Shown here piece by piece: positions 1 to 64,000 of a stretch of 64,000 nt of DNA. The translations under genes were made by a program, and so were the position numbers. Position 1 is the stretch's first letter. Each line of letters begins with the position of its first letter. The stretch is taken from the NCBI RefSeq assembly GCF_024807845.1, contig NZ_JANUEQ010000003.1, positions 186,001 through 250,000 on the forward strand, in the 5' to 3' direction. The DNA is from Klebsiella sp. BIGb0407. Lineage in GTDB: Bacteria; Pseudomonadota; Gammaproteobacteria; Enterobacterales; Enterobacteriaceae. The notes beneath the pieces are model-generated. The model did not search any database. It saw nothing but the letters and a program-made list of their open reading frames with translations, and was not told the DNA's origin.

Positions 1-417
1 TGTTTCCGGGTTCATTTGCTCACGGCGCGAACGCACAGGAGTCCAATCCAGCGCACCAACACGCACCAGATACACAAGCCCAGCCAGTAGAACTAAAATG
101 AAGATTGCGGCCTCTATGAAGCCAACCCAGCCACTTTCACGAACGGAAATTGCCCAGGCAAAGAGGTACAGTGCTTCTACGTCAAAGATGACGAAAAACA
201 TGGCAACTAAGTAAAACTTAGCAGAGAGGCGTAGACGTGCCGTACCTACAGAGTCAATGCCTGACTCGAAGGGGGTATTTTTGTGCCGGGCCCGAGCTCT
301 GCCACCGAGTAACCAACCTCCGGTGAGCATAAAACAGCACAGACCAATAGCAACAATAACAAAGACAGCAAACGCCCAGTGTTGAGCGATAACTTCGATT
401 GATGTTGACATACTCAT
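1..417 (-). CDS. nuoA: NADH-quinone oxidoreductase subunit A (partial, C-terminus cut by window edge)
   Basis: Membrane subunit of respiratory complex I (NDH-1), which passes electrons from NADH to quinone and pumps protons across the inner membrane. 139 codons are present; the family is about 147 residues, so only the last few are missing. The N-terminus reads [16 protein letters not shown]-like, as in E. coli. The conserved loop [20 protein letters not shown] and three hydrophobic segments are visible. The second ATG at 411 is an alternative start. It is the first gene of the nuo operon, which continues off the left edge. lrhA lies upstream on the same strand, as in E. coli. Confidence 0.95.
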
Positions 418-996
418 TGCTTACTCATCAAAAGTGACGTTTAAACCTCTGCTCTTACTGGCAGATGAACACCACATCGATTCATGGGAAGAACGAAAAA
501 CCGTACAATGACTGTCAGAAACGAACAATAGACAGAAAATTGATGGGGTTTTTTACTCCTTTCTATAACCTTTTGTCAACTTTAACAAAAGTAAGCACAC
601 ATAAATTTACGTTGACAGATTTTCTTTAACATTTAATGCTTTATAAACTAATACTCGTAAGTTTATAAACCGATTAATAATTTGTTGAATCGTGTCCGTC
701 GTGTGCAAAAAAATACCCCTCTATTCTGGCAGGAAATCGCGCTGATTCCTCCCCTTAATCTGAGTATTTTTTTGATCCAGGACACAGTTTCACGAATTTA
801 CATCAAAATTATGTAACATATTTGTGAATTTTTTAACATCTTGTCTGTCAGCGAGAAATGTGCAATCTCAGGATTATCAAGGCATACCGTTCACTCTGCT
901 CATTCCTGAGCCAGAGTGAATGCAGTACGATACCCGCTACCTGAAATTCGTTTAATCCACTGCAACAGTGCATATCAAAAAAAGGCTGAATAGCGG
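418..996 (-). promoter_or_regulatory. nuo operon leader and promoter region
   Basis: About 580 bases without a gene between lrhA and nuoA, AT-rich between about 540 and 850. In E. coli this gap carries the nuo promoters and a long leader. I see a 9-bp perfect inverted repeat, TTCACTCTG/CAGAGTGAA, at 890-898 and 912-920, and a short one, CACTG-CAA-CAGTG, at 958-970. Neither is followed by a T-run on the minus strand, so they look like leader structures or weak terminators for lrhA. I could not place a promoter with confidence. Confidence 0.5.
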
Positions 997-1923
997 CTAA
1001 CCAATCATACTTGCACTCAGGGAACTCTCATCCTTAACCCGGTAACGGGAGGGATTCAGCTCATCAGATAATTGATTAAAAAGCATCTGAGCCATCGCAT
1101 TTTGCGTTTCAGGATGCTTGCAGAGCAGGTATTTTGTTTCCGGCAAAATCGGTAATCCTTCAGACTGCCCTAGCATGCGGAGTTCGTTGCACATCATCGC
1201 TTCCATAGGCCCTGCGGTTACGCCAAGCCCTGCTTTTAGAGCCGCATAAACCGAAGCCTGGGTCGTAGCTTCATAGGATATTCTCCATGGAATACCCGCA
1301 TTATTTAAGGTATTGAGCATCATGTCCCGATGTAAACAGGACTCTTCCAGCAGAACCAGTGGAATGGGTTCCCCTTTACGGAAAATGTACTCAGTGGCGC
1401 AATACCAGAGTGTGGATGAACGACGTAATACAGTGCTCTCATAATGTGCAGGATGTGATGTTGCAACGATCAAATCAACCTCCTGCTGACTCACTTTTGC
1501 ATCCTGGAATGGATTGCTTTTAATTCTTACATCGAGGACAAGTTTTGGGTATATAGAACGAATCAAGTCTAACTGAGCAGGTAAAATCGCTTCGGTTATT
1601 TCAGCTGCCGCCCATAATGTTAATACGCCATCAAACGTACTGGCGCGTAATGATAAACAGGCCTCATCATTAAAACGTAATATCTTCCGGGCATAGCCAA
1701 GTAACTGAACGCCATGGTCAGTCAGTAATTTGTTCCTGCCATGACGCACAAAAAGTTCTTTTTCTACCAGTAGTTCCAAACGCTGCATTTGCTGACTGAC
1801 AGCCGACTGAGTACGGCATACGGCAATGGCTGCGGCGCCGAAAGTATTCAGATCCGCGACTGCAACAAATGTTCGTAGTAAATCAAGATCCAGATTAAGT
1901 ATAAGACGATTTTCGTTAGCCAT
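997..1923 (-). CDS. lrhA: LysR-family transcriptional regulator LrhA
   Basis: HTH-type regulator that in E. coli represses flhDC (motility), type 1 fimbriae and rpoS translation. The N-terminal winged HTH is nearly identical to E. coli LrhA ([18 protein letters not shown], then [15 protein letters not shown], about residues 10-70). The C-terminal LysR effector domain is more divergent. The ATG at 1923 gives 308 residues against about 312 in E. coli. A GTG at 1932 has a better-spaced AAGAG and would add three residues. The open frame runs up to 1995, but the extra stretch is Lys/Arg-rich and absent from the family. It is separated from alaA by an unusually long gap. Confidence 0.93.
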
Positions 1924-2996
1924 TTTTTTCACTAGTCGATTTCTCTTACGAGTCTTCCTTGGTTTATTTTTTGACTTATCATATAGATAAATCAATTCCC
2001 TTTACTGTCTTGTCTGATTACTCTCACAACTTAATTCAGCAGCTATCCCGTATATCCATGCCATCAGACTTCTGGAAGCCATAGATAGCTTTCTTAAGGT
2101 TCGCCGAATCATGAGGCCTGCTTATCTCTCTTGATACTTCAAGTCACTAGGGGTGACTGACATTCAAAAAATTGAATCACATCGCTTATCTATGCTCATC
2201 ACCTGTCTTCAGGTTACACCGATAAGCAACGAAAATTATTTTTTGTATATATTTAGCGATAATCCTAAAAACAAATAACATTGATAATATCACTGGCATA
2301 TTTATATTTTACCGCATTGATAATGCAGACATTTCTTCTCATAAAAGTTACTTCATCATTATTACTGAATACTGATTTGATAACTGTTAAAGAACGATAT
2401 TTTTATGAAAAAAAAGAATCCATTTTTAGCAATGACTAAAACGACATGGTGTTTCTGACAGGAGCAGAGCTATTCTTTGATATTTGTCGTAACATTTATC
2501 CGTCAGCAATATGTTTTGCTATAATCACACAATGTAAAAATGAAGCATTCGATTTGTTACTTTTTATCGTACATTATTTATAACAGCACTGATGAATTTT
2601 AAAAAATTGAATGACTTCTAATATATATGCTGATTGACTATTTCTTATTCTGCTCTGCAGCATGTCCGGAAAGAGCTGACGTTTAAACTATAGATCTAAA
2701 TGCTTTATCCCGATAGCGATGAAAGACACAAAAAAATCCGACCATTCCTGCTGCGCAGTCAAGCAATAACAGACAAAAAACACGTACTAACAAGCAATAT
2801 GAGATTAAAAATTCATCAATAAAACCGAATCCAGAATTTAATACCATTAAAGATTTAGAATAACCCTTCATTCATTTGATAATTTATTTCTATTTCAGGG
2901 AACTCGCACCCTTCAAATCTTGCAGTAGCAAGAGTACATTGTGAAATATCTGCTTCCACGGCGGGAAGCAACGCTAACAACAAAGGTCACCGTTTC
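1924..2996. promoter_or_regulatory. 1.07-kb non-coding interval between divergent lrhA and alaA
   Basis: Very AT-rich, with no convincing gene. In E. coli lrhA has a long (several hundred nt) untranslated leader that is controlled post-transcriptionally. Here a nested structure lies at 2184-2227 on the lrhA side: outer arms GCTTATC/GATAAGC around an inner ACCTG/CAGGT. Two further short inverted repeats lie at 2142-2158 (AGTCAC/GTGACT) and 2162-2177 (ATTCAA/TTGAAT). Near alaA a hairpin GCTTCC/GGAAGC occurs at 2952-2969. A 62-codon minus-strand frame at 2683-2871 does not look like a real protein. Confidence 0.5.
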
Positions 2997-4211
2997 ATGT
3001 CCCCTATCGAAAAATCCAGTAAACTTGATAATGTCTGTTATGACATCCGCGGCCCGGTACTGAAAGAGGCCAAGCGCCTCGAAGAGGAAGGCAATAAAGT
3101 CCTTAAGCTGAATATTGGTAACCCTGCGCCATTTGGCTTTGACGCACCGGATGAAATCCTGGTGGATGTGATTCGTAATCTGCCTACAGCCCAAGGTTAT
3201 TGCGATTCCAAGGGCTTATATTCCGCCCGTAAGGCTATCATGCAGCACTACCAGGCACGAGGTATGCGTGATGTCACGGTGGAAGATATTTACATTGGTA
3301 ACGGCGTATCAGAACTCATTGTTCAGTCAATGCAGGCTTTGCTGAACAGTGGTGATGAAATGCTGGTCCCGGCTCCGGATTACCCTCTCTGGACGGCGGC
3401 GGTTTCATTGTCCAGCGGTAAAGCTGTTCACTATCTCTGTGATGAAAGCGCTGACTGGTTCCCCGATCTTGATGATATTCGTGCCAAAATAACGCCACGT
3501 ACCCGCGGGATCGTAATTATTAACCCGAATAACCCAACCGGGGCTGTGTACTCTAAAGAGCTGCTATTAGAAATCGTCGAACTTGCGCGTCAGCATAACC
3601 TGATAATCTTTGCTGATGAAATCTACGATAAGATCCTCTATGACGACGCAGAGCATCATTCTATTGCTGCCCTGGCACCCGATTTGTTAACAATCACCTT
3701 CAATGGTTTATCAAAAACCTATCGTGTCGCCGGATTCCGTCAGGGCTGGATGGTCCTTAGCGGCCCGAAAAAACACGCTAAAGGTTATATTGAAGGTCTG
3801 GAAATGCTGGCATCTATGCGCCTTTGTGCGAATGTGCCCGCTCAGCATGCGATTCAAACAGCGCTCGGAGGCTATCAGAGCATCAGTGAATTCATTGTGC
3901 CCGGAGGGCGTTTATATGAGCAACGTAATCGGGCGTTTGAACTCATTAATGAAATTCCTGGCGTGTCTTGCGTTAAGCCTCGCGGCGCGCTGTATATGTT
4001 CCCGAAAATTGACGCGAAACGTTTCAACATTCATGACGATCAGAAAATGGTGTTAGATTTTCTGCTTCAGGAAAAAGTGCTGCTGGTTCAGGGGACCGCT
4101 TTTAACTGGCCGTCGCCCGATCATTTCAGAATAGTGACGTTACCCCGTGTCGATGAGCTGGAAATGGCTATCACTAAGCTGGGTCGTTTCCTTAGCCACT
4201 ATCACCAGTAA
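2997..4211 (+). CDS. alaA: Glutamate-pyruvate (alanine) aminotransferase AlaA
   Basis: PLP-dependent class I/II aminotransferase that makes L-alanine from pyruvate and glutamate in the cytoplasm. 404 residues, about 405 in E. coli, with near identity along the whole length. Visible fold-type I motifs are NPNNPTGAVYS (about 177-187), FADEIYDKILYDD (about 205-217), and the PLP Schiff-base lysine in FNGLSKTYR (K240). The conserved arginine for substrate carboxylate lies in HFRIVTLPR near the C-terminus. The start matches the E. coli N-terminus MSPIEKSSKL. It is divergent from lrhA and followed by a strong inverted repeat and then yfbR. Confidence 0.97.
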   Translation: MSPIEKSSKLDNVCYDIRGPVLKEAKRLEEEGNKVLKLNIGNPAPFGFDAPDEILVDVIRNLPTAQGYCDSKGLYSARKAIMQHYQARGMRDVTVEDIYIGNGVSELIVQSMQALLNSGDEMLVPAPDYPLWTAAVSLSSGKAVHYLCDESADWFPDLDDIRAKITPRTRGIVIINPNNPTGAVYSKELLLEIVELARQHNLIIFADEIYDKILYDDAEHHSIAALAPDLLTITFNGLSKTYRVAGFRQGWMVLSGPKKHAKGYIEGLEMLASMRLCANVPAQHAIQTALGGYQSISEFIVPGGRLYEQRNRAFELINEIPGVSCVKPRGALYMFPKIDAKRFNIHDDQKMVLDFLLQEKVLLVQGTAFNWPSPDHFRIVTLPRVDELEMAITKLGRFLSHYHQ

Positions 4212-4260
4212 TATGCATCCCGTAACACCAGAAGAGTAAACTTCCTGTTTTATCTTTAAT

Positions 4261-4291
4261 CTGCGAAGGACATTTGCAATGTCCTTCGCAG
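4261..4291 (+). terminator. Perfect 13-bp inverted repeat between alaA and yfbR
   Basis: CTGCGAAGGACAT at 4261-4273 pairs perfectly with ATGTCCTTCGCAG at 4279-4291 around a TTGCA loop. It lies 50 bases after the alaA stop and 41 before the yfbR start. No uridine tract follows, so it is either a Rho-type or 3'-protecting stem, or a protein-binding palindrome, rather than a textbook intrinsic terminator. Confidence 0.55.
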
Positions 4292-4331
4292 CCCCGCAAA
4301 ATACGCTTTATCTGTTTTATTTGGGGGTGTT

Positions 4332-4928
4332 ATGCAAAGTCACTTCTTCGCCTATCTTTCACGTCTGAAGCTCATCCAGCGCTGGCCGTTAATGCGTAAT
4401 GTACGCACAGAAAATGTCTCAGAGCATAGTCTCCAGGTTGCGATGGTCGCCCATGCCCTTGCGGTGATTAAAAATCGTAAATTTAATGGTCAGGTTAACG
4501 CTGAACGTATTGCTCTTCTGGCTATGTACCACGACGCTAGTGAAGTACTGACGGGCGATCTCCCTACTCCAGTTAAGTACTTCAATTCACAAATTGCTCA
4601 TGAGTACAAAGCTATCGAGAAAATTGCCCAACAAAAAATGATAGAGATGGTTCCGGAAGAATTACGTGATATCTGGGCCCCCTTGATTGATGAGGCTCAG
4701 TACAGCCATGATGAAAAATCCATCGTCAAACAGGCCGATACACTTTGTGCTTATCTTAAATGCCTGGAAGAACTTTCAGCGGGAAATCATGAGTTCTCGC
4801 TGGCTAAAACACGTCTGGAAAAGACCTTAGCTGAACGTCACAGTGATGAGATGGCCTATTTTATCGAAACCTTCGTTCCTAGTTTTCATCTCTCGCTGGA
4901 TGAAATTAGCCAGGACTCGCCACTATGA
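4332..4928 (+). CDS. yfbR: 5'-deoxynucleotidase YfbR (HD domain)
   Basis: Metal-dependent dNMP 5'-nucleotidase that hydrolyses deoxyribonucleoside 5'-monophosphates in the cytoplasm. 198 residues, matching the usual 199. HD-domain metal ligands are visible: His32 in SEHSLQ, the HD pair in LAMYHDASE (about 67-68) and a distal Asp in [11 protein letters not shown]. The specificity residues Arg17 and Trp18 ([15 protein letters not shown]) are present. The start has a G-rich ribosome binding site (GGGGGTGTT) just upstream. It follows alaA on the same strand and converges with yfbS. Confidence 0.95.
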
Positions 4929-4934
4929 TCTATT

Positions 4935-4955
4935 CCTCACCGCCTGTCGGTGAGG
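4935..4955. terminator. Hairpin between convergent yfbR and yfbS
   Basis: CCTCACCG (4935-4942) pairs with CGGTGAGG (4948-4955) around CCTGT. It is placed immediately after the stops of both converging genes, so it probably serves both directions. The flanking T-richness is weak. Confidence 0.5.
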
Positions 4956-4967
4956 AAATATTTCCCC

Positions 4968-6800
4968 TTAAAAAGGAAACAGCATAGGCACCATTACCAC
5001 ACATACGATCATCACAATAAAGGTGAATGGAACACCAATTTTCGCAAAGTCGCTGAACGTATAATGGCCGGGACCTAATACCAGGGTATTCACTGGTGAG
5101 GAGACTGGCGTCATAAACGCAGCAGATGCCGCCATCGCCACTATCATGGCAAAAGGATAAGGTGAAACCCCCATCGTTTTTGCGGCTGCCAGTGCAATAG
5201 GTGCCATTAATACGGCCGTTGCGGTATTAGAAATAAATAAGCCAATCGCAGCGCACATTACAAACAAACAGACCAGCATAATATGCGGCCCGTAATCACC
5301 ACCAAACGACATCAGCCCATGGACAATCAAATCAACGCCACCGGTTTTTTGTAAAGCGAGGGCGAAAGGCATCATACCGACAATGAGAATAATGCTCGGC
5401 CAGTGGATAGCCTTGTAAGCGCTTTCCATATCAATACAGCGAAATTTCCCCATCAGCAGGCAGGCAATAATCGCAGCGATTGGATTCGGGATCTCATCCA
5501 TCACCATCAGCACCACCATCAGGACCAGACAGAAAAGTGCATGAGGAGCCTGGCTATGAGCAGGCGAGGCATCGACCTCTTCAGCAGGAATATTGAGCAG
5601 CAAGAAATCGCGGTTCTGTTGTGAAAGTAGTTTAATTAATTTCCAGTCACCGACCACCAGAATAATATCACCGGACTGTATCGGTTCATTGACTATCGAG
5701 CCCTCCATTGCCTTCCCGGCACGTCGCAGTCCGACAACATTAAGACCATAGCGAGTGCGGAATGCCATTTCCCGTACCGTTTTCCCCGTCAGTTCAGACT
5801 CAGGGACTAACAGGACTTCGGCCATGCCAACATCCATTGCCTGGTCAGAAAAATACTCACCGCGTAATATTTTTGGCTCCAGCAGTTGTTCACTACAAAA
5901 CTGCCGTAATTCTTCTTCAGAAGCAGAAATATCGATTAGCAGAACATCACGTTCACGGAATTCAGTTTCACCGGTGACATTAACCATCACACGCCGAAAA
6001 CGCCTCCAGCGTTCAACCCCGATAACGTTAGCACTGTAACGTTCGCGCAAGCTCAGGTCATCAAGCCGGGCACCAATCATCGGCGAACCTGGACGAATGG
6101 CAAGACGCCGTGCACGCCCATTCAGGCGATAGGTTTTAATCAAATCCCGGAAAGTACTACGCCTGCCAGCATCTTTATGTGTCCCCTGATCCTTGCCCCT
6201 TAAGGCAAAACGGGCAGCTAACATATAGATAATCCCCAGTATCAGAACCACAATACCTATAGGGGTGACGCTAAAGAACTGAAAACCTTCCAGACCTTCA
6301 CGCAGTAATTCACTGTTAACCACAAGGTTTGGCGGCGTGGCAACCAGGGTCATCATGCCACTGATTAATCCGGCAAAACTCAGCGGCATCATTAAACGCG
6401 AGGGTGATATCTTCATGCGCAAAGCAACACTGAGAACCACCGGGATAAAAATGGCCACAACGCCTGTGGAACTCATAAAGGCGCCAAGGCCAGCAACGGT
6501 CACCATCAGCAAAACCAGCATCTTTATTTCACTGCTTCCTGCAACTGAAACAAGCCAGACACCGACATTAGTGGCCACACCGGTACGCACTAAACCATCG
6601 CCAATGATGAACAATGCGGCAATAAGAATGACATTAGGATCGCTGAAGCCAGAAAAGGCTTCACTGAGTGTCAGCGTTCCACTGAGAACAAAAGCAATAA
6701 TCATCAGTAATGCTACAGCGTCCATACGCATCTTGCCTGTTGCAAACAAGACGATGGCAATAGCCAGTAGCGACAATACCCAAATGAGTTCCAGGTTCAT
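4968..6800 (-). CDS. yfbS: SLC13/DASS-family transporter YfbS with two RCK_C domains
   Basis: Inner-membrane transporter of the divalent anion:Na+ symporter-like family; the substrate is not established. 610 residues, the same length as E. coli YfbS. The N-terminal half has membrane helices up to about residue 200. Two cytoplasmic RCK_C (TrkA-C) regulatory domains follow at about 215-300 and 325-400 ([12 protein letters not shown] and [12 protein letters not shown] starts). The second membrane half covers about 425-610 and includes the duplicated family signature ([15 protein letters not shown]). It starts at the ATG at 6800, with yfbT upstream behind a terminator. Confidence 0.93.
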
Positions 6801-6848
6801 AATATTCCCTTATCATTATGAAGATTGATCACATTCGCGAAGATGCCA

Positions 6849-6874
6849 TAAAAAAGCCCCATCAATCAGGGGCT
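6849..6874 (-). terminator. Intrinsic terminator downstream of yfbT
   Basis: On the minus strand AGCCCC-TGATTGAT-GGGGCT is followed by TTTTTTAT. It is a short GC-rich stem with a T-run directly after the yfbT stop, separating yfbT from yfbS. Confidence 0.85.
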
Positions 6875-6885
6875 AAATCAAAGAA

Positions 6886-7545
6886 TTAGTGCTTTCTTAG
6901 GATCTCAACATAACCGTCTGCTGTTTTCTGTATTAGCAGTTCGGTCAGTGAAGAGAGAACATAGTCAACATGTTCCAGTCGTGGAGTCTCTGATGGCGCA
7001 TTAACAGCGATAACATGGCAACCCGCAGCTAAGCCAGACAGGATCCCTGCCGGGGCATCTTCCACTACCACGCACTGCTCTGGCTCAAAACCTAACAAAT
7101 GAGCACCCAGCAGATAAGCATCAGGTTCAGGTTTACCGCGTTCAACCTGTTCTGCGGTGACAAAGGTCTCTGTTTCTGGCAAGCCAGCCGCCCGATGACG
7201 CGCATAGGCAATCGGCACAGTACCTGAGGTCACTATTGCCCAAGGAATATTAGCCTCATTAAGATAAGTAAGGAGTTCGATTGCCCCAGGCAGTGCAGTC
7301 ACACCTTCGATGTCTTCAGCTTCCCGTTTTTCAAGCCATGAAAACTCACGTGCAATCGCCTCTTCAGACGCCCCCTGCATAAAATGACGTATTGAGGTGA
7401 TAGCTTGCTTGCCATGAATGAAATCCAGGACTTCTTGTGCCGGAACATTGAGGCGTTCAGCAAGCTGAGTCCATGCGCGTTCAACCGCGGGCAAAGAGTC
7501 AACAAGCGTACCGTCTAAGTCAAACAAAAAACCTTTACACTTCAA
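6886..7545 (-). CDS. yfbT: HAD-family sugar phosphatase YfbT
   Basis: Haloacid-dehalogenase superfamily phosphatase acting on sugar phosphates in the cytoplasm (HxpA in newer nomenclature). 219 residues. Motif I is FDLDGTLVDS (catalytic Asp about 9 and 11), motif II is AIVTSGT, and the motif III/IV region is GKPEPDAYLLGA followed by CVVVEDAPAGILSGLAAG. The helical cap lies between motifs I and II. It sits 11 bases after yfbU on the same strand, so the two are probably co-transcribed and end at the hairpin just downstream. Confidence 0.93.
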   Translation of the reverse strand: MKCKGFLFDLDGTLVDSLPAVERAWTQLAERLNVPAQEVLDFIHGKQAITSIRHFMQGASEEAIAREFSWLEKREAEDIEGVTALPGAIELLTYLNEANIPWAIVTSGTVPIAYARHRAAGLPETETFVTAEQVERGKPEPDAYLLGAHLLGFEPEQCVVVEDAPAGILSGLAAGCHVIAVNAPSETPRLEHVDYVLSSLTELLIQKTADGYVEILRKH

Positions 7546-7556
7546 TCTGTATCTCC

Positions 7557-8051
7557 TCAGGCATTGATAATTTGCGTAATTTCATTGGCGCTTAAATGAT
7601 ACTGACGCGGACAAGCATGCCAGGCCGTCTGCATGCGTATATATTTGTCCCACATAGGAGTCTGGGCATTAAAGTTGTCAGCTCCCGGGGTAAAATGCTG
7701 ATAACGGTTTTCGGTGGTCACTAAGAAACGAACATAATGCAGAAATTCACTTTCTTTGATGGCATCAAAGCCAAGGAAAATCACCCGTGATTCACCAATA
7801 CTTTGGTTATCTTTTAAGTTCGTCCAGCTGACCTGCAAAGCGTGAAACATTTCCATAATGTCGATGATAGTACGACAAGTCTCTTCTTTCAGTGAGCCGA
7901 ACTCACTATCAAGCTCACGCATTTGCAGCCCGTAACCACGTTCGACAATGGTCTGCAAGCGCTGATAGCGCTCTGCGTTACCTGGGTCCATCATGGTCAT
8001 TAACTTATATTGATTCGATAGAATAAGACGCTGTGCATGAGTCATTTCCAT
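7557..8051 (-). CDS. yfbU: YfbU family protein
   Basis: Conserved 164-residue cytoplasmic protein of the UPF0304/YfbU family, biochemical role unknown. In E. coli it is linked to stress and toxin-associated killing, but I would not assert a function here. The sequence follows the family end to end ([18 protein letters not shown] start, [20 protein letters not shown] near the end). It has no membrane segment or signal peptide. The start has an AGGAG-type site (cagGAGCCagtaa) upstream. It is followed closely by yfbT. Confidence 0.92.
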
Positions 8052-8273
8052 TTACTGGCTCCTGTCTTTAAGAAAAGTATTTAAGTATTTACTTCACCTT
8101 ACCGAACGACCCCAGGGTGTTGCCTTGAGATAGCACAAGAGTTTAATAAAAAATCTCCAGCAGATACCCGTAAACCATCCATAATCAATAGAGTTTTGAA
8201 AAACCGGATGGGTATCGAAAGTCGTTTCATGACCCAGTCATACAAAACACCTATATTTAGCGTAGAGCACGGG

Positions 8274-8729
8274 TTACAAATCATCTAAAAAGGTTTTATC
8301 AAGCTGAGTAAATGCGCGCTTGAGGACATCAGCCAGTGCCTGGTAGTCAGGTTTTCCTTCTATTGGCGCAACGGTCTGATCGGCAGCCTGGAGCTTATCG
8401 CGAATATCATAGAACCATTGTAGCTGTGACGGGGGTAATGGGGTGACGGAACGCTTTCCTAACCACCATAACGCCTGTAACGGTAAACTGCAGGCAAACA
8501 GCGCGGTAGCGACAGCGGGCCCTAGCTGGCCACCGAGTGCAATTTGCCAGGTCAGAGTGAATACCGCGATAGGCGGCATAAATCGTATAGCAAAGCGAGT
8601 CATACGAATCACGCGGTTCTCAACAAATACCGGAGCGAGACGTTTATCCATAGGCCATGTTTTCGCATAATGCTGTCCACGTCCGAATAAGCTGAACCAG
8701 CTTAAATGACTATTCTGGGGTGTTGACAT
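8274..8729 (-). CDS. yfbV: UPF0208 membrane protein YfbV
   Basis: Small inner-membrane protein, 151 residues as in E. coli. In E. coli YfbV limits the reach of MatP-dependent Ter macrodomain constraint. Two hydrophobic segments lie at about 45-65 and 70-90 ([39 protein letters not shown]). A polar C-terminal tail carries DKTFLDDL. The gene is divergent from ackA. A 222-base gap with no gene separates it from yfbU. Confidence 0.93.
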
Positions 8730-9065
8730 GGCTTTACCTCAACTTTTTGCATAAAGAATAAAAAATTATCATAACTCAACAACTGTAGTTTCTATCGTTC
8801 AAAAGATTTTGTATTTATGGTTGTCTATCTGCTACCCTGTGCGCGTTTAATAGCTGCAGGTCTAATACGCAGGCTATCAACCTAAGTTTTATTATACTTG
8901 CCGTAGCCAAAAAGTGGGTAAACGGCAGAGACTTCGCATTATTTATTCGCCATGCCAAAAAAATACTCCTGGCATGACGTTAATCATAAATATCAGGGCC
9001 ATCATGCGCTACGATGATAGACTATCTGATGTTTTTTTAGCCACGAATTTAAAGTAGGTATTCCC
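8730..9065 (+). promoter_or_regulatory. yfbV-ackA divergent promoter region and ackA leader
   Basis: 336 bases without a gene. A -10-like TATACT sits at 8893-8898 without a good -35. Downstream are a TGCCGT/ACGGCA inverted repeat (8899-8927) and a stem CATGCC/GGCATG at 8951-8976, inside what would be the ackA leader. No terminator is seen, so these look like leader structures. Confidence 0.45.
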
Positions 9066-10268
9066 ATGTCGAGTAAGCTTGTACTGGTTCTGAACTGCGG
9101 TAGTTCATCACTGAAATTCGCTATTATCGATGCGGCAAACGGTGAAGAATATCTTTCTGGTTTAGCCGAATGCTTCCATCTGCCTGAAGCACGTCTTAAG
9201 TGGAAACTGGATGGTGCTAAACACGAAGCAGCTCTGGGTGCAGGCGCCGCCCATAGCGAAGCGCTTAACTTCATTGTTAACAACATTCTGGCACAAAAAC
9301 CAGAACTGTTAGCCCAGCTTACAGCAATCGGTCACCGTATCGTTCACGGTGGCGAGAAATACACCAGCTCCGTTGTTATCGATGACTCTGTGATTCAGGG
9401 TATCAAAGATTCCGCCTCTTTTGCACCATTACACAATCCGCCTCACCTGATTGGTATTGCAGAAGCGCTGAAATCGTTCCCTGAACTTGCCGATAAAAAC
9501 GTCGCTGTATTCGACACCGCTTTCCATCAGACTATGCCAGAAGAGTCTTATCTCTACGCTCTTCCATACAAACTGTATAAAGAGCACGGTGTTCGTCGCT
9601 ATGGCGCGCACGGTACCAGCCACTTCTATGTTACCCAGGAAGCGGCAAAAATGCTGAACAAACCTGTTGATGAAGTGAATGTCATCACCTGTCACCTTGG
9701 TAACGGCGGTTCTGTAACGGCTGTTCGCAACGGTAAGAGCGTTGACACCTCAATGGGTCTGACCCCGCTTGAAGGTCTGGTTATGGGTACCCGTTCTGGT
9801 GATATCGATCCTGCGATTATCTTCCATCTGCATGACACTCTCGGCATGAATATCGACGACATCAATAAAATGCTGACCAAAGAGTCTGGTCTGCTGGGTC
9901 TGACCGAAGTCACCAGTGACTGCCGTTATGTTGAAGACAACTACGCAGAGAAAGAAGACGCTAAACGTGCAATGGACGTTTACTGCCATCGCCTGGCAAA
10001 ATATATCGGTTCTTATACCGCGCTGATGGACGGTCGTCTGGACGCAGTTGTATTCACCGGTGGTATCGGTGAAAACGCAGCCATGGTACGTGAACTGTCA
10101 TTGAATAAACTGGGTGTTCTGGGTCTGGAAGTTGACCACGAACGTAACCTGGCAGCACGTTTTGGCAAGTCCGGCTTTATCAACAAAGAAGGTACTCGTC
10201 CGGTGCTGGTTATCACAACCAACGAAGAGCTGGTTATCGCTCAGGATGCATCCCGCCTTACTGCCTGA
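9066..10268 (+). CDS. ackA: Acetate kinase AckA
   Basis: Interconverts acetate + ATP and acetyl phosphate + ADP; with Pta it forms the acetate overflow pathway and supplies acetyl phosphate for signalling. 400 residues, the standard length. Acetokinase signatures are visible: [10 protein letters not shown] at the N-terminus, the AHGTSHFYV catalytic His region (about 178-186), CHLGNGGSV and [10 protein letters not shown] in the middle, and FTGGIGENA (about 325-333). The ATG follows AGTAGG-like ribosome binding bases. pta follows 82 bases downstream on the same strand. Confidence 0.98.
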
Positions 10269-10350
10269 TTCTCTTGCCGCAGCACTCTCGCTGCGGCATG
10301 TTTTCAGTTAAGCTGAGCTTAAGGCTCACGAAAACGAAAGAGGTTATACC

Positions 10351-12495
10351 GTGTCCCGTACAATTATGCTTATTCCTACCGGAACCAGTGTCGGTCTTAC
10401 CAGCGTAAGTCTTGGCGTTATCCGTGCTATGGAACAAAAAGGCGTGAGCCTTAGCGTATTCAAACCTATCGCTCAGCCACGTAATGGCGGCGAAAATACG
10501 CCTGACCAAACCACCAGTATCGTCCGCGCCAGTAGCTCCATTCCAGCCGCAAAACCCCTGAAAATGAGCTATGTAGAGTCTCTGCTGTCGAATAACCAGC
10601 AAGACGTGCTGATGGAACAAATCATCGCCAACTACCACACCAACAGCAAAGATGCTGAAGTGGTTCTGGTTGAAGGTTTAGTGCCTACACGTAAACACCA
10701 GTTTGCTCAGGCGCTGAACTACGAAATAGCCAAAACGCTGAATGCCGAAATCGTATTCGTAATGTCGCTGGGCAATGACTCTCCTGAGCAGTTAAAAGAG
10801 CGTATTGAACTGGCACGTAGCAGTTTTGGTGGCAGCAAAAACACCAATATTAATGGCGTGATTATCAATAAATTAAACGCGCCGGTAGATGAGCAAGGAC
10901 GTACACGCCCTGACTTATCTGAAATTTTTGATGATTCAAGCAAAGCCAGCGTCGCTAATATCGATCCTAAACAGCTGTTTGCGAACAGTCCGTTACCGGT
11001 ATTAGGTTGCATTCCATGGAGCTTTGATCTGATTGCCACTCGTGCAATTGATATGGCGCGTCACTTAAATGCGACCGTTATCAATGAAGGGGATATCCAG
11101 ACCCGTCGCGTTAAATCAGTGACTTTCTGTGCGCGTAGTATTCCTCATATGCTGGAACACTTCCGTCCTGGTTCATTGCTGGTTACTTCTGCTGACCGTC
11201 CTGACGTTCTGGTTGCCGCTTGCCTGGCCGCAATGAATGGTGTCGAAATTGGCGCTATCTTGCTGACGGGTGGCTACGAAATGGATCCTCGCATCAGCAA
11301 ACTGTGTGAGCGTGCATTTGCCACCGGCCTGCCGATGTTTATGGTCAACACCAATACCTGGCAGACCTCTCTGAGCCTGCAAAGCTTCAACCTGGAAGTG
11401 CCTATCGACGATACTCAGCGTATTGAAAAGGTCCAGGAATACGTTGCCAGCCATATTGATGCTGACTGGGTTGAGTCTCTGACTGCAACTTCAGAGCGTA
11501 GCCGTCGTCTGTCACCGCCAGCCTTCCGTTATCAGCTGACCGAGCTGGCACGTAAGGCGGGTAAACGTGTTGTTCTGCCTGAAGGTGATGAACCACGTAC
11601 CGTTAAAGCGGCTTCTATCTGTGCAGAACGTGGTATTGCGACCTGTGTGCTACTGGGTAACCCAGAAGACATTCTGCGCGTTGCAGAGGCTCAGGGCGTT
11701 GAACTCGGCGAAGGCATCGAGATTGTCGATCCTGAAGTGGTACGTGAAAGCTACATCGCTCGTCTGGTTGAACTGCGTAAAAGTAAAGGTATGACCGAAG
11801 CCGTTGCGCGTGAACAGCTTGAAGATAACGTGATGCTCGGTACCCTGATGCTCGAGCAGGATGAAGTGGATGGCCTGGTTTCAGGTGCAGTACACACCAC
11901 CGCAAACACCATCCGTCCACCGTTACAGTTAATCAAAACAGCACCAGGAAGCTCACTGGTATCTTCAGTGTTCTTTATGCTGTTACCAGAGCAGGTTTAC
12001 GTTTACGGCGACTGTGCAATTAACCCAACGCCAACAGCTGAACAGCTGGCAGAGATTGCTATTCAGTCTGCTGACTCTGCTGCGGCCTTCGGTATCGACC
12101 CACGCGTTGCGATGCTTTCCTACTCTACCGGAACATCCGGTGCGGGTAGCGATGTTGAGAAAGTACGCGAAGCAACACGTATTGCTCAGGAAAAACGCCC
12201 GGACTTGGTTATCGATGGTCCGTTACAGTATGACGCAGCGGTAATGGCAGATGTTGCCAAATCTAAAGCGCCAAACTCACCGGTTGCAGGTCGTGCGACA
12301 GTCTTTATCTTCCCTGACCTGAACACCGGTAACACCACCTATAAAGCAGTACAGCGTTCTGCTGACCTGATTTCTATCGGACCGATGCTGCAAGGCATGC
12401 GTAAGCCGGTAAACGATTTGTCACGTGGCGCACTGGTTGACGATATCGTCTATACCATCGCACTGACAGCGATTCAGTCTGCACAACAGCAGTAA
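10351..12495 (+). CDS. pta: Phosphate acetyltransferase Pta (long form)
   Basis: Converts acetyl-CoA + Pi to acetyl phosphate + CoA. 714 residues, the same length as E. coli Pta and highly similar. The N-terminal P-loop-like dethiobiotin-synthase-type domain starts [20 protein letters not shown]; the central DRTGG domain covers about 230-340 ([20 protein letters not shown]). The C-terminal PTA/PTB catalytic domain (about 390-714) carries [14 protein letters not shown] and [16 protein letters not shown]. It uses a GTG start with AAGAGG upstream, as the homologous N-terminus requires. It ends at a strong terminator shared with yfcD. Confidence 0.98.
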
Positions 12496-12540
12496 GCTAT
12501 TTTACTCGGGCTAACAATAAAGTTAGCCTTGGTAAGACAT

Positions 12541-12585
12541 AAAAAAAGCCGTAACCTGTTAATTTTAAAGGTTACGGCTTTTTTC
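12541..12585. terminator. Bidirectional intrinsic terminator between pta and yfcD
   Basis: AGCCGTAACC (12547-12556) pairs with GGTTACGGCT (12570-12579). It is flanked by an A-run on the left and a T-run on the right, so it works for pta on the plus strand and yfcD on the minus strand. Confidence 0.93.
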
Positions 12586-12595
12586 CTACTGAATA

Positions 12596-13177
12596 TTACT
12601 CAGAGGTAAGCTGACTGTCTGAGTCTGATGCTATTTTATTCGCCGCTGACTCGTAAGTATCATTTCTGCCATTACGTGTCATCCATAATGCCAGGGCCTT
12701 CAGCGAGTCCGGCGTAAACTCATCACAGCGCGCAGTAATTTCTTCTGGTTTCATCCAGCAAACATCACTGACTTCTTCAACCTGAAGGGCAAATGGTCCG
12801 TGAGAAACACAGCTAAACAGACCGCCCCAGACGCGGCAGTGCTCATCCTCAAAATAGAACTGACCATGTTCTGCAAAAGGAACACCGGCAATACCCAGCT
12901 CTTCTTCTGCTTCACGACGTGCTGATTCTAATAGCTGTTCATCAGCCTGAACCACTCCACCGGCGGTGGCATCCAGCATTCCGGGCATAAAGTCTTTTAT
13001 TTCAGTGCGACGTTGTACCAGAATACGGCCCATACCATCATGTACAACGATATAGGTTGCGCGATGACGTAAACGCTGAGCGCGCATATTTTCGCGGCTG
13101 GCTTGTGCGACAACCTCGTTATTCTCATTAACAATATCAACCCATTCTGTGTCACCAAAATGCTGCTGTTCCACCAT
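12596..13177 (-). CDS. yfcD: Nudix hydrolase YfcD
   Basis: Nudix pyrophosphohydrolase of the IPP-isomerase-like subgroup; the physiological substrate is unknown. 193 residues, slightly longer than E. coli (about 180) through a Ser/Asp-rich C-terminal tail. The Nudix box is complete: GGVVQADEQ, then E at +7 and REAEEELGI (about residues 77-100). The N-terminus [18 protein letters not shown] is typical. It converges with pta at a shared terminator. yfcC, which lies between pta and yfcD in E. coli, is absent. Confidence 0.93.
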
Positions 13178-13233
13178 CAGGAAAACCTTTTTCTGAGCGT
13201 TTTTTAAACGCGTTGTTGGATTTTTTTGTAACG

Positions 13234-13785
13234 TTACGGGGTAATACGAACCTGTGCAATCATCCTGTTGCCATTCAAGGTGCGAACGCTCAGAACGTCA
13301 TCATCGAGCATACCAAAACTCGCCTCATATCCTCCTTTTGGGATACTGACCGAGCCCGGGTTAAACAAATAGTACGGGTGATGGTGTCTGGCGACAGGCA
13401 GATGAGTGTGGCCAAAAACCAGAACATCGTTAGTTGCCAGAGGCGGCAACTTATCAGGATTATATAGATGACCGTGTGTCAAAAAAAGACGTTGCTGAGA
13501 TAATAGTACCTGCTGCCAGGGGGCTGTTATTGGAAAATCTAATAACATCTGGTCGACTTCGCTATCACAGTTACCCCGTACAGCTATCACTTTATCAGCC
13601 ACCTGATTCAGACATTGCGCGACAGCAGCTGGAGCATAACCTTCCGGCAGGGCATTACGCGGGCCATGATTTAACAAGTCTCCGAGGATAACCAGCCACT
13701 GGGCACCACTGCGAGCAAAGATATTTAACGCCTCTTCAGTAGCGGGTAGCGCGCCATGTAAGTCAGATATAAACATCAGTTTCAT
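13234..13785 (-). CDS. yfcE: Calcineurin-like phosphodiesterase YfcE
   Basis: Metallophosphodiesterase (Mn2+-dependent in E. coli, active on artificial phosphodiesters; natural substrate unknown). 183 residues, as expected. The metal-binding motifs appear in order: [28 protein letters not shown] and FGHTHLP. Cytoplasmic, no signal peptide. It lies 56 bases upstream of yfcD on the same strand, with yfcF behind it, forming a small cluster transcribed leftward. Confidence 0.94.
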
Positions 13786-13813
13786 GAGGTATCTCCCTTA
13801 TATACTTGGGGGA

Positions 13814-14536
<723 letters not shown>

Positions 14537-14684
14537 TCAGCGTTTCACCGAATAATCATCCCGCTTGAAAGACTCAGTAAGATACTGTTATCGCAAAACC
14601 TCAAGCCAGACCAATGATTGACAAGCAATATTTTTTTCTCGCTGGTATATTCGTTCACAGGAAGCACTCATTTAGGAGCCGGTC

Positions 14685-15053
14685 ATGCCCACCTCGCAAG
14701 CGGATGCCATCATCCGTATAAAAAACCTGCGTCTGCGGACGTTTATTGGTATCAAAGAAGAAGAAATAGCCAATCGTCAGGATATTGTTATTAATATCGT
14801 GATTCATTATCCAGCAGACAGAGCGCGCAATAGTGAAGATATCAGCGATGCTCTGAACTACCGTACTATAACGAAAGAGGTTATTCAGTTAGTAGAAAAC
14901 AACCGTTTTTCACTGCTGGAAAAACTCACTCAGGATGTGCTGGAGATCACTCATGTTCATCCCTGGGTAACCTATGCTGAAGTTGAAATAGACAAACTGC
15001 ATGCACTACGTTATGCCGACTCAGTATCAATGGCAATGAGCTGGCAGCGGTAA
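14685..15053 (+). CDS. folX: Dihydroneopterin triphosphate 2'-epimerase FolX
   Basis: Epimerises 7,8-dihydroneopterin triphosphate to the monapterin form, feeding tetrahydromonapterin synthesis. 122 residues, family about 120. Features of the FolB/FolX tunnelling fold are [17 protein letters not shown] at the N-terminus, [12 protein letters not shown] in the middle, the catalytic-type lysine and glutamate region [14 protein letters not shown], and [17 protein letters not shown] near the end. The start has TAGGAG upstream. It is ten bases before yfcH and probably in one transcript. Confidence 0.95.
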
Positions 15054-15075
15054 ATTCTCTGTCATGAGGGCGATG

Positions 15076-15978
15076 ATGCGTATATTAATAACTGGCGGTA
15101 CCGGGCTAATTGGTCGTCATCTGATTAGCCACCTGCTGAAAACTGATGTACAGATAACCGTTGTCACTCGCTCTCCTGACCGTGCTTCCCAGTTACTGGG
15201 GAGCACGGTGACACTCCTTCCGGAATTAAGCCTGCTTTCCCATCTTGATGACTTCGATGCGGTGATTAACCTGGCCGGTGAACCCATTGCAGATAAGCGC
15301 TGGACCACCTCGCAGAAAGAACGTCTTTGTCAGAGCCGCTGGCATATTACTGAACAGTTAGTTGCCTTATTCAAAGCAAGTCGATGTCCGCCCGGCGTCT
15401 TTATTTCTGGCTCTGCTATCGGTTACTACGGTAACCAGGGGCCGGAGATCATCACAGAAACGACTGTGCCACAGGATGAGTTTACCCATCGCCTTTGCCA
15501 GCAGTGGGAAGACATCGCGATGCAGGCTCAGACAGCCATGACCCGCGTCTGTCTGTTACGCACCGGTGTCGTCCTGGCGCGTGATGGTGGTGCTCTGAGT
15601 AAAATGTGCCTCCCCTTCCGCCTTGGCCTCGGAGGTCATTTGGGTAACGGGCATCAGTATCTGGCCTGGATACATATTGAGGATATGGTTAACGGGATTA
15701 TTTGGTTACTTGACCACCCTCTCAGTGGCCCCTGGAACCTGGTTTCACCTCATCCGGTCTCTAATGCACAATTTACTCAGGCGTTAGGCAAAGCGCTGAA
15801 CAGACCCGCTCGATTGCCGGCTCCGGCCTTTATGGTGAAGATACTGATGGGGGAATCGTCTGTGCTGGTACTCGGGGGGCAGCGAGCGCTACCCGAACGT
15901 CTCCAAGCCTCCGGCTTTCAATTCCGCTGGCAGAATATCGATGATGCATTGCAGGATATTTTCAGCAGGTCGAAATAA
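15076..15978 (+). CDS. yfcH: Epimerase family protein YfcH (SDR39U1-like)
   Basis: Atypical NAD(P)-binding short-chain dehydrogenase of unknown reaction. The Rossmann motif [11 protein letters not shown] (about residues 6-16) is followed by VVTRSPDRA and [22 protein letters not shown] carries the Tyr of the SDR active site, and the DUF1731 C-terminal region has [19 protein letters not shown] choose the ATG at 15076 because GAGG is correctly spaced and the protein then begins [10 protein letters not shown]; ATGs at 15064 and 15073 are alternatives. About 300 residues. It is downstream of folX and convergent with hisP. Confidence 0.92.
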
Positions 15979-16005
15979 CGGGCAGCCAGGCCTGACGGCT
16001 ACCCG
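15979..16005. terminator. Candidate hairpin between convergent yfcH and hisP
   Basis: CGGGCAGCC pairs with GGCTACCCG (one mismatch) around GAGGCCTGAC-like loop bases. It lies directly after the yfcH stop and ten bases before the hisP stop. There is no T-run on either side. Confidence 0.4.
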
Positions 16006-16014
16006 AAAAGACAA

Positions 16015-16794
16015 TTACTTCAACGATCCGGAAAGAAACTGCTGTAAACGTTCACTTTTCGGATTATTAAAGACGTCATCCGGCGAACCTTCTTCCTCTA
16101 TGCGCCCTTTATGCAAAAAGATAACATGGCTGGAAACATGACGAGCAAACTCCATTTCGTGGGTCACGACCACCATGGTTTTCCCTTCTTCAGCAAGCTT
16201 CTGCATAATACGCAGAACCTCTCCCACCAGCTCAGGGTCAAGGGCTGAAGTGGGTTCATCAAACAACAGCACTTCCGGCTCCATCGCCAGAGCGCGGGCA
16301 ATAGAAACACGCTGCTGCTGGCCACCCGAGAGGTGAACCGGATACTTGATATGCTGACGCTCATCAATACCCACTTTTTCCAGATACTTAATAGCCCGAG
16401 CTTTAGCCTCTGCTTTGCTCAGACCCAGAACTTGAATCGGCGCTTCCATGACGTTTTCCAGCACCGTCATATGACTCCACAAATTGAAGTGCTGAAATAC
16501 CATAGTCAGGCGCGTACGTAATAGCCGCAACTGGTTCTTATCCGCAACCTTTAATTGCCCGTCTTTATCACGCACCAGCTGGATAGTTTCATTGCTGACA
16601 GCAATCGATCCTTCACTGGGTTTCTCCAGGAAGTTAATACAGCGCAGAAAAGTACTTTTACCCGATCCGGAGGAGCCAATAATACTGATGACATCCCCAG
16701 CCTTTGCATTCAATGAAACGCCTTTAAGCACTTCATGCTCACCGTAACGTTTATGCAAATCAGTTACGCTTAATTTATTCTCAGTCATTAGCAA
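16015..16794 (-). CDS. hisP: Histidine/LAO ABC transporter ATP-binding protein HisP
   Basis: ATPase subunit of the HisQMP2 importer for histidine and, with ArgT, lysine/arginine/ornithine. 259 residues. Walker A is GSSGSGKST (about 39-47), the Q-loop is [10 protein letters not shown], the ABC signature is LSGGQQQRV, and Walker B is [12 protein letters not shown] with a downstream switch His in VVVTHEM. The start may be the ATG at 16794 or the one two codons later (MTENKL). It lies four bases after hisM in the hisQMP operon. Confidence 0.97.
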
Positions 16795-16798
16795 TCAC

Positions 16799-17512
16799 TC
16801 AATGCGAAGCAGGTTTAATATGTTGTAACCAGCGTTTCTCCGCTTTGCGGAACAGGCTAATCAGCACATAAGAAATTATCAGATATAACACCGCCGCAAT
16901 ACCGAATGCGGTAAAGGGTTGATAGGTTGCGGCGTTAATATCACGGGCAATTTTCAGTAAATCCGGTACCGTGGCGGTAAATGCCAGCGCGGTTGAGTGC
17001 AGCATCAGAATGACTTCGTTACTGTAGGCTGGCAGGGCAATACGTAAAGCTGAAGGTAAAATAATACAGCGATACATTTTAAAACGGGAGAACCCATAGG
17101 CCCGCGCAGCTTCAATTTCACCATGTGGGACCGCACGAATCGCTCCGGCAAACACTTCTGTAGTATAGGCGCAGGTATTTAATGTTAATGCCAGGATAGT
17201 ACAATTCAGCCCGCTACGGAAAAAGGCATTCAGAAAGTCGGTTTCTTTGACAATTTCCAGGGTATAAAATCCCGAATAAAAAACCAGCAACTGGACATAA
17301 AGCGGGGTTCCGCGAAAAATATAGGTAAAGACCGCGATAGGAAACGAAATAAATCGGTTATCAGAGACCCGGCCAATAGCAAGAAATATCGCCAGAATAC
17401 CGCCCATCACAACTGAGGAGATTAATAACCATAGGGTCATTGCCATCCCGGTCATTCTGTAACCATCTGTCCATAATAACGGTTTCCAGTATTCCTGAAT
17501 GATTTCTATCAT
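16799..17512 (-). CDS. hisM: Histidine/LAO ABC transporter permease HisM
   Basis: Inner-membrane permease of the polar amino acid (HAAT) family, pairing with HisQ. 237 residues (E. coli 238), about five membrane helices. The EAA coupling loop reads EIEAARAYGFSRFKMYRCIILPSA (about 150-175, shortened here to its core GEIEAARAYGFSRF). Its ATG overlaps the hisQ stop by four bases (ATGA), so translation is coupled. Confidence 0.96.
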   Translation of the reverse strand: MIEIIQEYWKPLLWTDGYRMTGMAMTLWLLISSVVMGGILAIFLAIGRVSDNRFISFPIAVFTYIFRGTPLYVQLLVFYSGFYTLEIVKETDFLNAFFRSGLNCTILALTLNTCAYTTEVFAGAIRAVPHGEIEAARAYGFSRFKMYRCIILPSALRIALPAYSNEVILMLHSTALAFTATVPDLLKIARDINAATYQPFTAFGIAAVLYLIISYVLISLFRKAEKRWLQHIKPASH

Positions 17513-18195
17513 AGCTCAGCCCTCTTCACACCCACAGAATAACGGCGTTCAAGCCACAATAATATCCCTGCCGAAATGGTGGTAAACACCAGATAGATCC
17601 CCCCGGCAACTAAAGCAAAATAGAGCGGTTGCCAGGTACTTTTCCCGGCAAGCTGGGTCGCTTTAACCACATCTTCCAGTCCCAGTAAAGAAACCAGTGC
17701 CGTCGCTTTGAGGATCACCTGCCAGTTATTACCAATACCCGGTAAGGCGTAGCGCATCATCGCAGGAAACAAAATACGGCGAAACGTTTGCGAGCTGGTA
17801 AAACCAAACGCGGTACTCGCTTCAATATGCCCTTTTGGCACGGCCATATAGGCACCACGAAAAGTTTCGGTGAAATAAGCGCCATAGATAAATCCGAGAG
17901 TGACAATACCCGCGGCCATCGGATCAATATCAATTTGTTCAAAACCTAAGGCATCGGTAATCACGTTCAGTAGCATCTGAAGACCATAAAAAATCAACAG
18001 CATCAGGACTAAATCGGGCACTCCACGGATAAGGGTAGTGTAGCCTTCAAATAACCATGCCAGCGGACGGTTTCTGGACAGCTTTGCCCCGGCACCCACA
18101 AGTCCTATCACTACGGCCAGAACAAGGGAGGCTATAGCCAGTTCGAGCGTGACCAGCGCGCCTTTTAAAATTACTTCAGAAAAACCATACAACAT
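17509..18195 (-). CDS. hisQ: Histidine/LAO ABC transporter permease HisQ
   Basis: Second permease of the histidine/LAO importer. 228 residues, the same as E. coli. Five hydrophobic segments are seen, and the EAA loop core GHIEASTAFGFTSSQTF lies near residue 145. It overlaps hisM by four bases. The 210-base gap to hisJ upstream contains hairpins that could reduce expression of the membrane part relative to the binding protein. Confidence 0.96.
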   Translation of the reverse strand: MLYGFSEVILKGALVTLELAIASLVLAVVIGLVGAGAKLSRNRPLAWLFEGYTTLIRGVPDLVLMLLIFYGLQMLLNVITDALGFEQIDIDPMAAGIVTLGFIYGAYFTETFRGAYMAVPKGHIEASTAFGFTSSQTFRRILFPAMMRYALPGIGNNWQVILKATALVSLLGLEDVVKATQLAGKSTWQPLYFALVAGGIYLVFTTISAGILLWLERRYSVGVKRAEL

Positions 18196-18296
18196 GGTGC
18201 GTATCCTGTCGGTCAGAGTTCGCTTTATTACCAGCCAGATTACTGAGAAAAAGAGGAAAAAATGCGGTTTTTCCTTATTGTTTATCAGGCGGCCTG

Positions 18297-18353
18297 TGTC
18301 TCTGGAGAGACAGAATAAGTTTTATTCTTTTCAGCCTCTTTAATAAGAGGCTG
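18297..18353 (-). terminator. Clustered hairpins in the hisJ-hisQ gap (attenuating stems)
   Basis: Three inverted repeats lie in a row: GTCTCT-GG-AGAGAC (about 18297-18310), AGAATAA-GTT-TTATTCT (18312-18328) and CAGCCTCTT/AAGAGGCTG (18332-18353). In Salmonella the hisJ-hisQ gap also carries stem-loops, and the binding protein is made in large excess over the membrane complex. I infer the same partial-termination or 3'-protection role here. Confidence 0.55.
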
Positions 18354-18405
18354 TTTTATACCCAAAATAATTCGTGCTGCAGGGCGGGTAGATCAAGAGT
18401 GGTGT

Positions 18406-19188
18406 TTAGTCACCGTAAACATTGAAATCAAAATATTTCTTCGCCAGCTTGTCGTAAGTCCCGTCCTGACGCATTTGAGCAAAGGCTGCATTCAGCGCTT
18501 CACGCAGTTCGTTGTCATCTTTACGGATACCCATACCGGTACCGACGCCGAATAATGCTTCATCTTTAATGGAAGGTCCACCGAACTGATAACCGGCACC
18601 AGCAGAATGCTTCAGGAAGCCTTCACTTGCCGCAACCTCATCCTGGAAAGCCGCATCAATACGTCCGGCAATTAAGTCAGCGTAGATGGAGTCCTGGCCC
18701 TGGTAGGAGACGATTTCAATGCCAATCGGTGCCCAGCGTTCGTTACCATAGGTTTCCTGAGTGGTTCCTTGCAGAACACCCACACGTTTACCTTTCAGGG
18801 TGGCAACGTCCGAAGTCACAGATGAACCTTTAGGAACGACCAGACGAGAGTCGGCGGCATAGAGCTTGTCGGTAAAGGAGATTTCTTTTTGGCGTTTTTC
18901 AGTAATTGACAGCGAGGACATAATCGCATCAATTTTCTTTGCTTTCAGCGAGGGGATCAAACCGTCTAACGGACTTTCAATAAATACGCATTCAGTTGCC
19001 AGACGCTGACACAGCTCTTTTGCCAAATCGATATCAAAACCAATTAACTGTCCTTTTGCATCTTTTGACTCAAAAGGGGCATAGGTTGGATCCGTGCCAA
19101 TACGCAGATTTTTAGGGATCTCAGCAAACGCAGTACTGGTAGCAAAAAGTGCAACCAACAGAGATAGAGATAAAACACGCTTTTTCAT
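18406..19188 (-). CDS. hisJ: Histidine-binding periplasmic protein HisJ
   Basis: Periplasmic receptor for L-histidine feeding HisQMP2. 260 residues. The signal peptide [22 protein letters not shown] is followed by [19 protein letters not shown]. The type II binding-protein fold shows [14 protein letters not shown], the ligand Asp and Ser/Thr region [13 protein letters not shown], and [13 protein letters not shown]. The [11 protein letters not shown] and [13 protein letters not shown] segments are closer to HisJ than to ArgT. It is paralogous to the adjacent argT (tandem duplication). Confidence 0.96.
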
Positions 19189-19353
19189 AATTATCCTCAG
19201 GAGACTGTCTTTTACTTAACATTCGTAAACAGGCAATCTGACAGCAACAGCACAGGAATCCGCAGAAACTAACAAATTAGTCATCTTGGTGCCTGTTTAT
19301 ACTGCCAGATTGAGCTATCTGTTCAGAACCCTTACACAGACTAATGGATAACC

Positions 19354-20133
19354 TTAATTACCGTAAACATTAAAATCAAAGTACTTGCTCGCTAATTTGT
19401 CGTAAGTACCGTCTGCACGCATTTCTGCCAGCGCTTTATCCAGAGAGGCTTTCAGTTCAGTATCGTTTTTACGTATGCCAATCCCGGTACCGACACCGAA
19501 GTAACGCACGTCATCAACCGCCGGGCCAGCAAAAATAAATTCTGCTCCCGCAGGTTGTTTTAAGAAACCTTCGCTGGCTGCAACCTCATCTTGCAAAGCC
19601 GCATCCAGACGACCCGCAGCCAAGTCTGCATAGATCAAGTCCTGGTTAGCATAGGCAACAACATCAATACCTTTCGAACGCCATTCAGCATTAGCGAAAG
19701 CTTCCTGGGTAGAGCCTTGTAATACGCCGACGTGTTTACCTTTCAGTGACTCCACGGTGGGCTGTAACGTTGAGCCTTTTGCCGCTATCAGGCGTGGGTT
19801 AGCGGCATAGAGTTTTTCAGAAAACAGAATCTCTTGCTTACGTTTATCGGTGATAGAGAGGGAAGAGATAATCGCGTCGATTTTTTTCGCTTTCAGTGAC
19901 GGGATCAGTGCATCAAAGTCACTGGCAACCCAGGTACATTTAGCGTCAATGCGCTTACAGAGTTCATCGCCCAGGTCGATATCAAAGCCAATAAACTCCC
20001 CTTTTGCATCTTTGGATGAAAACGGCGCGTAGGTCGTATCTGTTCCAATACGCAGTGACTGCCCTTGGGCAAAAACACTGAAGGAGCTGGAAAGACCGAG
20101 CAGCAAAGACAGAGCAATAACCGATTTCTTCAT
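19354..20133 (-). CDS. argT: Lysine/arginine/ornithine-binding periplasmic protein ArgT
   Basis: Periplasmic LAO receptor using the same HisQMP2 membrane complex. 259 residues. The signal peptide [22 protein letters not shown] precedes a mature start near [18 protein letters not shown]. The diagnostic ArgT stretch [19 protein letters not shown] is present, as are [20 protein letters not shown] and the shared C-terminus [10 protein letters not shown]. It is first in the cluster, and a sigma-54 element lies about 70 bases upstream. The pair argT/hisJ is a classical tandem duplication. Confidence 0.96.
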
Positions 20134-20201
20134 ACAATACCTCAGGTTTGGCTTCTTATAAGTGGCGTGTTGTTGTGTGATAGTGCTTTAGCAGACAATT
20201 T

Positions 20202-20217
20202 TGCAGTTTTCGTGCCA
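20202..20217 (-). promoter_or_regulatory. Sigma-54 promoter of argT
   Basis: On the minus strand TGGCACGAAAACTGCA has GG and GC exactly ten bases apart, matching TGGCAC-N5-TTGCA. The start of transcription would be near 20190, about 57 bases before the argT ATG. In Salmonella argT is an NtrC/sigma-54-activated gene, so the position and match agree. A partial NtrC-like half site, TTGGTGC, occurs near 20396-20402. Confidence 0.85.
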
Positions 20218-20422
20218 GTTTTCCTCGCGCATCAGGAAAGCGTCTGTTTTGTTATTAAATAGTTGCAGCACTGCTATCAAAATGAAAGATAGCAGCTTTC
20301 ACTGGCAGGAAAAAAGAGAATGATGGTGAGTGAGGGATAAAATCTTCTAAAAGTGTCAGCTGGAGCACAATTCTCCGCAAGGCCGTTGCCCTTAATTGGT
20401 GCCCCATATCAGGGCAACCGGC

Positions 20423-20992
20423 TTACGCCCCGTTCCAGCGCGTAAATAAGTCACAGGGAAGTTCGATATCAAACTGATCGAGGATGCGATTGACCGTCTG
20501 ATCGATTATCTCGTTAATCGACTGCGGGCGATGATAAAATGCGGGTACCGGCGGCATAATAATCGCCCCCAGCTCGGCTGCCTGAGTCATCAGGCGCAAA
20601 TGCCCTAAATGAAGCGGCGTTTCACGTACGGCTAATACCAGGGGACGGCGCTCTTTCAGCACGACATCCGCCGCCCGGGTTAACAAGCCATCAGTGTAAC
20701 TGTTGACGATGCCGGATAAGGTTTTTATCGAGCAAGGCAGCACCGCCATACCCGCAGTTTTAAACGAGCCTGAGGAGATACTGGCCGCAATATCGCGCGA
20801 GTCATGCACCACGTCAGCGAGGGCCTGTACATCACGCAATGAATAATCAGTTTCAAGCGACAAGGTCTGACGCGCAGCGTGGCTCATCACCAGATGACTT
20901 TCAACATCAGGCAATTGCTGCAACACTTCAAGTAAACGGACGCCATAAATGGCCCCGCTGGCCCCGGACATACCGACAATCAATCGTTTCAT
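20423..20992 (-). CDS. ubiX: Flavin prenyltransferase UbiX
   Basis: Makes prenylated FMN for the UbiD decarboxylase of ubiquinone synthesis, from FMN and dimethylallyl phosphate. 189 residues, as in E. coli. The flavoprotein N-terminus is LIVGMSGASGAIYGVRLL. A conserved Ser/Thr-rich phosphate site lies in SISSGSFKTAGMAVLPCS, and the ERRPLVLAVRETPLHLGHLRLM segment (Arg/Glu active-site region) follows. In E. coli ubiX directly follows purF. Here its start is four bases after an accessory ORF, whose last codons supply the ribosome binding site (GGAAG). Confidence 0.96.
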   Translation of the reverse strand: MKRLIVGMSGASGAIYGVRLLEVLQQLPDVESHLVMSHAARQTLSLETDYSLRDVQALADVVHDSRDIAASISSGSFKTAGMAVLPCSIKTLSGIVNSYTDGLLTRAADVVLKERRPLVLAVRETPLHLGHLRLMTQAAELGAIIMPPVPAFYHRPQSINEIIDQTVNRILDQFDIELPCDLFTRWNGA

Positions 20993-20995
20993 GTA

Positions 20996-21262
20996 TTATC
21001 TTCCGTCAACCCATAGCTTAATGGTGAATTTTCTATTTCCAGCCAACCTATTATCTATGGGTTGGCTGCTAAAGCCTAATTCAACGTTCAATACCCGGCA
21101 CACTTCAGCTAATGTGGTTTTTGATATAGAAAAGGTCTGTTTTGCTGTGCTCTTGCCACTGGCATCCTTTCCGGCTTGAGGATTAAGGCAAAAAAAACCC
21201 GCCATAATGCGCATCTCGTTGAGACTAGGCGTGGCGGGTGTACTTGACCTAAGGCTAATCAT
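20996..21262 (-). CDS. Putative Icd/Ash-like accessory small protein (phage-satellite type)
   Basis: 88-codon frame of uncertain reality. Its N-terminal part, ATPSLNEMRIMAGFFC, resembles my recollection of the short Icd-like/Ash ORFs of P4-type satellites. There, too, a DNA hairpin lies under the same codons (21187-21239). The remainder (SISKTTLAEVCRVLNVELGF) has no family I recognise. The ribosome binding site is weak. The frame stops three bases before the ubiX start. It marks one end of the accessory DNA between ubiX and purF, and could equally be a decayed remnant. Confidence 0.4.
   Translation of the reverse strand: MISLRSSTPATPSLNEMRIMAGFFCLNPQAGKDASGKSTAKQTFSISKTTLAEVCRVLNVELGFSSQPIDNRLAGNRKFTIKLWVDGR
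21187..21239 (-). terminator. Hairpin with T-run inside the Icd/Ash-like ORF (P4 CI-RNA-like)
   Basis: On the minus strand ACCCGCCA (about 21232-21239) pairs with TGGCGGGT (about 21198-21205) and is followed by TTTTTTT. An inner TCTC/GAGA stem forms the top. The stem is intrinsic-terminator grade yet lies within an open frame. That arrangement recalls the immunity RNA/terminator region of P4-like elements. Confidence 0.6.
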
Positions 21263-21375
21263 TGCTCATAAATACGTCAACCTTAATTTATTCAAGAATG
21301 GGTAATGGGTTTTAAATAGTGGTTGCTCTGATGACGGTTGAGTCATTCAAAATAACAAGGTGCCTTTTGACCTGC

Positions 21376-21780
21376 TCAATATTTCATCCTGAACGCCTCG
21401 GCCATCATCCCTGGCTTGTGCATGTGATTATTGTTACGAGCCATTTTATGCGCTTCGGGTTTCAGGATAATAATCAGCAGCCAGGTATCAGGTTCTATTG
21501 CACCCTGACAGTAAACTAAATGAGCCCTATCGCTGGTACGTTTGAATTGACGTAAAAACTGAGGAAAAGGAGCGTCTGCATCAGCAAGATGAATGTGGGC
21601 CACTTGCTCTTGTTTTACCAGGGGCCAGGTGCGGTCATCATCATAAGGCGCATCACGACCAAAGGTATCTGGCAACACCCCGTCTTTTTTATAAGACAAA
21701 AAATCCGCCACCAAATCATCAAGCTCTTGCTGACTTAATTGCTGGCGGATCGGTGCTGACTTGAAAATCCTTATGCTCAT
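21376..21780 (-). CDS. yafO: Type II toxin YafO (mRNA interferase)
   Basis: Ribosome-associated mRNA interferase of the YafO family. 134 residues against 132 in E. coli, and similar throughout: SYKKDGVLPDTFGRDAPYDDDRTWPL, then VAHIHLADADAPFPQFLRQF, HLVYCQGAIEPDTWLLIIIL and the C-terminus KPGMMAEAFRMKY. The start overlaps the yafN stop by four bases, the usual antitoxin-first coupling. In E. coli K-12 yafNO sits in the SOS-regulated dinB operon. Here it stands alone, without dinB or yafP, inside an accessory insertion. Confidence 0.9.
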   Translation of the reverse strand: MSIRIFKSAPIRQQLSQQELDDLVADFLSYKKDGVLPDTFGRDAPYDDDRTWPLVKQEQVAHIHLADADAPFPQFLRQFKRTSDRAHLVYCQGAIEPDTWLLIIILKPEAHKMARNNNHMHKPGMMAEAFRMKY

Positions 21781-22070
21781 TCCGTGAACTCGGTAAGATC
21801 CTTATCAGAGGCGTTCTGCAGCAGTTGCTGCCCACTATCGGCAATATCACTTAAACGTTCAGCCGTTGGCCTGAATCGCGCGGCGGTATGTATCCGCCCC
21901 TGTTTCTCTTCTAACAAGTCGATCAACTCTTCAAATACTTTGGCACTAACCATATAACCAGCAGGTCGGTTATTAGAGAGAACAGCAACCGGTTCATCAA
22001 TAAAATATTTCGCCGGGTTTTTTCTTAGTTCGGTGATATTAATAGATTTTTCTGCGAGGATACGTTCCAT
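21777..22070 (-). CDS. yafN: Type II antitoxin YafN (Phd/YefM family)
   Basis: Antitoxin that binds YafO and autorepresses its operon. 97 residues, the same length as E. coli YafN. The N-terminal Phd/YefM DNA-binding domain is strongly conserved (ERILAEKSINITELRKNP, then AVLSNNRPAGYMVS). The C-terminal toxin-binding tail is more variable and acidic. It has a GAGGTGA ribosome binding site. Upstream repeated ATGTG motifs (22085-22128) are candidate operator repeats. It overlaps yafO by four bases. Confidence 0.92.
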   Translation of the reverse strand: MERILAEKSINITELRKNPAKYFIDEPVAVLSNNRPAGYMVSAKVFEELIDLLEEKQGRIHTAARFRPTAERLSDIADSGQQLLQNASDKDLTEFTE

Positions 22071-22084
22071 AATTCACCTCAAAG

Positions 22085-22128
22085 CACATTTCATTAAACA
22101 CATCATAATACACATTAAAACGTACATC
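22085..22128 (-). promoter_or_regulatory. Repeated ATGTG motifs upstream of yafN (candidate operator)
   Basis: On the minus strand four copies of (A/G)ATGT(G/A) occur at forward positions 22085, 22099, 22111 and 22123, spaced 14, 12 and 12 bases. They lie in an AT-rich stretch 15-58 bases before the yafN start. Phd/YefM antitoxins bind such clustered sites, so I infer an autoregulatory operator. Confidence 0.4.
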
Positions 22129-22162
22129 AATTTACCTTTGTTTATAAAACGCACAAAGAAAA

Positions 22163-22732
22163 TTAAAATACATCAACCTCTGAACTATCACGGACCAGCA
22201 CCCTGGGCGACCAGTATCCTGACTCTCCGGAGTTCTGCTGTTTCCAGCCTGCCTTTTGTAGTTCTCGGGCAATCAGCATATTCATAAATCCATGCCCGAT
22301 ACTGATTACCCGCCCATGCACTTCTGCCAGATTAGCCAGCTCATCTGAAACGGACTTCGCCCTCTTTTTGACGGAAGAAAAAGATTCCACACCGCCGCTG
22401 GCACCCGCCATCCATACCAGACGAAATGCTGTTGCCCAGGCAAGCGGGGTTAACTTTAACAGGGGGAGATTAAAGGCCGGTAATGGCGCTTCATAGAGCG
22501 CATCAAGGATCATATCTGGCTTCAGGCCAAGTGCCGTAACGGACTCAAGCGTTCGCCGCATCGGGCTTGCAACAACAAACTGCCCATTAAAGCCTGCAAC
22601 GATTGAAGCAGCGGGCATATCCATTATGCCCGCTGCATCATAGTCCGCTATCCAGGCGTTCATCGCCGAAGCGTTGATGGCAGTTGAAGTTTCAATATCA
22701 GGCTTGCCATGGCGTAGTAATGTTAATTCCAT
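22163..22732 (-). CDS. Histidine phosphatase family protein
   Basis: 189-residue protein of the phosphoglycerate-mutase-like histidine phosphatase superfamily. The catalytic RHG triad lies at the N-terminus (LTLLRHGKPD, His8). A conserved Arg region follows in ASPMRRTLES and the second catalytic His in SIGHGFMNML near residue 145. It has no signal peptide, so it is cytoplasmic; the substrate is unknown. It lies in the ubiX-purF accessory region, divergent from the RpiR regulator. It is not SixA, which is present separately at 46.6 kb. Confidence 0.8.
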   Translation of the reverse strand: MELTLLRHGKPDIETSTAINASAMNAWIADYDAAGIMDMPAASIVAGFNGQFVVASPMRRTLESVTALGLKPDMILDALYEAPLPAFNLPLLKLTPLAWATAFRLVWMAGASGGVESFSSVKKRAKSVSDELANLAEVHGRVISIGHGFMNMLIARELQKAGWKQQNSGESGYWSPRVLVRDSSEVDVF

Positions 22733-22859
22733 AAAAGAGAGTCTCAGGTTAAAACAGAAGTCTGCATATATCAGCTCAAGCCAATTACCGCTTGAAATAC
22801 CGGTGAATATGATTTACTGATGGTAGTTATCTGCCAAGCAACTATACAGTCACTCACTT

Positions 22860-23726
22860 ATGCCTGATAACGATGCGTTACTCCCTCCAGAAGAAACCCC
22901 GGTAATACGCTCATTTAATCATCGTATCAGGCATATTTTGCCGTCTTTGCCACCTTCAGAAAAACGCCTGGGTGAGTTTGTGCTGCGTTTTTCCGGTGAT
23001 TTTGCCGCTTATTCAGCCTCAGAGCTGGCCGAAATGGTGGGTGTCTCTAATGCGACAGTCAGCCGCTTTATCCGCCGCCTGGGCTATGAGAATTACGAGG
23101 CTGCCCGCCTGCATGTCCGCAGTGAAAACCAGGTTGCCGATACCGCAGCTGAGAGTGAATCAACGAATCAAAATGGCTGGGACTCCACCCTGTCACTGGC
23201 AGAAAGTAACTTGCGCCAGACACTGTCAGATTTGTCAGAAGAAGAGGTCAATGATATTGCTGACGCGATTATCCAGGCCCGGCGAGTCTGCTTCTTCGGC
23301 ACCCGTAATAACCATAACTTTGCCTCTTATCTACGCTGGCAGCTTCTTCAGGTTATCCCTGGCGGCGATGTTCTGCCGGGAGCGGGTGAGACACTGGGAG
23401 AGTTTTTACCCGGATTTAATCAGGACGATATGCTGGTGGTATTTGATTTGCGCCGTAGCCAGCCCGTTACTGAACAATTTACCCGACTTGCCCATCAGCA
23501 AGGGGTAAAAATCCTCTATATCACCGATAACTACGCTACCCCCCCTCTCTCTGCTAACTGGATTTTACGCTGTGAAACTAAATCAGCCGGGCCCATCGAC
23601 AATCATGTTGCAGCCATGATGCTTTGCCATATCCTCGCCAGCCGGGTGATACAACGCGTTTCAGCCTCAGGTAAACAGCGCCTGGCATTGATTGAACAAG
23701 CTCACGATCAGCTGAAAGAGCTGTAG
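22860..23726 (+). CDS. MurR/RpiR-family transcriptional regulator
   Basis: 288 residues. The N-terminal HTH_6 domain (about 15-95) has SASELAEMVGVSNATVSRFIRRLGY split as recognition helix VSNATVSRFIRRLG. The C-terminal SIS domain (about 125-255) has FFGTRNNHNFASYLRWQL and VFDLRRSQP. SIS domains bind phosphosugars, but some RpiR regulators control amino-acid, hydantoin or purine catabolism. It is directly upstream of, and on the same strand as, an MFS transporter-racemase pair, and is the obvious candidate to bind the two GAAAA-N4-TTTTC repeats between them. Confidence 0.88.
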   Translation: MPDNDALLPPEETPVIRSFNHRIRHILPSLPPSEKRLGEFVLRFSGDFAAYSASELAEMVGVSNATVSRFIRRLGYENYEAARLHVRSENQVADTAAESESTNQNGWDSTLSLAESNLRQTLSDLSEEEVNDIADAIIQARRVCFFGTRNNHNFASYLRWQLLQVIPGGDVLPGAGETLGEFLPGFNQDDMLVVFDLRRSQPVTEQFTRLAHQQGVKILYITDNYATPPLSANWILRCETKSAGPIDNHVAAMMLCHILASRVIQRVSASGKQRLALIEQAHDQLKEL

Positions 23727-23856
23727 ACGCTCTGCCGGAAACCCAATAGCACACTGAAAGGGCAGTATCTGCTCTGAGTTTGTGCATCCTTTATCCTGGT
23801 ACGGTTTCTGTCCTTCTTTTTTCAGGCCTCTGAATGGCTTTCCCTCGCCTTTTAAT

Positions 23857-23870
23857 GAAAATATATTTTC
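23857..23870. promoter_or_regulatory. Operator-like palindrome 1 (GAAAA-TATA-TTTTC)
   Basis: Perfect 14-base palindrome 76 bases upstream of the MFS start. The same arms recur at 23887-23900, with centres 30 bp apart, close to three helical turns. This suggests cooperative binding by the adjacent RpiR regulator. Confidence 0.6.
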
Positions 23871-23880
23871 TTTAAATTTA

Positions 23881-23896
23881 TGGCATGAAAAATGCT
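23881..23896 (+). promoter_or_regulatory. Sigma-54-like promoter of the MFS-racemase operon
   Basis: TGGCATGAAAAATGCT has GG and GC exactly ten bases apart and keeps TGGCA and TGC of the consensus. Transcription would start near 23908, about 38 bases before the MFS ATG. I could not identify a convincing NtrC site upstream, so this remains a candidate. Confidence 0.5.
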
Positions 23897-23902
23897 TTTC
23901 AT
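23885..23902. promoter_or_regulatory. Operator-like palindrome 2 (ATGAAAA-ATGC-TTTTCAT)
   Basis: Perfect seven-base arms around a four-base spacer. The core GAAAA-N4-TTTTC is identical to the upstream copy. It overlaps the sigma-54-like element at 23881-23896, so a protein bound here would block that promoter. Confidence 0.6.
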
Positions 23903-23945
23903 AAATAGCGATATCACACTCTACTGGTGGCGACAGGAGCCGTTT

Positions 23946-25349
23946 ATGACACAACTGGTACCGGAAACAACAACACAGCACCACAATTCCTCAATGGGGC
24001 AATTAGAAACAGCCCTCGATAACATAGGCACTACACGCTCACACCGGATGATCATCCTGATGGTGGTGATTGGTGTCATGTTTGATGTTTTTGAACAGAA
24101 TGCGATTGGGCTTATTGCCCCCCTGCTACAGATGTCATGGGGGTTAACGGCGACAGATATTGGTTTTCTGAATACCATTACCTTTATTTCAGCCGCTTCG
24201 GGGCGCTTATTATCCGGCTACTTTGCCGACCGCTTCGGGCGTCGGTTTATGCTGAACGTCAATTTATTACTCTTTACGCTGGGTGCAATTCTTTGTGCTC
24301 TGGCGCCGAATTATGCCACTCTGGCTATCGGGCGTTTAATTGTCGGTTTTGGGCTGGGCGGAGAGATAACCACCGCCGTGACTCTGCTGGCTGAATTTTG
24401 TTCATCACGCTTTCGCGGCACCGCCGTCGGCATCATCAACGTTGGCGGAGGTGGCCTGGGTAATATGCTTGCCCCGGCATTCGCTTTACTGGTGTTCTAT
24501 CTGTTCCCTGGCGAAAATAGCTGGCGCTGGCTATTTGCCTGCCTGGTGCTCCCTGCTCTGTTGCTGATCCTCTACCGTCGTTTTATACCCGAGACCCCAC
24601 GCTATCTGGTCAGTCAGGGGGAGATACAACAGGCTAACCATGTCCTATCTATGCTGGCTGCCGGTAAATTGCTGCATCAGACTTTCCCGGTTTCGCAGTA
24701 TATCGATGAAAAACCGGTCACCGATCGGGCGGATACGCAGCGTGTCGGTTCATGGCGAATGATATTTTCCGGTTCTTATCGTAAGACGACGATATCGATG
24801 GGTATCGCTTCATGGATGACCTTTGGCGCTCAGCTGGCACTGCTCACCTTGATGCCAACAATTCTGGTTTCACAGGGCTATTCCATTAATAAAAGCTTTC
24901 TGTTTACCATTATTATGCAGAGCGGAAGCCTTCTCGGCGCACTGACCGCATCCTATTTAGCCTTTTATTTCCCGAGAAAAGTCATTTTGACCTGCGGCTC
25001 GATTGCAGCCTGCGCATCGGCGATTGCCTTTGGTTCCTTCACTGATAGTGTAGCGACCATTCTACTGACCGGCGCGCTGTTTCAATTTTGTGTGTTGTTA
25101 CTTAATACCACCGTCTGGGTTTATGCCCCGGAGTTATTCCCGACAAAAATGCGTGGGTTTGGTACTTCCTTCATTCTGGCAATGGGCACCATCGGTGGCG
25201 CACTGATGCAGATCCCTGCGGGTAAGATGTTTGACCTGATGGGCACAACGGGGCTTTTTGCTATGATTGCCGGCATGTATATTATTTTTCTTATCGCTAT
25301 TCAGTTCTCGTCTGAGACCTTTAAGCGTTCAATAGACAGAGCAGCATAA
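23946..25349 (+). CDS. MFS transporter (aromatic acid/sugar-acid symporter-like)
   Basis: 467 residues, 12 predicted membrane segments. The MFS motif between helices 2 and 3 is GYFADRFGRRFMLN (about 105-118). A conserved acidic residue lies in VMFDVFEQNAIG of helix 1, and the second-half signature is YAPELFPTKMRGFG. These features suit the AAHS/sugar-porter-like branch; the substrate is not identifiable. The ATG at 23946 has AGGAG seven bases before it, so I reject the upstream frame from 23892. Its TAA overlaps the racemase ATG by one base (TAATG), so the two are coupled. Confidence 0.87.
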   Translation: MTQLVPETTTQHHNSSMGQLETALDNIGTTRSHRMIILMVVIGVMFDVFEQNAIGLIAPLLQMSWGLTATDIGFLNTITFISAASGRLLSGYFADRFGRRFMLNVNLLLFTLGAILCALAPNYATLAIGRLIVGFGLGGEITTAVTLLAEFCSSRFRGTAVGIINVGGGGLGNMLAPAFALLVFYLFPGENSWRWLFACLVLPALLLILYRRFIPETPRYLVSQGEIQQANHVLSMLAAGKLLHQTFPVSQYIDEKPVTDRADTQRVGSWRMIFSGSYRKTTISMGIASWMTFGAQLALLTLMPTILVSQGYSINKSFLFTIIMQSGSLLGALTASYLAFYFPRKVILTCGSIAACASAIAFGSFTDSVATILLTGALFQFCVLLLNTTVWVYAPELFPTKMRGFGTSFILAMGTIGGALMQIPAGKMFDLMGTTGLFAMIAGMYIIFLIAIQFSSETFKRSIDRAA

Positions 25350-26014
25350 TGACAGGTTATAAAATTGCGCTAATCAACCCGAATAGTTCTGTGGCAACCA
25401 GTGAAATGATGGGCAGACTGGCAGAAGCCTGCCTGCCTGACGGGTTCCGGCTTCAGGTGATTACCGCAGAAAAAACGCCTGAAATGCTCGTCACGACTCA
25501 AGATATTACGCTCGCTAAGCTTGAGGTCGAGCGTCTTGCTATGGCTGTAGCGAAATCCGTGGATGCTATCGTGGTGGGTGCTTTTGGCGACCCGGCCCTC
25601 TCGAAATTACGGGAGGTCATATCCGTGCCAGCCATAGGTATCGGCGAGGCTTCACTGCTGGCAGCAAGCCTGGGGCAACGCCCCTTTGCGGTCGTCACCG
25701 TGACTCCGGGCTTAAGAGATTCTATATCTGGCTATATCGGCCGTCTGGAGCTCAGTCACCTCTGCCGTGGAGTCTTTATTACTGAAGAGGACGCCAGTTT
25801 GTTGATGGACGACCCACGGTATCTTGAGCAGCAGCTGTATCAAGCCTCTTTGTTAGCGATTGCTAAAGGCGCTGAGGCGATTGTTATTGGCGGCGGCCCT
25901 TTAGCGCCAGCGGCTGAACGCCTGAAGACCAGACTTCCTGTTCCGGTTATTTCACCGCTTATTGCCGGTATCTGTAGCGCTGTTGAACAGATAAGTAAAA
26001 GCCCGAAGAGCTGA
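25349..26014 (+). CDS. Asp/Glu/hydantoin racemase family protein
   Basis: 221 residues of the Asp/Glu/hydantoin racemase superfamily, typically hydantoin or amino-acid racemases and arylmalonate decarboxylase relatives. The N-terminus is IALINPNSSVATSEMM. The first catalytic-Cys position of hydantoin racemases appears as Gly in VGAFGDPAL, and the second as Gly in VIGGGPLAP. The usual two-cysteine racemase pair is therefore not evident. This argues for caution about racemase activity; a lyase, decarboxylase or ligand-binding role is possible. It is translationally coupled to the transporter. Confidence 0.82.
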   Translation: MTGYKIALINPNSSVATSEMMGRLAEACLPDGFRLQVITAEKTPEMLVTTQDITLAKLEVERLAMAVAKSVDAIVVGAFGDPALSKLREVISVPAIGIGEASLLAASLGQRPFAVVTVTPGLRDSISGYIGRLELSHLCRGVFITEEDASLLMDDPRYLEQQLYQASLLAIAKGAEAIVIGGGPLAPAAERLKTRLPVPVISPLIAGICSAVEQISKSPKS

Positions 26015-26040
26015 GCTACGAGCTCCCTGTTCTCAGGGCA

Positions 26041-26070
26041 AAAAAAACCCACAGTAATCACACTGTGGGT
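26041..26070 (-). terminator. Intrinsic terminator of purF
   Basis: On the minus strand ACCCACAG-TGTGATTA-CTGTGGGT is followed by TTTTTTT. It lies 20 bases past the purF stop and also faces the end of the racemase gene. Confidence 0.9.
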
Positions 26071-26091
26071 CTGAGCGGGACTGCATAACGA

Positions 26092-27609
26092 TTAACCCTC
26101 GTTATGCATTTCCAAATTTTCGACTTCATTCTGGCGAGCAACCGCCTGAGAGTCATCATTACGTAGTGACTCGAGATATTCGAGATATTTATGGTCAACG
26201 TCTTTAGTGACGTAAATACCGTTAAATACCGAACACTCAAACTCAGTGATATCCGGATTTTCCATACGAACCGCTTCGATAAGATCGTCAAGGTCCTGGA
26301 ATAAAAGGCCATCAGCGCCGATTATCTGACAAATTTCGTCCACTTCACGGCCATGCGCGATTAATTCATTCGCGCTTGGCATATCAATGCCATAGACGTT
26401 AGGGAAACGCACTTCCGGTGCCGCTGAAACGAGGTAAACCTTTTTCGCTCCGGCTTCGCGCGCCATTTCGATAATTTGCTCTGAGGTGGTACCACGAACA
26501 ATAGAGTCGTCCACCAGCAAGACGTTCTTATCGCGGAACTCAGCCCGGTTAGCGTTCAGTTTACGGCGTACAGATTTACGACGTAACTGCTGGCCTGGCA
26601 TAATAAAGGTACGGCCAACATAGCGGTTCTTCACAAAGCCCTGACGATAAGGTTTATCGAGGATGTGGGCAATTTCCAGTGCGATATCGCAAGAAGTCTC
26701 TGGAATTGGAATGACAACATCAATATCCAAGTCTTCCCACTCGCGTGCTATCTTCGCACCGAGTTTTTTACCCATTTCAACGCGGGCGCTGTAGACAGAG
26801 ATTTTGTCAATAAACGAGTCCGGACGTGCAAAGTAGACATACTCAAACAGGCAAGGATTGCTGACTGGGTTTTCAGCACACAGGCGGCTGAACAGTTCAC
26901 CTTTTTCAGTGATATAGACAGCTTCGCCTGGTGCAATATCACGCAGAAAATCAAAACCGAGGGTATTTATGGCAACACTTTCAGAAGCAACCATATACTC
27001 GGTGCGGCCATCATCAAGTGTGCGCTTGCCGATAACCAAGGGACGAATACCGTGCGCGTCACGGAAAGCCACCATGCCATGACCAATTATCATCGCCACA
27101 CAGGCATAGGCCCCGCGGATCTGTTTATTAGTCGCAGCAATCGCAGAGAAAATGTTGTCTGCTTCCAGCGGGTAGTGACGATAGTTGTCGAGTTCGCTGG
27201 CAAAAATATTGAGCAGTATTTCAGAGTCAGAGGTCGTATTGATATGACGACGTTTCTCTTCAAATAGCTTCTTACGCAGCTCATGTGCATTGGTTAAATT
27301 ACCATTATGCGCAAGCGTAATGCCGTAAGGAGAGTTAACATAAAAAGGCTGTGCTTCTGAAGCGCTGGAGCTACCGGCGGTCGGATAGCGTACATGACCT
27401 AAACCCATATTCCCTTGCAGGCGCTGCATATGACGGGCTTCAAATACATCGCTCACCAAACCGTTTGCTTTACGCAGTCGGAAGCAATTTAAGGAATCAA
27501 TGGTGACGATGCCTGCGGCATCCTGGCCCCGGTGCTGAAGCACCGTTAAGGCGTCATAAATAGACTGGTTGACCGGTGTAAAACCGGCGATCCCAACAAT
27601 ACCGCACAT
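26092..27609 (-). CDS. purF: Amidophosphoribosyltransferase PurF
   Basis: First committed enzyme of purine synthesis: PRPP + glutamine to phosphoribosylamine. 505 residues, the standard length. The Ntn glutaminase domain begins MCGIVGIAG, with Cys2 exposed after Met removal. RYPTAGSSS and the NGNLTN loop follow. The C-terminal PRTase domain has the PRPP motif [13 protein letters not shown] (about 362-374). It lies 40 bases downstream of cvpA in a PurR-controlled operon. In this genome its downstream neighbour ubiX has been separated by accessory DNA. Confidence 0.98.
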
Positions 27610-27649
27610 GTTGTCTTTTCCTCATTAAGCCACAACTCCCACGCTACGA

Positions 27650-28135
27650 TTAGCGGGGTAAGAAACTTGACGAGCCTTGCAGGTAATCAAAAAACCACCT
27701 GATGATAAAACTGAATTGAGGGATAAGCTGCGACTGCTGCCACTCTTCGCTTTTCGAAAAGCCGGTAAATGAGTCAAGAAAGAACAGAATGGCGGAGACG
27801 ATCAACACTCCACGTAACGCACCAAAACAGATTCCTAACACCCTGTCTGTACCCGACAGGCCGGTTTTTTCTACCAGTGCACTAATGACATAATTCACTA
27901 TGGCACCGACGATAAGCGTCGTAATAAACAATAGCGCAATAGCTATTCCATTTCGTATCAGTTCATCTTCAAAGCCAGTGAACCAGACTGACAGATAAGG
28001 ATAATAATGGCTGGCAACGAAGAATGCACATCCCCACGTTACAAGCGATAACGCTTCCCTGACAAAGCCACGAACGACACTTACCAGGCAAGAAAAGCCG
28101 ATAACTGCAATGATGGCGTAATCTATCCAAACCAT
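27650..28135 (-). CDS. cvpA: Colicin V production protein CvpA
   Basis: Inner-membrane protein of about 161 residues (E. coli 162) needed for colicin V production and linked to envelope and bile tolerance. Four hydrophobic segments are visible: [20 protein letters not shown] near the N-terminus, then about 30-45, 65-90 and 105-125 (the last with [16 protein letters not shown]). The start at 28135 has GAGAAT upstream, and the PurR box lies 58-73 bases before it. purF follows on the same transcript. Confidence 0.95.
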
Positions 28136-28192
28136 GAATTATTCTCGCGATAAATCGCCCTGACATCCGGTTCGGGCGCATTCTAACAGAAA

Positions 28193-28208
28193 AAGAAAAC
28201 GTTTGCGT
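28193..28208 (-). promoter_or_regulatory. PurR operator of cvpA-purF
   Basis: On the minus strand ACGCAAACGTTTTCTT matches the PurR box consensus ACGCAAACGTTTTCNT exactly. A -10-like TAGAAT lies just downstream. E. coli cvpA-purF is a classical PurR target with the operator in the same place. Confidence 0.95.
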
Positions 28209-28237
28209 AGGGATTTCCTTTCCCCGCACAAATAAAT

Positions 28238-28267
28238 AATGGCGTTGAAAAAAGCCTCAACGCCATT
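28238..28267 (-). terminator. Hairpin between dedD and cvpA
   Basis: AATGGCGTTGA (28238-28248) pairs perfectly with TCAACGCCATT (28257-28267) around AAAAAGCC. It sits 36 bases past the dedD stop and just before the PurR-controlled promoter, and probably ends the folC-dedD transcript. Confidence 0.7.
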
Positions 28268-28303
28268 CCAAAAACACCTCGTATCGGCTACGTAATTCCG
28301 GAC

Positions 28304-28975
28304 TTAAGGTGTATATCTCATCACATAAGCTCCCGGTAAACCGGAAAGAGATTTGAGCTCATTCAGAGAAGAATTAAGCTTTTCTTTAGAGGCATCCGGC
28401 CCCACCATAATACGCGTCACTGAGTTCTGTACCGGCGTTGATGGCAGGGTGTAAGCCTTAAAGCCTGCCTGACGCAGTTTAGCGACAATCTCATTCACTT
28501 TATCAGCATTTTTTAACGCCCCTACCTGTACCACAAATGCCTGCCCTGTCGGTGGTTTTTCCACTACGGGTTCAGGTTTTGCAACCGGTTCAGCAACCCG
28601 CGTTTCCGTTTTATTTTCAACCGGTTTCGGCTGCGGTTTTTCGACCGGTTTCGGACGTTCGCGAGGGACAGGAACATCGTTGTTTGCGATTGCCAGTTCA
28701 GGTTGCATCGCCGCATCTCTTAAACCAGAAGGCGTCGAACTTCCCGCCTGAACTTCAGCGCCAGCGCCTTCTGGTGGTTGGGCAGGCAACGCCTGATTCA
28801 CTTGAGGCAGCATATCTGGTTCGTCATTATCGCCGGGTTTTGGCACTAACGGAATCGCTGCAAATTCATCCTGATAATACTTTTTTTGCCCGTCAAGCAG
28901 CCCGGGCAGCACAATAACGCCCAGAGCAACCAGAATAATGGTGCCAACTAATCGATTTTGAAACTTACTCGCCAC
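28304..28975 (-). CDS. dedD: Cell division protein DedD (SPOR domain)
   Basis: Septal-ring protein, 223 residues. A short cytoplasmic N-terminus is followed by one membrane helix (LVGTIILVALGVIVLPGLLD, about 9-28). A long Pro/Glu/Lys-rich periplasmic linker (about 45-140) follows. The C-terminal SPOR domain that binds denuded peptidoglycan covers about 145-220 (FVVQVGALKNADKVNEIV, ending LPGAYVMRY). Its start overlaps the folC stop by 11 bases, so the genes are coupled. Confidence 0.95.
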   Translation of the reverse strand: MASKFQNRLVGTIILVALGVIVLPGLLDGQKKYYQDEFAAIPLVPKPGDNDEPDMLPQVNQALPAQPPEGAGAEVQAGSSTPSGLRDAAMQPELAIANNDVPVPRERPKPVEKPQPKPVENKTETRVAEPVAKPEPVVEKPPTGQAFVVQVGALKNADKVNEIVAKLRQAGFKAYTLPSTPVQNSVTRIMVGPDASKEKLNSSLNELKSLSGLPGAYVMRYTP

Positions 28976-30233
28976 CCGTTTTCCTCGTATCCAGTTCTTC
29001 CATTACGTGGGCTACTGTGTGAAACGAACCACACACCAAAATGGTATCTTCTGCTGCTGCATCAGCCAGCGCTGCATACCAGGCTTCAGCAACATGGTTA
29101 AATTGACGCCCCTGCCCGAGATGCTGTATCAGTTGTTCAGCACTGGCGCCACGCGGCCCTTCCAGAGGCGCGCAATACCAGCTATTTACTACTGGTGCTA
29201 AACAGTCTAGCGTACCGGCGATATCTTTATCATGCAGCATACCGATAACGGCTAATACACGCCCTTCCCCGGACACTGTGGACAACCGTCCGGCCAGGTA
29301 ATTCGCCGCATGTGGGTTATGAGCAACGTCCAGAATAACACGAGGTGACTCAGAAACTATCTGAAAACGCCCGGGTAATGTCGCCTGTTCAAGTGCGCTA
29401 CGCAGCGCATCTTCGCTTATTGCTAATCGACTGGCGCGTAAGGCGGCAACCGCCGTGGCAGCATTAGGCTGAGGAACCAGAGGAAGAGGCAGCCCGGATA
29501 ACTCACCCTGCGCATCACGGAAGGTCCAGTGCGACCCGATGACCTGATAGTCCCAGTCCACGCCGCGGTACAGTAACTCAGCACCTTTTTCAGCAGCAAC
29601 CTCGATTATTGGCTCAAGTCTGTCAGGCTCACCCACTATGGCCGGTTTACCGCCTCTGAATACACCCGCTTTCTCGCGACCAATACTTTCCCTGTCAGGA
29701 CCTAGCCAGTCGGTATGATCAAGGGCGATACTGGTGATAACAGCCACATCCGCATCGACAATATTGGTGGCATCCAGCCGTCCGCCTAATCCAACTTCCA
29801 GTATCACAACATCCACTTCATGTTGCTTAAATAACCATAAGGCAGACAGAGTACCGAACTCGAAATACGTTAACGAAGTCTCTTCGCGGGCGGCCTCTAT
29901 CACCGCAAAAGAAGCCGTATGACTGGTTTCCGGAATCTCTTTACCCTGAATACGAACGCGTTCCGTATAACGTACCAGATGAGGTGAGCTATAAACACCG
30001 ACCTTAAATCCTGCTGCCATCAGTGCCGTTTCAAGCACCCGGCAGGTCGTTCCTTTGCCATTAGTTCCCGCCACAGTGAAAACCGTTGGTGCTGGCTTTA
30101 AGACATTCATAGCGGCTGCGACTTTGTGTACCCGGGAAAGACCCAGTTCAATCGCTGTAACATGAAGATTTTCGAGATAATTAAGCCACGTCGCTAGAGG
30201 CGACATAGCCTTAGGAACCGGATGTTTTTCCAT
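28965..30233 (-). CDS. folC: Bifunctional dihydrofolate synthase/folylpolyglutamate synthase FolC
   Basis: Adds glutamate to dihydropteroate and then to folates, using ATP. 422 residues, as in E. coli. The Mur-ligase P-loop is VAGTNGKGTTCR (about 53-64), the dihydropteroate-binding region is YSSPHLVRYTERVRI, and the metal and catalytic region is ILEVGLGGRLDATNIV. The C-terminal domain has LDVAHNPHAA. It lies 130 bases downstream of accD. Confidence 0.96.
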   Translation of the reverse strand: MEKHPVPKAMSPLATWLNYLENLHVTAIELGLSRVHKVAAAMNVLKPAPTVFTVAGTNGKGTTCRVLETALMAAGFKVGVYSSPHLVRYTERVRIQGKEIPETSHTASFAVIEAAREETSLTYFEFGTLSALWLFKQHEVDVVILEVGLGGRLDATNIVDADVAVITSIALDHTDWLGPDRESIGREKAGVFRGGKPAIVGEPDRLEPIIEVAAEKGAELLYRGVDWDYQVIGSHWTFRDAQGELSGLPLPLVPQPNAATAVAALRASRLAISEDALRSALEQATLPGRFQIVSESPRVILDVAHNPHAANYLAGRLSTVSGEGRVLAVIGMLHDKDIAGTLDCLAPVVNSWYCAPLEGPRGASAEQLIQHLGQGRQFNHVAEAWYAALADAAAEDTILVCGSFHTVAHVMEELDTRKTGGE

Positions 30234-30325
30234 GATAAGCGCTTTAATTCAGTTCCCTGAAGATATTCAATGGTTGTTCGGTGACCTGTCTCTGTATGAA
30301 TGAATACCGCCAGGAAGGGTTCAAG

Positions 30326-30354
30326 AAAAAGGGCAGAACCCGAAGGCCTGCCCT
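30326..30354 (-). terminator. Intrinsic terminator of accD
   Basis: On the minus strand AGGGCAG-(11)-CTGCCCT is followed by TTTTCTT. It is located ten bases after the accD stop, before folC. Confidence 0.8.
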
Positions 30355-30363
30355 TGTATTCGA

Positions 30364-31284
30364 TCAGGCCTCTGGACCCTGCTCCGGTACTGGCGGAACC
30401 TCTATCGGCTCGCGCGGAGCGTCAAGATTAGGTGCTGGCAGATTCATAAATTTAGCCAGCAGGCAGCCCAGCTTGTGACGCATTTCAGGACGACGAATTA
30501 TCATATCGATAGCGCCCTTCTCAATCAGAAACTCACTACGCTGGAAGCCCGGCGGCAGCTTTTCTCTGACCGTTTGTTCAATAACACGCGGGCCTGCAAA
30601 ACCGATCAATGCTTTAGGCTCTGCAATATTTAAGTCTCCCAGCATGGCGAAACTGGCAGAGACACCGCCCATCGTCGGGTCAGTTAACACCGAAATATAA
30701 GGCAGACCCTGTTCCTGCAATTTCGCCAGAGCAGCACTGGTTTTTGCCATCTGCATCAGTGACATCAGCGCTTCTTGCATACGCGCACCGCCAGAGGCAG
30801 AAAAACAGATCAACGGACAGTTATCTTCCAGGGCTTGCTCAGCAGCACGGACAAAACGGGCACCCACGACGGAGCCCATTGAACCGCCCATAAAGGCAAA
30901 CTCAAAAGCAACGGCGACGACGGGCATGTTATATAAGGTGCCTTTCATGGCAACCAGCGCGTCTTTTTCACCGGTTTCTTTCTGCGCGGAAAGCAGTCTG
31001 TCTTTGTATTTTTTAGAGTCCTTAAACTTCAGGACATCTTTTGGCTCAAGCTCACTACCCAGTTCTACCATTGTACCCTGATCAAACAGGCTGGTAAGAC
31101 GAGCCCGGGACGCCATACGCATATGGTGGTCACACTTAGGGCAAACACCAAGATTGCGCTCCAGCTCAGCACGGTATAACACCTGCCCACAGCTATCGCA
31201 CTTGGTCCACACCCCTTCAGGAATGTTCGCTCTACGGGTTGGAGTAATGTTACTTTTATTAAGAATTCGTTCAATCCAGCTCAT
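30364..31284 (-). CDS. accD: Acetyl-CoA carboxylase carboxyltransferase subunit beta AccD
   Basis: Transfers the carboxyl group from biotin to acetyl-CoA to make malonyl-CoA, with AccA. 306 residues. The N-terminal four-cysteine zinc finger is CDSCGQ...CPKC (about 28-50). The carboxyltransferase domain carries [48 protein letters not shown] and [17 protein letters not shown] in crotonase-like order. The C-terminal tail is Pro-rich. The flanking genes dedA and folC keep the E. coli order. Confidence 0.97.
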
Positions 31285-31416
31285 TGATGACCTTCTGCTC
31301 GCACCTGGTCGATGCCAGTTTTTCTAAGACAGCACTCTGTCTCAGACCATAAATGGGATTCATTAAAACACAACGGCACGAGACTTTGGATAAAAAAGTG
31401 CTCGAACCGCTGTCAT

Positions 31417-32079
31417 CTATGATTTTGATTGCTTCGCGGCTGCACGTTTATGGCGAATAACTTCAATTACGCCAGGCATAATCGACAGCACAATGATACC
31501 CACAATCAAGAGTTTCAGGTTTTCCTGTATTATCGGCAAGTTTCCAAACAGATAACCCGCATAAGTAAACAGTAAAACCCAGATAACCGCGCCTGTCACG
31601 TTATAGAAAGCAAAACGACGATAGCTCATATGCCCCATGCCGGCGACAAAAGGCGCAAAGGTTCGCACTATTGGCACGAAGCGCGCAAGAATAATCGTTT
31701 TTCCGCCATGACGCTCGTAAAATGCATGGGTTTTATCAAGATAGCTACGACGGAAGATTTTTGAATTCGGATTACTGAATAATCTTTCACCAAAGAGTCT
31801 ACCAATAGTGTAGTTAACCGCATCCCCGATGATCGCCGCCGTTATCATCACAGCAACCATCAAGTGTACATTCAAATCATTTGTCGGTAATGCAGCAATC
31901 GCACCGGCAACAAAGAGTAACGAGTCTCCAGGCAGAAACGGCGTTACGATAAGTCCCGTTTCACAGAATAAGATCAGGAATAATATCGCGTAAACCCAAA
32001 TACCGTATTCTGCGACTAACTCAGCTAAATGTGCATCGATATGTAAAATAAAATCTATAACAAGATAAATAAAATCCAT
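31417..32079 (-). CDS. dedA: DedA family inner-membrane protein
   Basis: Member of the DedA/SNARE-associated family, members of which act in undecaprenyl-phosphate and phospholipid flipping and in envelope homeostasis. The family signature is visible: [18 protein letters not shown] (about 40-57), then GRLFGERLF and the arginine-rich motif [20 protein letters not shown] (about 140-160). The start is chosen at the second of two adjacent ATGs (32079 or 32082), matching E. coli MDLIYF. The longer frame starts at a TTG. It lies 22 bases downstream of truA. Confidence 0.93.
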
Positions 32080-32101
32080 CATCGGGTCGGTTCCAGGCAA
32101 A

Positions 32102-32917
32102 TTAGTCAGCTAAAAAAAGAGGCCCAGCGGGTAGCTGCGGCAAAGCAAAACGATCCGGATAGTCAACCGACACCAGGTACAGCCCTTCTGCTTTCGCAGT
32201 TGCTGCTGCTTTAGTGCGATCTTTCACCGCCAGCAATTCAGCCATCCAAGTTTCATCCTGATGACCACAACCAATTTCCATCAAGCTACCGACAATATTG
32301 CGCACCATATGATGCACAAAAGCGTTGGCTTTAATTTCCACAACGATATAAGCGCCATAACGTGTCGCTGTGATATGTGACAGGTTACGCCAGGGCGTGC
32401 GTGACTGACACTGTACCGCACGGAACGAGGTAAAATCATTTTCCCCTAACAGACTCTGGGCAGCACGGTGCATTTTATCTGCGTCCAGAGGGAAGTGAAA
32501 ATGAGTGACACCTTGTTGCAAAATTGCCGGACGCAAACGGTGGTTAAAAATCACATAGCGATAGCGACGAGCCGTTGCGCTAAAGCGAGCGTGAAAGTCC
32601 TGATCCACATGTTTTACCCAGCGTACGGCAATATCACTCGGTAAGTTGGTATTGACGCCCATAGTCCAGGCCGCATCTTTACGGTCTGCACGGGTTTCAA
32701 AATGCACCACCTGGCCGGTGGCATGCACCCCTGCATCAGTCCGGCCCGCACAAAACACCGTCACAGGTTCATTGGCCACCTGTGAAAGCGCTTTTTCCAG
32801 CTTTTCCTGTACGCTGCGAACTTCGTTCTGGCGCTGCCAGCCATAATATTTACTGCCGTCGTACTCGATGCCGAGCGCGATTTTGTACAGCGGACTGTCG
32901 CTTAGCACCCCGGACAT
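32102..32917 (-). CDS. truA: tRNA pseudouridine(38-40) synthase TruA
   Basis: Converts U38-U40 in the anticodon stem-loop of many tRNAs to pseudouridine. 271 residues, like E. coli. The catalytic aspartate lies in [17 protein letters not shown] (about residue 60). [15 protein letters not shown] at the N-terminus and [17 protein letters not shown] near the end are conserved. Its ATG overlaps the usg stop by one base (TGATG), so the two are coupled. Confidence 0.97.
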
Positions 32918-33933
32918 CAGTACATATACTCCTGGACCAGTTTCTCGGCCGTTTTAATCGCCATTAATGCGCCACCGAAACGGACATTGTCAGCCACTGA
33001 CCAGAACTGAATCTGGGACGGTATGCCATAGTCATTCTGTACACAGCCCACAGAGAGATGAACCTGTCCTGAAGCATCAGCCACTTGAGTCGGGAAGTCA
33101 CCCGCTTCAGACAGCTCCACCTCTTCAGCCATAGTAAAGGCATCACGCGCCTCTTCTTCAGCCAGAGGACGCAGCGCCTCGAAACTCACCATCTGCGCAT
33201 GGCCGTAGAATACCGGGGAACGAATCATACTGGCCGAGACCGGTAATCCTTCATCCTGTAGTACTTTACGCACTTCGTTAACCAGACGTCGCTCTTCGCT
33301 CACACTTCCTTCAGCGTCAGGCACCCGTGGTAACATGTTGAACGCCAGCTGACGACCAAAGTAGTCACCTTCTTCATCAACCGGAATACCATTAAGCAGA
33401 CGCGCACTTTGCCCGGCTAACGCATCCACCGCGGCTTTACCGTCTGCGGAAACAGACAGCAAGCTGGTCACTTGAATGCGAGATAAACCGCCTTTTTCAA
33501 TCAGCGGCTTTAATGCATTCAATAACTGGCTGGTCAGGCTACCGGCAACCGCGACCAGAAAGCGATTACGGTACTCGCTGAGTACATATGGGTTAACATC
33601 AGGAACCACTAATGGCACATCAGGTTCCATCGCAAATAAACCGCTGGAGTCGATAACCAGACAACCCGCATTCGTTGCTTCTTCAACATAGTCAGCTGAG
33701 GCTTGCGCGCCGGCGACGAAAAAGGCCAGCTGGGCCTGAGTCCAGTCAAACTCTGCGGCATCCTGAACCTTGATAGTTTTGCCTTCATAACGCAGGTTTT
33801 CACCTGCACTTTCACTGCGTGCCAGAGCGTATAGCTCTCCGACCGGGAACTGACGTTCAGCCAGCAGTTCAAGCAACGCAGAGCCAACGGCACCGGTGGC
33901 ACCTAAAATGGCAATATTCCAGCCTTCAGACAT
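32917..33933 (-). CDS. usg: Usg protein (aspartate-semialdehyde dehydrogenase homologue lacking the catalytic Cys)
   Basis: 338 residues, homologous to Asd/ArgC-type dehydrogenases. It has the Rossmann motif [17 protein letters not shown] and the dimerisation half [16 protein letters not shown]. The nucleophilic cysteine of Asd is replaced: the site reads [10 protein letters not shown]. It is therefore unlikely to be a working semialdehyde dehydrogenase, as for E. coli Usg, whose role is unknown. It sits between pdxB and truA, the conserved order. Confidence 0.95.
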
Positions 33934-33948
33934 GTTGATTTACTCCAG

Positions 33949-33985
33949 AAAAAAAACAGCACCCCAAAGTCATTACTCTGGGGGC
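33949..33985 (-). terminator. Intrinsic terminator of pdxB
   Basis: On the minus strand CCCCAGAGT-AATG-ACTTTGGGG (one mismatch) is followed by TGCTGTTTTTTT. It lies between pdxB and usg, so usg-truA probably has some separate expression. Confidence 0.8.
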
Positions 33986-33998
33986 AAGAAGATTGCGC

Positions 33999-35135
33999 TT
34001 AATCCCGGGTCTGATAAACCGCATTAAAGCCTAATGCCTGCAAAAGGGTCGCGGTATTTGTATCACTGCACTCGACACACAGTGATGACCACTCCCGACG
34101 CTCAGCATAGTGTTTTCTGAGTTTATCAAATTCACCCGTGATTCCAACCACACTACGCAGCAGGGCATCATCGCGGCGGACATCATACACCAGATGAACC
34201 AGTCTTTTGAGTATCGCTTGATTCAATGCCCCGCTTAGCGAAATAAAGCCGATATCAGCCGCAGGCAACAGGGTATCCAGCGGGATCTGTTGTGGCTGAC
34301 CGATAAACTGACTGAAGGCTTCAAATACCTGAGTCGTCCCGCGTGCTTTACCTTCCAGAGTATAGCCCGCGATATGGGCAGTCCCAATATCGACCCTTGC
34401 CAGTAACTCGGCATTAAGATCCGGTTCAGGTTCCCAGACATCCAGTACGGTACTGAGTTCCTGCCCCTGTGCCAGACAGTGCAGCAAGGCGTCATTATCC
34501 ACCACTTCTCCCCGGCAGGCATTAATCAAAATAGCACCGGGTTTTAATCGGCGGATGAGGGATTCAGACGCCAGGTGTAATGTCTTATAGGGGCCATCGA
34601 GATATAACGGAGTATGGAAAGTCAGAATATCCGCGTCCTGAACCAGTGACTCCAGAGAATGAAAATCTTCGCTATCACCACGGTCTGCACGCGGTGGGTC
34701 GCAGAGTAAGGTTTTGACACCCCAGGCATTGAGCCGCGCCTGTAGACGCGAGCCTACATTACCGACACCGATAATCCCGACTGTACGATCCGTCAAAGTG
34801 AAACCATCACGCTCGGCGAGCATCAGCAGAGCAGAAAACACATACTCCACGACCGCAATCGCATTGCAGCCCGGTGCTGCGGAGAATGCCACCCCAGCCT
34901 GCTGTAAATAGTCTTCATCAATATGATCGGTGCCCGCGGTCGCAGTGCCGACAAATTTAACCGGCTTACCGTCCAGCAAACTGCGGTTAACTTTAGTGAC
35001 TGAGCGTACCATCAGCGCGTCTGCATCACTGAGTTCTGCCAGCGGTATTGGTCGTCCGGGAACGGCTTTGACCTCACCCAAACGGCTGAATAAATCAACG
35101 GCATAGGGCATATTTTCATCAACGAGGATCTTCAC
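33999..35135 (-). CDS. pdxB: Erythronate-4-phosphate dehydrogenase PdxB
   Basis: Second step of the DXP-dependent pyridoxal phosphate pathway; oxidises 4-phosphoerythronate. 378 residues. It is a D-2-hydroxyacid dehydrogenase with the NAD motif [16 protein letters not shown] (about 118-133). The catalytic Arg is in [10 protein letters not shown], a Glu follows, and the His is in [15 protein letters not shown] (about 255). The C-terminal DUF3410 dimerisation domain follows. It is divergent from flk. Confidence 0.97.
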
Positions 35136-35258
35136 GTGATTACCTGTCTGTTAATCGTCAAGATAAGGCCGAATAGTGTGCCATAATCTTGCGTCCGGAC
35201 AATGGGCTGGATGGTAATGTTTTGTCGTCTCGAAAGTAAGTTTAAGGATTAATTGATA

Positions 35259-36284
35259 ATGCAACCTATCCAGGGCGCAATACCACGTCCTCCGGGGGAA
35301 CCTCAGCCCCCGACAAAATTAGCGGGCGAATCGCCGCTTTCTGCAGTGCAACGCACAGTGCTGGAGCGATTGATTACGCGTATTGTCGCCTTAAACCAGC
35401 AACAACCCGCCGATGTCTGGACGGGCGTAAAGCAGGATTTGAAATTAAAAGCTGATGCTCCCCTGCTCTCAAAACACTTTCCTGCAGCTGAACAAAATCT
35501 TAATCAACGTTTAACGCTGACACAAAATACACTGGTCACCCGTCAGACTATTCATCAGTTGACGCAATTGCTCCCACAAGGCAATAACCGTCAGGTGGTC
35601 AGTGATTTTATTCGTCAGCAGTTTGGCCAGACCGCTTTGAGCCAGTTAACGCCGGCGCAGCTGAAAACGGTACTAACACTGGTACAAAATAATCAGCCCG
35701 GCACAGCACCGCTGCCGCTTCAGACGCCAATGGCACAGAGTACGCCCGTCGTTGAACCTCTGCTTCAGCCGGTGGAGCAAAATATTCTGAATCACCTGGT
35801 CAGTAAGCTGGCGACAGCCACCGGGGAGTCGGGTAAGCAAATCTGGCAGAACTTACTTGAACTGGTCAGTCTGAAACCCGGAGAGCCGATTCCGGGTAAA
35901 CTGTTTGCTCCGCTGTCGAACTTTTTGCAGGCGCATCACACCCTGAGTCAGCATCCCTCCCCCACGCTGGAGACCGTTCAGGCAGCACTTAAACAACCTC
36001 TGACTGAGCCGGAACGTGAGTGGATTGCGGATTACAGCCAGCAACGCTTTCAGGTAACACCACAAACTATTCTCACACCATTCCAGGTTCAGGATCTGTT
36101 AACGCAAATTTTGCTTAACCGTACCGAACGTCAGTCGGGCGTTATCGAGGTCAGAGATATCAAACCGATTGTCAGTCCATTTTTTGCGAGCACGATAGAA
36201 TCGATTAAAAATATCAGTACCCGTAATTCAACGGCGATGATTGCTCTGCTGGTGGCTATTTTAGTGTTGTGGATTCTCTTTTAA
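35259..36284 (+). CDS. flk: Flagella biosynthesis regulator Flk
   Basis: Inner-membrane-anchored protein that in Salmonella prevents premature secretion of FlgM during hook assembly. 341 residues from the ATG at 35259 (E. coli 331). The N-terminus MQPIQGAIPRPPG matches the family; a TTG at 35253 with the closer AAGGA is an alternative. It has a Gln/Pro-rich cytoplasmic body and a single C-terminal membrane helix (MIALLVAILVLWILF), the expected tail anchor. It is more divergent than its neighbours. Its presence implies a flagellated lineage. Confidence 0.9.
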   Translation: MQPIQGAIPRPPGEPQPPTKLAGESPLSAVQRTVLERLITRIVALNQQQPADVWTGVKQDLKLKADAPLLSKHFPAAEQNLNQRLTLTQNTLVTRQTIHQLTQLLPQGNNRQVVSDFIRQQFGQTALSQLTPAQLKTVLTLVQNNQPGTAPLPLQTPMAQSTPVVEPLLQPVEQNILNHLVSKLATATGESGKQIWQNLLELVSLKPGEPIPGKLFAPLSNFLQAHHTLSQHPSPTLETVQAALKQPLTEPEREWIADYSQQRFQVTPQTILTPFQVQDLLTQILLNRTERQSGVIEVRDIKPIVSPFFASTIESIKNISTRNSTAMIALLVAILVLWILF

Positions 36285-36290
36285 GTGAAA

Positions 36291-36309
36291 ATCCCCGCTA
36301 AGCGGGGAT
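36291..36309. terminator. Hairpin between convergent flk and yfcJ
   Basis: ATCCCCGC pairs with GCGGGGAT around TAA, immediately between the two stops. The GC-rich stem has only weak T-runs, so it could serve both directions. Confidence 0.6.
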
Positions 36310-36313
36310 CGGA

Positions 36314-37495
36314 TTATTTCCGAAAACACAGCAGGGTAACCATTACGCCCAGTAAGGCCGCAATAGCCGCGGTTAAAAAGACCGATGGGTAGCCATAGGC
36401 GGTAGCGAGAATCCCGGTTAACGGGCCACTGATACCGTATGAAATATCCTGGAAGGCCGCATAACCCCCCAGGGCAGTACCACGAACCTGAGGGGGAACG
36501 CGTTTCACCACCTCGACACCGAGAGCCGGGAATATTAAAGAGCAGCCCGCGCCGGTTAATGCCGCACCGAGCAGTGCTATTCCTGCTCCGGGTGCCTGCC
36601 AGAGTAGTATCAGCCCGAGGATTTCAACCAGCAGTGAAAAAATAGCTACTTTGACGCCGCCATAACTGTCTGGCATCCAGCCAAACAGGATGCGCACCAG
36701 AACAAAAGCGCCACCAAAAGCGGTTAACGTCAGCCCGGCATGAGCCCAGTTGTTCGCGGCAAAATAGAGGGAAACAAAAGTACCGATAACCGCAAAACCC
36801 ACCCCTTGCAGAGCCAGACCGACGCCAGGCTGCCAGATAAGCCCGATGACGTTTAACAGCGAAGGACGTGACCCTTTATGTGCCGGAACCGACCTCACGG
36901 TGGCATTAAACAGTAAGGCAAACACCGGTAACAGTAAGGTTGTCACGCCAAGAGCCACAAAGCCCCACTGGTTATTGAGTAGCAAGCCTAAAGGCGCGCC
37001 GACGGCCAGCGCACCATAAATGGCAATGCCGTTCCACGACATCACTTTACCTGAACGGTCTGGCCCGACTAATCCCAGCCCCCAGGTCAGGTTGCCGGTC
37101 AGTAACTGGCTTTCACCGAAGCCAAGGATCAGACGACCGACTATCAGTATGCCAAATTTGGCTTCAGGGCCTACCGGCAATAATGCGGCCAGGAGATAAG
37201 CGCCGCCAGCCAGGCCGCAGGCAAACATGCCTTGCATTACGGAACGCTTCGCACCGAACTGATCGGCCAGACGCCCCGCGTAGCCTCGAGTTAACACGGT
37301 AGCTAAAAACTGAATACCCACCGCAATGCCGACCATAGTATTACCATAGCCAAGCTCATTATGAACAAACAGCGGAATGACCGGCAGGGGTAATCCTACG
37401 GTCAGAAAAACAATGAATACGCTAAAAGCGATGCGAAAAAGCGAGACACTGGATGATTTCGACGATTGCAGATGGGAATCGGACTGGACAGACAT
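36314..37495 (-). CDS. yfcJ: MFS transporter YfcJ
   Basis: 393-residue, 12-helix major facilitator of the YhhS/YfcJ (arabinose efflux-like) subgroup; the physiological substrate is unknown. The MFS motif A is [18 protein letters not shown] (about 73-90), and [16 protein letters not shown] is motif B-like (about 121). The N-terminus is Ser-rich and cytoplasmic. It is in the E. coli position between flk and fabB. A perfect palindrome, GTTTACGTAAAC, lies 80 bases upstream. Confidence 0.9.
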
Positions 37496-37575
37496 AAAAC
37501 CTACTCCATTTAAGCAGAGTCAGGCGGGAAAAGACCACGCCCCCTCTTCTGAGCTATCAGATTAAAGGTGCGTTG

Positions 37576-37587
37576 GTTTACGTAAAC
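37576..37587. promoter_or_regulatory. Palindrome GTTTACGTAAAC upstream of yfcJ
   Basis: Perfect 12-base palindrome in the 285-base yfcJ-fabB gap, 81 bases before the yfcJ ATG. It looks like a dimeric repressor operator, but I cannot name the protein. Confidence 0.35.
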
Positions 37588-37730
37588 GCTTACGCATTAT
37601 CAAAGTGATAATGGGGAGGCCGAATAGTGCATCGGTCTGAACAAAGTGTCAATATCTTGTAAAGTAAAACAATGTCGTAGCATGAAAGGCAAAACAGGTC
37701 AGAAAAAAACGCAGGCGGGGACGAAAAATA

Positions 37731-37758
37731 AAAAGGGCGCCGTTAATACAGGCACCCT
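37731..37758 (-). terminator. Intrinsic terminator of fabB
   Basis: On the minus strand AGGGTGCC-TGTATTAAC-GGCGCCCT is followed by TTTTTATTTTT. One G-T pair is included in the stem. It lies 24 bases past the fabB stop. Confidence 0.88.
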
Positions 37759-37780
37759 GATTCTTATCGCTTAGGGATGA

Positions 37781-39001
37781 TTATGCGTCAAGCTTACGCA
37801 TCACCAGCGTGGCATTGGTGCCACCGAAACCAAAGCTGTTAGACATCACTGTTTTCAGTGGTGCATCGGTCGCTTTAGTGACGATATTCAGGCCAACCGC
37901 CTTCTCATCAAGTTCATCAATATTGATGCTTGGTGCGATAAAGCCATGTTCCAGCATCAGTAAGCTATAAATAGCTTCCTGAACGCCTGCGGCACCCAGA
38001 GAGTGACCGGTCATGGCTTTAGTGGCAGACATTGAAGGTGAGGCATCGCCAAAGACTTCGCGAATTGCGCCCAGCTCTTTAACATCACCGACAGGGGTAG
38101 ACGTGCCGTGGGTGTTGAGGTAGTCAATCGGAGTATCAACGCCGTGCATTGCCATTTTCATGCAACGAACCGCGCCTTCGCCTGATGGCGCAACCATATC
38201 CGCACCGTCAGAAGTCGCGCCGTAACCAACGATTTCTGCATAGATATGCGCACCACGAGCTAGAGCATGTTCCAGCTCTTCAACGACCACCATGCCACCG
38301 CCGCCAGCGATAACGAAACCGTCACGGTTTGCATCATAGGTACGGGACGCTTTTTCTGGGGAGTCGTTGTACTTGGTAGACAGAGCGCCCATAGCATCAA
38401 ACTCACAAGCCATTTCCCAGCACAGCTCTTCGCCGCCGCCAGCAAATACGATGTCTTGCTTGCCCAGTTGAATCTGCTCGACTGCGTTACCGATACAGTG
38501 GGAAGACGTGGCGCAGGCAGAACTGATTGAATAGTTTACGCCGTGGATTTTAAATGGCGTTGCCAGACAGGCAGAAACACCAGAACCCATCGCTTTAGTC
38601 ACGACGTAAGGGCCAACGGCTTTCAGGCCGCGAGGGCTACGCATTGCATCAGCGCCGAAGACCTGGAAGCGTGGAGAACCGCCGCCAGAACCGGCAATCA
38701 GACCAACACGCGGGTTATTCTGATAAGCTTCAGTACTTAAACCCGCATCCTGAATTGCCTGCTCCATTGATAAATAAGCATAGATAGATGCATCACTCAT
38801 GAAACGCACAACTTTGCGATCGATGAGACCGGTAGTGTCCAATTTAACATTCCCCCACACATGGCTACGCATGCCGGAGTCTTTCAACTCCTGAGAGAAA
38901 GTAATCCCTGAGCGCCCTTCACGCAGAGATGCCAGGACTTCCTGCTGGTTATTACCGATGCTGGATACGATGCCCAGGCCCGTAATCACTGCACGTTTCA
39001 T
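37781..39001 (-). CDS. fabB: 3-oxoacyl-[ACP] synthase I FabB
   Basis: Elongating condensing enzyme of fatty-acid synthesis, essential for unsaturated fatty acids. 406 residues, as in E. coli. The catalytic Cys lies in [12 protein letters not shown] (about 163). The two His of the triad lie in [11 protein letters not shown] (about 298) and [13 protein letters not shown] (about 333). [13 protein letters not shown] is the C-terminal glycine-rich loop. The promoter shows FabR and FadR sites (39053-39087), and a strong terminator follows. Confidence 0.98.
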
Positions 39002-39046
39002 TCAAATACCTCTTTCACTGCTTAATTATGTAGGATTTCGATGAGC

Positions 39047-39075
39047 ACAATAGCGTACAGTTGTACGCCGAACAA
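39047..39075 (-). promoter_or_regulatory. fabB promoter with FabR operator in the spacer
   Basis: On the minus strand -35 TTGTTC (39070-39075) and -10 TATTGT (39047-39052) are separated by exactly 17 bases. The spacer contains a perfect inverted repeat GCGTACA-AC-TGTACGC (39053-39068), the expected type of FabR site. FabR represses fabB in E. coli in response to unsaturated acyl chains. Confidence 0.8.
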
Positions 39076-39087
39076 GTCCGATCAGCC
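39071..39087 (-). promoter_or_regulatory. FadR activator site of fabB
   Basis: On the minus strand GGCTGATCGGACTTGTT matches the FadR consensus ANCTGGTCNGACNNGTT except at two positions. It overlaps the -35 region, where FadR acts as an activator of fabB in E. coli. Confidence 0.78.
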
Positions 39088-39162
39088 AGATTATTCAGAA
39101 ATTTGCGCCGCTTTACATCGCTCGCTATTATTATTATTCCTCCCGACAGACGAGTAACTTAC

Positions 39163-41193
39163 GTGAAATACGCCCCGGTAAAGCCCGCTAATCTTGGTTT
39201 CAACGAAGAAGGTACACCTGTATCTCGAGATTTTGATGATATCTATTTCTCTAACGATAGCGGGCTTGAGGAGACGCGTTATGTCTTTCTTGGAGGCAAT
39301 AAGTTACCGGAACGATTTACCAGCCATAGCCTACCGTTATTCGTGGTTGCAGAAAGTGGTTTCGGTACCGGACTGAATTTTCTGGCGTTATGGCAGGCAT
39401 TTGATGAGTTTCTCCAGAAACAGCCTGAAGCAACGCTAAAACGTCTCCATTTCATCAGTTTTGAAAAATTTCCGCTAACGGTAGCGGATTTAATCCTGGC
39501 CCAGCAACACTGGCCAACTCTGGCTCCTTATGCAGCCGAACTACAGCGACAGTGGCCCGACGCTATCGCTGGCTGCCACAGGTTATTACTGGCCGATGGA
39601 CGTGTGACGCTGGATTTATGGCTGGGAGATATTAATGAACTGGGACCACAGCTTGACGATCAGCTAAATCAGCAAGTTGATGCCTGGTTTCTTGATGGTT
39701 TTGCGCCAGCAAAAAACCCGGATATGTGGACTCAGGAACTGTTTCAGATGATGGCACGTACAGCTCGCCCGGGCTGTACCCTCGCCACCTTTACCGCAGC
39801 AGGTTTTGTCCGCCGCGGCTTGCAGGAAGCCGGGTTTAGTATGGCAAAAAGCAAAGGTTTTGGCCCTAAGCGTTCCATGCTGGTGGGTGAAATGATACAG
39901 CCTCTGCCACAAACCTTACGCACACCCTGGTATGCACGTTCAGGTAGCCAGCAGCGTGAAGTTGCCCTGATTGGCGGGGGCGTTGCCAGTGCTTTACTGG
40001 CACTGGCACTATTACGGCGGGGCTGGGAAGTCACGTTATATTGTGCCGATGATGCACCGGCGCGAGGTGCTTCAGGTAACCGTCAGGGAGCACTGTATCC
40101 ACTGTTAAGCGCCCATGATGCCGCCCTGGCACATTTTTTCCCGGCCGCTTTTACCTTCGCCCGTCGTGTATACGATAGCCTGCCGGTCAATTTTGATCAT
40201 GACTGGTGCGGTGTCACACAGCTGGCCTGGGACGAAAAAAGTGCGCATAAAATAGCGCAAATGCTCAGCCTGAATTTACCGCCCTCTATTGCCTTTGAGG
40301 TTGATGCAAAGACTGTAGCCGAAACCTGTGGCGTAGTGACCGATTGTGATGGAATTACTTATCCACAAGGCGGCTGGCTGTATCCCGCTCAGCTCACGGC
40401 GCTGACCCTCGAATTAGCCCAGCAACAGGGGCTTAAAGTATTCTATAACCATGAAGTAACCGACCTGAAACAAACCGAATCCGACTGGCAGTTAACTTTT
40501 TCCAGTCAGTCCCCGCGTGAACATCAAGTCGTCGTGCTGGCAAACGGCCATAAAATTAACCATTTTTCGCAGACCCGGGAACTGCCGGTCTATGCGGTGG
40601 GGGGACAGGTCAGCCATATTCCGACTAACCCTACTCTGGGTGCGTTACGCCAGGTACTGTGTTACGACGGGTATCTCACCCCGGTTAATCCTGAAAACCA
40701 GCATCATTGTATCGGTGCCAGCTATCATCGCGGGCAGGAAGAGATGGTCTTTAATGAGGAAGATCAGCTGCATAACCGTCAGCGCCTGATTGACTGCCTG
40801 CCTGACGCCGACTGGCCGAAAACCATTGATGTGTCTGATAATCAGGCCCGCTGCGGCGTGCGTTGTGCTACGCGCGATCACCTGCCGATGGTAGGAAATG
40901 TCCCGAACTATGAAGCGATTCTGACACAATACGCGACGCTGGCTGAAGCTCCTGAAAGTGCAGCGCCTGCCCCAGTTTATACGAATCTGTTTATGCTCGC
41001 CGCGCTGGGCTCACGCGGGCTCTGCAGTGCACCACTGAGCGCAGAGATTCTGGCGGCACAAATGAGCGAAGAACCGATTCCGATGGATGTCGGTACCCTG
41101 GAAGCGCTGAACCCTAATCGTTTGTGGGTGAGAAAATTACTGAAAGGAAAAGCGGTGGTTACCACCCGGCATTACTCGTCTTCGCCGTTATAG
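39163..41193 (+). CDS. mnmC: Bifunctional tRNA mnm5s2U biosynthesis protein MnmC
   Basis: Two-domain enzyme finishing the 5-methylaminomethyl-2-thiouridine wobble modification. The C-terminal FAD domain removes the carboxymethyl group, and the N-terminal SAM domain methylates. From the GTG at 39163 it has 676 residues (E. coli 668) and starts [14 protein letters not shown], as the family does. The frame open back to 39061 is not conserved. The methyltransferase domain (about 1-245) has [18 protein letters not shown] and [15 protein letters not shown]. The oxidase domain has the dinucleotide motif [17 protein letters not shown] (about 270-286). It is divergent from fabB. Confidence 0.95.
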
Positions 41194-41198
41194 CTAAG

Positions 41199-41229
41199 AG
41201 GCCCGTTTCCGTTCGAGGGAAACGGGCCT
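41199..41229. terminator. Bidirectional hairpin between convergent mnmC and yfcL
   Basis: AGGCCCGTTTCC pairs with GGAAACGGGCCT around about seven loop bases. The stem is strong, with few flanking T residues. It lies six bases after the mnmC stop. Confidence 0.65.
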
Positions 41230-41233
41230 GATA

Positions 41234-41512
41234 TTATGCGTTTTTAGCCTGGGTATAAAGCTTATCCCACATTTCAAGCACCAGAACCTGGTCACGGGGA
41301 GAAAGTTCACCCGCACTAATCGCCTTTTCCAGGCTTTCGCTGACCTGACGATAAAGAGCTTCGTGGGAGTGGTCTTCACCAAACTCCAGTTCCGAGATAG
41401 AAAGGGTCAGATGGCCGCGTAAATAACCGCCGGCAAATAACTCGTCATCCGTGCCATGTTCAACCATACCGTCGATGGACGCCAGAATATGTGACTCAAA
41501 CTCCGCGAGCAT
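41234..41512 (-). CDS. yfcL: YfcL family protein
   Basis: Small acidic cytoplasmic protein of 92 residues, the same as E. coli YfcL; function unknown. Family features are the N-terminus [26 protein letters not shown] (abbreviated motif: [20 protein letters not shown]) and the helical C-terminal half ending [10 protein letters not shown]. It is last in a leftward cluster prmB-aroC-mepA-yfcA-epmC-yfcL with short gaps (28 bases to epmC). Confidence 0.9.
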
Positions 41513-41540
41513 GTTACTTCCTCTTTACTCATTGTTAGGA

Positions 41541-42086
41541 TTATAGATCTTCAGGCCAGGGAAACAGCTCTGCGGTCAACGGCGGAACATGGTAATACTC
41601 CCTCAGAGCGCTAATCAGTTTCGCCGGACGTTCAGGTATCCCCTGTTCAAGATAGTGCATCACCTGAGCATGTACCCTGCGCTGAAAAGCGATACGATCA
41701 GGCTCAACATCACCACTGAGGTTGTCACAGCTGACATTGAAAGGAAAACCTGCGGCCACGCAGAGTAACCACTCCAGCGCCTGAGGTTTAACTTCCACAT
41801 CTTCAAACTGGCTTTGCGTCTGGGCATCTCGCCCGTCCGGACAATACCAGTAACCAAAATCGACCAATTTACGCCGCTCTTTACCGGCAATACACCAGTG
41901 GGATATTTCGTGCATGCCACTGGCATAATAACCATGGGCAAAAACAATACGGTTAAACGGTTGTTCATCATCTGCGGGCAGATAGATAGGTTCATCATCA
42001 CCTTTAATCAACCGGGTATTAAACTCAGCCAGGAAACAACGGTCGAAAATATCGATCAGTTCCTGATAATGATGGCTGTTACTCAT
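41541..42086 (-). CDS. epmC: Elongation factor P hydroxylase EpmC (YfcM)
   Basis: Hydroxylates the beta-lysyl-lysine on EF-P after EpmA/EpmB modification. 181 residues (E. coli 182). The likely metal ligands lie in the HEISHWCIAG region (HExxH-like His/Glu/His near residue 60). RIVFAHGYYASGMHE and GYWYCPDGRDA are conserved, and the C-terminus LTAELFPWPEDL is present. Part of the leftward aroC-yfcL cluster. Confidence 0.92.
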   Translation of the reverse strand: MSNSHHYQELIDIFDRCFLAEFNTRLIKGDDEPIYLPADDEQPFNRIVFAHGYYASGMHEISHWCIAGKERRKLVDFGYWYCPDGRDAQTQSQFEDVEVKPQALEWLLCVAAGFPFNVSCDNLSGDVEPDRIAFQRRVHAQVMHYLEQGIPERPAKLISALREYYHVPPLTAELFPWPEDL

Positions 42087-42099
42087 AATTTTTTTCCAC

Positions 42100-42897
42100 T
42101 CAAGCCACGCCTAACCAACGAAGAATATCAGCCCCATGACTGTCATAGAGCAGTTTCATGCTCATGACTGCCGAGACGACGACTATCATCGGTCGGATCA
42201 ATTGTTGCCCTTTACTCAATACCAGACGCGATCCAAGACGTGCGCCAATAATTTGTCCAAAAAGCATCACCAGGCCCATGCCCCAGACGACTTTACCGCT
42301 AATCATAAATAGCAATAAACCACCGATATTTGAGGTGGCATTCAGTACTTTGGCATGTGCCGTTGACTTCGCAAGGTTAAAACCACACAGGGTCACAAAC
42401 GCCAGGGTATAGAAAGAACCTGCGCCCGGACCAAAGAAACCATCATAAAAACCGACACAGCCGCCAGCAACCAGCGCAAACGGCAGACCATGAAGACGAC
42501 GATGTCTGTCTTCTTCCCCAAGCTTGGGCATGAGTAAGAAGTAAAGGCCAATACCAATCACCAGCACCGGTAAAATCTGGCGCAGAATATCAGACTCAAT
42601 ATGTTGTACTAATAAAGCACCGCTAACAGAGCCAATAAATGTCATCAGAATATTGAGTTTCTGATCGGCAAGACTGACGGCTTTACGACGAAGAAAATAG
42701 ACCGAAGAGGCGATGGATCCCCCACAGGCCTGGAGTTTGTTGGTCGCCAGAGCCTCAGCAGGCGACATACCGGCCGCTAGCAATGCGGGAACGGTCAGCA
42801 ACCCACCGCCTCCAGCCAAAGCATCAATAAACCCTGCCAGCATAGCGACCATAAACAGCACGCCCAGCATTGTAGGGGAAACAATAAACCATTCCAT
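42100..42897 (-). CDS. yfcA: TSUP-family membrane protein YfcA
   Basis: Putative sulfite/organosulfonate-type exporter of the TauE/SafE (TSUP) family; 265 residues and about eight membrane helices. The family pattern appears as AGFIDALAGGGGLLTVPALL in the first repeat (about 21-40) and CVGFYDGFFGPGAGSF in the second (about 150). It lies 13 bases before epmC and 11 after mepA, so it is probably part of one transcript. The substrate is unknown. Confidence 0.92.
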   Translation of the reverse strand: MEWFIVSPTMLGVLFMVAMLAGFIDALAGGGGLLTVPALLAAGMSPAEALATNKLQACGGSIASSVYFLRRKAVSLADQKLNILMTFIGSVSGALLVQHIESDILRQILPVLVIGIGLYFLLMPKLGEEDRHRRLHGLPFALVAGGCVGFYDGFFGPGAGSFYTLAFVTLCGFNLAKSTAHAKVLNATSNIGGLLLFMISGKVVWGMGLVMLFGQIIGARLGSRLVLSKGQQLIRPMIVVVSAVMSMKLLYDSHGADILRWLGVA

Positions 42898-42908
42898 TAA
42901 TTTATCCG

Positions 42909-43733
42909 TTATAAAGCATGCTCATCCAGCAAGGCCTGACAGGAAGCCGGTAAAGGTGGCGGCGTGGTCGGTTTAGAAGGTGAACTTCCGGGAGCTGGTG
43001 GTGCAAACCAACTCTGTAATTCAGCCCCGCAGCCATCACCTGCTGGCGGTTCCGGCTGGTCCAGGCACTCAAAACTGTTTGCCGGGCAACGTAAACGCAC
43101 ATGCATATGGGCGCGATGCGCGAACCACGGGCGGACTTTATGTAACCAGTCGCGGTCAGCTCCCGCATCCAGGCAAAGCTGTTGCTTGATGGCAGGATTA
43201 ACAAAAATTCGCGTTACTTCAGAGTCTTTGGCTGCCATTTTGATAAGGCTATCAATTTCCGGACTCCATAAGGCAGGTACGACACGCTTACCATTTGCCG
43301 CGACTAAATCAATCGCCTGGGGACGTAGTAGCTGAGCAGAAGTCCAGCGTTTTTTCGGTAGCTGTAAAAAAATATCGACATCCAGCCCGGTCTGATGGCT
43401 GGCATGCCCTGAGCTGAAACGTCCTCCGGCTGGCATCCCCATATCACCCACCAGTACGGTCCCGCCTGTTTCCAGGCGGGCCTGCTGGCTGAGACGCTGA
43501 ATAAATGCCACTAAATCCGGATGACCAAAATAACGACGCTGATCGGGACGCATCACCTGATAGTGAGCGTCCTGAAGCGCCAAGCCATGAGCTCCGACAA
43601 TACAGCCATTTGAAAAACCGCCAATAGACTGAGCACTGCCGTTAATCGGATGTTCAATCTTCTGCCATGGCGTTGCCGCCATGGCTTGAACACAGGCTGT
43701 CAGCGCCAATAATCCGGTCAGGATTTTATTCAT
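42909..43733 (-). CDS. mepA: Penicillin-insensitive murein endopeptidase MepA
   Basis: Periplasmic LAS-family metalloendopeptidase that cleaves D-Ala-mDap crosslinks. 274 residues. The signal peptide [20 protein letters not shown] precedes TPWQKIEHP. Zinc ligands are in [18 protein letters not shown] (His and Asp, about 110-125) and [14 protein letters not shown] (His, about 206-211). Cysteines for disulfides are present, and the C-terminus is Pro-rich. Its ATG lies eight bases inside the aroC end. Confidence 0.95.
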
Positions 43734-44823
43734 TCCCTCTCCAGCTTGGGAGTGTGCAATTCACATCCCCATTCTGCGCACGCTGACGCAGCAAGTGATC
43801 CATCAGCACAATAGCGAGCATTGCTTCTGCGATAGGCACCGCACGGATCCCTACACAAGGATCGTGACGGCCACGGGTGATCATCTCTATTTCTTCACCC
43901 TGCCGATTAATCGTCTTACCTGGTACGGTGATGCTCGAAGTCGGTTTCAGTGCCATATGGGCAACAATTTGCTGGCCGCTGCTGATTCCGCCGAGAATAC
44001 CGCCCGCATGATTACTCTGGAAACCCTGCTGAGTTATCTCATCGCGGTTCTGGCTGCCACGTAGATTAATCGCGCCAAAACCTTCACCGATTTCAACGCC
44101 TTTTACCGCGTTGATGCTCATCAAGGCATGCGCGATATCGGCATCCAGTCGATCAAAGACAGGCTCGCCAAGTCCTGGCGGTACATTGTCAGCCACGACG
44201 GTGATTTTTGCGCCGATCGAGTCGCCTTCTTTTTTCAGCTCACGGATCAGTTCATCAAGGGCAGTAATTTTGTCCGGATCCGGGCAGAAGAACGGGTTAG
44301 TTTCGACCTGACTCCAATCCTTAATCTCTAAGGGAATATCGCCCATTTGTGTCATACAACCGCGTATCACAATGCCAAATTTCTGCTCGAGATATTTTTT
44401 AGCAATCGCTCCGGCAGCTACACGCATCGCGGTTTCACGCGCTGAGGAACGGCCACCGCCACGATAGTCACGGACACCGTATTTCTGCTCGTAGGTGTAA
44501 TCCGCATGACCCGGACGGAAGACGTCTTTGATAGCACTGTAATCCTGCGAACGCTGATCGGTATTTTCAATCAGCAGACCGATACTGGTACCGGTAGTGA
44601 CACCTTCAAAGACACCAGAGAGGATTTTCACCTGATCGGGTTCACGGCGTTGTGTGGTATAGCGAGAGGTTCCCGGGCGACGACGATCGAGATCGTGTTG
44701 CAAGTCAGCTTCGGTCAGGCTGATGCCCGGCGGTACGCCGTCAACAATACAACCCAGCGCGATGCCGTGAGATTCCCCAAATGTCGTTACTCGAAAAACC
44801 TGTCCAATACTGTTACCAGCCAT
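43726..44823 (-). CDS. aroC: Chorismate synthase AroC
   Basis: Last step of the shikimate pathway, converting EPSP to chorismate with reduced FMN. 365 residues (E. coli 361). The family signatures are all present: [55 protein letters not shown] and the C-terminal [18 protein letters not shown]. The ATG at 44823 is preceded by AAGGAG; a GTG one codon earlier is less likely. The C-terminus ([15 protein letters not shown]) is a few residues longer than usual. Confidence 0.97.
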
Positions 44824-44891
44824 CACGGCTCCTTACCGTTGTCGTCGTTGTTGTCTGTTTTAATTATTCTAACCGTAAGCGTGATTACGGC

Positions 44892-45824
44892 TTAATCCTT
44901 ATAGCGAGCGAACCAGGTTTGCGCCGCTAGCAGTTGTGATTTGGTGAGCATAAAGACACCATCACCGCCTTTATCAAACTCAAGCCAGGTAAAGGGCACG
45001 TCCGGATACTGTTCAATCAGATGTACCATGCTATTTCCGACTTCACAAATCAGTATACCGTCGTCAGTGAGATAGTCAGGTGCACAGCCAAGAATACGGC
45101 GCGCCAGTTCCAAGCCATCGCTACCCGCAGCCAGACCCAATTCCGGTTCAAAATGATATTCGCCCGGCAGGTCAGACATATCTTCCGCATCAACATAAGG
45201 CGGATTCGTGACAATAATATCGTACTGAATTTTTGGCAGGTCACGGAATAAATCGGAACGCATTGGCGTGACGTTATTTTCCAGGCAATGTTCAGCGATG
45301 TTGTGCTCAGTAACAGCCAGAGCATCAACTGAAATATCCACTACATCGACATCGGCTTCCGGGAAGGCATAAGCGCAGGCAATGCCAATACAACCGCTTC
45401 CGGTACACATGTCCAGGATATGACGCGGCTGATGATTAATAAGACCGGCAAAGTGATTGTTAATCAGCTCACCTATCGGTGAACGAGGCACCAAAACACG
45501 CTCATCAACATAAAACTCATGACCGCAGAACCAGGCTTTGTTAGTCAGATAAGCGACGGGAATACGCTCATTCACCCGACGAATAACCCGCTCAACAATC
45601 AGATGACGCTCGCTTGAGGTCAGGCGTGCAGTACGCATATCCTCTGGAATATCCAGCGGGAGATAGAGACTTGGCAGGACCAGTTGAACAGCTTCATCCC
45701 ACGGATTGTCGGTGCCGTGACCATACCAAATGTTGGCGGCACTAAAGCGGCTCACCGACCAACGTAACATATCCTGAATGGTATGCAGTTCATTCACTGC
45801 CTCATCGACAAAAATTTTATCCAT
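44892..45824 (-). CDS. prmB: Ribosomal protein uL3 glutamine N5-methyltransferase PrmB
   Basis: SAM-dependent methylation of Gln150 of ribosomal protein L3. 310 residues from the ATG at 45824, which has GGAGGG before it and gives the family start [19 protein letters not shown]. The frame open to 45905 is not conserved. The SAM motif is [19 protein letters not shown] (about 136-154), and the catalytic NPPY motif lies in [12 protein letters not shown] (about 205). It heads the aroC-mepA-yfcA-epmC-yfcL cluster and is divergent from smrB. Confidence 0.95.
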
Positions 45825-45977
45825 GCTGCCCTCCGCAGGCGACTCATGCTTGTTCAATAATAAGCGGCTAGTTTGCCATGAAGACCGGGACAAATCAGCA
45901 TTCATAATGCGATGTGTGCTCTGGAATATATCCTTTTCTTTCTTGAAGGTCGGGAAAACGGGTAAACTGAGGATAAA

Positions 45978-46550
45978 ATGAATGCGAGAAGAGAAAATAT
46001 GAAAAAGTCCTCACCGCTCAGTTCAGAAGATGAATCCCTGTTCCGGGGCCTGATGACTGATACAAAAAAGCTCACCCAGGATACGATTGTTCATCGCACG
46101 GTGCGTAAAAAGATAACTGAAGTGCCGGTAAAACGTCTGCTACAAGATCAGGTCGATGCCAGCCACTATTTTTCGGATGAATTTCAGCCTCGCCTCCCCT
46201 CCGAAGGTCCGACGCGCTATGTACGAGAAGATGTCAGCCATTTTGAGTTAAAAAAAATTCGCCGCGGTGATTACTCCCCGGACCTATTTCTTGACCTGCA
46301 TGGTCTGACTCAGCAACAAGCAAAACAAGAGCTGGGCGCATTAATTGCCGCCTGCCGCCGTGAACATGTGTTTTGTGCCTGTGTGATGCACGGGCATGGA
46401 AAGCATATTCTCAAGCAACAAACACCTCTGTGGCTGGCACAGCACCCTCATGTGATGGCGTTTCATCAGGCCCCGAAAACCTATGGCGGCGATGCAGCCT
46501 TACTGGTGCTGATTGAAGTCGAAGAGTGGCAGCCACCTGAACTGATTTAA
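45978..46550 (+). CDS. smrB: Smr-domain endonuclease SmrB (YfcN), ribosome rescue
   Basis: Endonuclease that cuts mRNA at collided ribosomes. 190 residues from 45978, or 183 from the ATG at 45999. The latter matches the E. coli length and N-terminus (MKK), but only the former has a correctly spaced GAGG. The C-terminal Smr domain (about 95-185) carries [15 protein letters not shown] and [16 protein letters not shown]. The N-terminal part is a helical ribosome-binding segment. It ends at a terminator shared with sixA. Confidence 0.94.
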
Positions 46551-46568
46551 TCTGCGGAACGCATAACG

Positions 46569-46594
46569 AAAAAAGTCGCCAGGGCGACTTTTTT
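46569..46594. terminator. Bidirectional intrinsic terminator between smrB and sixA
   Basis: AAGTCGCC-AGG-GCGACTT is flanked by an A-run on the left and a T-run on the right, so it serves both converging genes. Confidence 0.9.
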
Positions 46595-46611
46595 GCTAAC
46601 AGAGAAGAAAA

Positions 46612-47100
46612 TCAGACTGTTTTTTCTGTTTTAAACTGGCACGGACTTTTCTGCCAGTTAAGAGTGCCCTTCCCGGTCAGCGGTTCGAGCGTTACGCTGG
46701 CAATCGCGGAAGTAGAGAACATCGGTGGGGATTCTTGCGGGCATAGCGCCGACACCAGATAACCTACCAGAGGCAGATGGGAGATAACCAGTACCGAGGA
46801 TACGCCTTCCGCGGCGAGCATATTCAGATAGCCAGCAACGCTATCGGCATCTCCCCCTGGCGTCAGTTCTGGCAGGACATCCGTCTGACCCGCAAACGAC
46901 AATTCTTCACCCACGACGGCTAAGGTTTGTTCTGCGCGTAAATAAGGGCTGACCAGAACTCTCTCAATATTTGCTGTCTGACCTTTCAGCCAGGCCGCCA
47001 TCAATCGTGATTCATCACAGCCGCACTCTGTCAGAGGACGTACTGAGTCGCTTGCAGCATTCAGAGCCGCATCACCGTGACGCATAATAAACACTTGCAT
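46612..47100 (-). CDS. sixA: Phosphohistidine phosphatase SixA
   Basis: Histidine-phosphatase-fold enzyme that removes phosphate from phosphohistidine proteins; in E. coli it modulates ArcB and the nitrogen PTS protein NPr. 162 residues. The catalytic RHG lies at VFIMRHGDAALNA (His8). A second Arg lies in VSPYLRAEQTL, and the distal His in LVISHLPLVGYLVSAL (about 108). It is cytoplasmic. It is separated from fadJ by about 190 bases. Confidence 0.95.
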   Translation of the reverse strand: MQVFIMRHGDAALNAASDSVRPLTECGCDESRLMAAWLKGQTANIERVLVSPYLRAEQTLAVVGEELSFAGQTDVLPELTPGGDADSVAGYLNMLAAEGVSSVLVISHLPLVGYLVSALCPQESPPMFSTSAIASVTLEPLTGKGTLNWQKSPCQFKTEKTV

Positions 47101-47294
47101 ATTGCACCGCTTTTGTTAACCAAGGACACCTTAAATCCCCACGCAAAGGAAAAGGATTTGGCAGCCCGGCATTGTGCCTGATTCATACATCGAATGAAAC
47201 GCTGATCTTTACCTTAATGCTGTGAACTCAGTCAATCTTTGTTGATAAAATCATCGCTAACGACGGCTAATCGTTGGATTTGAACGATTATCAA

Positions 47295-49418
47295 TCAGTT
47301 TCCATCAGTAAAAGACTCACTTTGTTCTGCCATCGCTATCAAACGCTCGCAGGGAGTGAAACGCTCACCATACACATGCGCCAGGTGTTGTAAGCGCGCA
47401 ACCACAGTGGCGATTCCCAGCTGATTCATATAGTGGAATGGACCGCCCAGAAATGGCGGGAAACCAATACCAAATACCCCACCAATATCACCATCACGCG
47501 TAGAGCGAATCACCCCTTCATCCAGGCTACGAGCCGCTTCATTAAGCAGCATCATCACGCAGCGTTCAGCCAGACTTTCGCTATTCAGCCGGACCGCTGG
47601 TGTGACGCCAAGCAGGCCATAAATAGTGTTATCCGCCTGTTTCTTACTCTTTTTCCCTCGCGCCGGATACAAATAAAAGCCACGGCTATTTTTCCGCCCG
47701 CGACGATCGTCAGCTAAAATGGCATTCAACGCCGAAGGAGGCGCAAAACGCTCGCCGTAGGCTTCTTCAAGCACGGGCATGATTTTGGTTCCGACATCGA
47801 TCCCAACCTCATCAAGTAACTGAATCGGGCCGACCGGGAACCCAAACTTCACCAGGGCATTATCAATGTGTTCTACCGGCTCACCTTCCACCAAGCAACG
47901 CAAAGCTTCATTGATATAGGGCGCTAAAATACGGTTAACATAAAATCCCGCGCTATCGCCTACCACAATCGGGGTTTTACCTTGCTTCTTCGCTAGCGCC
48001 ACGGTCGTGGAAATAGTTGCAGCACTTGTTCCGGCATGAGGTATCACTTCTACCAAAGGCATTTTATCGACCGGACTAAAATAGTGCAGACCAATAACCT
48101 GTTGCGGGCGTGTGGCATAAGCCGCGATATCGCGAATAGGTATCGATGAGGTGTTGGAGGCAAAAATAGTTTCAGGGCTGGCAAACTGTTCAACCTCGGC
48201 CACCATCTGCTGTTTCAGCGCCAGGTTTTCAAATACCGCTTCAATCACAACATCCATCTGCCGGAATCCCTGATAGTCAGTTCCCCCGGAAATCCGCGCC
48301 ATTTCCCGTTCTCTTTGCACCGGGGCAATCTGACGACGACTGACCTGTTTACTCAACAGATCCCAGCTGTATTTCAGGGCATGATTAATGCCTTCGGGCG
48401 TCGTATCTTTGACGCGAACCGGCAATTGCCCCTTGATTGCGGTGACATAAGTAATACCCGCGCCCATTAAACCGCCACCCAGCACACCAACAGAATGCAG
48501 AGGCCGTGGAGGCACTTCGCTGCCGGACTCTTTTTTCAACGCTGAACTGGCGAAAAACAGGCCGCGTAAGGCGGCTGATTGCGGCGACATAGCCAGGATA
48601 CCGAAAGCTTTCGCTTCCGCCTCATAGCCTTTGTCGCTTCCTTGTGCCAGACCAAGCTCAATAACATCAAGAATTTGATTGACTGCTGGGTAGTTTCCCT
48701 GGGTTTTTTGCAGCGTTTTTTTACTGACCAGACGGAACAGTAGTGGCCGCCCTATTCCTGCCAGAAAACGCTCTTTCACCGGCAGGCGATGAACCGGTTT
48801 ATGCCCACGCAAGGCCAGAGCGACAGCAATATCCAGTAACTGTGACTTCGCAACGACCTCGTCAACCAGCCCCAGCTTTAAGGCTTGCTTCGGGCGGAGC
48901 TGTCGGCCAGTAAGGATAGTATCCAGCGCTTTCGATACGCCAATTAACCGCGGTAAACGCTGCGTTCCACCGGCTCCTGGCAGTAAGCCTAGCTGGACTT
49001 CGGGTAAACCCAGCCGGGTTTCCGGCTGGTCAGTACAGATTCGCGCATGACAGGCCAGTGCCAGCTCAAGCCCCCCGCCTAAGCAACTGCCATGAATAGC
49101 GGCGACCACAGGTACAGGCAGAGAGGCAATATCCGCCATGATTTGCTGCCCCTGATGCGCCAAAGTTTCCGCATCCTCGGCTGTTTTACACTCTGCAATC
49201 ATGAAAATATCAGCACCAGCAATAAAATTGTCTGGTTTAGCTGAGATAAAAACCACGCCTTTAATACCCGAATGAGCGCGGATTTGCTGGATAATCTCCC
49301 GAACTTGCGCAGCAAATTCGGCTTTCAGCGTATTCACTCTTTCGCCGGGAACATCGATGGTGACTACCGCTACGTTATCTGCCCGGATCTCCAGGCGAAA
49401 TGCACTAAGCTGTTCCAT
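47295..49418 (-). CDS. fadJ: Fatty-acid oxidation complex subunit alpha FadJ
   Basis: Bifunctional enoyl-CoA hydratase/3-hydroxyacyl-CoA dehydrogenase of the anaerobic-type beta-oxidation complex. 707 residues (E. coli 714). The N-terminal crotonase domain (about 1-190) has [11 protein letters not shown] and the oxyanion-hole region [19 protein letters not shown]. The dehydrogenase Rossmann motif is [13 protein letters not shown] (about 312), with the catalytic His in [18 protein letters not shown]. Its ATG overlaps the fadI stop by one base (TAATG). Confidence 0.97.
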
Positions 49419-50728
49419 TATTCGGCCTCCAGTACCATTGCAGCACCCAGTCCACCAGCCGCACAGGCCGTCACTAAACCAAACCCACCGCCACGACGAC
49501 GCAATTCATGTAACGTCTGGGTTACCATTCTCGCCCCGGTAGCCGCAAACGGATGACCATAAGCAATAGAGCCTCCCAGAACATTGAATTTTGCCTCGTC
49601 AACTTCTCCCGTCGCCTGAGAACGCCCCAGTTTTTCACGCGCGAACTCGGCGCTGGCTAACATTTTGAGGTTGGCGAGGGTCTGTGAGGCAAAAGCCTCA
49701 TGCATATCAAATAGCGTCAGGTCGTTAAGCGTCAGCCCGGCGCGATCCAGCGCCAGGGGTGTCGCCCATGCAGGGCCCAGCAACATATCCTGCCAGACAT
49801 CAATGGCGGTAAAGGCGTAGCTGCGCAGATAACCCAGCGGTATCAGCCCCAGTTCTCTGGCACGCGATTCTGCCATCAAAATGACGGCTGCCGCGCCGTC
49901 TGTCAGCGGTGTGCTGTTTGCGGCGGTAACACTGCCATGTTTCCTGTCAAACGCCGGACGTAATTTTGCATAATCCGCCAGGCTACTCTGCTTGCGGATA
50001 TTATTATCCTCGCTAATCGACTGGCGATAAGGGGGGACAAAAGCCGTCATGACTTCATCCGCCAGTTTGCCTTCCTGCCAGGCCTGAGCCGCAAGCTGGT
50101 GGGAGCGATGCGCCAGCGCATCCTGCTGTTCACGGGTAATACCATGGGTTTTGGCCATTTGCTCTGCCGTATCGCCCATACGCAACCCGGTGGAGTATTC
50201 AGCAATGGCAGGAGGAAGAGGTAGCAAATCGCGCGGCCGCAGGCGAGTGAGCAGTTTGAGACGCTGAGTAAGCGTACGGGCTTTACTTAAGTCCACCAGG
50301 GTGCGGCCTAAATTTTTGCTCACACCAAAAGGCAAAACGGAAGAAGAGTCAGCCCCGCCGGCGATACCCGACTGGATGGTGCCTGCCATAATACTTTCAG
50401 CAACATTGGCTATCGCCTGAAAACTGGTGGCACAGGCGCGACTGACACTATAGGCATCAGTATGAACGCTCATACCGCTCCCTAAGACAATTTCGCGCGC
50501 TATATTGGGGGCCTCAGGCATCTGAATCACCTGGCCAAATACCACCTGATCAATGAGCTCCGGCGCAACGTTACTACGAATTAAGAGTTCCCGAACGACC
50601 CAGTTGCCGAGAGAGACGGCAGGAATACCATGAAAAGCGGTGGCCTGACGGACAAAGGGCGTACGCAGCCCACTGACGATGGCAATCCTTGCACCCTGAC
50701 GCGTAACCAATGGTAATGCCTGGTTCAT
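49418..50728 (-). CDS. fadI: 3-ketoacyl-CoA thiolase FadI
   Basis: Thiolase subunit paired with FadJ. 436 residues, as in E. coli. The nucleophilic Cys lies in [19 protein letters not shown] (about 99). A conserved His lies in [18 protein letters not shown], and the second Cys in [18 protein letters not shown] FadR-like site lies 27-43 bases before the ATG. It is first in the fadIJ operon and coupled to fadJ. Confidence 0.97.
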
Positions 50729-50754
50729 AACGCTCCCCTACAGAGAAAATAATT

Positions 50755-50771
50755 AGTGGTCTGACCTGATG
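50755..50771 (-). promoter_or_regulatory. FadR-like operator upstream of fadIJ
   Basis: The forward strand AGTGGTCTGACCTGATG keeps the TGGTCNGACC core of FadR sites. It lies 27-43 bases before the fadI start, where E. coli fadIJ also has a FadR repressor site. Confidence 0.75.
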
Positions 50772-50898
50772 CCAGTGTTAACTAATTATTCACACTTCGC
50801 CAACCCTTTAGGGGGAAAATTGCGAGAAGCAGCACGTTTCACGATGGGAGAAACAAAAAAATGGGAGAGTTTTTAATCGGGGAATAATCAGGGGCTTT

Positions 50899-50930
50899 AA
50901 AAATGGCTGACATAGGAGTCAGCCATTTTT
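50899..50930 (-). terminator. Intrinsic terminator of yfcZ
   Basis: AAAAATGGCTGAC pairs perfectly with GTCAGCCATTTTT around six loop bases. The T-run lies on the minus strand after the yfcZ stop, and the arrangement also works in the other direction. Confidence 0.9.
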
Positions 50931-50945
50931 GTTCAAGCAGTCAGC

Positions 50946-51230
50946 CTAGCGCAAGCCTAACTGGAAAATCATCGTTTCTGCCTGACAGCAGAACTGGAAG
51001 TCGATATCGAGACGTACACCCTCGGCTTCTTCAGTGAAGCGCGGTGTAATCTGGCAAGGCTCGGACTCCACTTCACGCGCTTTAGCGCTCAGTGCCGCCA
51101 GAGTCTCTTCGGCCTGCTCTTTGCTGGCAAACACACGGCTATAGGAGGCAACACAATCCGTATTATCAATGATAGAACCGACGTCTATGCAGCAACAAAC
51201 TGGGGTTTCATCTGCACTATTTCTACTCAT
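50946..51230 (-). CDS. yfcZ: UPF0381 family protein YfcZ
   Basis: 94-residue conserved protein of unknown function, with E. coli YfcZ as homologue. It is cysteine-rich at the N-terminus (TPVCCCIDVGSIIDN) and has one more cysteine pair region, DFQFCCQAE, near the end. The middle is a helical acidic segment (KEQAEETLAALSAKAREVE). The paired cysteines suggest metal or redox chemistry, but that is only inference. It is divergent from fadL. Confidence 0.92.
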   Translation of the reverse strand: MSRNSADETPVCCCIDVGSIIDNTDCVASYSRVFASKEQAEETLAALSAKAREVESEPCQITPRFTEEAEGVRLDIDFQFCCQAETMIFQLGLR

Positions 51231-51732
51231 GATTCGTTCCTTAGTATTATATACTCAGAATAATTCGGGTTGTTTTAAGCGCTGAGTGAAGAGAACCGAT
51301 GCGTACCGGAAAACTCTATGATTCGATGCGTTTTGCGAAAGCAACACCCAGGCAAATCGAAGTATGAGGAGTATAACCTAAAAGATAAACGCCCTAACTT
51401 TCATGGTCGCTATTTTACGTCGCTCTGAATTTTCACTCCAGTTGATTATTCTGGTAATCGGCGTGAGTGACGGAAATCACACTTAAAAATGATCTAAAAC
51501 AAATTCTGCCCCCCCCATAGCGCCGGAAAGTTGCTATTTTTTGCTGCCTTGATCATGTTTCCGACAACAACTCACCAATAAACGCGAAACATTCTTGCAA
51601 CATACCCACTGGTCGTACCTATACTCGAATAACTGGTCTGCTTTCTATCTACCAGCACAGTCCCTACTATGCGCGCTTCGGTTACGGTAAGTAGCATTTT
51701 TTGTATAAAAATAAATCAATGAGGTTTTGGTT
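51231..51732 (+). promoter_or_regulatory. yfcZ-fadL divergent regulatory region
   Basis: About 500 bases without a gene. Two FadR-like half-conserved sites lie near fadL: CACTGGTCGTACCTAT (51607-51622) and AACTGGTCTGCTTTCT (51631-51646), both with CTGGTC. E. coli fadL also has two FadR sites downstream of its promoter. The stretch also holds a C-run at about 51511-51517. No ORF here looks real. Confidence 0.6.
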
Positions 51733-53052
51733 ATGAGCCAGAGAACCCTGTTCGCCAAGTCATTTATAGCAATTGCTGTAGCAATGGTCAGTTTACAAAC
51801 ACATTCCGCGGGCTTTCAGTTAAACGAATTTTCTTCTTCTGGTCTGGGACGAGCCTATTCAGGAGAAGGGGCTGTTGCAGACAACGCGGGCTCTGCCAGC
51901 CGCAACCCGGCCACCATCATGATGTTTGACAGGCCTTCTTTCTCTGGCGGTGCGGTTTATATTCAGCCAGACGTCAATATTTTTGGTAACTCCCCTGCGG
52001 GAGGCAGCACCGATGCTAAAAATATTGCACCCAATGCCTGGGTTCCAAACCTGCATTTCGTCGCCCCGATTAACGAGAAGTTTGGCTGGGGTGCCTCAGT
52101 CACCTCCAACTACGGGCTGGCCACCGAGTTCAATAATAGCTATCGCGCAGGTTCGGTCGGCGGAAAAACCGACTTGCAGACCGCTAACTTTAACCTGAGC
52201 GGAGCCTGGCGTCTTGATCCTAACTGGAGCTTCGGTTTAGGTCTGAATGCGGTTTACGCGAAAGCGAAAATTGAGCGTTATGCGGGTGATTTGGGTTCGA
52301 TTTTAGCTGGAAGCGGTAAGCTCCCTCCCGGATATGGCAATATTGTTGCAGGCATCCCAGCAAATACGCAGATTACCAGTCTGAAAGGCGATAAATGGGG
52401 CTTTGGCTGGAACGCAGGGGTACTTTATGAGCTTAACAAGGGCAATCGCTACGCGTTAACCTACCGTTCAAAAGTCAAAATTGATTTTGATGGCGACTAT
52501 AAAAGCGACCTGCCTGCTTCCTTTAACCCTATCTTAGGGGACTATGGTTTATATGGCACCGGCGGTGAAACCATCCCGGGTTCTTTAAGCCTGAACTTAC
52601 CTGAGATGTGGGAAGTGTCCGGTTACAATACTGTGGCGCCTAAGTGGGCCGTTCACTACAGCATGGCTTATACCCGCTGGAGTCAGTTTAAAGAACTGAG
52701 AGCGACAGGCAGTGATGGTAACTTACTGTTCCTGAAGGATGAAAGCTTTAAAGACGCTTATCGTCTGGCAATAGGTACCACCTATTTTATGGATGAAAAC
52801 TGGACCTTCCGCACCGGTATTGCTTTTGATGATAGCCCGGTACCGGCGAATAAACGCTCTATTTCTATTCCCGATCAGGATCGTTTCTGGCTCAGCGCCG
52901 GGACAACCTATGCCTTCAATAAAGATGCTTCGATTGATGTCGGTGTCTCCTATATGCATGGCAAAGCGGTTAATATTCAAGAAGGTCCTTACAGCTTCCG
53001 TTCTGAAGGTAAAGCCTGGCTTTACGGTACCAACTTTAACTACTCATTCTAA
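51733..53052 (+). CDS. fadL: Long-chain fatty acid outer-membrane transporter FadL
   Basis: 14-stranded beta-barrel importing long-chain fatty acids; also a phage receptor in relatives. 439 residues from the ATG at 51733 (E. coli 446). The signal peptide starts [11 protein letters not shown] and cleaves before [20 protein letters not shown], the conserved hatch N-terminus. The NPA-type hatch motif lies in [14 protein letters not shown]. The C-terminal strand ends in Phe (GTNFNYSF), as needed for BAM assembly. A central extracellular loop (about 205-225) differs from E. coli. Confidence 0.96.
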
Positions 53053-53078
53053 TCAGCCCTACAGGCTGCTCAGAAAGC

Positions 53079-53106
53079 AAAAAGGCGAACCGAGGTTCGC
53101 CTTTTT
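53079..53106. terminator. Bidirectional terminator between fadL and mlaA
   Basis: AAAAAGGCGAACC pairs with GGTTCGCCTTTTT around a minimal loop. T-runs lie in both directions, between two converging genes. Confidence 0.92.
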
Positions 53107-53121
53107 CATTTTCAGGAAAGA

Positions 53122-53880
53122 CTACATACCGTCGATCTCTGCCAGGTCATCCTGAATAGCTATAGCATTTGGATTCGTTTCCGGGCTCAGCTTGCCGCCA
53201 TTTGCCAGGAAGTCGTAACGCTGGAAGTAAGCTTCACGAACCAGAATATACGGGTCGGAAGACTGACGCAGCAGACCATCGCTATCCAGTAAGCGCGCAC
53301 GCGTTTCAACCCCTTCCAGAGTCCATTTACCAATAGACATCGGCCAGGTCAGCCAGGATAGCACCGGATAAAGCGTATCAACATATTCACCGCCATCTTC
53401 ACGCGGCGTAACGCTACCGTATCCCGGCAATACAATATAAGGGCCGTAACCTACGCCATAGTGACCCAGGGTGCTGCCAAAGCGTATCGGATAGGTCCGC
53501 TCAAGTTTCGGGTTTGCCATACCGGCGATATCAATAAAGCCGCCCATTCCCAGTATCGTATTCAGGAAGAAGCGGGTGAAATGCACCATTCCCTGATAAA
53601 CATCGCCCTGGGCAAAATTGTTCACCATTGAGGCGGGTTCTTCAAGGTTACTGGTGAAATTGCTCAGACCGTTACGTGCAGGTTGCGGAACATAATCACG
53701 CCATGCAACGGCAACCGGGCGAACAATATAAGGATCCAGCACGTTCATGTTGAAGTTGAACATGGTTCGGTTGAACCCTTCCAGCGGATCGGAACGCTCG
53801 TCTGGTTTTTTATCAGCCGAGCTGGCACACCCCAGCAAAAAGGTGGTTGCCAATGCCAGTCCGGTCAGGCGAAAATTCAT
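53122..53880 (-). CDS. mlaA: Outer-membrane lipid asymmetry lipoprotein MlaA (VacJ)
   Basis: Outer-membrane ring-shaped lipoprotein that removes mislocalised phospholipids and passes them to MlaC. 252 residues from the ATG at 53880, which has GGAGA upstream; the longer frame to 53925 is not conserved. The lipobox LLGC places the lipidated Cys at residue 18. The conserved body contains RSDPLEGFNRTMFNFN, RDYVPQPARNGLSNF, and GMGGFIDIAGMANPKLERT. It converges with fadL. Confidence 0.96.
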   Translation of the reverse strand: MNFRLTGLALATTFLLGCASSADKKPDERSDPLEGFNRTMFNFNMNVLDPYIVRPVAVAWRDYVPQPARNGLSNFTSNLEEPASMVNNFAQGDVYQGMVHFTRFFLNTILGMGGFIDIAGMANPKLERTYPIRFGSTLGHYGVGYGPYIVLPGYGSVTPREDGGEYVDTLYPVLSWLTWPMSIGKWTLEGVETRARLLDSDGLLRQSSDPYILVREAYFQRYDFLANGGKLSPETNPNAIAIQDDLAEIDGM

Positions 53881-54470
53881 AAGCGTCTCCATTTTTTTGA
53901 TCTGCGCTTTCAGTGCTCTGTTCACCCTTGCCGGGCGCTAAAATAAGGTACTGGTTACCAAAATATTTATCTTTCCTGAAGGAAGTCTACTCAGATGCCC
54001 AGTCATTTTTGTAGCCATTACTGCCTTTTACTACACTATACACTAAATTATTCAGGTTACAGGAAGTCGGCGATACACACGACGCCTCAACGGATTCAGT
54101 CACCGGTCAGCGAGGCCAGTCACTTTTAGAAATAGTTGTTAAAGTATAACTAAAAATGCGCCCGATAGTGTCAACAAAATATGCATAACGGCTCAAATAT
54201 CAGGTAATAACCTCTTCGCTTACAAAGAGGGTGATGATGAGAATATATGTGGATTCATTGACGGAAATATTTAAAGCAGAGTAAAAACCCAATACTTTTT
54301 ATTTTAGAAAAAAAATAAGACTAATACGAAAAGTAAAAATCAGATAATTACTTCTACGGGTAATTATGAATATTTAAAGGATTTACGCTCAGTGAAACAA
54401 ATCCCTGCCGGGATTGATTATAATTATCTCAGTAGTAACAACGCTACAGATTTAAGCAGGAGATACCGCG
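53881..54470. other. 590-base AT-rich gap between mlaA and the small secreted protein
   Basis: No gene of any size is convincing. The stretch is A/T-rich, especially 54240-54380. It should contain the mlaA promoter and that of the following small gene; I could not assign either. The conserved E. coli-like order ends here. Confidence 0.5.
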
Positions 54471-54887
54471 GTGAAAAAACACATCTGCGCTTTAGCCATG
54501 GCGATAATAACAGCCTCACCGTCACTGGTTTATGCCGGTCCCGGCGGCCCGGGTGGACATGGCGACTATCGAGGAAATGGCGGTCATAACGGGCCTCATT
54601 TTAACCCCGCCCCCAGTAGCCCAGGCCCAAGATCGCCTCGACTGGATTTTCTCCCGGCGCTGGCAACCACCCTCATTCTCGGCGGGCTGACCTACTATAT
54701 TGTCAATGACGCTTATTACAGAAAACAAGGCGCTGAATATATTCTTGTTCCAACACCAGAAAATGCCCGCTCCGATCTCAACGTCGTTGATTATAATAAT
54801 AAACGTTATTACGTGCGTAATGGCAGTTATTATCAGAAAGATATCGACGGTAACTATATTGAAGTTCCTCGTCCTGCCGGACTCTGA
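54471..54887 (+). CDS. Small secreted Gly/Pro-rich protein (DUF6515-like)
   Basis: 138 residues starting at a GTG with AGGAG about nine bases upstream. The signal peptide MKKHICALAMAIITASPSLVYA leads to a Gly-His-rich stretch (GPGGPGGHGDYRGNGGHNG). Next come a Pro/Ser segment and a hydrophobic region (LDFLPALATTLILGGLTYYI). A Tyr-rich C-terminal domain follows (NNKRYYVRNGSYYQKD). The Tyr repeats in a periplasmic or surface protein resemble the poorly characterised DUF6515 group. No function can be given. It is alone between mlaA and argW. Confidence 0.75.
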   Translation: MKKHICALAMAIITASPSLVYAGPGGPGGHGDYRGNGGHNGPHFNPAPSSPGPRSPRLDFLPALATTLILGGLTYYIVNDAYYRKQGAEYILVPTPENARSDLNVVDYNNKRYYVRNGSYYQKDIDGNYIEVPRPAGL

Positions 54888-55165
54888 TTATCCCCGTCAA
54901 ACGACACCTCATATAATATATCCACTGAGGGTGATCGTACAAACGGTCACCTGAATGGCTAATAGAATAGAGAAATGGAGAAGTATAATGGCCATCAGAG
55001 GTAATCGCCCATAGCGTCGATACTGAATAATAAATAAACGAATCAGTACCTGTATGAAATTAATGGCGAAAACTACCGCTCTTAACCCCATAACAGCTTG
55101 ATGAATCACCCAATATTGCGTACCATCGAAGCGCTTCAAAACAAAGGCAGCCACAAGCCAGTGAA

Positions 55166-55240
55166 GTCCTCTTAGTTAAATGGATATAACAAGCCCCTCC
55201 TAAGGGCTAGTTGCAGGTTCGATTCCTGCAGGGGACACCA
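55166..55240 (+). tRNA. argW: tRNA-Arg, anticodon CCT (argW)
   Basis: 75 bases including the encoded CCA. The acceptor arms GTCCTCT/AGGGGAC pair with one G-T. The D-arm is AGTTAAATGGATATAAC, and the anticodon stem AGCCC/GGGCT encloses loop CTCCTAA with CCT at 55199-55201. The T-arm TGCAGGTTCGATTCCTGCA is complete. It is nearly identical to E. coli argW, a known prophage integration site. No terminator or duplicate 3' end is apparent in the window. Confidence 0.97.
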
Positions 55241-55574
55241 GTTGATAACCAGTCAGATCAGCCTCCCCCACTGTCAGTAAAACTTATCCATATGAATTCT
55301 GCTCGTGCTGACCGTAAAACACATAAACGCTGCGCAGCCCCCGGATAAACCTTATTACCTGCCTGATGCCAACATTCTGTGCATCTCTATGTACCTGTAG
55401 CACAATTCTAATCGCTAAACCAATGCACCATCGGCTGTTCTACTGACACTCATTCTTCTTTGTTTAAAGGCGAATCTTGGTAGTATGCAAGAGGCGCTAA
55501 CTCAGGTTAGCACGTACTATTACCTGATTGACAAACGGGTTCAGTGATGAGTCTTTATATTGTGAGGTAGTATC
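55241..55574. other. Non-coding stretch downstream of argW
   Basis: 334 bases with no credible ORF. One stem, GCTAAC-TCAG-GTTAGC (55496-55511), with a few more pairing bases outside, lies 64 bases before the next small ORF. I see no integrase fragment and no direct repeat of the tRNA 3' end. Confidence 0.5.
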
Positions 55575-55754
55575 ATGCAAAACGAAACATTGTCGTTGCG
55601 TAGAGCACAGTCTGCCGCAAAACGTTCCGTTCATGAAGGCATAGAGTACGTAAATATTACTATGACAAAAGAGCGCGCCAAAAGTGTGTCTAAGGCCTTC
55701 TATGATTCTCGCAATGATAAGGAGAACTATGAGTTCGTCTGCGTCAAAGAATAA
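55575..55754 (+). CDS. Uncharacterised 59-residue basic protein
   Basis: ATG to TAA, 59 residues, with GAGG eight bases upstream. The sequence begins MQNETLSLRRAQSAAKRSVH. It continues EGIEYVNITMTKERAKSVSK and ends FYDSRNDKENYEFVCVKE. It is Lys/Arg-rich and predicted mostly helical, with no signal peptide or membrane segment. I do not recognise the family. It sits between argW and an IS remnant, so it may be island cargo. Confidence 0.55.
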   Translation: MQNETLSLRRAQSAAKRSVHEGIEYVNITMTKERAKSVSKAFYDSRNDKENYEFVCVKE

Positions 55755-55760
55755 TAAAAA

Positions 55761-55946
55761 TCAGATAGTTATGTTGGTAGTAAGGCTGTGGCTGGACATA
55801 TGAGACGTTATCCGCTGTAAGACTTCAAGACCAAGTTGGTTTGCTGATGACAGAGAAATGCCACAGCGACGGCATACGAACCCGACATCACCGGACATTT
55901 CATATAATTTTACCCGCTGTATACGCTGCTGAATTTCCTTATTCAC
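55761..55946 (-). pseudogene. IS481-family transposase fragment (frameshifted and truncated)
   Basis: The N-terminal 30 residues read NKEIQQRIQRVKLYEMSGDV and then SGDVGFVCRRCGIS, the helix-turn-helix start of IS481/IS3-like transposases, whose next motif is RPTLRKWWRRYQ. Here the motif is lost after CGIS, and the frame runs into unrelated residues. A neighbouring frame reads LVLKSYSG-type sequence like the usual GLKSRSRRP, so a frameshift and deletions are likely. The rest of the transposase and the inverted repeats are absent. Confidence 0.7.
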
Positions 55947-55999
55947 AGTGAGTTATTACAGCGAAACGATATCTATGAATCACACAACTTATACAATAA

Positions 56000-57259
56000 T
56001 CACTTTACCTGCCGGGTATTATTGAACTCCCATAATCTATTGAATTCAATATTATTTAAATCGCGATCTTTCGCTATATTCCCCTGAAAAGGACGCTTGG
56101 TTGTTGCAGCGGGTCCCCAGGGGGATTGGGCGTTATATCCACTATCAAAAGTGGATAGCGTAATCACCGCCTGGCCATTTGATGTTTTGCCTGGTATATA
56201 ACCCGTTTCCCTGGCGCCTTGATCCCAGGCTCTCCCTAAATACGCATGTCTTTTTTCACCAAAACCGCTATCGCTGGTAAATCGGCTACCGGTGACTAAA
56301 AATCCGTAAGGATTGTCTGTTAAGGTATTTGGGGCTAATACATAGACGGGTTTGGAAGTGCGGCTAGAGACAGTGTGAAAATGAACGCCATCAAAAACCG
56401 CCGTTGCGCGGCCAAAAACATAATCAACGTCCCCCTCAATATAGCTGTCTTTTATCAGAGCACGGCTGATACGATCGGTGACGTATCGGTTATGTTTATC
56501 ACTGGTATTAACAAAAAAAGTATCTTGTCTGCCAATAAGACGTGCTTTTTCGATCTGAACTTTATCTCCGTCGGTACGCAAAGCAACGCCTTGATGGGCG
56601 TTACTATCGACCGTATCTAATAAGCTATTTTCAACGGTCAAATTGGTCAGCTGAAATCCATTATTTTGTGACCAGACTACAGCAGAACATAACGTCGTAA
56701 CGACCTCTTCAGTGGTCGTAGCACAGGTCTGGTACATATCCCAGGCCGGATCGCCTGGCTGATATTGTCCTTGGTTGTTTACCGTTTTACGCCACACTTC
56801 AGGTGAAATCATTGAATCAACGGCCAGGGACAACACAACTTGTTCTGGATTATCTCCGCTGCCAAAGAGTGTAACAGGAGGAGAATCTGCCGGAATATAG
56901 AGCGTGCCGACATAGGTACCTGGTAAAATCTTGATATAAATCCTGCTATCCGAACTGTCAGATTTATCGCTCAGTGCGGCATTTAGCGCTTGCTGTACAG
57001 TCTGATAGGCGGCCTCTTTACCCACAACCCAAGGCGTCGACTCATCGGTCTTTATGTGTTCATCCGGTATCCAGACATCAGAGACGGTTTCAGTTAATAA
57101 ACCTCCTCGTGAGAAATAGTTTTGCTGCGTAAAGACGGCGGCTTCCTGTGGGGTTAACTCTGGCGCTTGCTGAGTTTGCGCTGCGTAACTGGCAGTAGTT
57201 TGTATTAACAGAGGCAAACAGAAAGACATCAGCGTGAATTTATCGTTTTTTTTTATCAT
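56000..57259 (-). CDS. Secreted pectinesterase (carbohydrate esterase family 8)
   Basis: Removes methyl groups from pectin. 419 residues. The signal peptide (MIKKNDKFTLMSFCLPLLIQ, then TTASYA) has no clear lipobox, so it is periplasmic or secreted, unlike the lipoprotein PemB. The family motifs are intact: AHQGVALRTDGDKVQI (Gln), LIGRQDTFFV (Gln-Asp), YIEGDVDYVFGRATAVF (catalytic Asp) and YLGRAWDQG (Arg, Trp). E. coli YbhC has lost several of these, so this is a true esterase candidate. A KdgR-like box lies 73-91 bases upstream. It neighbours argW and an IS remnant. Confidence 0.9.
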   Translation of the reverse strand: MIKKNDKFTLMSFCLPLLIQTTASYAAQTQQAPELTPQEAAVFTQQNYFSRGGLLTETVSDVWIPDEHIKTDESTPWVVGKEAAYQTVQQALNAALSDKSDSSDSRIYIKILPGTYVGTLYIPADSPPVTLFGSGDNPEQVVLSLAVDSMISPEVWRKTVNNQGQYQPGDPAWDMYQTCATTTEEVVTTLCSAVVWSQNNGFQLTNLTVENSLLDTVDSNAHQGVALRTDGDKVQIEKARLIGRQDTFFVNTSDKHNRYVTDRISRALIKDSYIEGDVDYVFGRATAVFDGVHFHTVSSRTSKPVYVLAPNTLTDNPYGFLVTGSRFTSDSGFGEKRHAYLGRAWDQGARETGYIPGKTSNGQAVITLSTFDSGYNAQSPWGPAATTKRPFQGNIAKDRDLNNIEFNRLWEFNNTRQVK

Positions 57260-57593
57260 TTTATTTCCTTCTATCTATCGTCTGGGGAGAAGTAAGAAAT
57301 ACAAATGATAATGAATTATAATTTTAAAAAAATTGAAATAGCGTTTATTTTTTATAATTTCCTAAAAAAATCTATCAGAGTCGCTCTCTCCAGAGATGCC
57401 GATAGTGGAGGCCCAACTTTCCGTTTTGACCAATAATGCCTGGCTACAGTCATTTTTTTCCATAAAAACACATTATTATAAAAAGAACCTGAAGCTCTTT
57501 AGATGTTTACAGAAAAAGCCAGGCATTGCAGAGTGATCCAGAAAAAAGAAAACTGGACGTCACTGACTTAGCTAAAAAAGGAAGAATACCCAC
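57260..57593. promoter_or_regulatory. Divergent gap between pectinesterase and nucleoside hydrolase
   Basis: 334 bases, very AT-rich next to the pectinesterase. It contains the KdgR-like box and presumably both promoters. GAAGGA-type bases (AAAAAGGAAGAA) lie just before the nucleoside hydrolase ATG. No other structure is evident. Confidence 0.5.
57332..57350 (-). promoter_or_regulatory. KdgR-like box upstream of the pectinesterase
   Basis: Read on the forward strand, ATTGAAATAGCGTTTATTT agrees with the palindromic KdgR consensus AATRAAAYNNYRTTTYATT at most specified positions, including GAAA and TTT. It is placed 73-91 bases before the pectinesterase start, as expected for a pectin-pathway repressor site. 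AT-rich background makes chance matches possible. Confidence 0.45.
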
Positions 57594-58541
57594 ATGACGA
57601 AGAAAATCATTCTTGATTGCGACCCCGGTCACGATGACGCCATTGCAATATTATTAGCGCACGGTAACCCGGAGATTGAATTGCTGGCGGTCACCACCGT
57701 CGTTGGCAATCAGACCCTGGAGAAAGTGACTAAAAATGCGCTAGCCGTTGCGCGTATCGCCAATATTACCGGGGTTCCTTTCGCCGCAGGCTGCCCAAGG
57801 CCTTTGGTTCGACAAATAGAAGTGGCTCCGGATATTCACGGCGAGTCAGGTCTGGATGGTCCTGTCTTGCCTGAACCCACCATTGAGCTGGATCCACGTC
57901 ATGCCGTTGACCTGATTATTGACACCATCATGGCCCATCCGGCAAAGACCATCACGTTGGTGCCGACAGCAGGATTAACCAATATCGCTCTGGCAGCCAG
58001 AAAAGAGCCACGCATTGTTGAGCGGGTGAAAGAAGTGGTCCTGATGGGGGGCGGTTATCATGTAGGTAACTGGAGCGCAGTGGCTGAGTTCAACATCAAG
58101 ATTGACCCGGAAGCTGCTCATATTGTATTCAATGAAAAATGGCCATTGACCATGGTGGGTCTTGACCTGACGCATCAGGCTCTGGCGACCCCAGAGGTGG
58201 TAGATAAAATCAAGAAGGTCGGTACGCAGCCTGCAAAATTTGTCCTTGAGTTATTAGATTTCTTTGGCGCTGCCTATAAGGATGCTCAAGGTTTTGACTA
58301 CCCGCCGGTGCATGATCCTTGTGCCGTTGCCTATGTTATTGACCCGGCTGTCATGACGGTAAAAAAAGTTCCTGTGGATATTGAACTGACAGGAACATTA
58401 ACGCTGGGAATGACCGTTGCCGATTTCCGGGCTCCTGCTCCCGCCGATTGCCATACGCAGGTAGCCGTTAAACTCGATCACACTTACTTCTGGGATATGG
58501 TTGTTGATGCGCTGACGCATATTGGAGAAGTAAGGGTCTGA
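57594..58541 (+). CDS. Ribonucleoside hydrolase (IunH/Rih family)
   Basis: Cleaves the N-glycosidic bond of nucleosides to base and ribose. 315 residues. The calcium-binding motif lies at the N-terminus (DCDPGHDDAIAI, Asp8, 10, 14 and 15). VVGNQTLEKVTKNALAV and the catalytic His region YPPVHDPCAVAYV (Asp/His near 240) are present. It is closer to RihA/RihB-type pyrimidine-preferring enzymes in length, but specificity cannot be read from sequence. It is divergent from the pectinesterase and convergent with potI. Confidence 0.9.
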   Translation: MTKKIILDCDPGHDDAIAILLAHGNPEIELLAVTTVVGNQTLEKVTKNALAVARIANITGVPFAAGCPRPLVRQIEVAPDIHGESGLDGPVLPEPTIELDPRHAVDLIIDTIMAHPAKTITLVPTAGLTNIALAARKEPRIVERVKEVVLMGGGYHVGNWSAVAEFNIKIDPEAAHIVFNEKWPLTMVGLDLTHQALATPEVVDKIKKVGTQPAKFVLELLDFFGAAYKDAQGFDYPPVHDPCAVAYVIDPAVMTVKKVPVDIELTGTLTLGMTVADFRAPAPADCHTQVAVKLDHTYFWDMVVDALTHIGEVRV

Positions 58542-58552
58542 ATAGCAGAGCA

Positions 58553-58579
58553 ATGGCTGGCGGGGTATCCACCAGCCAT
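58553..58579. terminator. Hairpin between convergent nucleoside hydrolase and potI
   Basis: ATGGCTGG pairs with CCAGCCAT around an 11-base loop, just after the hydrolase stop. It lacks a T-run on either strand. Confidence 0.45.
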
Positions 58580-58590
58580 CACAACAAAGC

Positions 58591-59439
58591 TTAATGCCCG
58601 GCAGAACGTGCTTTCTGAATATCCTTCAGGCGCTGCTTTTCTTTCTGGGCCATCAGGCGCCAGGCAATAAAGCCGACCAGTCCCACCACAAACAGGATCA
58701 GTGTAGCCAGCGCGTTGATTTCCGGATTCACACCACGTCGTACCGTCGCAAAGATCTGCATTGGCAATGTGGTGGCTCCCGGCCCGGTCACGAAGCTGGA
58801 TATCACCAGGTCGTCCAGCGACAGCGTAAACGCCAGCAGCCAGCCGGTTACCAGCGCCGGTGCAATCATCGGTACGGTTATCACAAAGAAGACCTTTAAC
58901 GGCGTTGCACCGAGATCCATCGCGGCTTCTTCAATCGAACGGTCCAACTCACGCAGTCGGGAATTGATAACGACCGCCACATAGGCCGTACAAAAGGTCA
59001 CGTGGGCAAGCCAAATAGTCAGCATCCCGCGTTCAGCAGGCCAGCCAAACGCATTGGCCATCGCCACAAACAGTAGCAACAGGGACAAACCGGTAATCAC
59101 ATCGGGCATGACCAGAGGTGCCGTCAGCATAAAGGCAAAACCGGTCGATCCTTTGAAACGCCCGAAACGCACAATGACCACGGCGGCAATCGTCCCGAGG
59201 ATAACCGCAGCCGTCGCCGAAAGTGCGGCTATCGACAGGCTCAGCGTCACGGCGCTTATCATCGCATCATCCTGGAATAACACCTGGTACCAGCGGAAGG
59301 AGAAACTCTCCCACGCTGCCAGTTGCGATGAGTTAAATGAAAAGATAACCAGCAGCAGCATCGGCGCATACAGGAAGAAGAAAACGACCGCGAGGATAGC
59401 GGTACGCCACTTTGAGCGAATGGTCGGCAACTGACTCAT
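58591..59439 (-). CDS. potI: Putrescine ABC transporter permease PotI
   Basis: Inner-membrane permease of the PotFGHI putrescine importer. 282 residues (E. coli 281), six membrane helices. The EAA loop core is SIEEAAMDLGATPLKVF (about 165-181). FNSSQLAAWESFSFRWY near the N-terminus is typical of spermidine/putrescine permeases. Its ATG overlaps the potH stop by four bases. It is last gene of the operon. Confidence 0.95.
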   Translation of the reverse strand: MSQLPTIRSKWRTAILAVVFFFLYAPMLLLVIFSFNSSQLAAWESFSFRWYQVLFQDDAMISAVTLSLSIAALSATAAVILGTIAAVVIVRFGRFKGSTGFAFMLTAPLVMPDVITGLSLLLLFVAMANAFGWPAERGMLTIWLAHVTFCTAYVAVVINSRLRELDRSIEEAAMDLGATPLKVFFVITVPMIAPALVTGWLLAFTLSLDDLVISSFVTGPGATTLPMQIFATVRRGVNPEINALATLILFVVGLVGFIAWRLMAQKEKQRLKDIQKARSAGH

Positions 59440-60395
59440 GCCTTATCCCCCATCTCTTTGTTCTGATGCTTATGGAACCAGATAATAGGCAGAATAAGGA
59501 TCAGCAAAATGATTACCGCCAGCGCAGAAGCTACCGGCCAGTCACGGTTATTAAAGAATTCCTGCCACAGTACACGGCCAATCATAATGCTGTCCGGGCC
59601 ACCCAGCAGTTCAGGAATAACGTACTCGCCTACCGCCGGGATAAACACCAGCATCGATCCGGCAATAATGCCGCCTTTGGTCAGAGGCACAATCACGCTG
59701 AAGAAAGTTTTCAGCGGGCGGGCACCCAGATCCAGCGAGGCTTCCACCAGCGAATAATCAATACGGGTCAGCGCCGTATAAATCGGTAATACCATAAACG
59801 GCAGATAGCAGTACACAATACCGATATACACCGCCAGGTTGGTATAGAGGATAGCTATCGGCTGATCGATAACGCCAGCCCACATCAGGAAGTTGTTGAG
59901 AATACCGTTATCATTCAGGATCCCCATCCAGGCATAGACGCGAACCAGGAACGAGGTCCAGGACGGCAGAATGACCAGCAGCAGCAAAATATTACGCGTA
60001 GAGGGCGAAGCATGTGCCACCGCCCAGGCCAAGGGGTAGCCAATCAGCAGACATATGCCCGTTGAGATAGCCGCAACCTGTAATGAGTGCAGATAAGCAT
60101 CAATGTAGAGCGGATCGCCTGTAAGGGTAAAATAGTTCCCCAGATTCAGCACCATACTGAGACTGTCATCGGCCCAGGTCAGTAATTCAGTATAGGGTGG
60201 GATAGCCCGCGCTATCTCAGCGAAACTGATTTTCAGGACAATCAGAAACGGCAACAGAAACAGCAGCGACAGCCAGATGTAGGGCAGCGCAATGACCAGC
60301 TTGCGGCCGTGGGCGACTTGCAGACGGGTCAGCAACGATACTCTGGTTTTTTGCACGCCGGGTGGCCGGGCAGTGCGTTCAGAAACTTGGCTCAT
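59436..60395 (-). CDS. potH: Putrescine ABC transporter permease PotH
   Basis: Partner permease of PotI. 319 residues (E. coli 317). The N-terminal cytoplasmic part is basic. Six membrane helices are seen, and the EAA loop core SLVEASLDLGARPLKTF lies near residue 212. LPFLIVLKISFAEIARAIPP is conserved in the group. It lies 13 bases after potG and overlaps potI by four bases. Confidence 0.95.
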   Translation of the reverse strand: MSQVSERTARPPGVQKTRVSLLTRLQVAHGRKLVIALPYIWLSLLFLLPFLIVLKISFAEIARAIPPYTELLTWADDSLSMVLNLGNYFTLTGDPLYIDAYLHSLQVAAISTGICLLIGYPLAWAVAHASPSTRNILLLLVILPSWTSFLVRVYAWMGILNDNGILNNFLMWAGVIDQPIAILYTNLAVYIGIVYCYLPFMVLPIYTALTRIDYSLVEASLDLGARPLKTFFSVIVPLTKGGIIAGSMLVFIPAVGEYVIPELLGGPDSIMIGRVLWQEFFNNRDWPVASALAVIILLILILPIIWFHKHQNKEMGDKA

Positions 60396-60408
60396 GATCT
60401 TCTCCCGC

Positions 60409-61548
60409 TTACACCGTCAGAACCACACAGCTGTCTGCATCCCAGCAGAGACTGACTTCATCTCCCCAGGTCGGCATACCGTTACGGAAGCGATGACCAT
60501 TTTGCAGCTGAGCACTGATCATCTGTCCGCTGCGCAGACGAACGTGATAGATAGACAGGTCGCCCAGATAGGCAATATGCACCACTTCACCTACGGCAAA
60601 ATTGAAACCGTCAGCCGGGGCCTCTTCACACAGCATGACTTTTTCCGGACGCAATGCCACATAGACAGGTACACCATCCAGGACAGAGACATCTGACTCC
60701 ACTTTCAGCGGATAGACCAGACCGGGGCAGTCGATGATTAATTCGTCCGACTGGCTCTCACGTAGCAGGCCTTCAAAGACATTAACGGAACCAATAAACT
60801 CAGCGCTAAAGCGGGTCGTTGGATGTTCATAGATCTCCTCCGGCTCGCCAATTTGCACAAATTTACCACGGTTCATGATGGCGATACGCCCGGCCATAGT
60901 CATGGCCTCTTCCTGGTCGTGGGTCACCATCACGCAGGTTGCACCCACGCGCTCAAGAATATCGATGACTTCCAGTTGCATGCGGTCACGCAGTTTTTTA
61001 TCCAGCGCGCCCATAGGCTCATCGAGCAACAACAGCTTGGGCCGCTTGGCAAGGCTTCTCGCCAGGGCCACACGCTGACGCTGGCCACCGGAAAGTTGAT
61101 GCGGTTTACGCTTGGCGTACTCCTGCATATGTACCAGGGTCAACATTTCAGCCACGCGGCTGGCAATCTCCGCTTTCGGCAGTTTGTCCTGCTTGAGTCC
61201 GAAAGCGATATTCTGTTCCACCGTCATATGAGGGAACAGTGCATAGGACTGAAACATCATATTGATCGGGCGCTGATAAGGAGGCACATGAGAGAGATCC
61301 TGACCATCCAGCAAAATCTGCCCTTGGGTCGGGCTCTCAAAACCGGCCAGCATACGCAGCAGCGTAGACTTACCGCAGCCGGAGGCGCCCAGCAGAGCGA
61401 AAATTTCACCTTTATAGATGGTCAGGTTTACATCATCCACCGCATGCTGACCATCGAAGGATTTCGTCAGGTTACGGATTTCCAGCAGCGGCGTTAACGC
61501 CCTGCTTGCCTTATTTTGAGGACGGGGGATCGCGTCGTTCACTACCAT
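60409..61548 (-). CDS. potG: Putrescine ABC transporter ATP-binding protein PotG
   Basis: ATPase of the putrescine importer. 379 residues. Walker A is GASGCGKST (about 53-61), the Q-loop region is MMFQSYALFPHM, the signature is LSGGQRQRV, Walker B is LLLLDEPMGALD, and the switch His is in VMVTHDQEEAM. The C-terminal TOBE domain follows (about 290-370). The start is the ATG at 61548 with GGAG; a GTG two codons later matches E. coli MNDAIPR. It is separated from potF by 108 bases with a hairpin. Confidence 0.96.
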   Translation of the reverse strand: MVVNDAIPRPQNKASRALTPLLEIRNLTKSFDGQHAVDDVNLTIYKGEIFALLGASGCGKSTLLRMLAGFESPTQGQILLDGQDLSHVPPYQRPINMMFQSYALFPHMTVEQNIAFGLKQDKLPKAEIASRVAEMLTLVHMQEYAKRKPHQLSGGQRQRVALARSLAKRPKLLLLDEPMGALDKKLRDRMQLEVIDILERVGATCVMVTHDQEEAMTMAGRIAIMNRGKFVQIGEPEEIYEHPTTRFSAEFIGSVNVFEGLLRESQSDELIIDCPGLVYPLKVESDVSVLDGVPVYVALRPEKVMLCEEAPADGFNFAVGEVVHIAYLGDLSIYHVRLRSGQMISAQLQNGHRFRNGMPTWGDEVSLCWDADSCVVLTV

Positions 61549-61597
61549 TACTCTCCGGCGCTGAATAGCCTTCCCGTGGGGAGGCCCAAAATAACAA

Positions 61598-61623
61598 ACA
61601 GAGGCCGATAAACGGGCCTCTGT
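61598..61623 (-). terminator. Attenuating hairpin between potF and potG
   Basis: On the minus strand ACAGAGGCC pairs with GGCCTCTGT, followed by TTGTTATTTT. Partial termination here would give more binding protein PotF than membrane complex, a common design in ABC importer operons. Confidence 0.75.
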
Positions 61624-61656
61624 CGCTTAGCAAAAGTGAGCTGAACTCACTCTCCG

Positions 61657-62766
61657 TTATTTACCACTTTTAACTTTAGTCCATGCACGGGTGCGTACAC
61701 GGTCAAGTTTCGGATCCTGCAGCTTAAGCGTAAACAGTTTCGACATGGTTTCTGGTGTTGGGTAGATACCCGGATTATTACGGATAGCTTCATCAACAAA
61801 CGGCAGAGATGTTTTCACGCCGCTGGCATAGAAAATGGTATTTGAGATCTGCGCCATCACCTGTGGTTCCAACAGGTAATTGATGAACTGATAGGCAGCC
61901 TCAGGATTTTTTGCATCTTTCGGGATAGCCAGCATATCGAAGAACGCCAGTGCGCCCTCTTTCGGAATGCTGTAAGCAATATTTACCCCATTTTTAGCTT
62001 CTTCCGCACGCTGTTTCGCCTGCAGGATGTCGCCCGCCCAGCCGATTACAACGCAGGTATTACCGTTCGCCAGATCGTTAATATACTGGGAAGAGTGGAA
62101 ATAACGGATATTTGGACGCAGCTGCAGCAGCAGATCGGTCGCGGCGCCAGAGTAGTCTTTGGCATCGCTGCTGTTCGGATCTTTGCCGAGATAGTTCAGC
62201 ACGGTGGCGAATATCTCTTCAGGCGCATCAAGGAAGGAGACGCCGCAGCTTTTCAGTTTCTCGAGGTTTTCCGGTTTTAATACCAGATCCCAGCTGTCGA
62301 CCGGGGCATCTGCGCCCAGTGCAGCTTTGACTTTCTCGACGTTATAACCGATACCGGTAGTCGCCCACACATAAGGAACAGAGTACTCATTACCTGGATC
62401 GTGCTGTTCCAGCTTCTTCATCAGTTCCGGATCAAGGTTTTTGTAGTTTGGCAGTTTGCTGCGATCCAGCGGCTGAAACACGCCTGACTGCAGCTGACGC
62501 GCCAGGAAGCTGGACGATGGCACCACGACATCATAGCCTGTGCTACCCGCCATCAGTTTACCTTCCAGCACCTCATTAGAATCAAATACGTCATAGACGA
62601 CTTTGATACCGGTTTGCTTCTCGAAATCCGCTACGGTGTTTGGCGCAATATAATCGGACCAGTTGTAGACGTGCAGCGTCTTATCTTCCGCCAGTGAGCT
62701 TGCAGAGGTCGCCATCAGCACGCCCGCAACGACACCTGACAACCATTTTTTACGTTGGTTGAACAT
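61657..62766 (-). CDS. potF: Putrescine-binding periplasmic protein PotF
   Basis: High-affinity periplasmic putrescine receptor. 369 residues from the ATG at 62766 (GGAG eight bases upstream), against 370 in E. coli; the frame open to 62814 is not conserved. The signal peptide [20 protein letters not shown] continues to SASSLA before [16 protein letters not shown]. The ligand-site Trp/Asp/Ser residues lie in [16 protein letters not shown] and AIGWAGDIL-type segments (here [10 protein letters not shown]). The C-terminus [14 protein letters not shown] is identical to E. coli. First gene of potFGHI. Confidence 0.96.
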
Positions 62767-63178
62767 CTTCCATTCTCCTGAACAGGGATAATTACAGCTG
62801 TACCCAAGGTACATTTCTTAAGCACGCGAACCGGTGAGCGCCTGCCATAAAATAGAGATCCACAATGAATCAATATTCACTGCAACGTTAATAGAAAAAA
62901 CCTATAGTTGTAGCAATGTTGCACGCTTTATACGGCAACGTAACTTCGGATTCAAGTCCGAAATGCAACGCTAAGCCGCCTTTTTTTAGCGCTGTAAATA
63001 CAACTGCGAGTTCCCCCTGCTCCGCGCGCTTTCGCGGGTTCATTCAGAGTACAGAACAGACTGCTACAGCTATTATCATTGACAGCCAGAGATCACTGGC
63101 AATGCCCTTGGCTGGCGGGTCATTGAGGTCTTTAAGCCACGCTTCCAGTCATTTCTTTCTGACGCCCGGATAACTCTA
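62767..63178. promoter_or_regulatory. potF upstream region
   Basis: 412 bases without a gene between potF and the YedI-like gene, both read leftward. It presumably holds the potF promoter and the end of the upstream transcript. A weak CGCTAA/TTAGCG stem lies at about 62969-62991 with a T-run inside. I looked for a sigma-54 element and found only a poor TGGCAG match lacking the -12 GC. Confidence 0.4.
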
Positions 63179-64000
63179 TCATGAGGGTATACCGCGCAGG
63201 CGGTTAACGCCTTTAACGGCAAGCAGTACACAACTGCCAATCAGAAAACCTAACACTAAGTTTGCCACGTTTACAGCAATCACAGATCCGACTGCACCCA
63301 GTGCAATGGCGCTCTCCTCAATAGCATGATGGAGAGCGGGAATGCCGTGAATAATAATCCCTCCACCGACCAGAAACATGGCTAACGTTCCCACGATAGT
63401 TAACGTCTTCATAAGCTTTGGTGCCAGAACTAATAATCCGTTACCCAGGCTTTGGGCAATACGATTCGTTTTATCTGTCAGCCAGTAACCGAGATCGTCT
63501 ATTTTGACAATGACAGCCACTAATCCGTAGACGCCAATAGTCACGATAATGGCGATCCCCGAAAGAATAAGAACTTGGTTCAACAGCGGTGCGCCCGCCA
63601 CGATCCCCAGAGTAATGGCGATTATCTCCGCAGAGAGAATAAAATCGGTGCGTATCGCGCCCTTCACCTTTTGTTTTTCAAATTCACCGCTGTCTTCATT
63701 TTCTAAGCTCGTCAGGCGCGCCTGTTTTTGCTCGATACTTTCTGGATGACGACGGGTATGCAGGTAATGAAAGACTTTCTCGACCCCTTCGAAACAGAGA
63801 TAAGCCCCCCCTATCATTAATAAGGGAGTAATAGCCCAGGGTGCAAAAGCGCTAATCACCAGCGCCAGAGGGACAAGAATCAATTTATTAACAAAAGATC
63901 CTACTGCCACTTTCCAAACCACAGGCAATTCACGATTCGCCCGTAAACCTGAGACTTGCTGAGCATTGAGGGAGAGATCGTCTCCCAGTACTCCTGCGGT
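63179..64000 (-). CDS. yedI: DUF808 family inner-membrane protein, YedI-like (partial, N-terminus outside window)
   Basis: 273 residues are present; E. coli YedI has 305, so about 30 N-terminal residues lie beyond 64000. The frame continues unbroken to the edge, reading [20 protein letters not shown] before [12 protein letters not shown]. Multiple membrane helices are seen ([52 protein letters not shown]). Conserved [20 protein letters not shown] lies mid-protein. Function unknown. In E. coli yedI is far from potF. Confidence 0.9.

Follow-up and report, generated by a model that had tools for sequence, protein, structure and literature searches.

The gap between the RpiR-family regulator gene and the MFS transporter gene in the window (the whole 64,000-nucleotide stretch of DNA that was analysed) is probably a sigma-54 promoter repressed by the product of the adjacent RpiR gene; an operon of the MFS gene and a racemase-family gene would be expressed from it once a ligand releases the repressor. 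Comparison of related loci brought out both the operators and the recurrence of the sigma-54 core, and the regulatory architecture is, on this comparative evidence, real, conserved and of a known general kind. The coordinates are given in Table 1.

Table 1. Features of the RpiR-MFS-racemase-family locus, in window coordinates
Feature	Position	Strand	Remarks
RpiR-family regulator, 288 aa, HTH_6 + SIS	22860..23726	+	PF01418 E 1.1e-9, PF01380 E 6.4e-8
Weak NtrC-like sequence AGCACACTGAAAGGGCA	23748-23764	+	8/12 consensus letters; suggestive only
Weak NtrC-like sequence TGCTCTGAGTTTGTGCA	23770-23786	+	9/12 consensus letters, p = 0.11 vs shuffles; -137 to -121 from predicted start
Operator 1 (predicted), GAAAATATATTTTC	23857-23870	unstranded	-50 to -37 from predicted start
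Sigma-54 -24/-12 core (predicted), TGGCATGAAAAATGCT	23881-23896	+	GG 23882-23883, GC 23894-23895
Operator 2 (predicted), GAAAAATGCTTTTC	23887-23900	unstranded	-20 to -7 from predicted start; superimposed on sigma-54 core
Predicted transcription start	23907	+	12 nt past the -12 C, from sigma-54 geometry
MFS transporter, 467 aa	23946..25349	+	start 23946 after AGGAG; PF00083 E 6.1e-46
Asp/Glu/hydantoin-racemase-family protein, 221 aa	25349..26014	+	PF01177 E 3.6e-34; without both catalytic cysteines (Ala78, Gly182)

The RpiR gene product matched an N-terminal HTH_6 and a C-terminal SIS domain, both above cut-off, which is the RpiR/MurR-family layout. The MFS protein also matched PF07690 (Pfam), and its top NCBIfam match, the aromatic acid/H+ symport family, scored under the family cut-off. 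The one-base overlap of the MFS and racemase-family genes described in the initial annotation was confirmed (TAATG, with the TAA stop at 25347-25349 and the ATG beginning at 25349). Comparison of related loci shows a gene module of RpiR, transporter and racemase-family protein, the racemase-family gene partnering RpiR in 38 of 44 loci. The operon is flanked by purF (identified by reading its open reading frame), a histidine-phosphatase-family gene and a toxin-antitoxin pair; purine or allantoate catabolic genes were absent among the adjoining genes inspected. Since the G+C content of the operon (0.485–0.515) is close to that of its surroundings (0.452–0.497), composition neither shows nor excludes transfer.

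Predicted RpiR operators in the gap

Two GAAAA-N4-TTTTC palindromes with identical 5-base arms lie 30 bp apart, centre to centre, after the RpiR gene, as initially annotated. The window holds no third match, whereas 100 dinucleotide shuffles gave an expectation of 0.12 sites and never two at once. Across the whole 5.59-Mb genome the pattern occurs 22 times (both gap sites counted) and its reversed control 4 times; a lone site is not rare, and it is the pairing and position that carry the information. A related form, TGAAA-N6-TTTCA (at least 9 of 10 letters), lies next to the regulator gene in 52 of the 60 loci that carry a relative of this RpiR, the window among them. The remaining 8 loci are all of the ABC type, with the ABC and racemase-family genes upstream of RpiR, and the operon heads of 6 of these were fetched; all 6 contained TGAAA-N6-TTTCA. 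Exact sites numbered 54 (0.0 in shuffles, 10 per segment), and pairs spaced 27–32 bp occurred in 27 of 120 segments (0.025 expected). We conclude that the gap palindromes are predicted operators of the neighbouring RpiR, which supports their original reading. Operators of similar design, palindromic with a 6-bp spacer and in two copies per promoter, are described for the RpiR-family protein IolR in Caulobacter and other alphaproteobacteria (GGAA-N6-TTCC; PMC2597717); their arms are GGAA/TTCC rather than GAAA/TTTC, and the IolR passages of that paper contain no mention of sigma-54.

A sigma-54 core combined with the operators

The second palindrome overlaps TGGCATGAAAAATGCT, a GG-N10-GC string with one mismatch to TGGCAYG-N4-TTGCW, and in this respect too the initial annotation was accurate. 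Because the window as a whole contained 18 matches to the sigma-54 consensus at ≤2 mismatches against 24 expected (not significant), the match within the window is no proof by itself; the count was set aside as evidence, and support comes from comparison. The five lowest p-values among 141 sigma-54 tests all fell in the gap after RpiR, in the sense direction; the sixth (L004) was tied with an unrelated segment, L094. A Comamonadaceae plasmid (L068) has all 16 bases of the core, and L143 has the first 15. A composite pattern (operator, 7–9 nt, then TGGCAYGAAA-NN-TG), which was composed after several of the loci were known to us, was present in 8 of 60 RpiR-adjacent loci and in none of 100 shuffles per segment. 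It was also present at 7 of 7 ABC operon heads, one of them with a single changed letter (L164 reads CGGC), and once in the host genome, in this gap (control, 0). The composite loci range over alpha-, beta- and gamma-proteobacteria; L007/L101/L136 and L009/L045, which lie on equally long contigs, are very likely duplicates and were kept in the counts. Core-like strings without a preceding operator occurred in L009, L094, L153 and at one of two positions in L143. The one composite match in a viral collection (L168) falls within an open reading frame spanning 2496-3137, and we attribute it to chance.

The core was found in none of the 29 gaps of family f194, though the operator is present in all 29, and it was likewise absent from the gaps of S. 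meliloti, Shinella, Aminobacter and Marinovum, so that not every copy of the module can be under sigma-54 control. Also speaking against the proposed architecture, all but one of the 8 RpiR-adjacent composites have an imperfect operator 2 (6–9 of 10 letters). Repressor operators on a sigma-54 core, which had been called unusual, proved not to be peculiar to this locus: comparison indicates that a core overlapped by or adjoining RpiR operators is a recurring arrangement in part of the RpiR subfamily.

The sigma-54 likeness could instead be a by-product of the operator (CATGAAAA...), with an ordinary sigma-70 promoter under the twin operators. Many related gaps do show twin operators without the core, L070 has TATTAT between its operators (by eye), and the window count was at chance. 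Against this, the letters kept over and above the palindrome (TGG before it and TGC in the spacer) are the sigma-54 invariants, these are retained even in loci with a degraded right arm of operator 2 (L003, L005, L149, L159-L163, L165), and a simple consensus scan of 23700-24000 found no sigma-70-like promoter. We regard the sigma-70 explanation as unlikely.

The placement of the operators also bears on the sign of control. Operator 1 ends 9–11 bases short of GG-24, and among the TRAP and ABC composites it is in general better conserved than operator 2. This would fit an RpiR that acts as an activator or sigma-54 co-activator from operator 1, and an RpiR-family activator is named in the title of one reference. 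However, operator 2 sits on the -24/-12 core itself, intact in the window (10/10) and nearly so in L068 (9/10), and HpxU, the nearest named relative, is termed a repressor in the title of its paper. Activation by RpiR is accordingly given little credence here, and repression is preferred.

In the mechanism we infer for repression, ligand class and nitrogen control, sigma-54 RNA polymerase would bind the core, aided by an enhancer-binding activator (first candidate NtrC), and the MFS and racemase-family genes would be read as one mRNA. RpiR would bind both operators, shutting the polymerase out until its ligand frees it. The ligand is probably an anionic small molecule, carboxylate- or ureide-like, because the SIS pocket has conserved arginines at places occupied by Gly and Ser/Thr in several of the genus's other RpiR proteins. 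The MFS transporter would bring in this compound, and the racemase-family protein would act on it or bind it.

NtrC recognises paired TGCACC-N5-GGTGCA-like sites 100–180 bp upstream. Neither the window (best p 0.11) nor most other composite loci yielded a convincing enhancer site (p at least 0.40 in L003, L004, L005, L068, L143 and L149; 0.03 in L151). The argT control, elsewhere in the window, gave p 0.05; this nitrogen-source uptake gene is likewise preceded by a sigma-54-like GG-N10-GC core (20202-20217, minus strand), but without an overlying GAAAA-N4-TTTTC palindrome. Gaps of enteric RpiR paralogues carried sigma-54 cores in 28 of 31 cases, and 21 of the 26 core-bearing gaps scanned for NtrC-like sites (L058 and L067 were left out) gave p ≤0.10; L049, L050, L066, L012 and the host's own L015 (p = 0.27) fell between 0.12 and 0.36. 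According to a passage of a published survey, COG4126, 'hydantoin racemase', is enriched for sigma-54 in proteobacteria (PMC12316311).

A racemase-family protein without catalytic cysteines

The model of the racemase-family protein (pLDDT 92.6) has the fold of the allantoin racemase HpxA (Z 30.3–30.8 over 216–217 residues, 24–26% identity; PDB 3qvj, 3qvk, 5lfd, 5lg5). HpxA of K. pneumoniae has Cys79 and Cys184, whereas the window protein has Ala and Gly at these positions, as do 33 of 39 aligned rows; comparison thus establishes the loss of both cysteines. Arylmalonate decarboxylase keeps one catalytic cysteine, Cys188 (a PDB entry title names a Cys188 mutant), and the window protein has neither. 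The superfamily fold is common to the two proteins (Z 17.1–17.7; PDB 2vlb, 3ixl, 3ixm). With both thiols replaced, two-thiol racemisation is unlikely, and the proposal that a racemase converts an amino-acid-like or hydantoin-like compound finds no support. Because the fold and the pocket motifs INPN, AFGDP and TP are strongly conserved, the protein appears to be under selection. The same conservation might be taken as a hint that it is still a racemase or epimerase working through other residues; however, the catalytic positions are Ala and Gly in most rows, and the two cysteines are described as conserved across the superfamily (in a passage of PMC12661438), and we consider this rather unlikely. 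A different reaction, or simple binding of the compound, is probable because the allantoin-racemase fold is kept without its two thiols. The database name of this widespread protein, which lacks racemase residues, is probably wrong.

Relatives of the RpiR and spread of the module

The SIS pocket motifs of the window RpiR are GTRNNH and FDLRRS; the corresponding stretches of L023 and L013 are GIGASG and ISYSGE. The pocket arginines are conserved (L005, L069, L154 and L155 were dropped from the alignment, as their fetched stretches begin before a stop codon), Gly and Ser/Thr take their place in several further RpiR proteins of the genus, and a second host RpiR, L030, shares the Arg of the first loop. 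What we take to be the nearest precedent is HpxU of Klebsiella, an RpiR-type protein that reportedly represses the allantoate catabolism genes of Klebsiella pneumoniae (Guzman et al. 2013). The host has a paralogue that is likely of the HpxU type (L090 13934-14773, 30% identity, near purine-catabolism genes), with the same arginine-bearing motifs and a sigma-54 core in the gap after it, and from this paralogue HpxU itself presumably has the motifs too. The window RpiR differs from HpxU in its branch (27–35% identity to matches in the host's family), in its targets, an MFS transporter and a Cys-less racemase-family protein, and in the placement of its operators relative to the core.

More tentatively, and with somewhat less than even confidence, we propose that the locus belongs to an unnamed, horizontally spread proteobacterial scavenging module, in which one RpiR subfamily is combined with interchangeable MFS, TRAP or ABC importers and a thiol-free racemase-superfamily protein with new chemistry, and in which, in part of the family, the same DNA is sigma-54 core and operator at once. 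If so, the composite element would give a starved-AND-ligand-present logic. To our knowledge, little has been said about sigma-54 cores that contain repressor operators, and the RpiR-racemase-sigma-54 combination is described in no title or abstract opening found among open-licence PubMed Central papers. The arrangement can be traced over alpha-, beta- and gamma-proteobacteria with three transporter kinds, and offers a comparative set for studying the sharing of DNA between a repressor and an enhancer-dependent polymerase.

No close RpiR relatives were seen in the 295 genomes of the host's family: 77, host included, had matches at E ≤1e-30, with a best non-self identity of 35%, and the three other genus members had no match above 29%. 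The 3.2-kb locus DNA had no match among E. coli records. Matches at 1e-40 were found in 2 of 369 genomes of the class, the host being one. Beyond it, the RpiR was matched in 4 of 398 genomes of a phylum sample (host included), in 4 of 289 genomes of the class of G875, and in 29 of 349 genomes of family f194; a sample of 58 genomes from one genus of f194 gave 1 match.

Gene neighbourhood of the RpiR locus

No close relative of the RpiR protein was found in three other genomes of the genus (nothing above 29% identity) or in a family sample of 295 genomes (best non-self match, 35%). Its nearest relatives, ~41–48% identical, came from rhizobia, Thalassospira, Ralstonia, the bacterial family f194 and a Comamonadaceae plasmid, and the module genes were found again in these distant settings; the MFS proteins of the Comamonadaceae plasmid and the window share 68% identity. 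This scatter suggests horizontal transfer into the host; the base composition of the operon does not decide the matter. The genes of the trio described in the initial annotation do recur, but the transporter differs by locus, being an MFS protein, a TRAP system (L004, L073, L143, L149 and L151) or an ABC system (eight loci; annotated as peptide/nickel type in L152). When larger stretches around 44 RpiR loci were searched, 38 of them proved to contain a racemase-family gene (blastp, E ≤ 1e-6) and 24 an MFS relative of at least 45% identity, both counts including likely duplicates. These counts, with the TRAP and ABC substitutions, indicate that RpiR and the racemase-family gene travel together while the transporter varies.

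Features of the RpiR–MFS locus and its surroundings (window coordinates)
Feature	Position	Remarks
argT sigma-54-like core TGGCACGAAAACTGCA	20202-20217	minus strand, upstream of argT
YafNO-like toxin-antitoxin pair	21376-22070	minus strand
RpiR-family gene	22860-23726	
Gap between RpiR and MFS genes		219 bp
Operator 1 GAAAATATATTTTC	23857-23870	in gap; -50 to -37 from inferred start
Sigma-54-like core TGGCATGAAAAATGCT	23881-23896	overlaps operator 2
Operator 2 GAAAAATGCTTTTC	23887-23900	in gap; -20 to -7 from inferred start
Inferred transcription start	23907	39-nt leader
MFS gene	23946-25349	AGGAG precedes ATG
Racemase-family gene	25349-26014	start inside MFS stop codon
Hairpin CCCACAGT-AATCAC-ACTGTGGG	26040-26069	adjoins eight-A run on plus strand

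The toxin-antitoxin pair sits between ubiX and the RpiR locus. Its toxin gene is of the YafO family (PF13957, E = 6.5e-40), and the antitoxin gene that overlaps it is of the Phd/YefM type (29.7 bits, cut-off 29.8). The hairpin just past the operon, recognised by eye, reads as an intrinsic terminator for the minus-strand gene purF.

Predicted operators of the RpiR group

Palindromes of the form GAAAA-N4-TTTTC occur twice in the window, 30 bp apart, against 0.12 expected (host genome total, 22). Across loci, the pattern TGAAA-N6-TTTCA was scored in the 350 bp before and the 450 bp after the RpiR gene. It was found at nine or more of ten letters in 52 of 60 loci, including the window; exact matches numbered 54 versus 0.0 in shuffled sequences, and pairs 27–32 bp apart occurred in 27 of 120 segments versus 0.025 expected. 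The eight loci with no operator beside the RpiR gene (L008, L010, L072, L150, L152, L153, L156 and L157) are those with an ABC system, and in all eight the ABC and racemase-family genes lie upstream of RpiR, which therefore places the promoter ~6 kb away. Seven ABC operon heads were fetched, six from operator-less loci (L159–L164) plus L165. All precede the same substrate-binding protein (annotated in L159; the others are 84–97% identical to it), and the operator was present in every one. Because the palindromes are conserved both beside RpiR and at these heads, we infer that they are the predicted operators of this RpiR group, as initially proposed. The IolR motif reported in PMC2597717, GGAA-N6-TTCC, likewise has a six-base spacer.

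The sigma-54-like core and its proposed control

The number of sigma-54-like matches in the window was unremarkable. As a sanity check, the scan also flagged the core upstream of argT, whose promoter uses sigma-54 in Salmonella. When 141 segments from 47 loci were ranked by consensus score with shuffles, the five lowest p-values (0.005–0.010) belonged to the window, L003, L005, L009 and L068, all in the sense orientation after RpiR; L004 ranked sixth at p = 0.020, a value shared with a segment lying upstream of the L094 regulator. A composite of an operator 6–12 bases ahead of TGG[CA]-N8-TG[CT], a pattern drawn up after several of these loci were already known, was found in 8 of 60 loci and in none of the shuffles: the window, L068 (Comamonadaceae), L003 and L005 (Sinorhizobium), L004 (Thalassospira), L149 (Rhizobium), L151 (Neorhizobium) and L143, with 7–9 bases between operator and core. 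A fairer test came from the ABC operon heads, which were fetched after the pattern was written: all seven carried the composite (L164 with C in place of the first T). The window and L068 share TGGCATGAAAAATGCTTTTC though their RpiR proteins are only 47.5% identical, and TGGCAYG and TGC persist even in loci whose operator 2 has a degenerate right arm (TTCC, TCTC and similar), for which the operator by itself does not readily account. In the host genome, GAAA-N6-TTTC-N8..12-GGCAYGAAA-NN-TGC occurs only in the RpiR–MFS gap of the window. The DNA reading of the initial annotation proved right, with more support from comparison than a single sequence could give. Its GG-N10-GC core recurs in related gaps but not in all: none was found after RpiR in the 29 f194 loci or in the S. 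meliloti, Shinella, Aminobacter and Marinovum gaps, all with operators present, and these loci presumably use sigma-70. Only part of the family therefore uses sigma-54, and the window belongs to that part. The Sinorhizobium gaps (L003, 4940-5127; L005, 4989-5176) contain, besides the composite element, a second operator pair 29 bp apart and closer to the MFS start, an arrangement that suggests two tandem promoters.

The transcription start was positioned by placing the C of GC at -12. With a repressor on operator 2, most of the DNA that the sigma-54 polymerase has to contact would be masked, and repression by RpiR through this site would be the simplest mechanism; the main alternative is that RpiR activates instead.

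A host RpiR paralogue of 30% identity (L090, 13934-14773) is clustered with an AtzE-family amidohydrolase, a PuuE allantoinase and a likely allantoin racemase. The gene after the paralogue gap, identified in the host only, is that of an amino-acid-type ABC transporter, also in this cluster. Among 31 genus and family paralogue loci (L012, L015 and the L039–L067 range; two tree branches), 28 had a sigma-54 core after RpiR, many reading TGGCACATTAGTTGCA; it was missing in the L056, L060 and L061 gaps. NtrC-like sites lay upstream at p ≤ 0.10 in 21 of the 26 gaps tested among these 28, the host's own (p = 0.27) being outside the 21. A palindrome overlaps the -12 element in L059 and L064. HpxU of Klebsiella is reportedly an RpiR-type repressor of allantoate catabolism; with the paralogue cores, this provides the regulatory logic with a relative already known at least in part, and the enteric gaps would lend themselves well to a study of HpxU-type control.

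Two NtrC-like matches lie 186–199 bp ahead of the argT core, and the RpiR–MFS gap of the window has a weak NtrC-like pair. This pair, the stronger sites in most of the paralogues and the enrichment of COG4126, to which the racemase-family protein may belong, among sigma-54-regulated proteobacterial genes (PMC12316311) point indirectly to nitrogen limitation as the meaning of sigma-54 here; an activator other than NtrC is possible.

The racemase-family protein and the RpiR effector pocket

The racemase-family protein belongs to PF01177, and its predicted structure (seven-sequence alignment, pLDDT 92.6) superimposes on allantoin racemase (Z = 30.8, rmsd 1.9). However, the two catalytic cysteines of the Klebsiella enzyme, Cys79 and Cys184, are replaced by Ala and Gly, so the racemase conversion proposed initially is not supported: as judged from sequence, the usual two-thiol route is excluded. 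The Ala/Gly pair was found in 33 of 39 aligned rows, comprising 24 with an MFS relative, six with ABC genes and three (L131, L132 and L137) with neither recognised nearby; L123 has Ser/Gly, and the reference row, the host HpxA-like protein, has both cysteines. INPN, AFGDP, TP and IGGGPL are invariant in the seven aligned sequences, and the protein is therefore under selection. The TRAP-linked rows (L004, L143, L149 and L151) have Cys first and Ser second, a one-thiol pattern that sets them apart from true racemases as well as from the Ala/Gly group.

Two SIS loops bind phosphosugars in MurR-like proteins, and read GIGASG and ISYSGE in the MurR-like RpiR proteins of the host (L023) and a genus member (L013). 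The first loop is GTRNN in the window, GYRNN in L068 and GMRNS in the host HpxU-like paralogue; the second is FDLRRS, FALRRS and IAFRRR, respectively. Arg in the first and Arg-Arg in the second were present in every aligned row (four rows left out), from which the RpiR ligand would be anionic and not a phosphosugar. The host proteins L019 and L027 also have loops of the Gly/Ser type, from which L030, likewise a host protein, departs with GFRAS yet IGFSPY.
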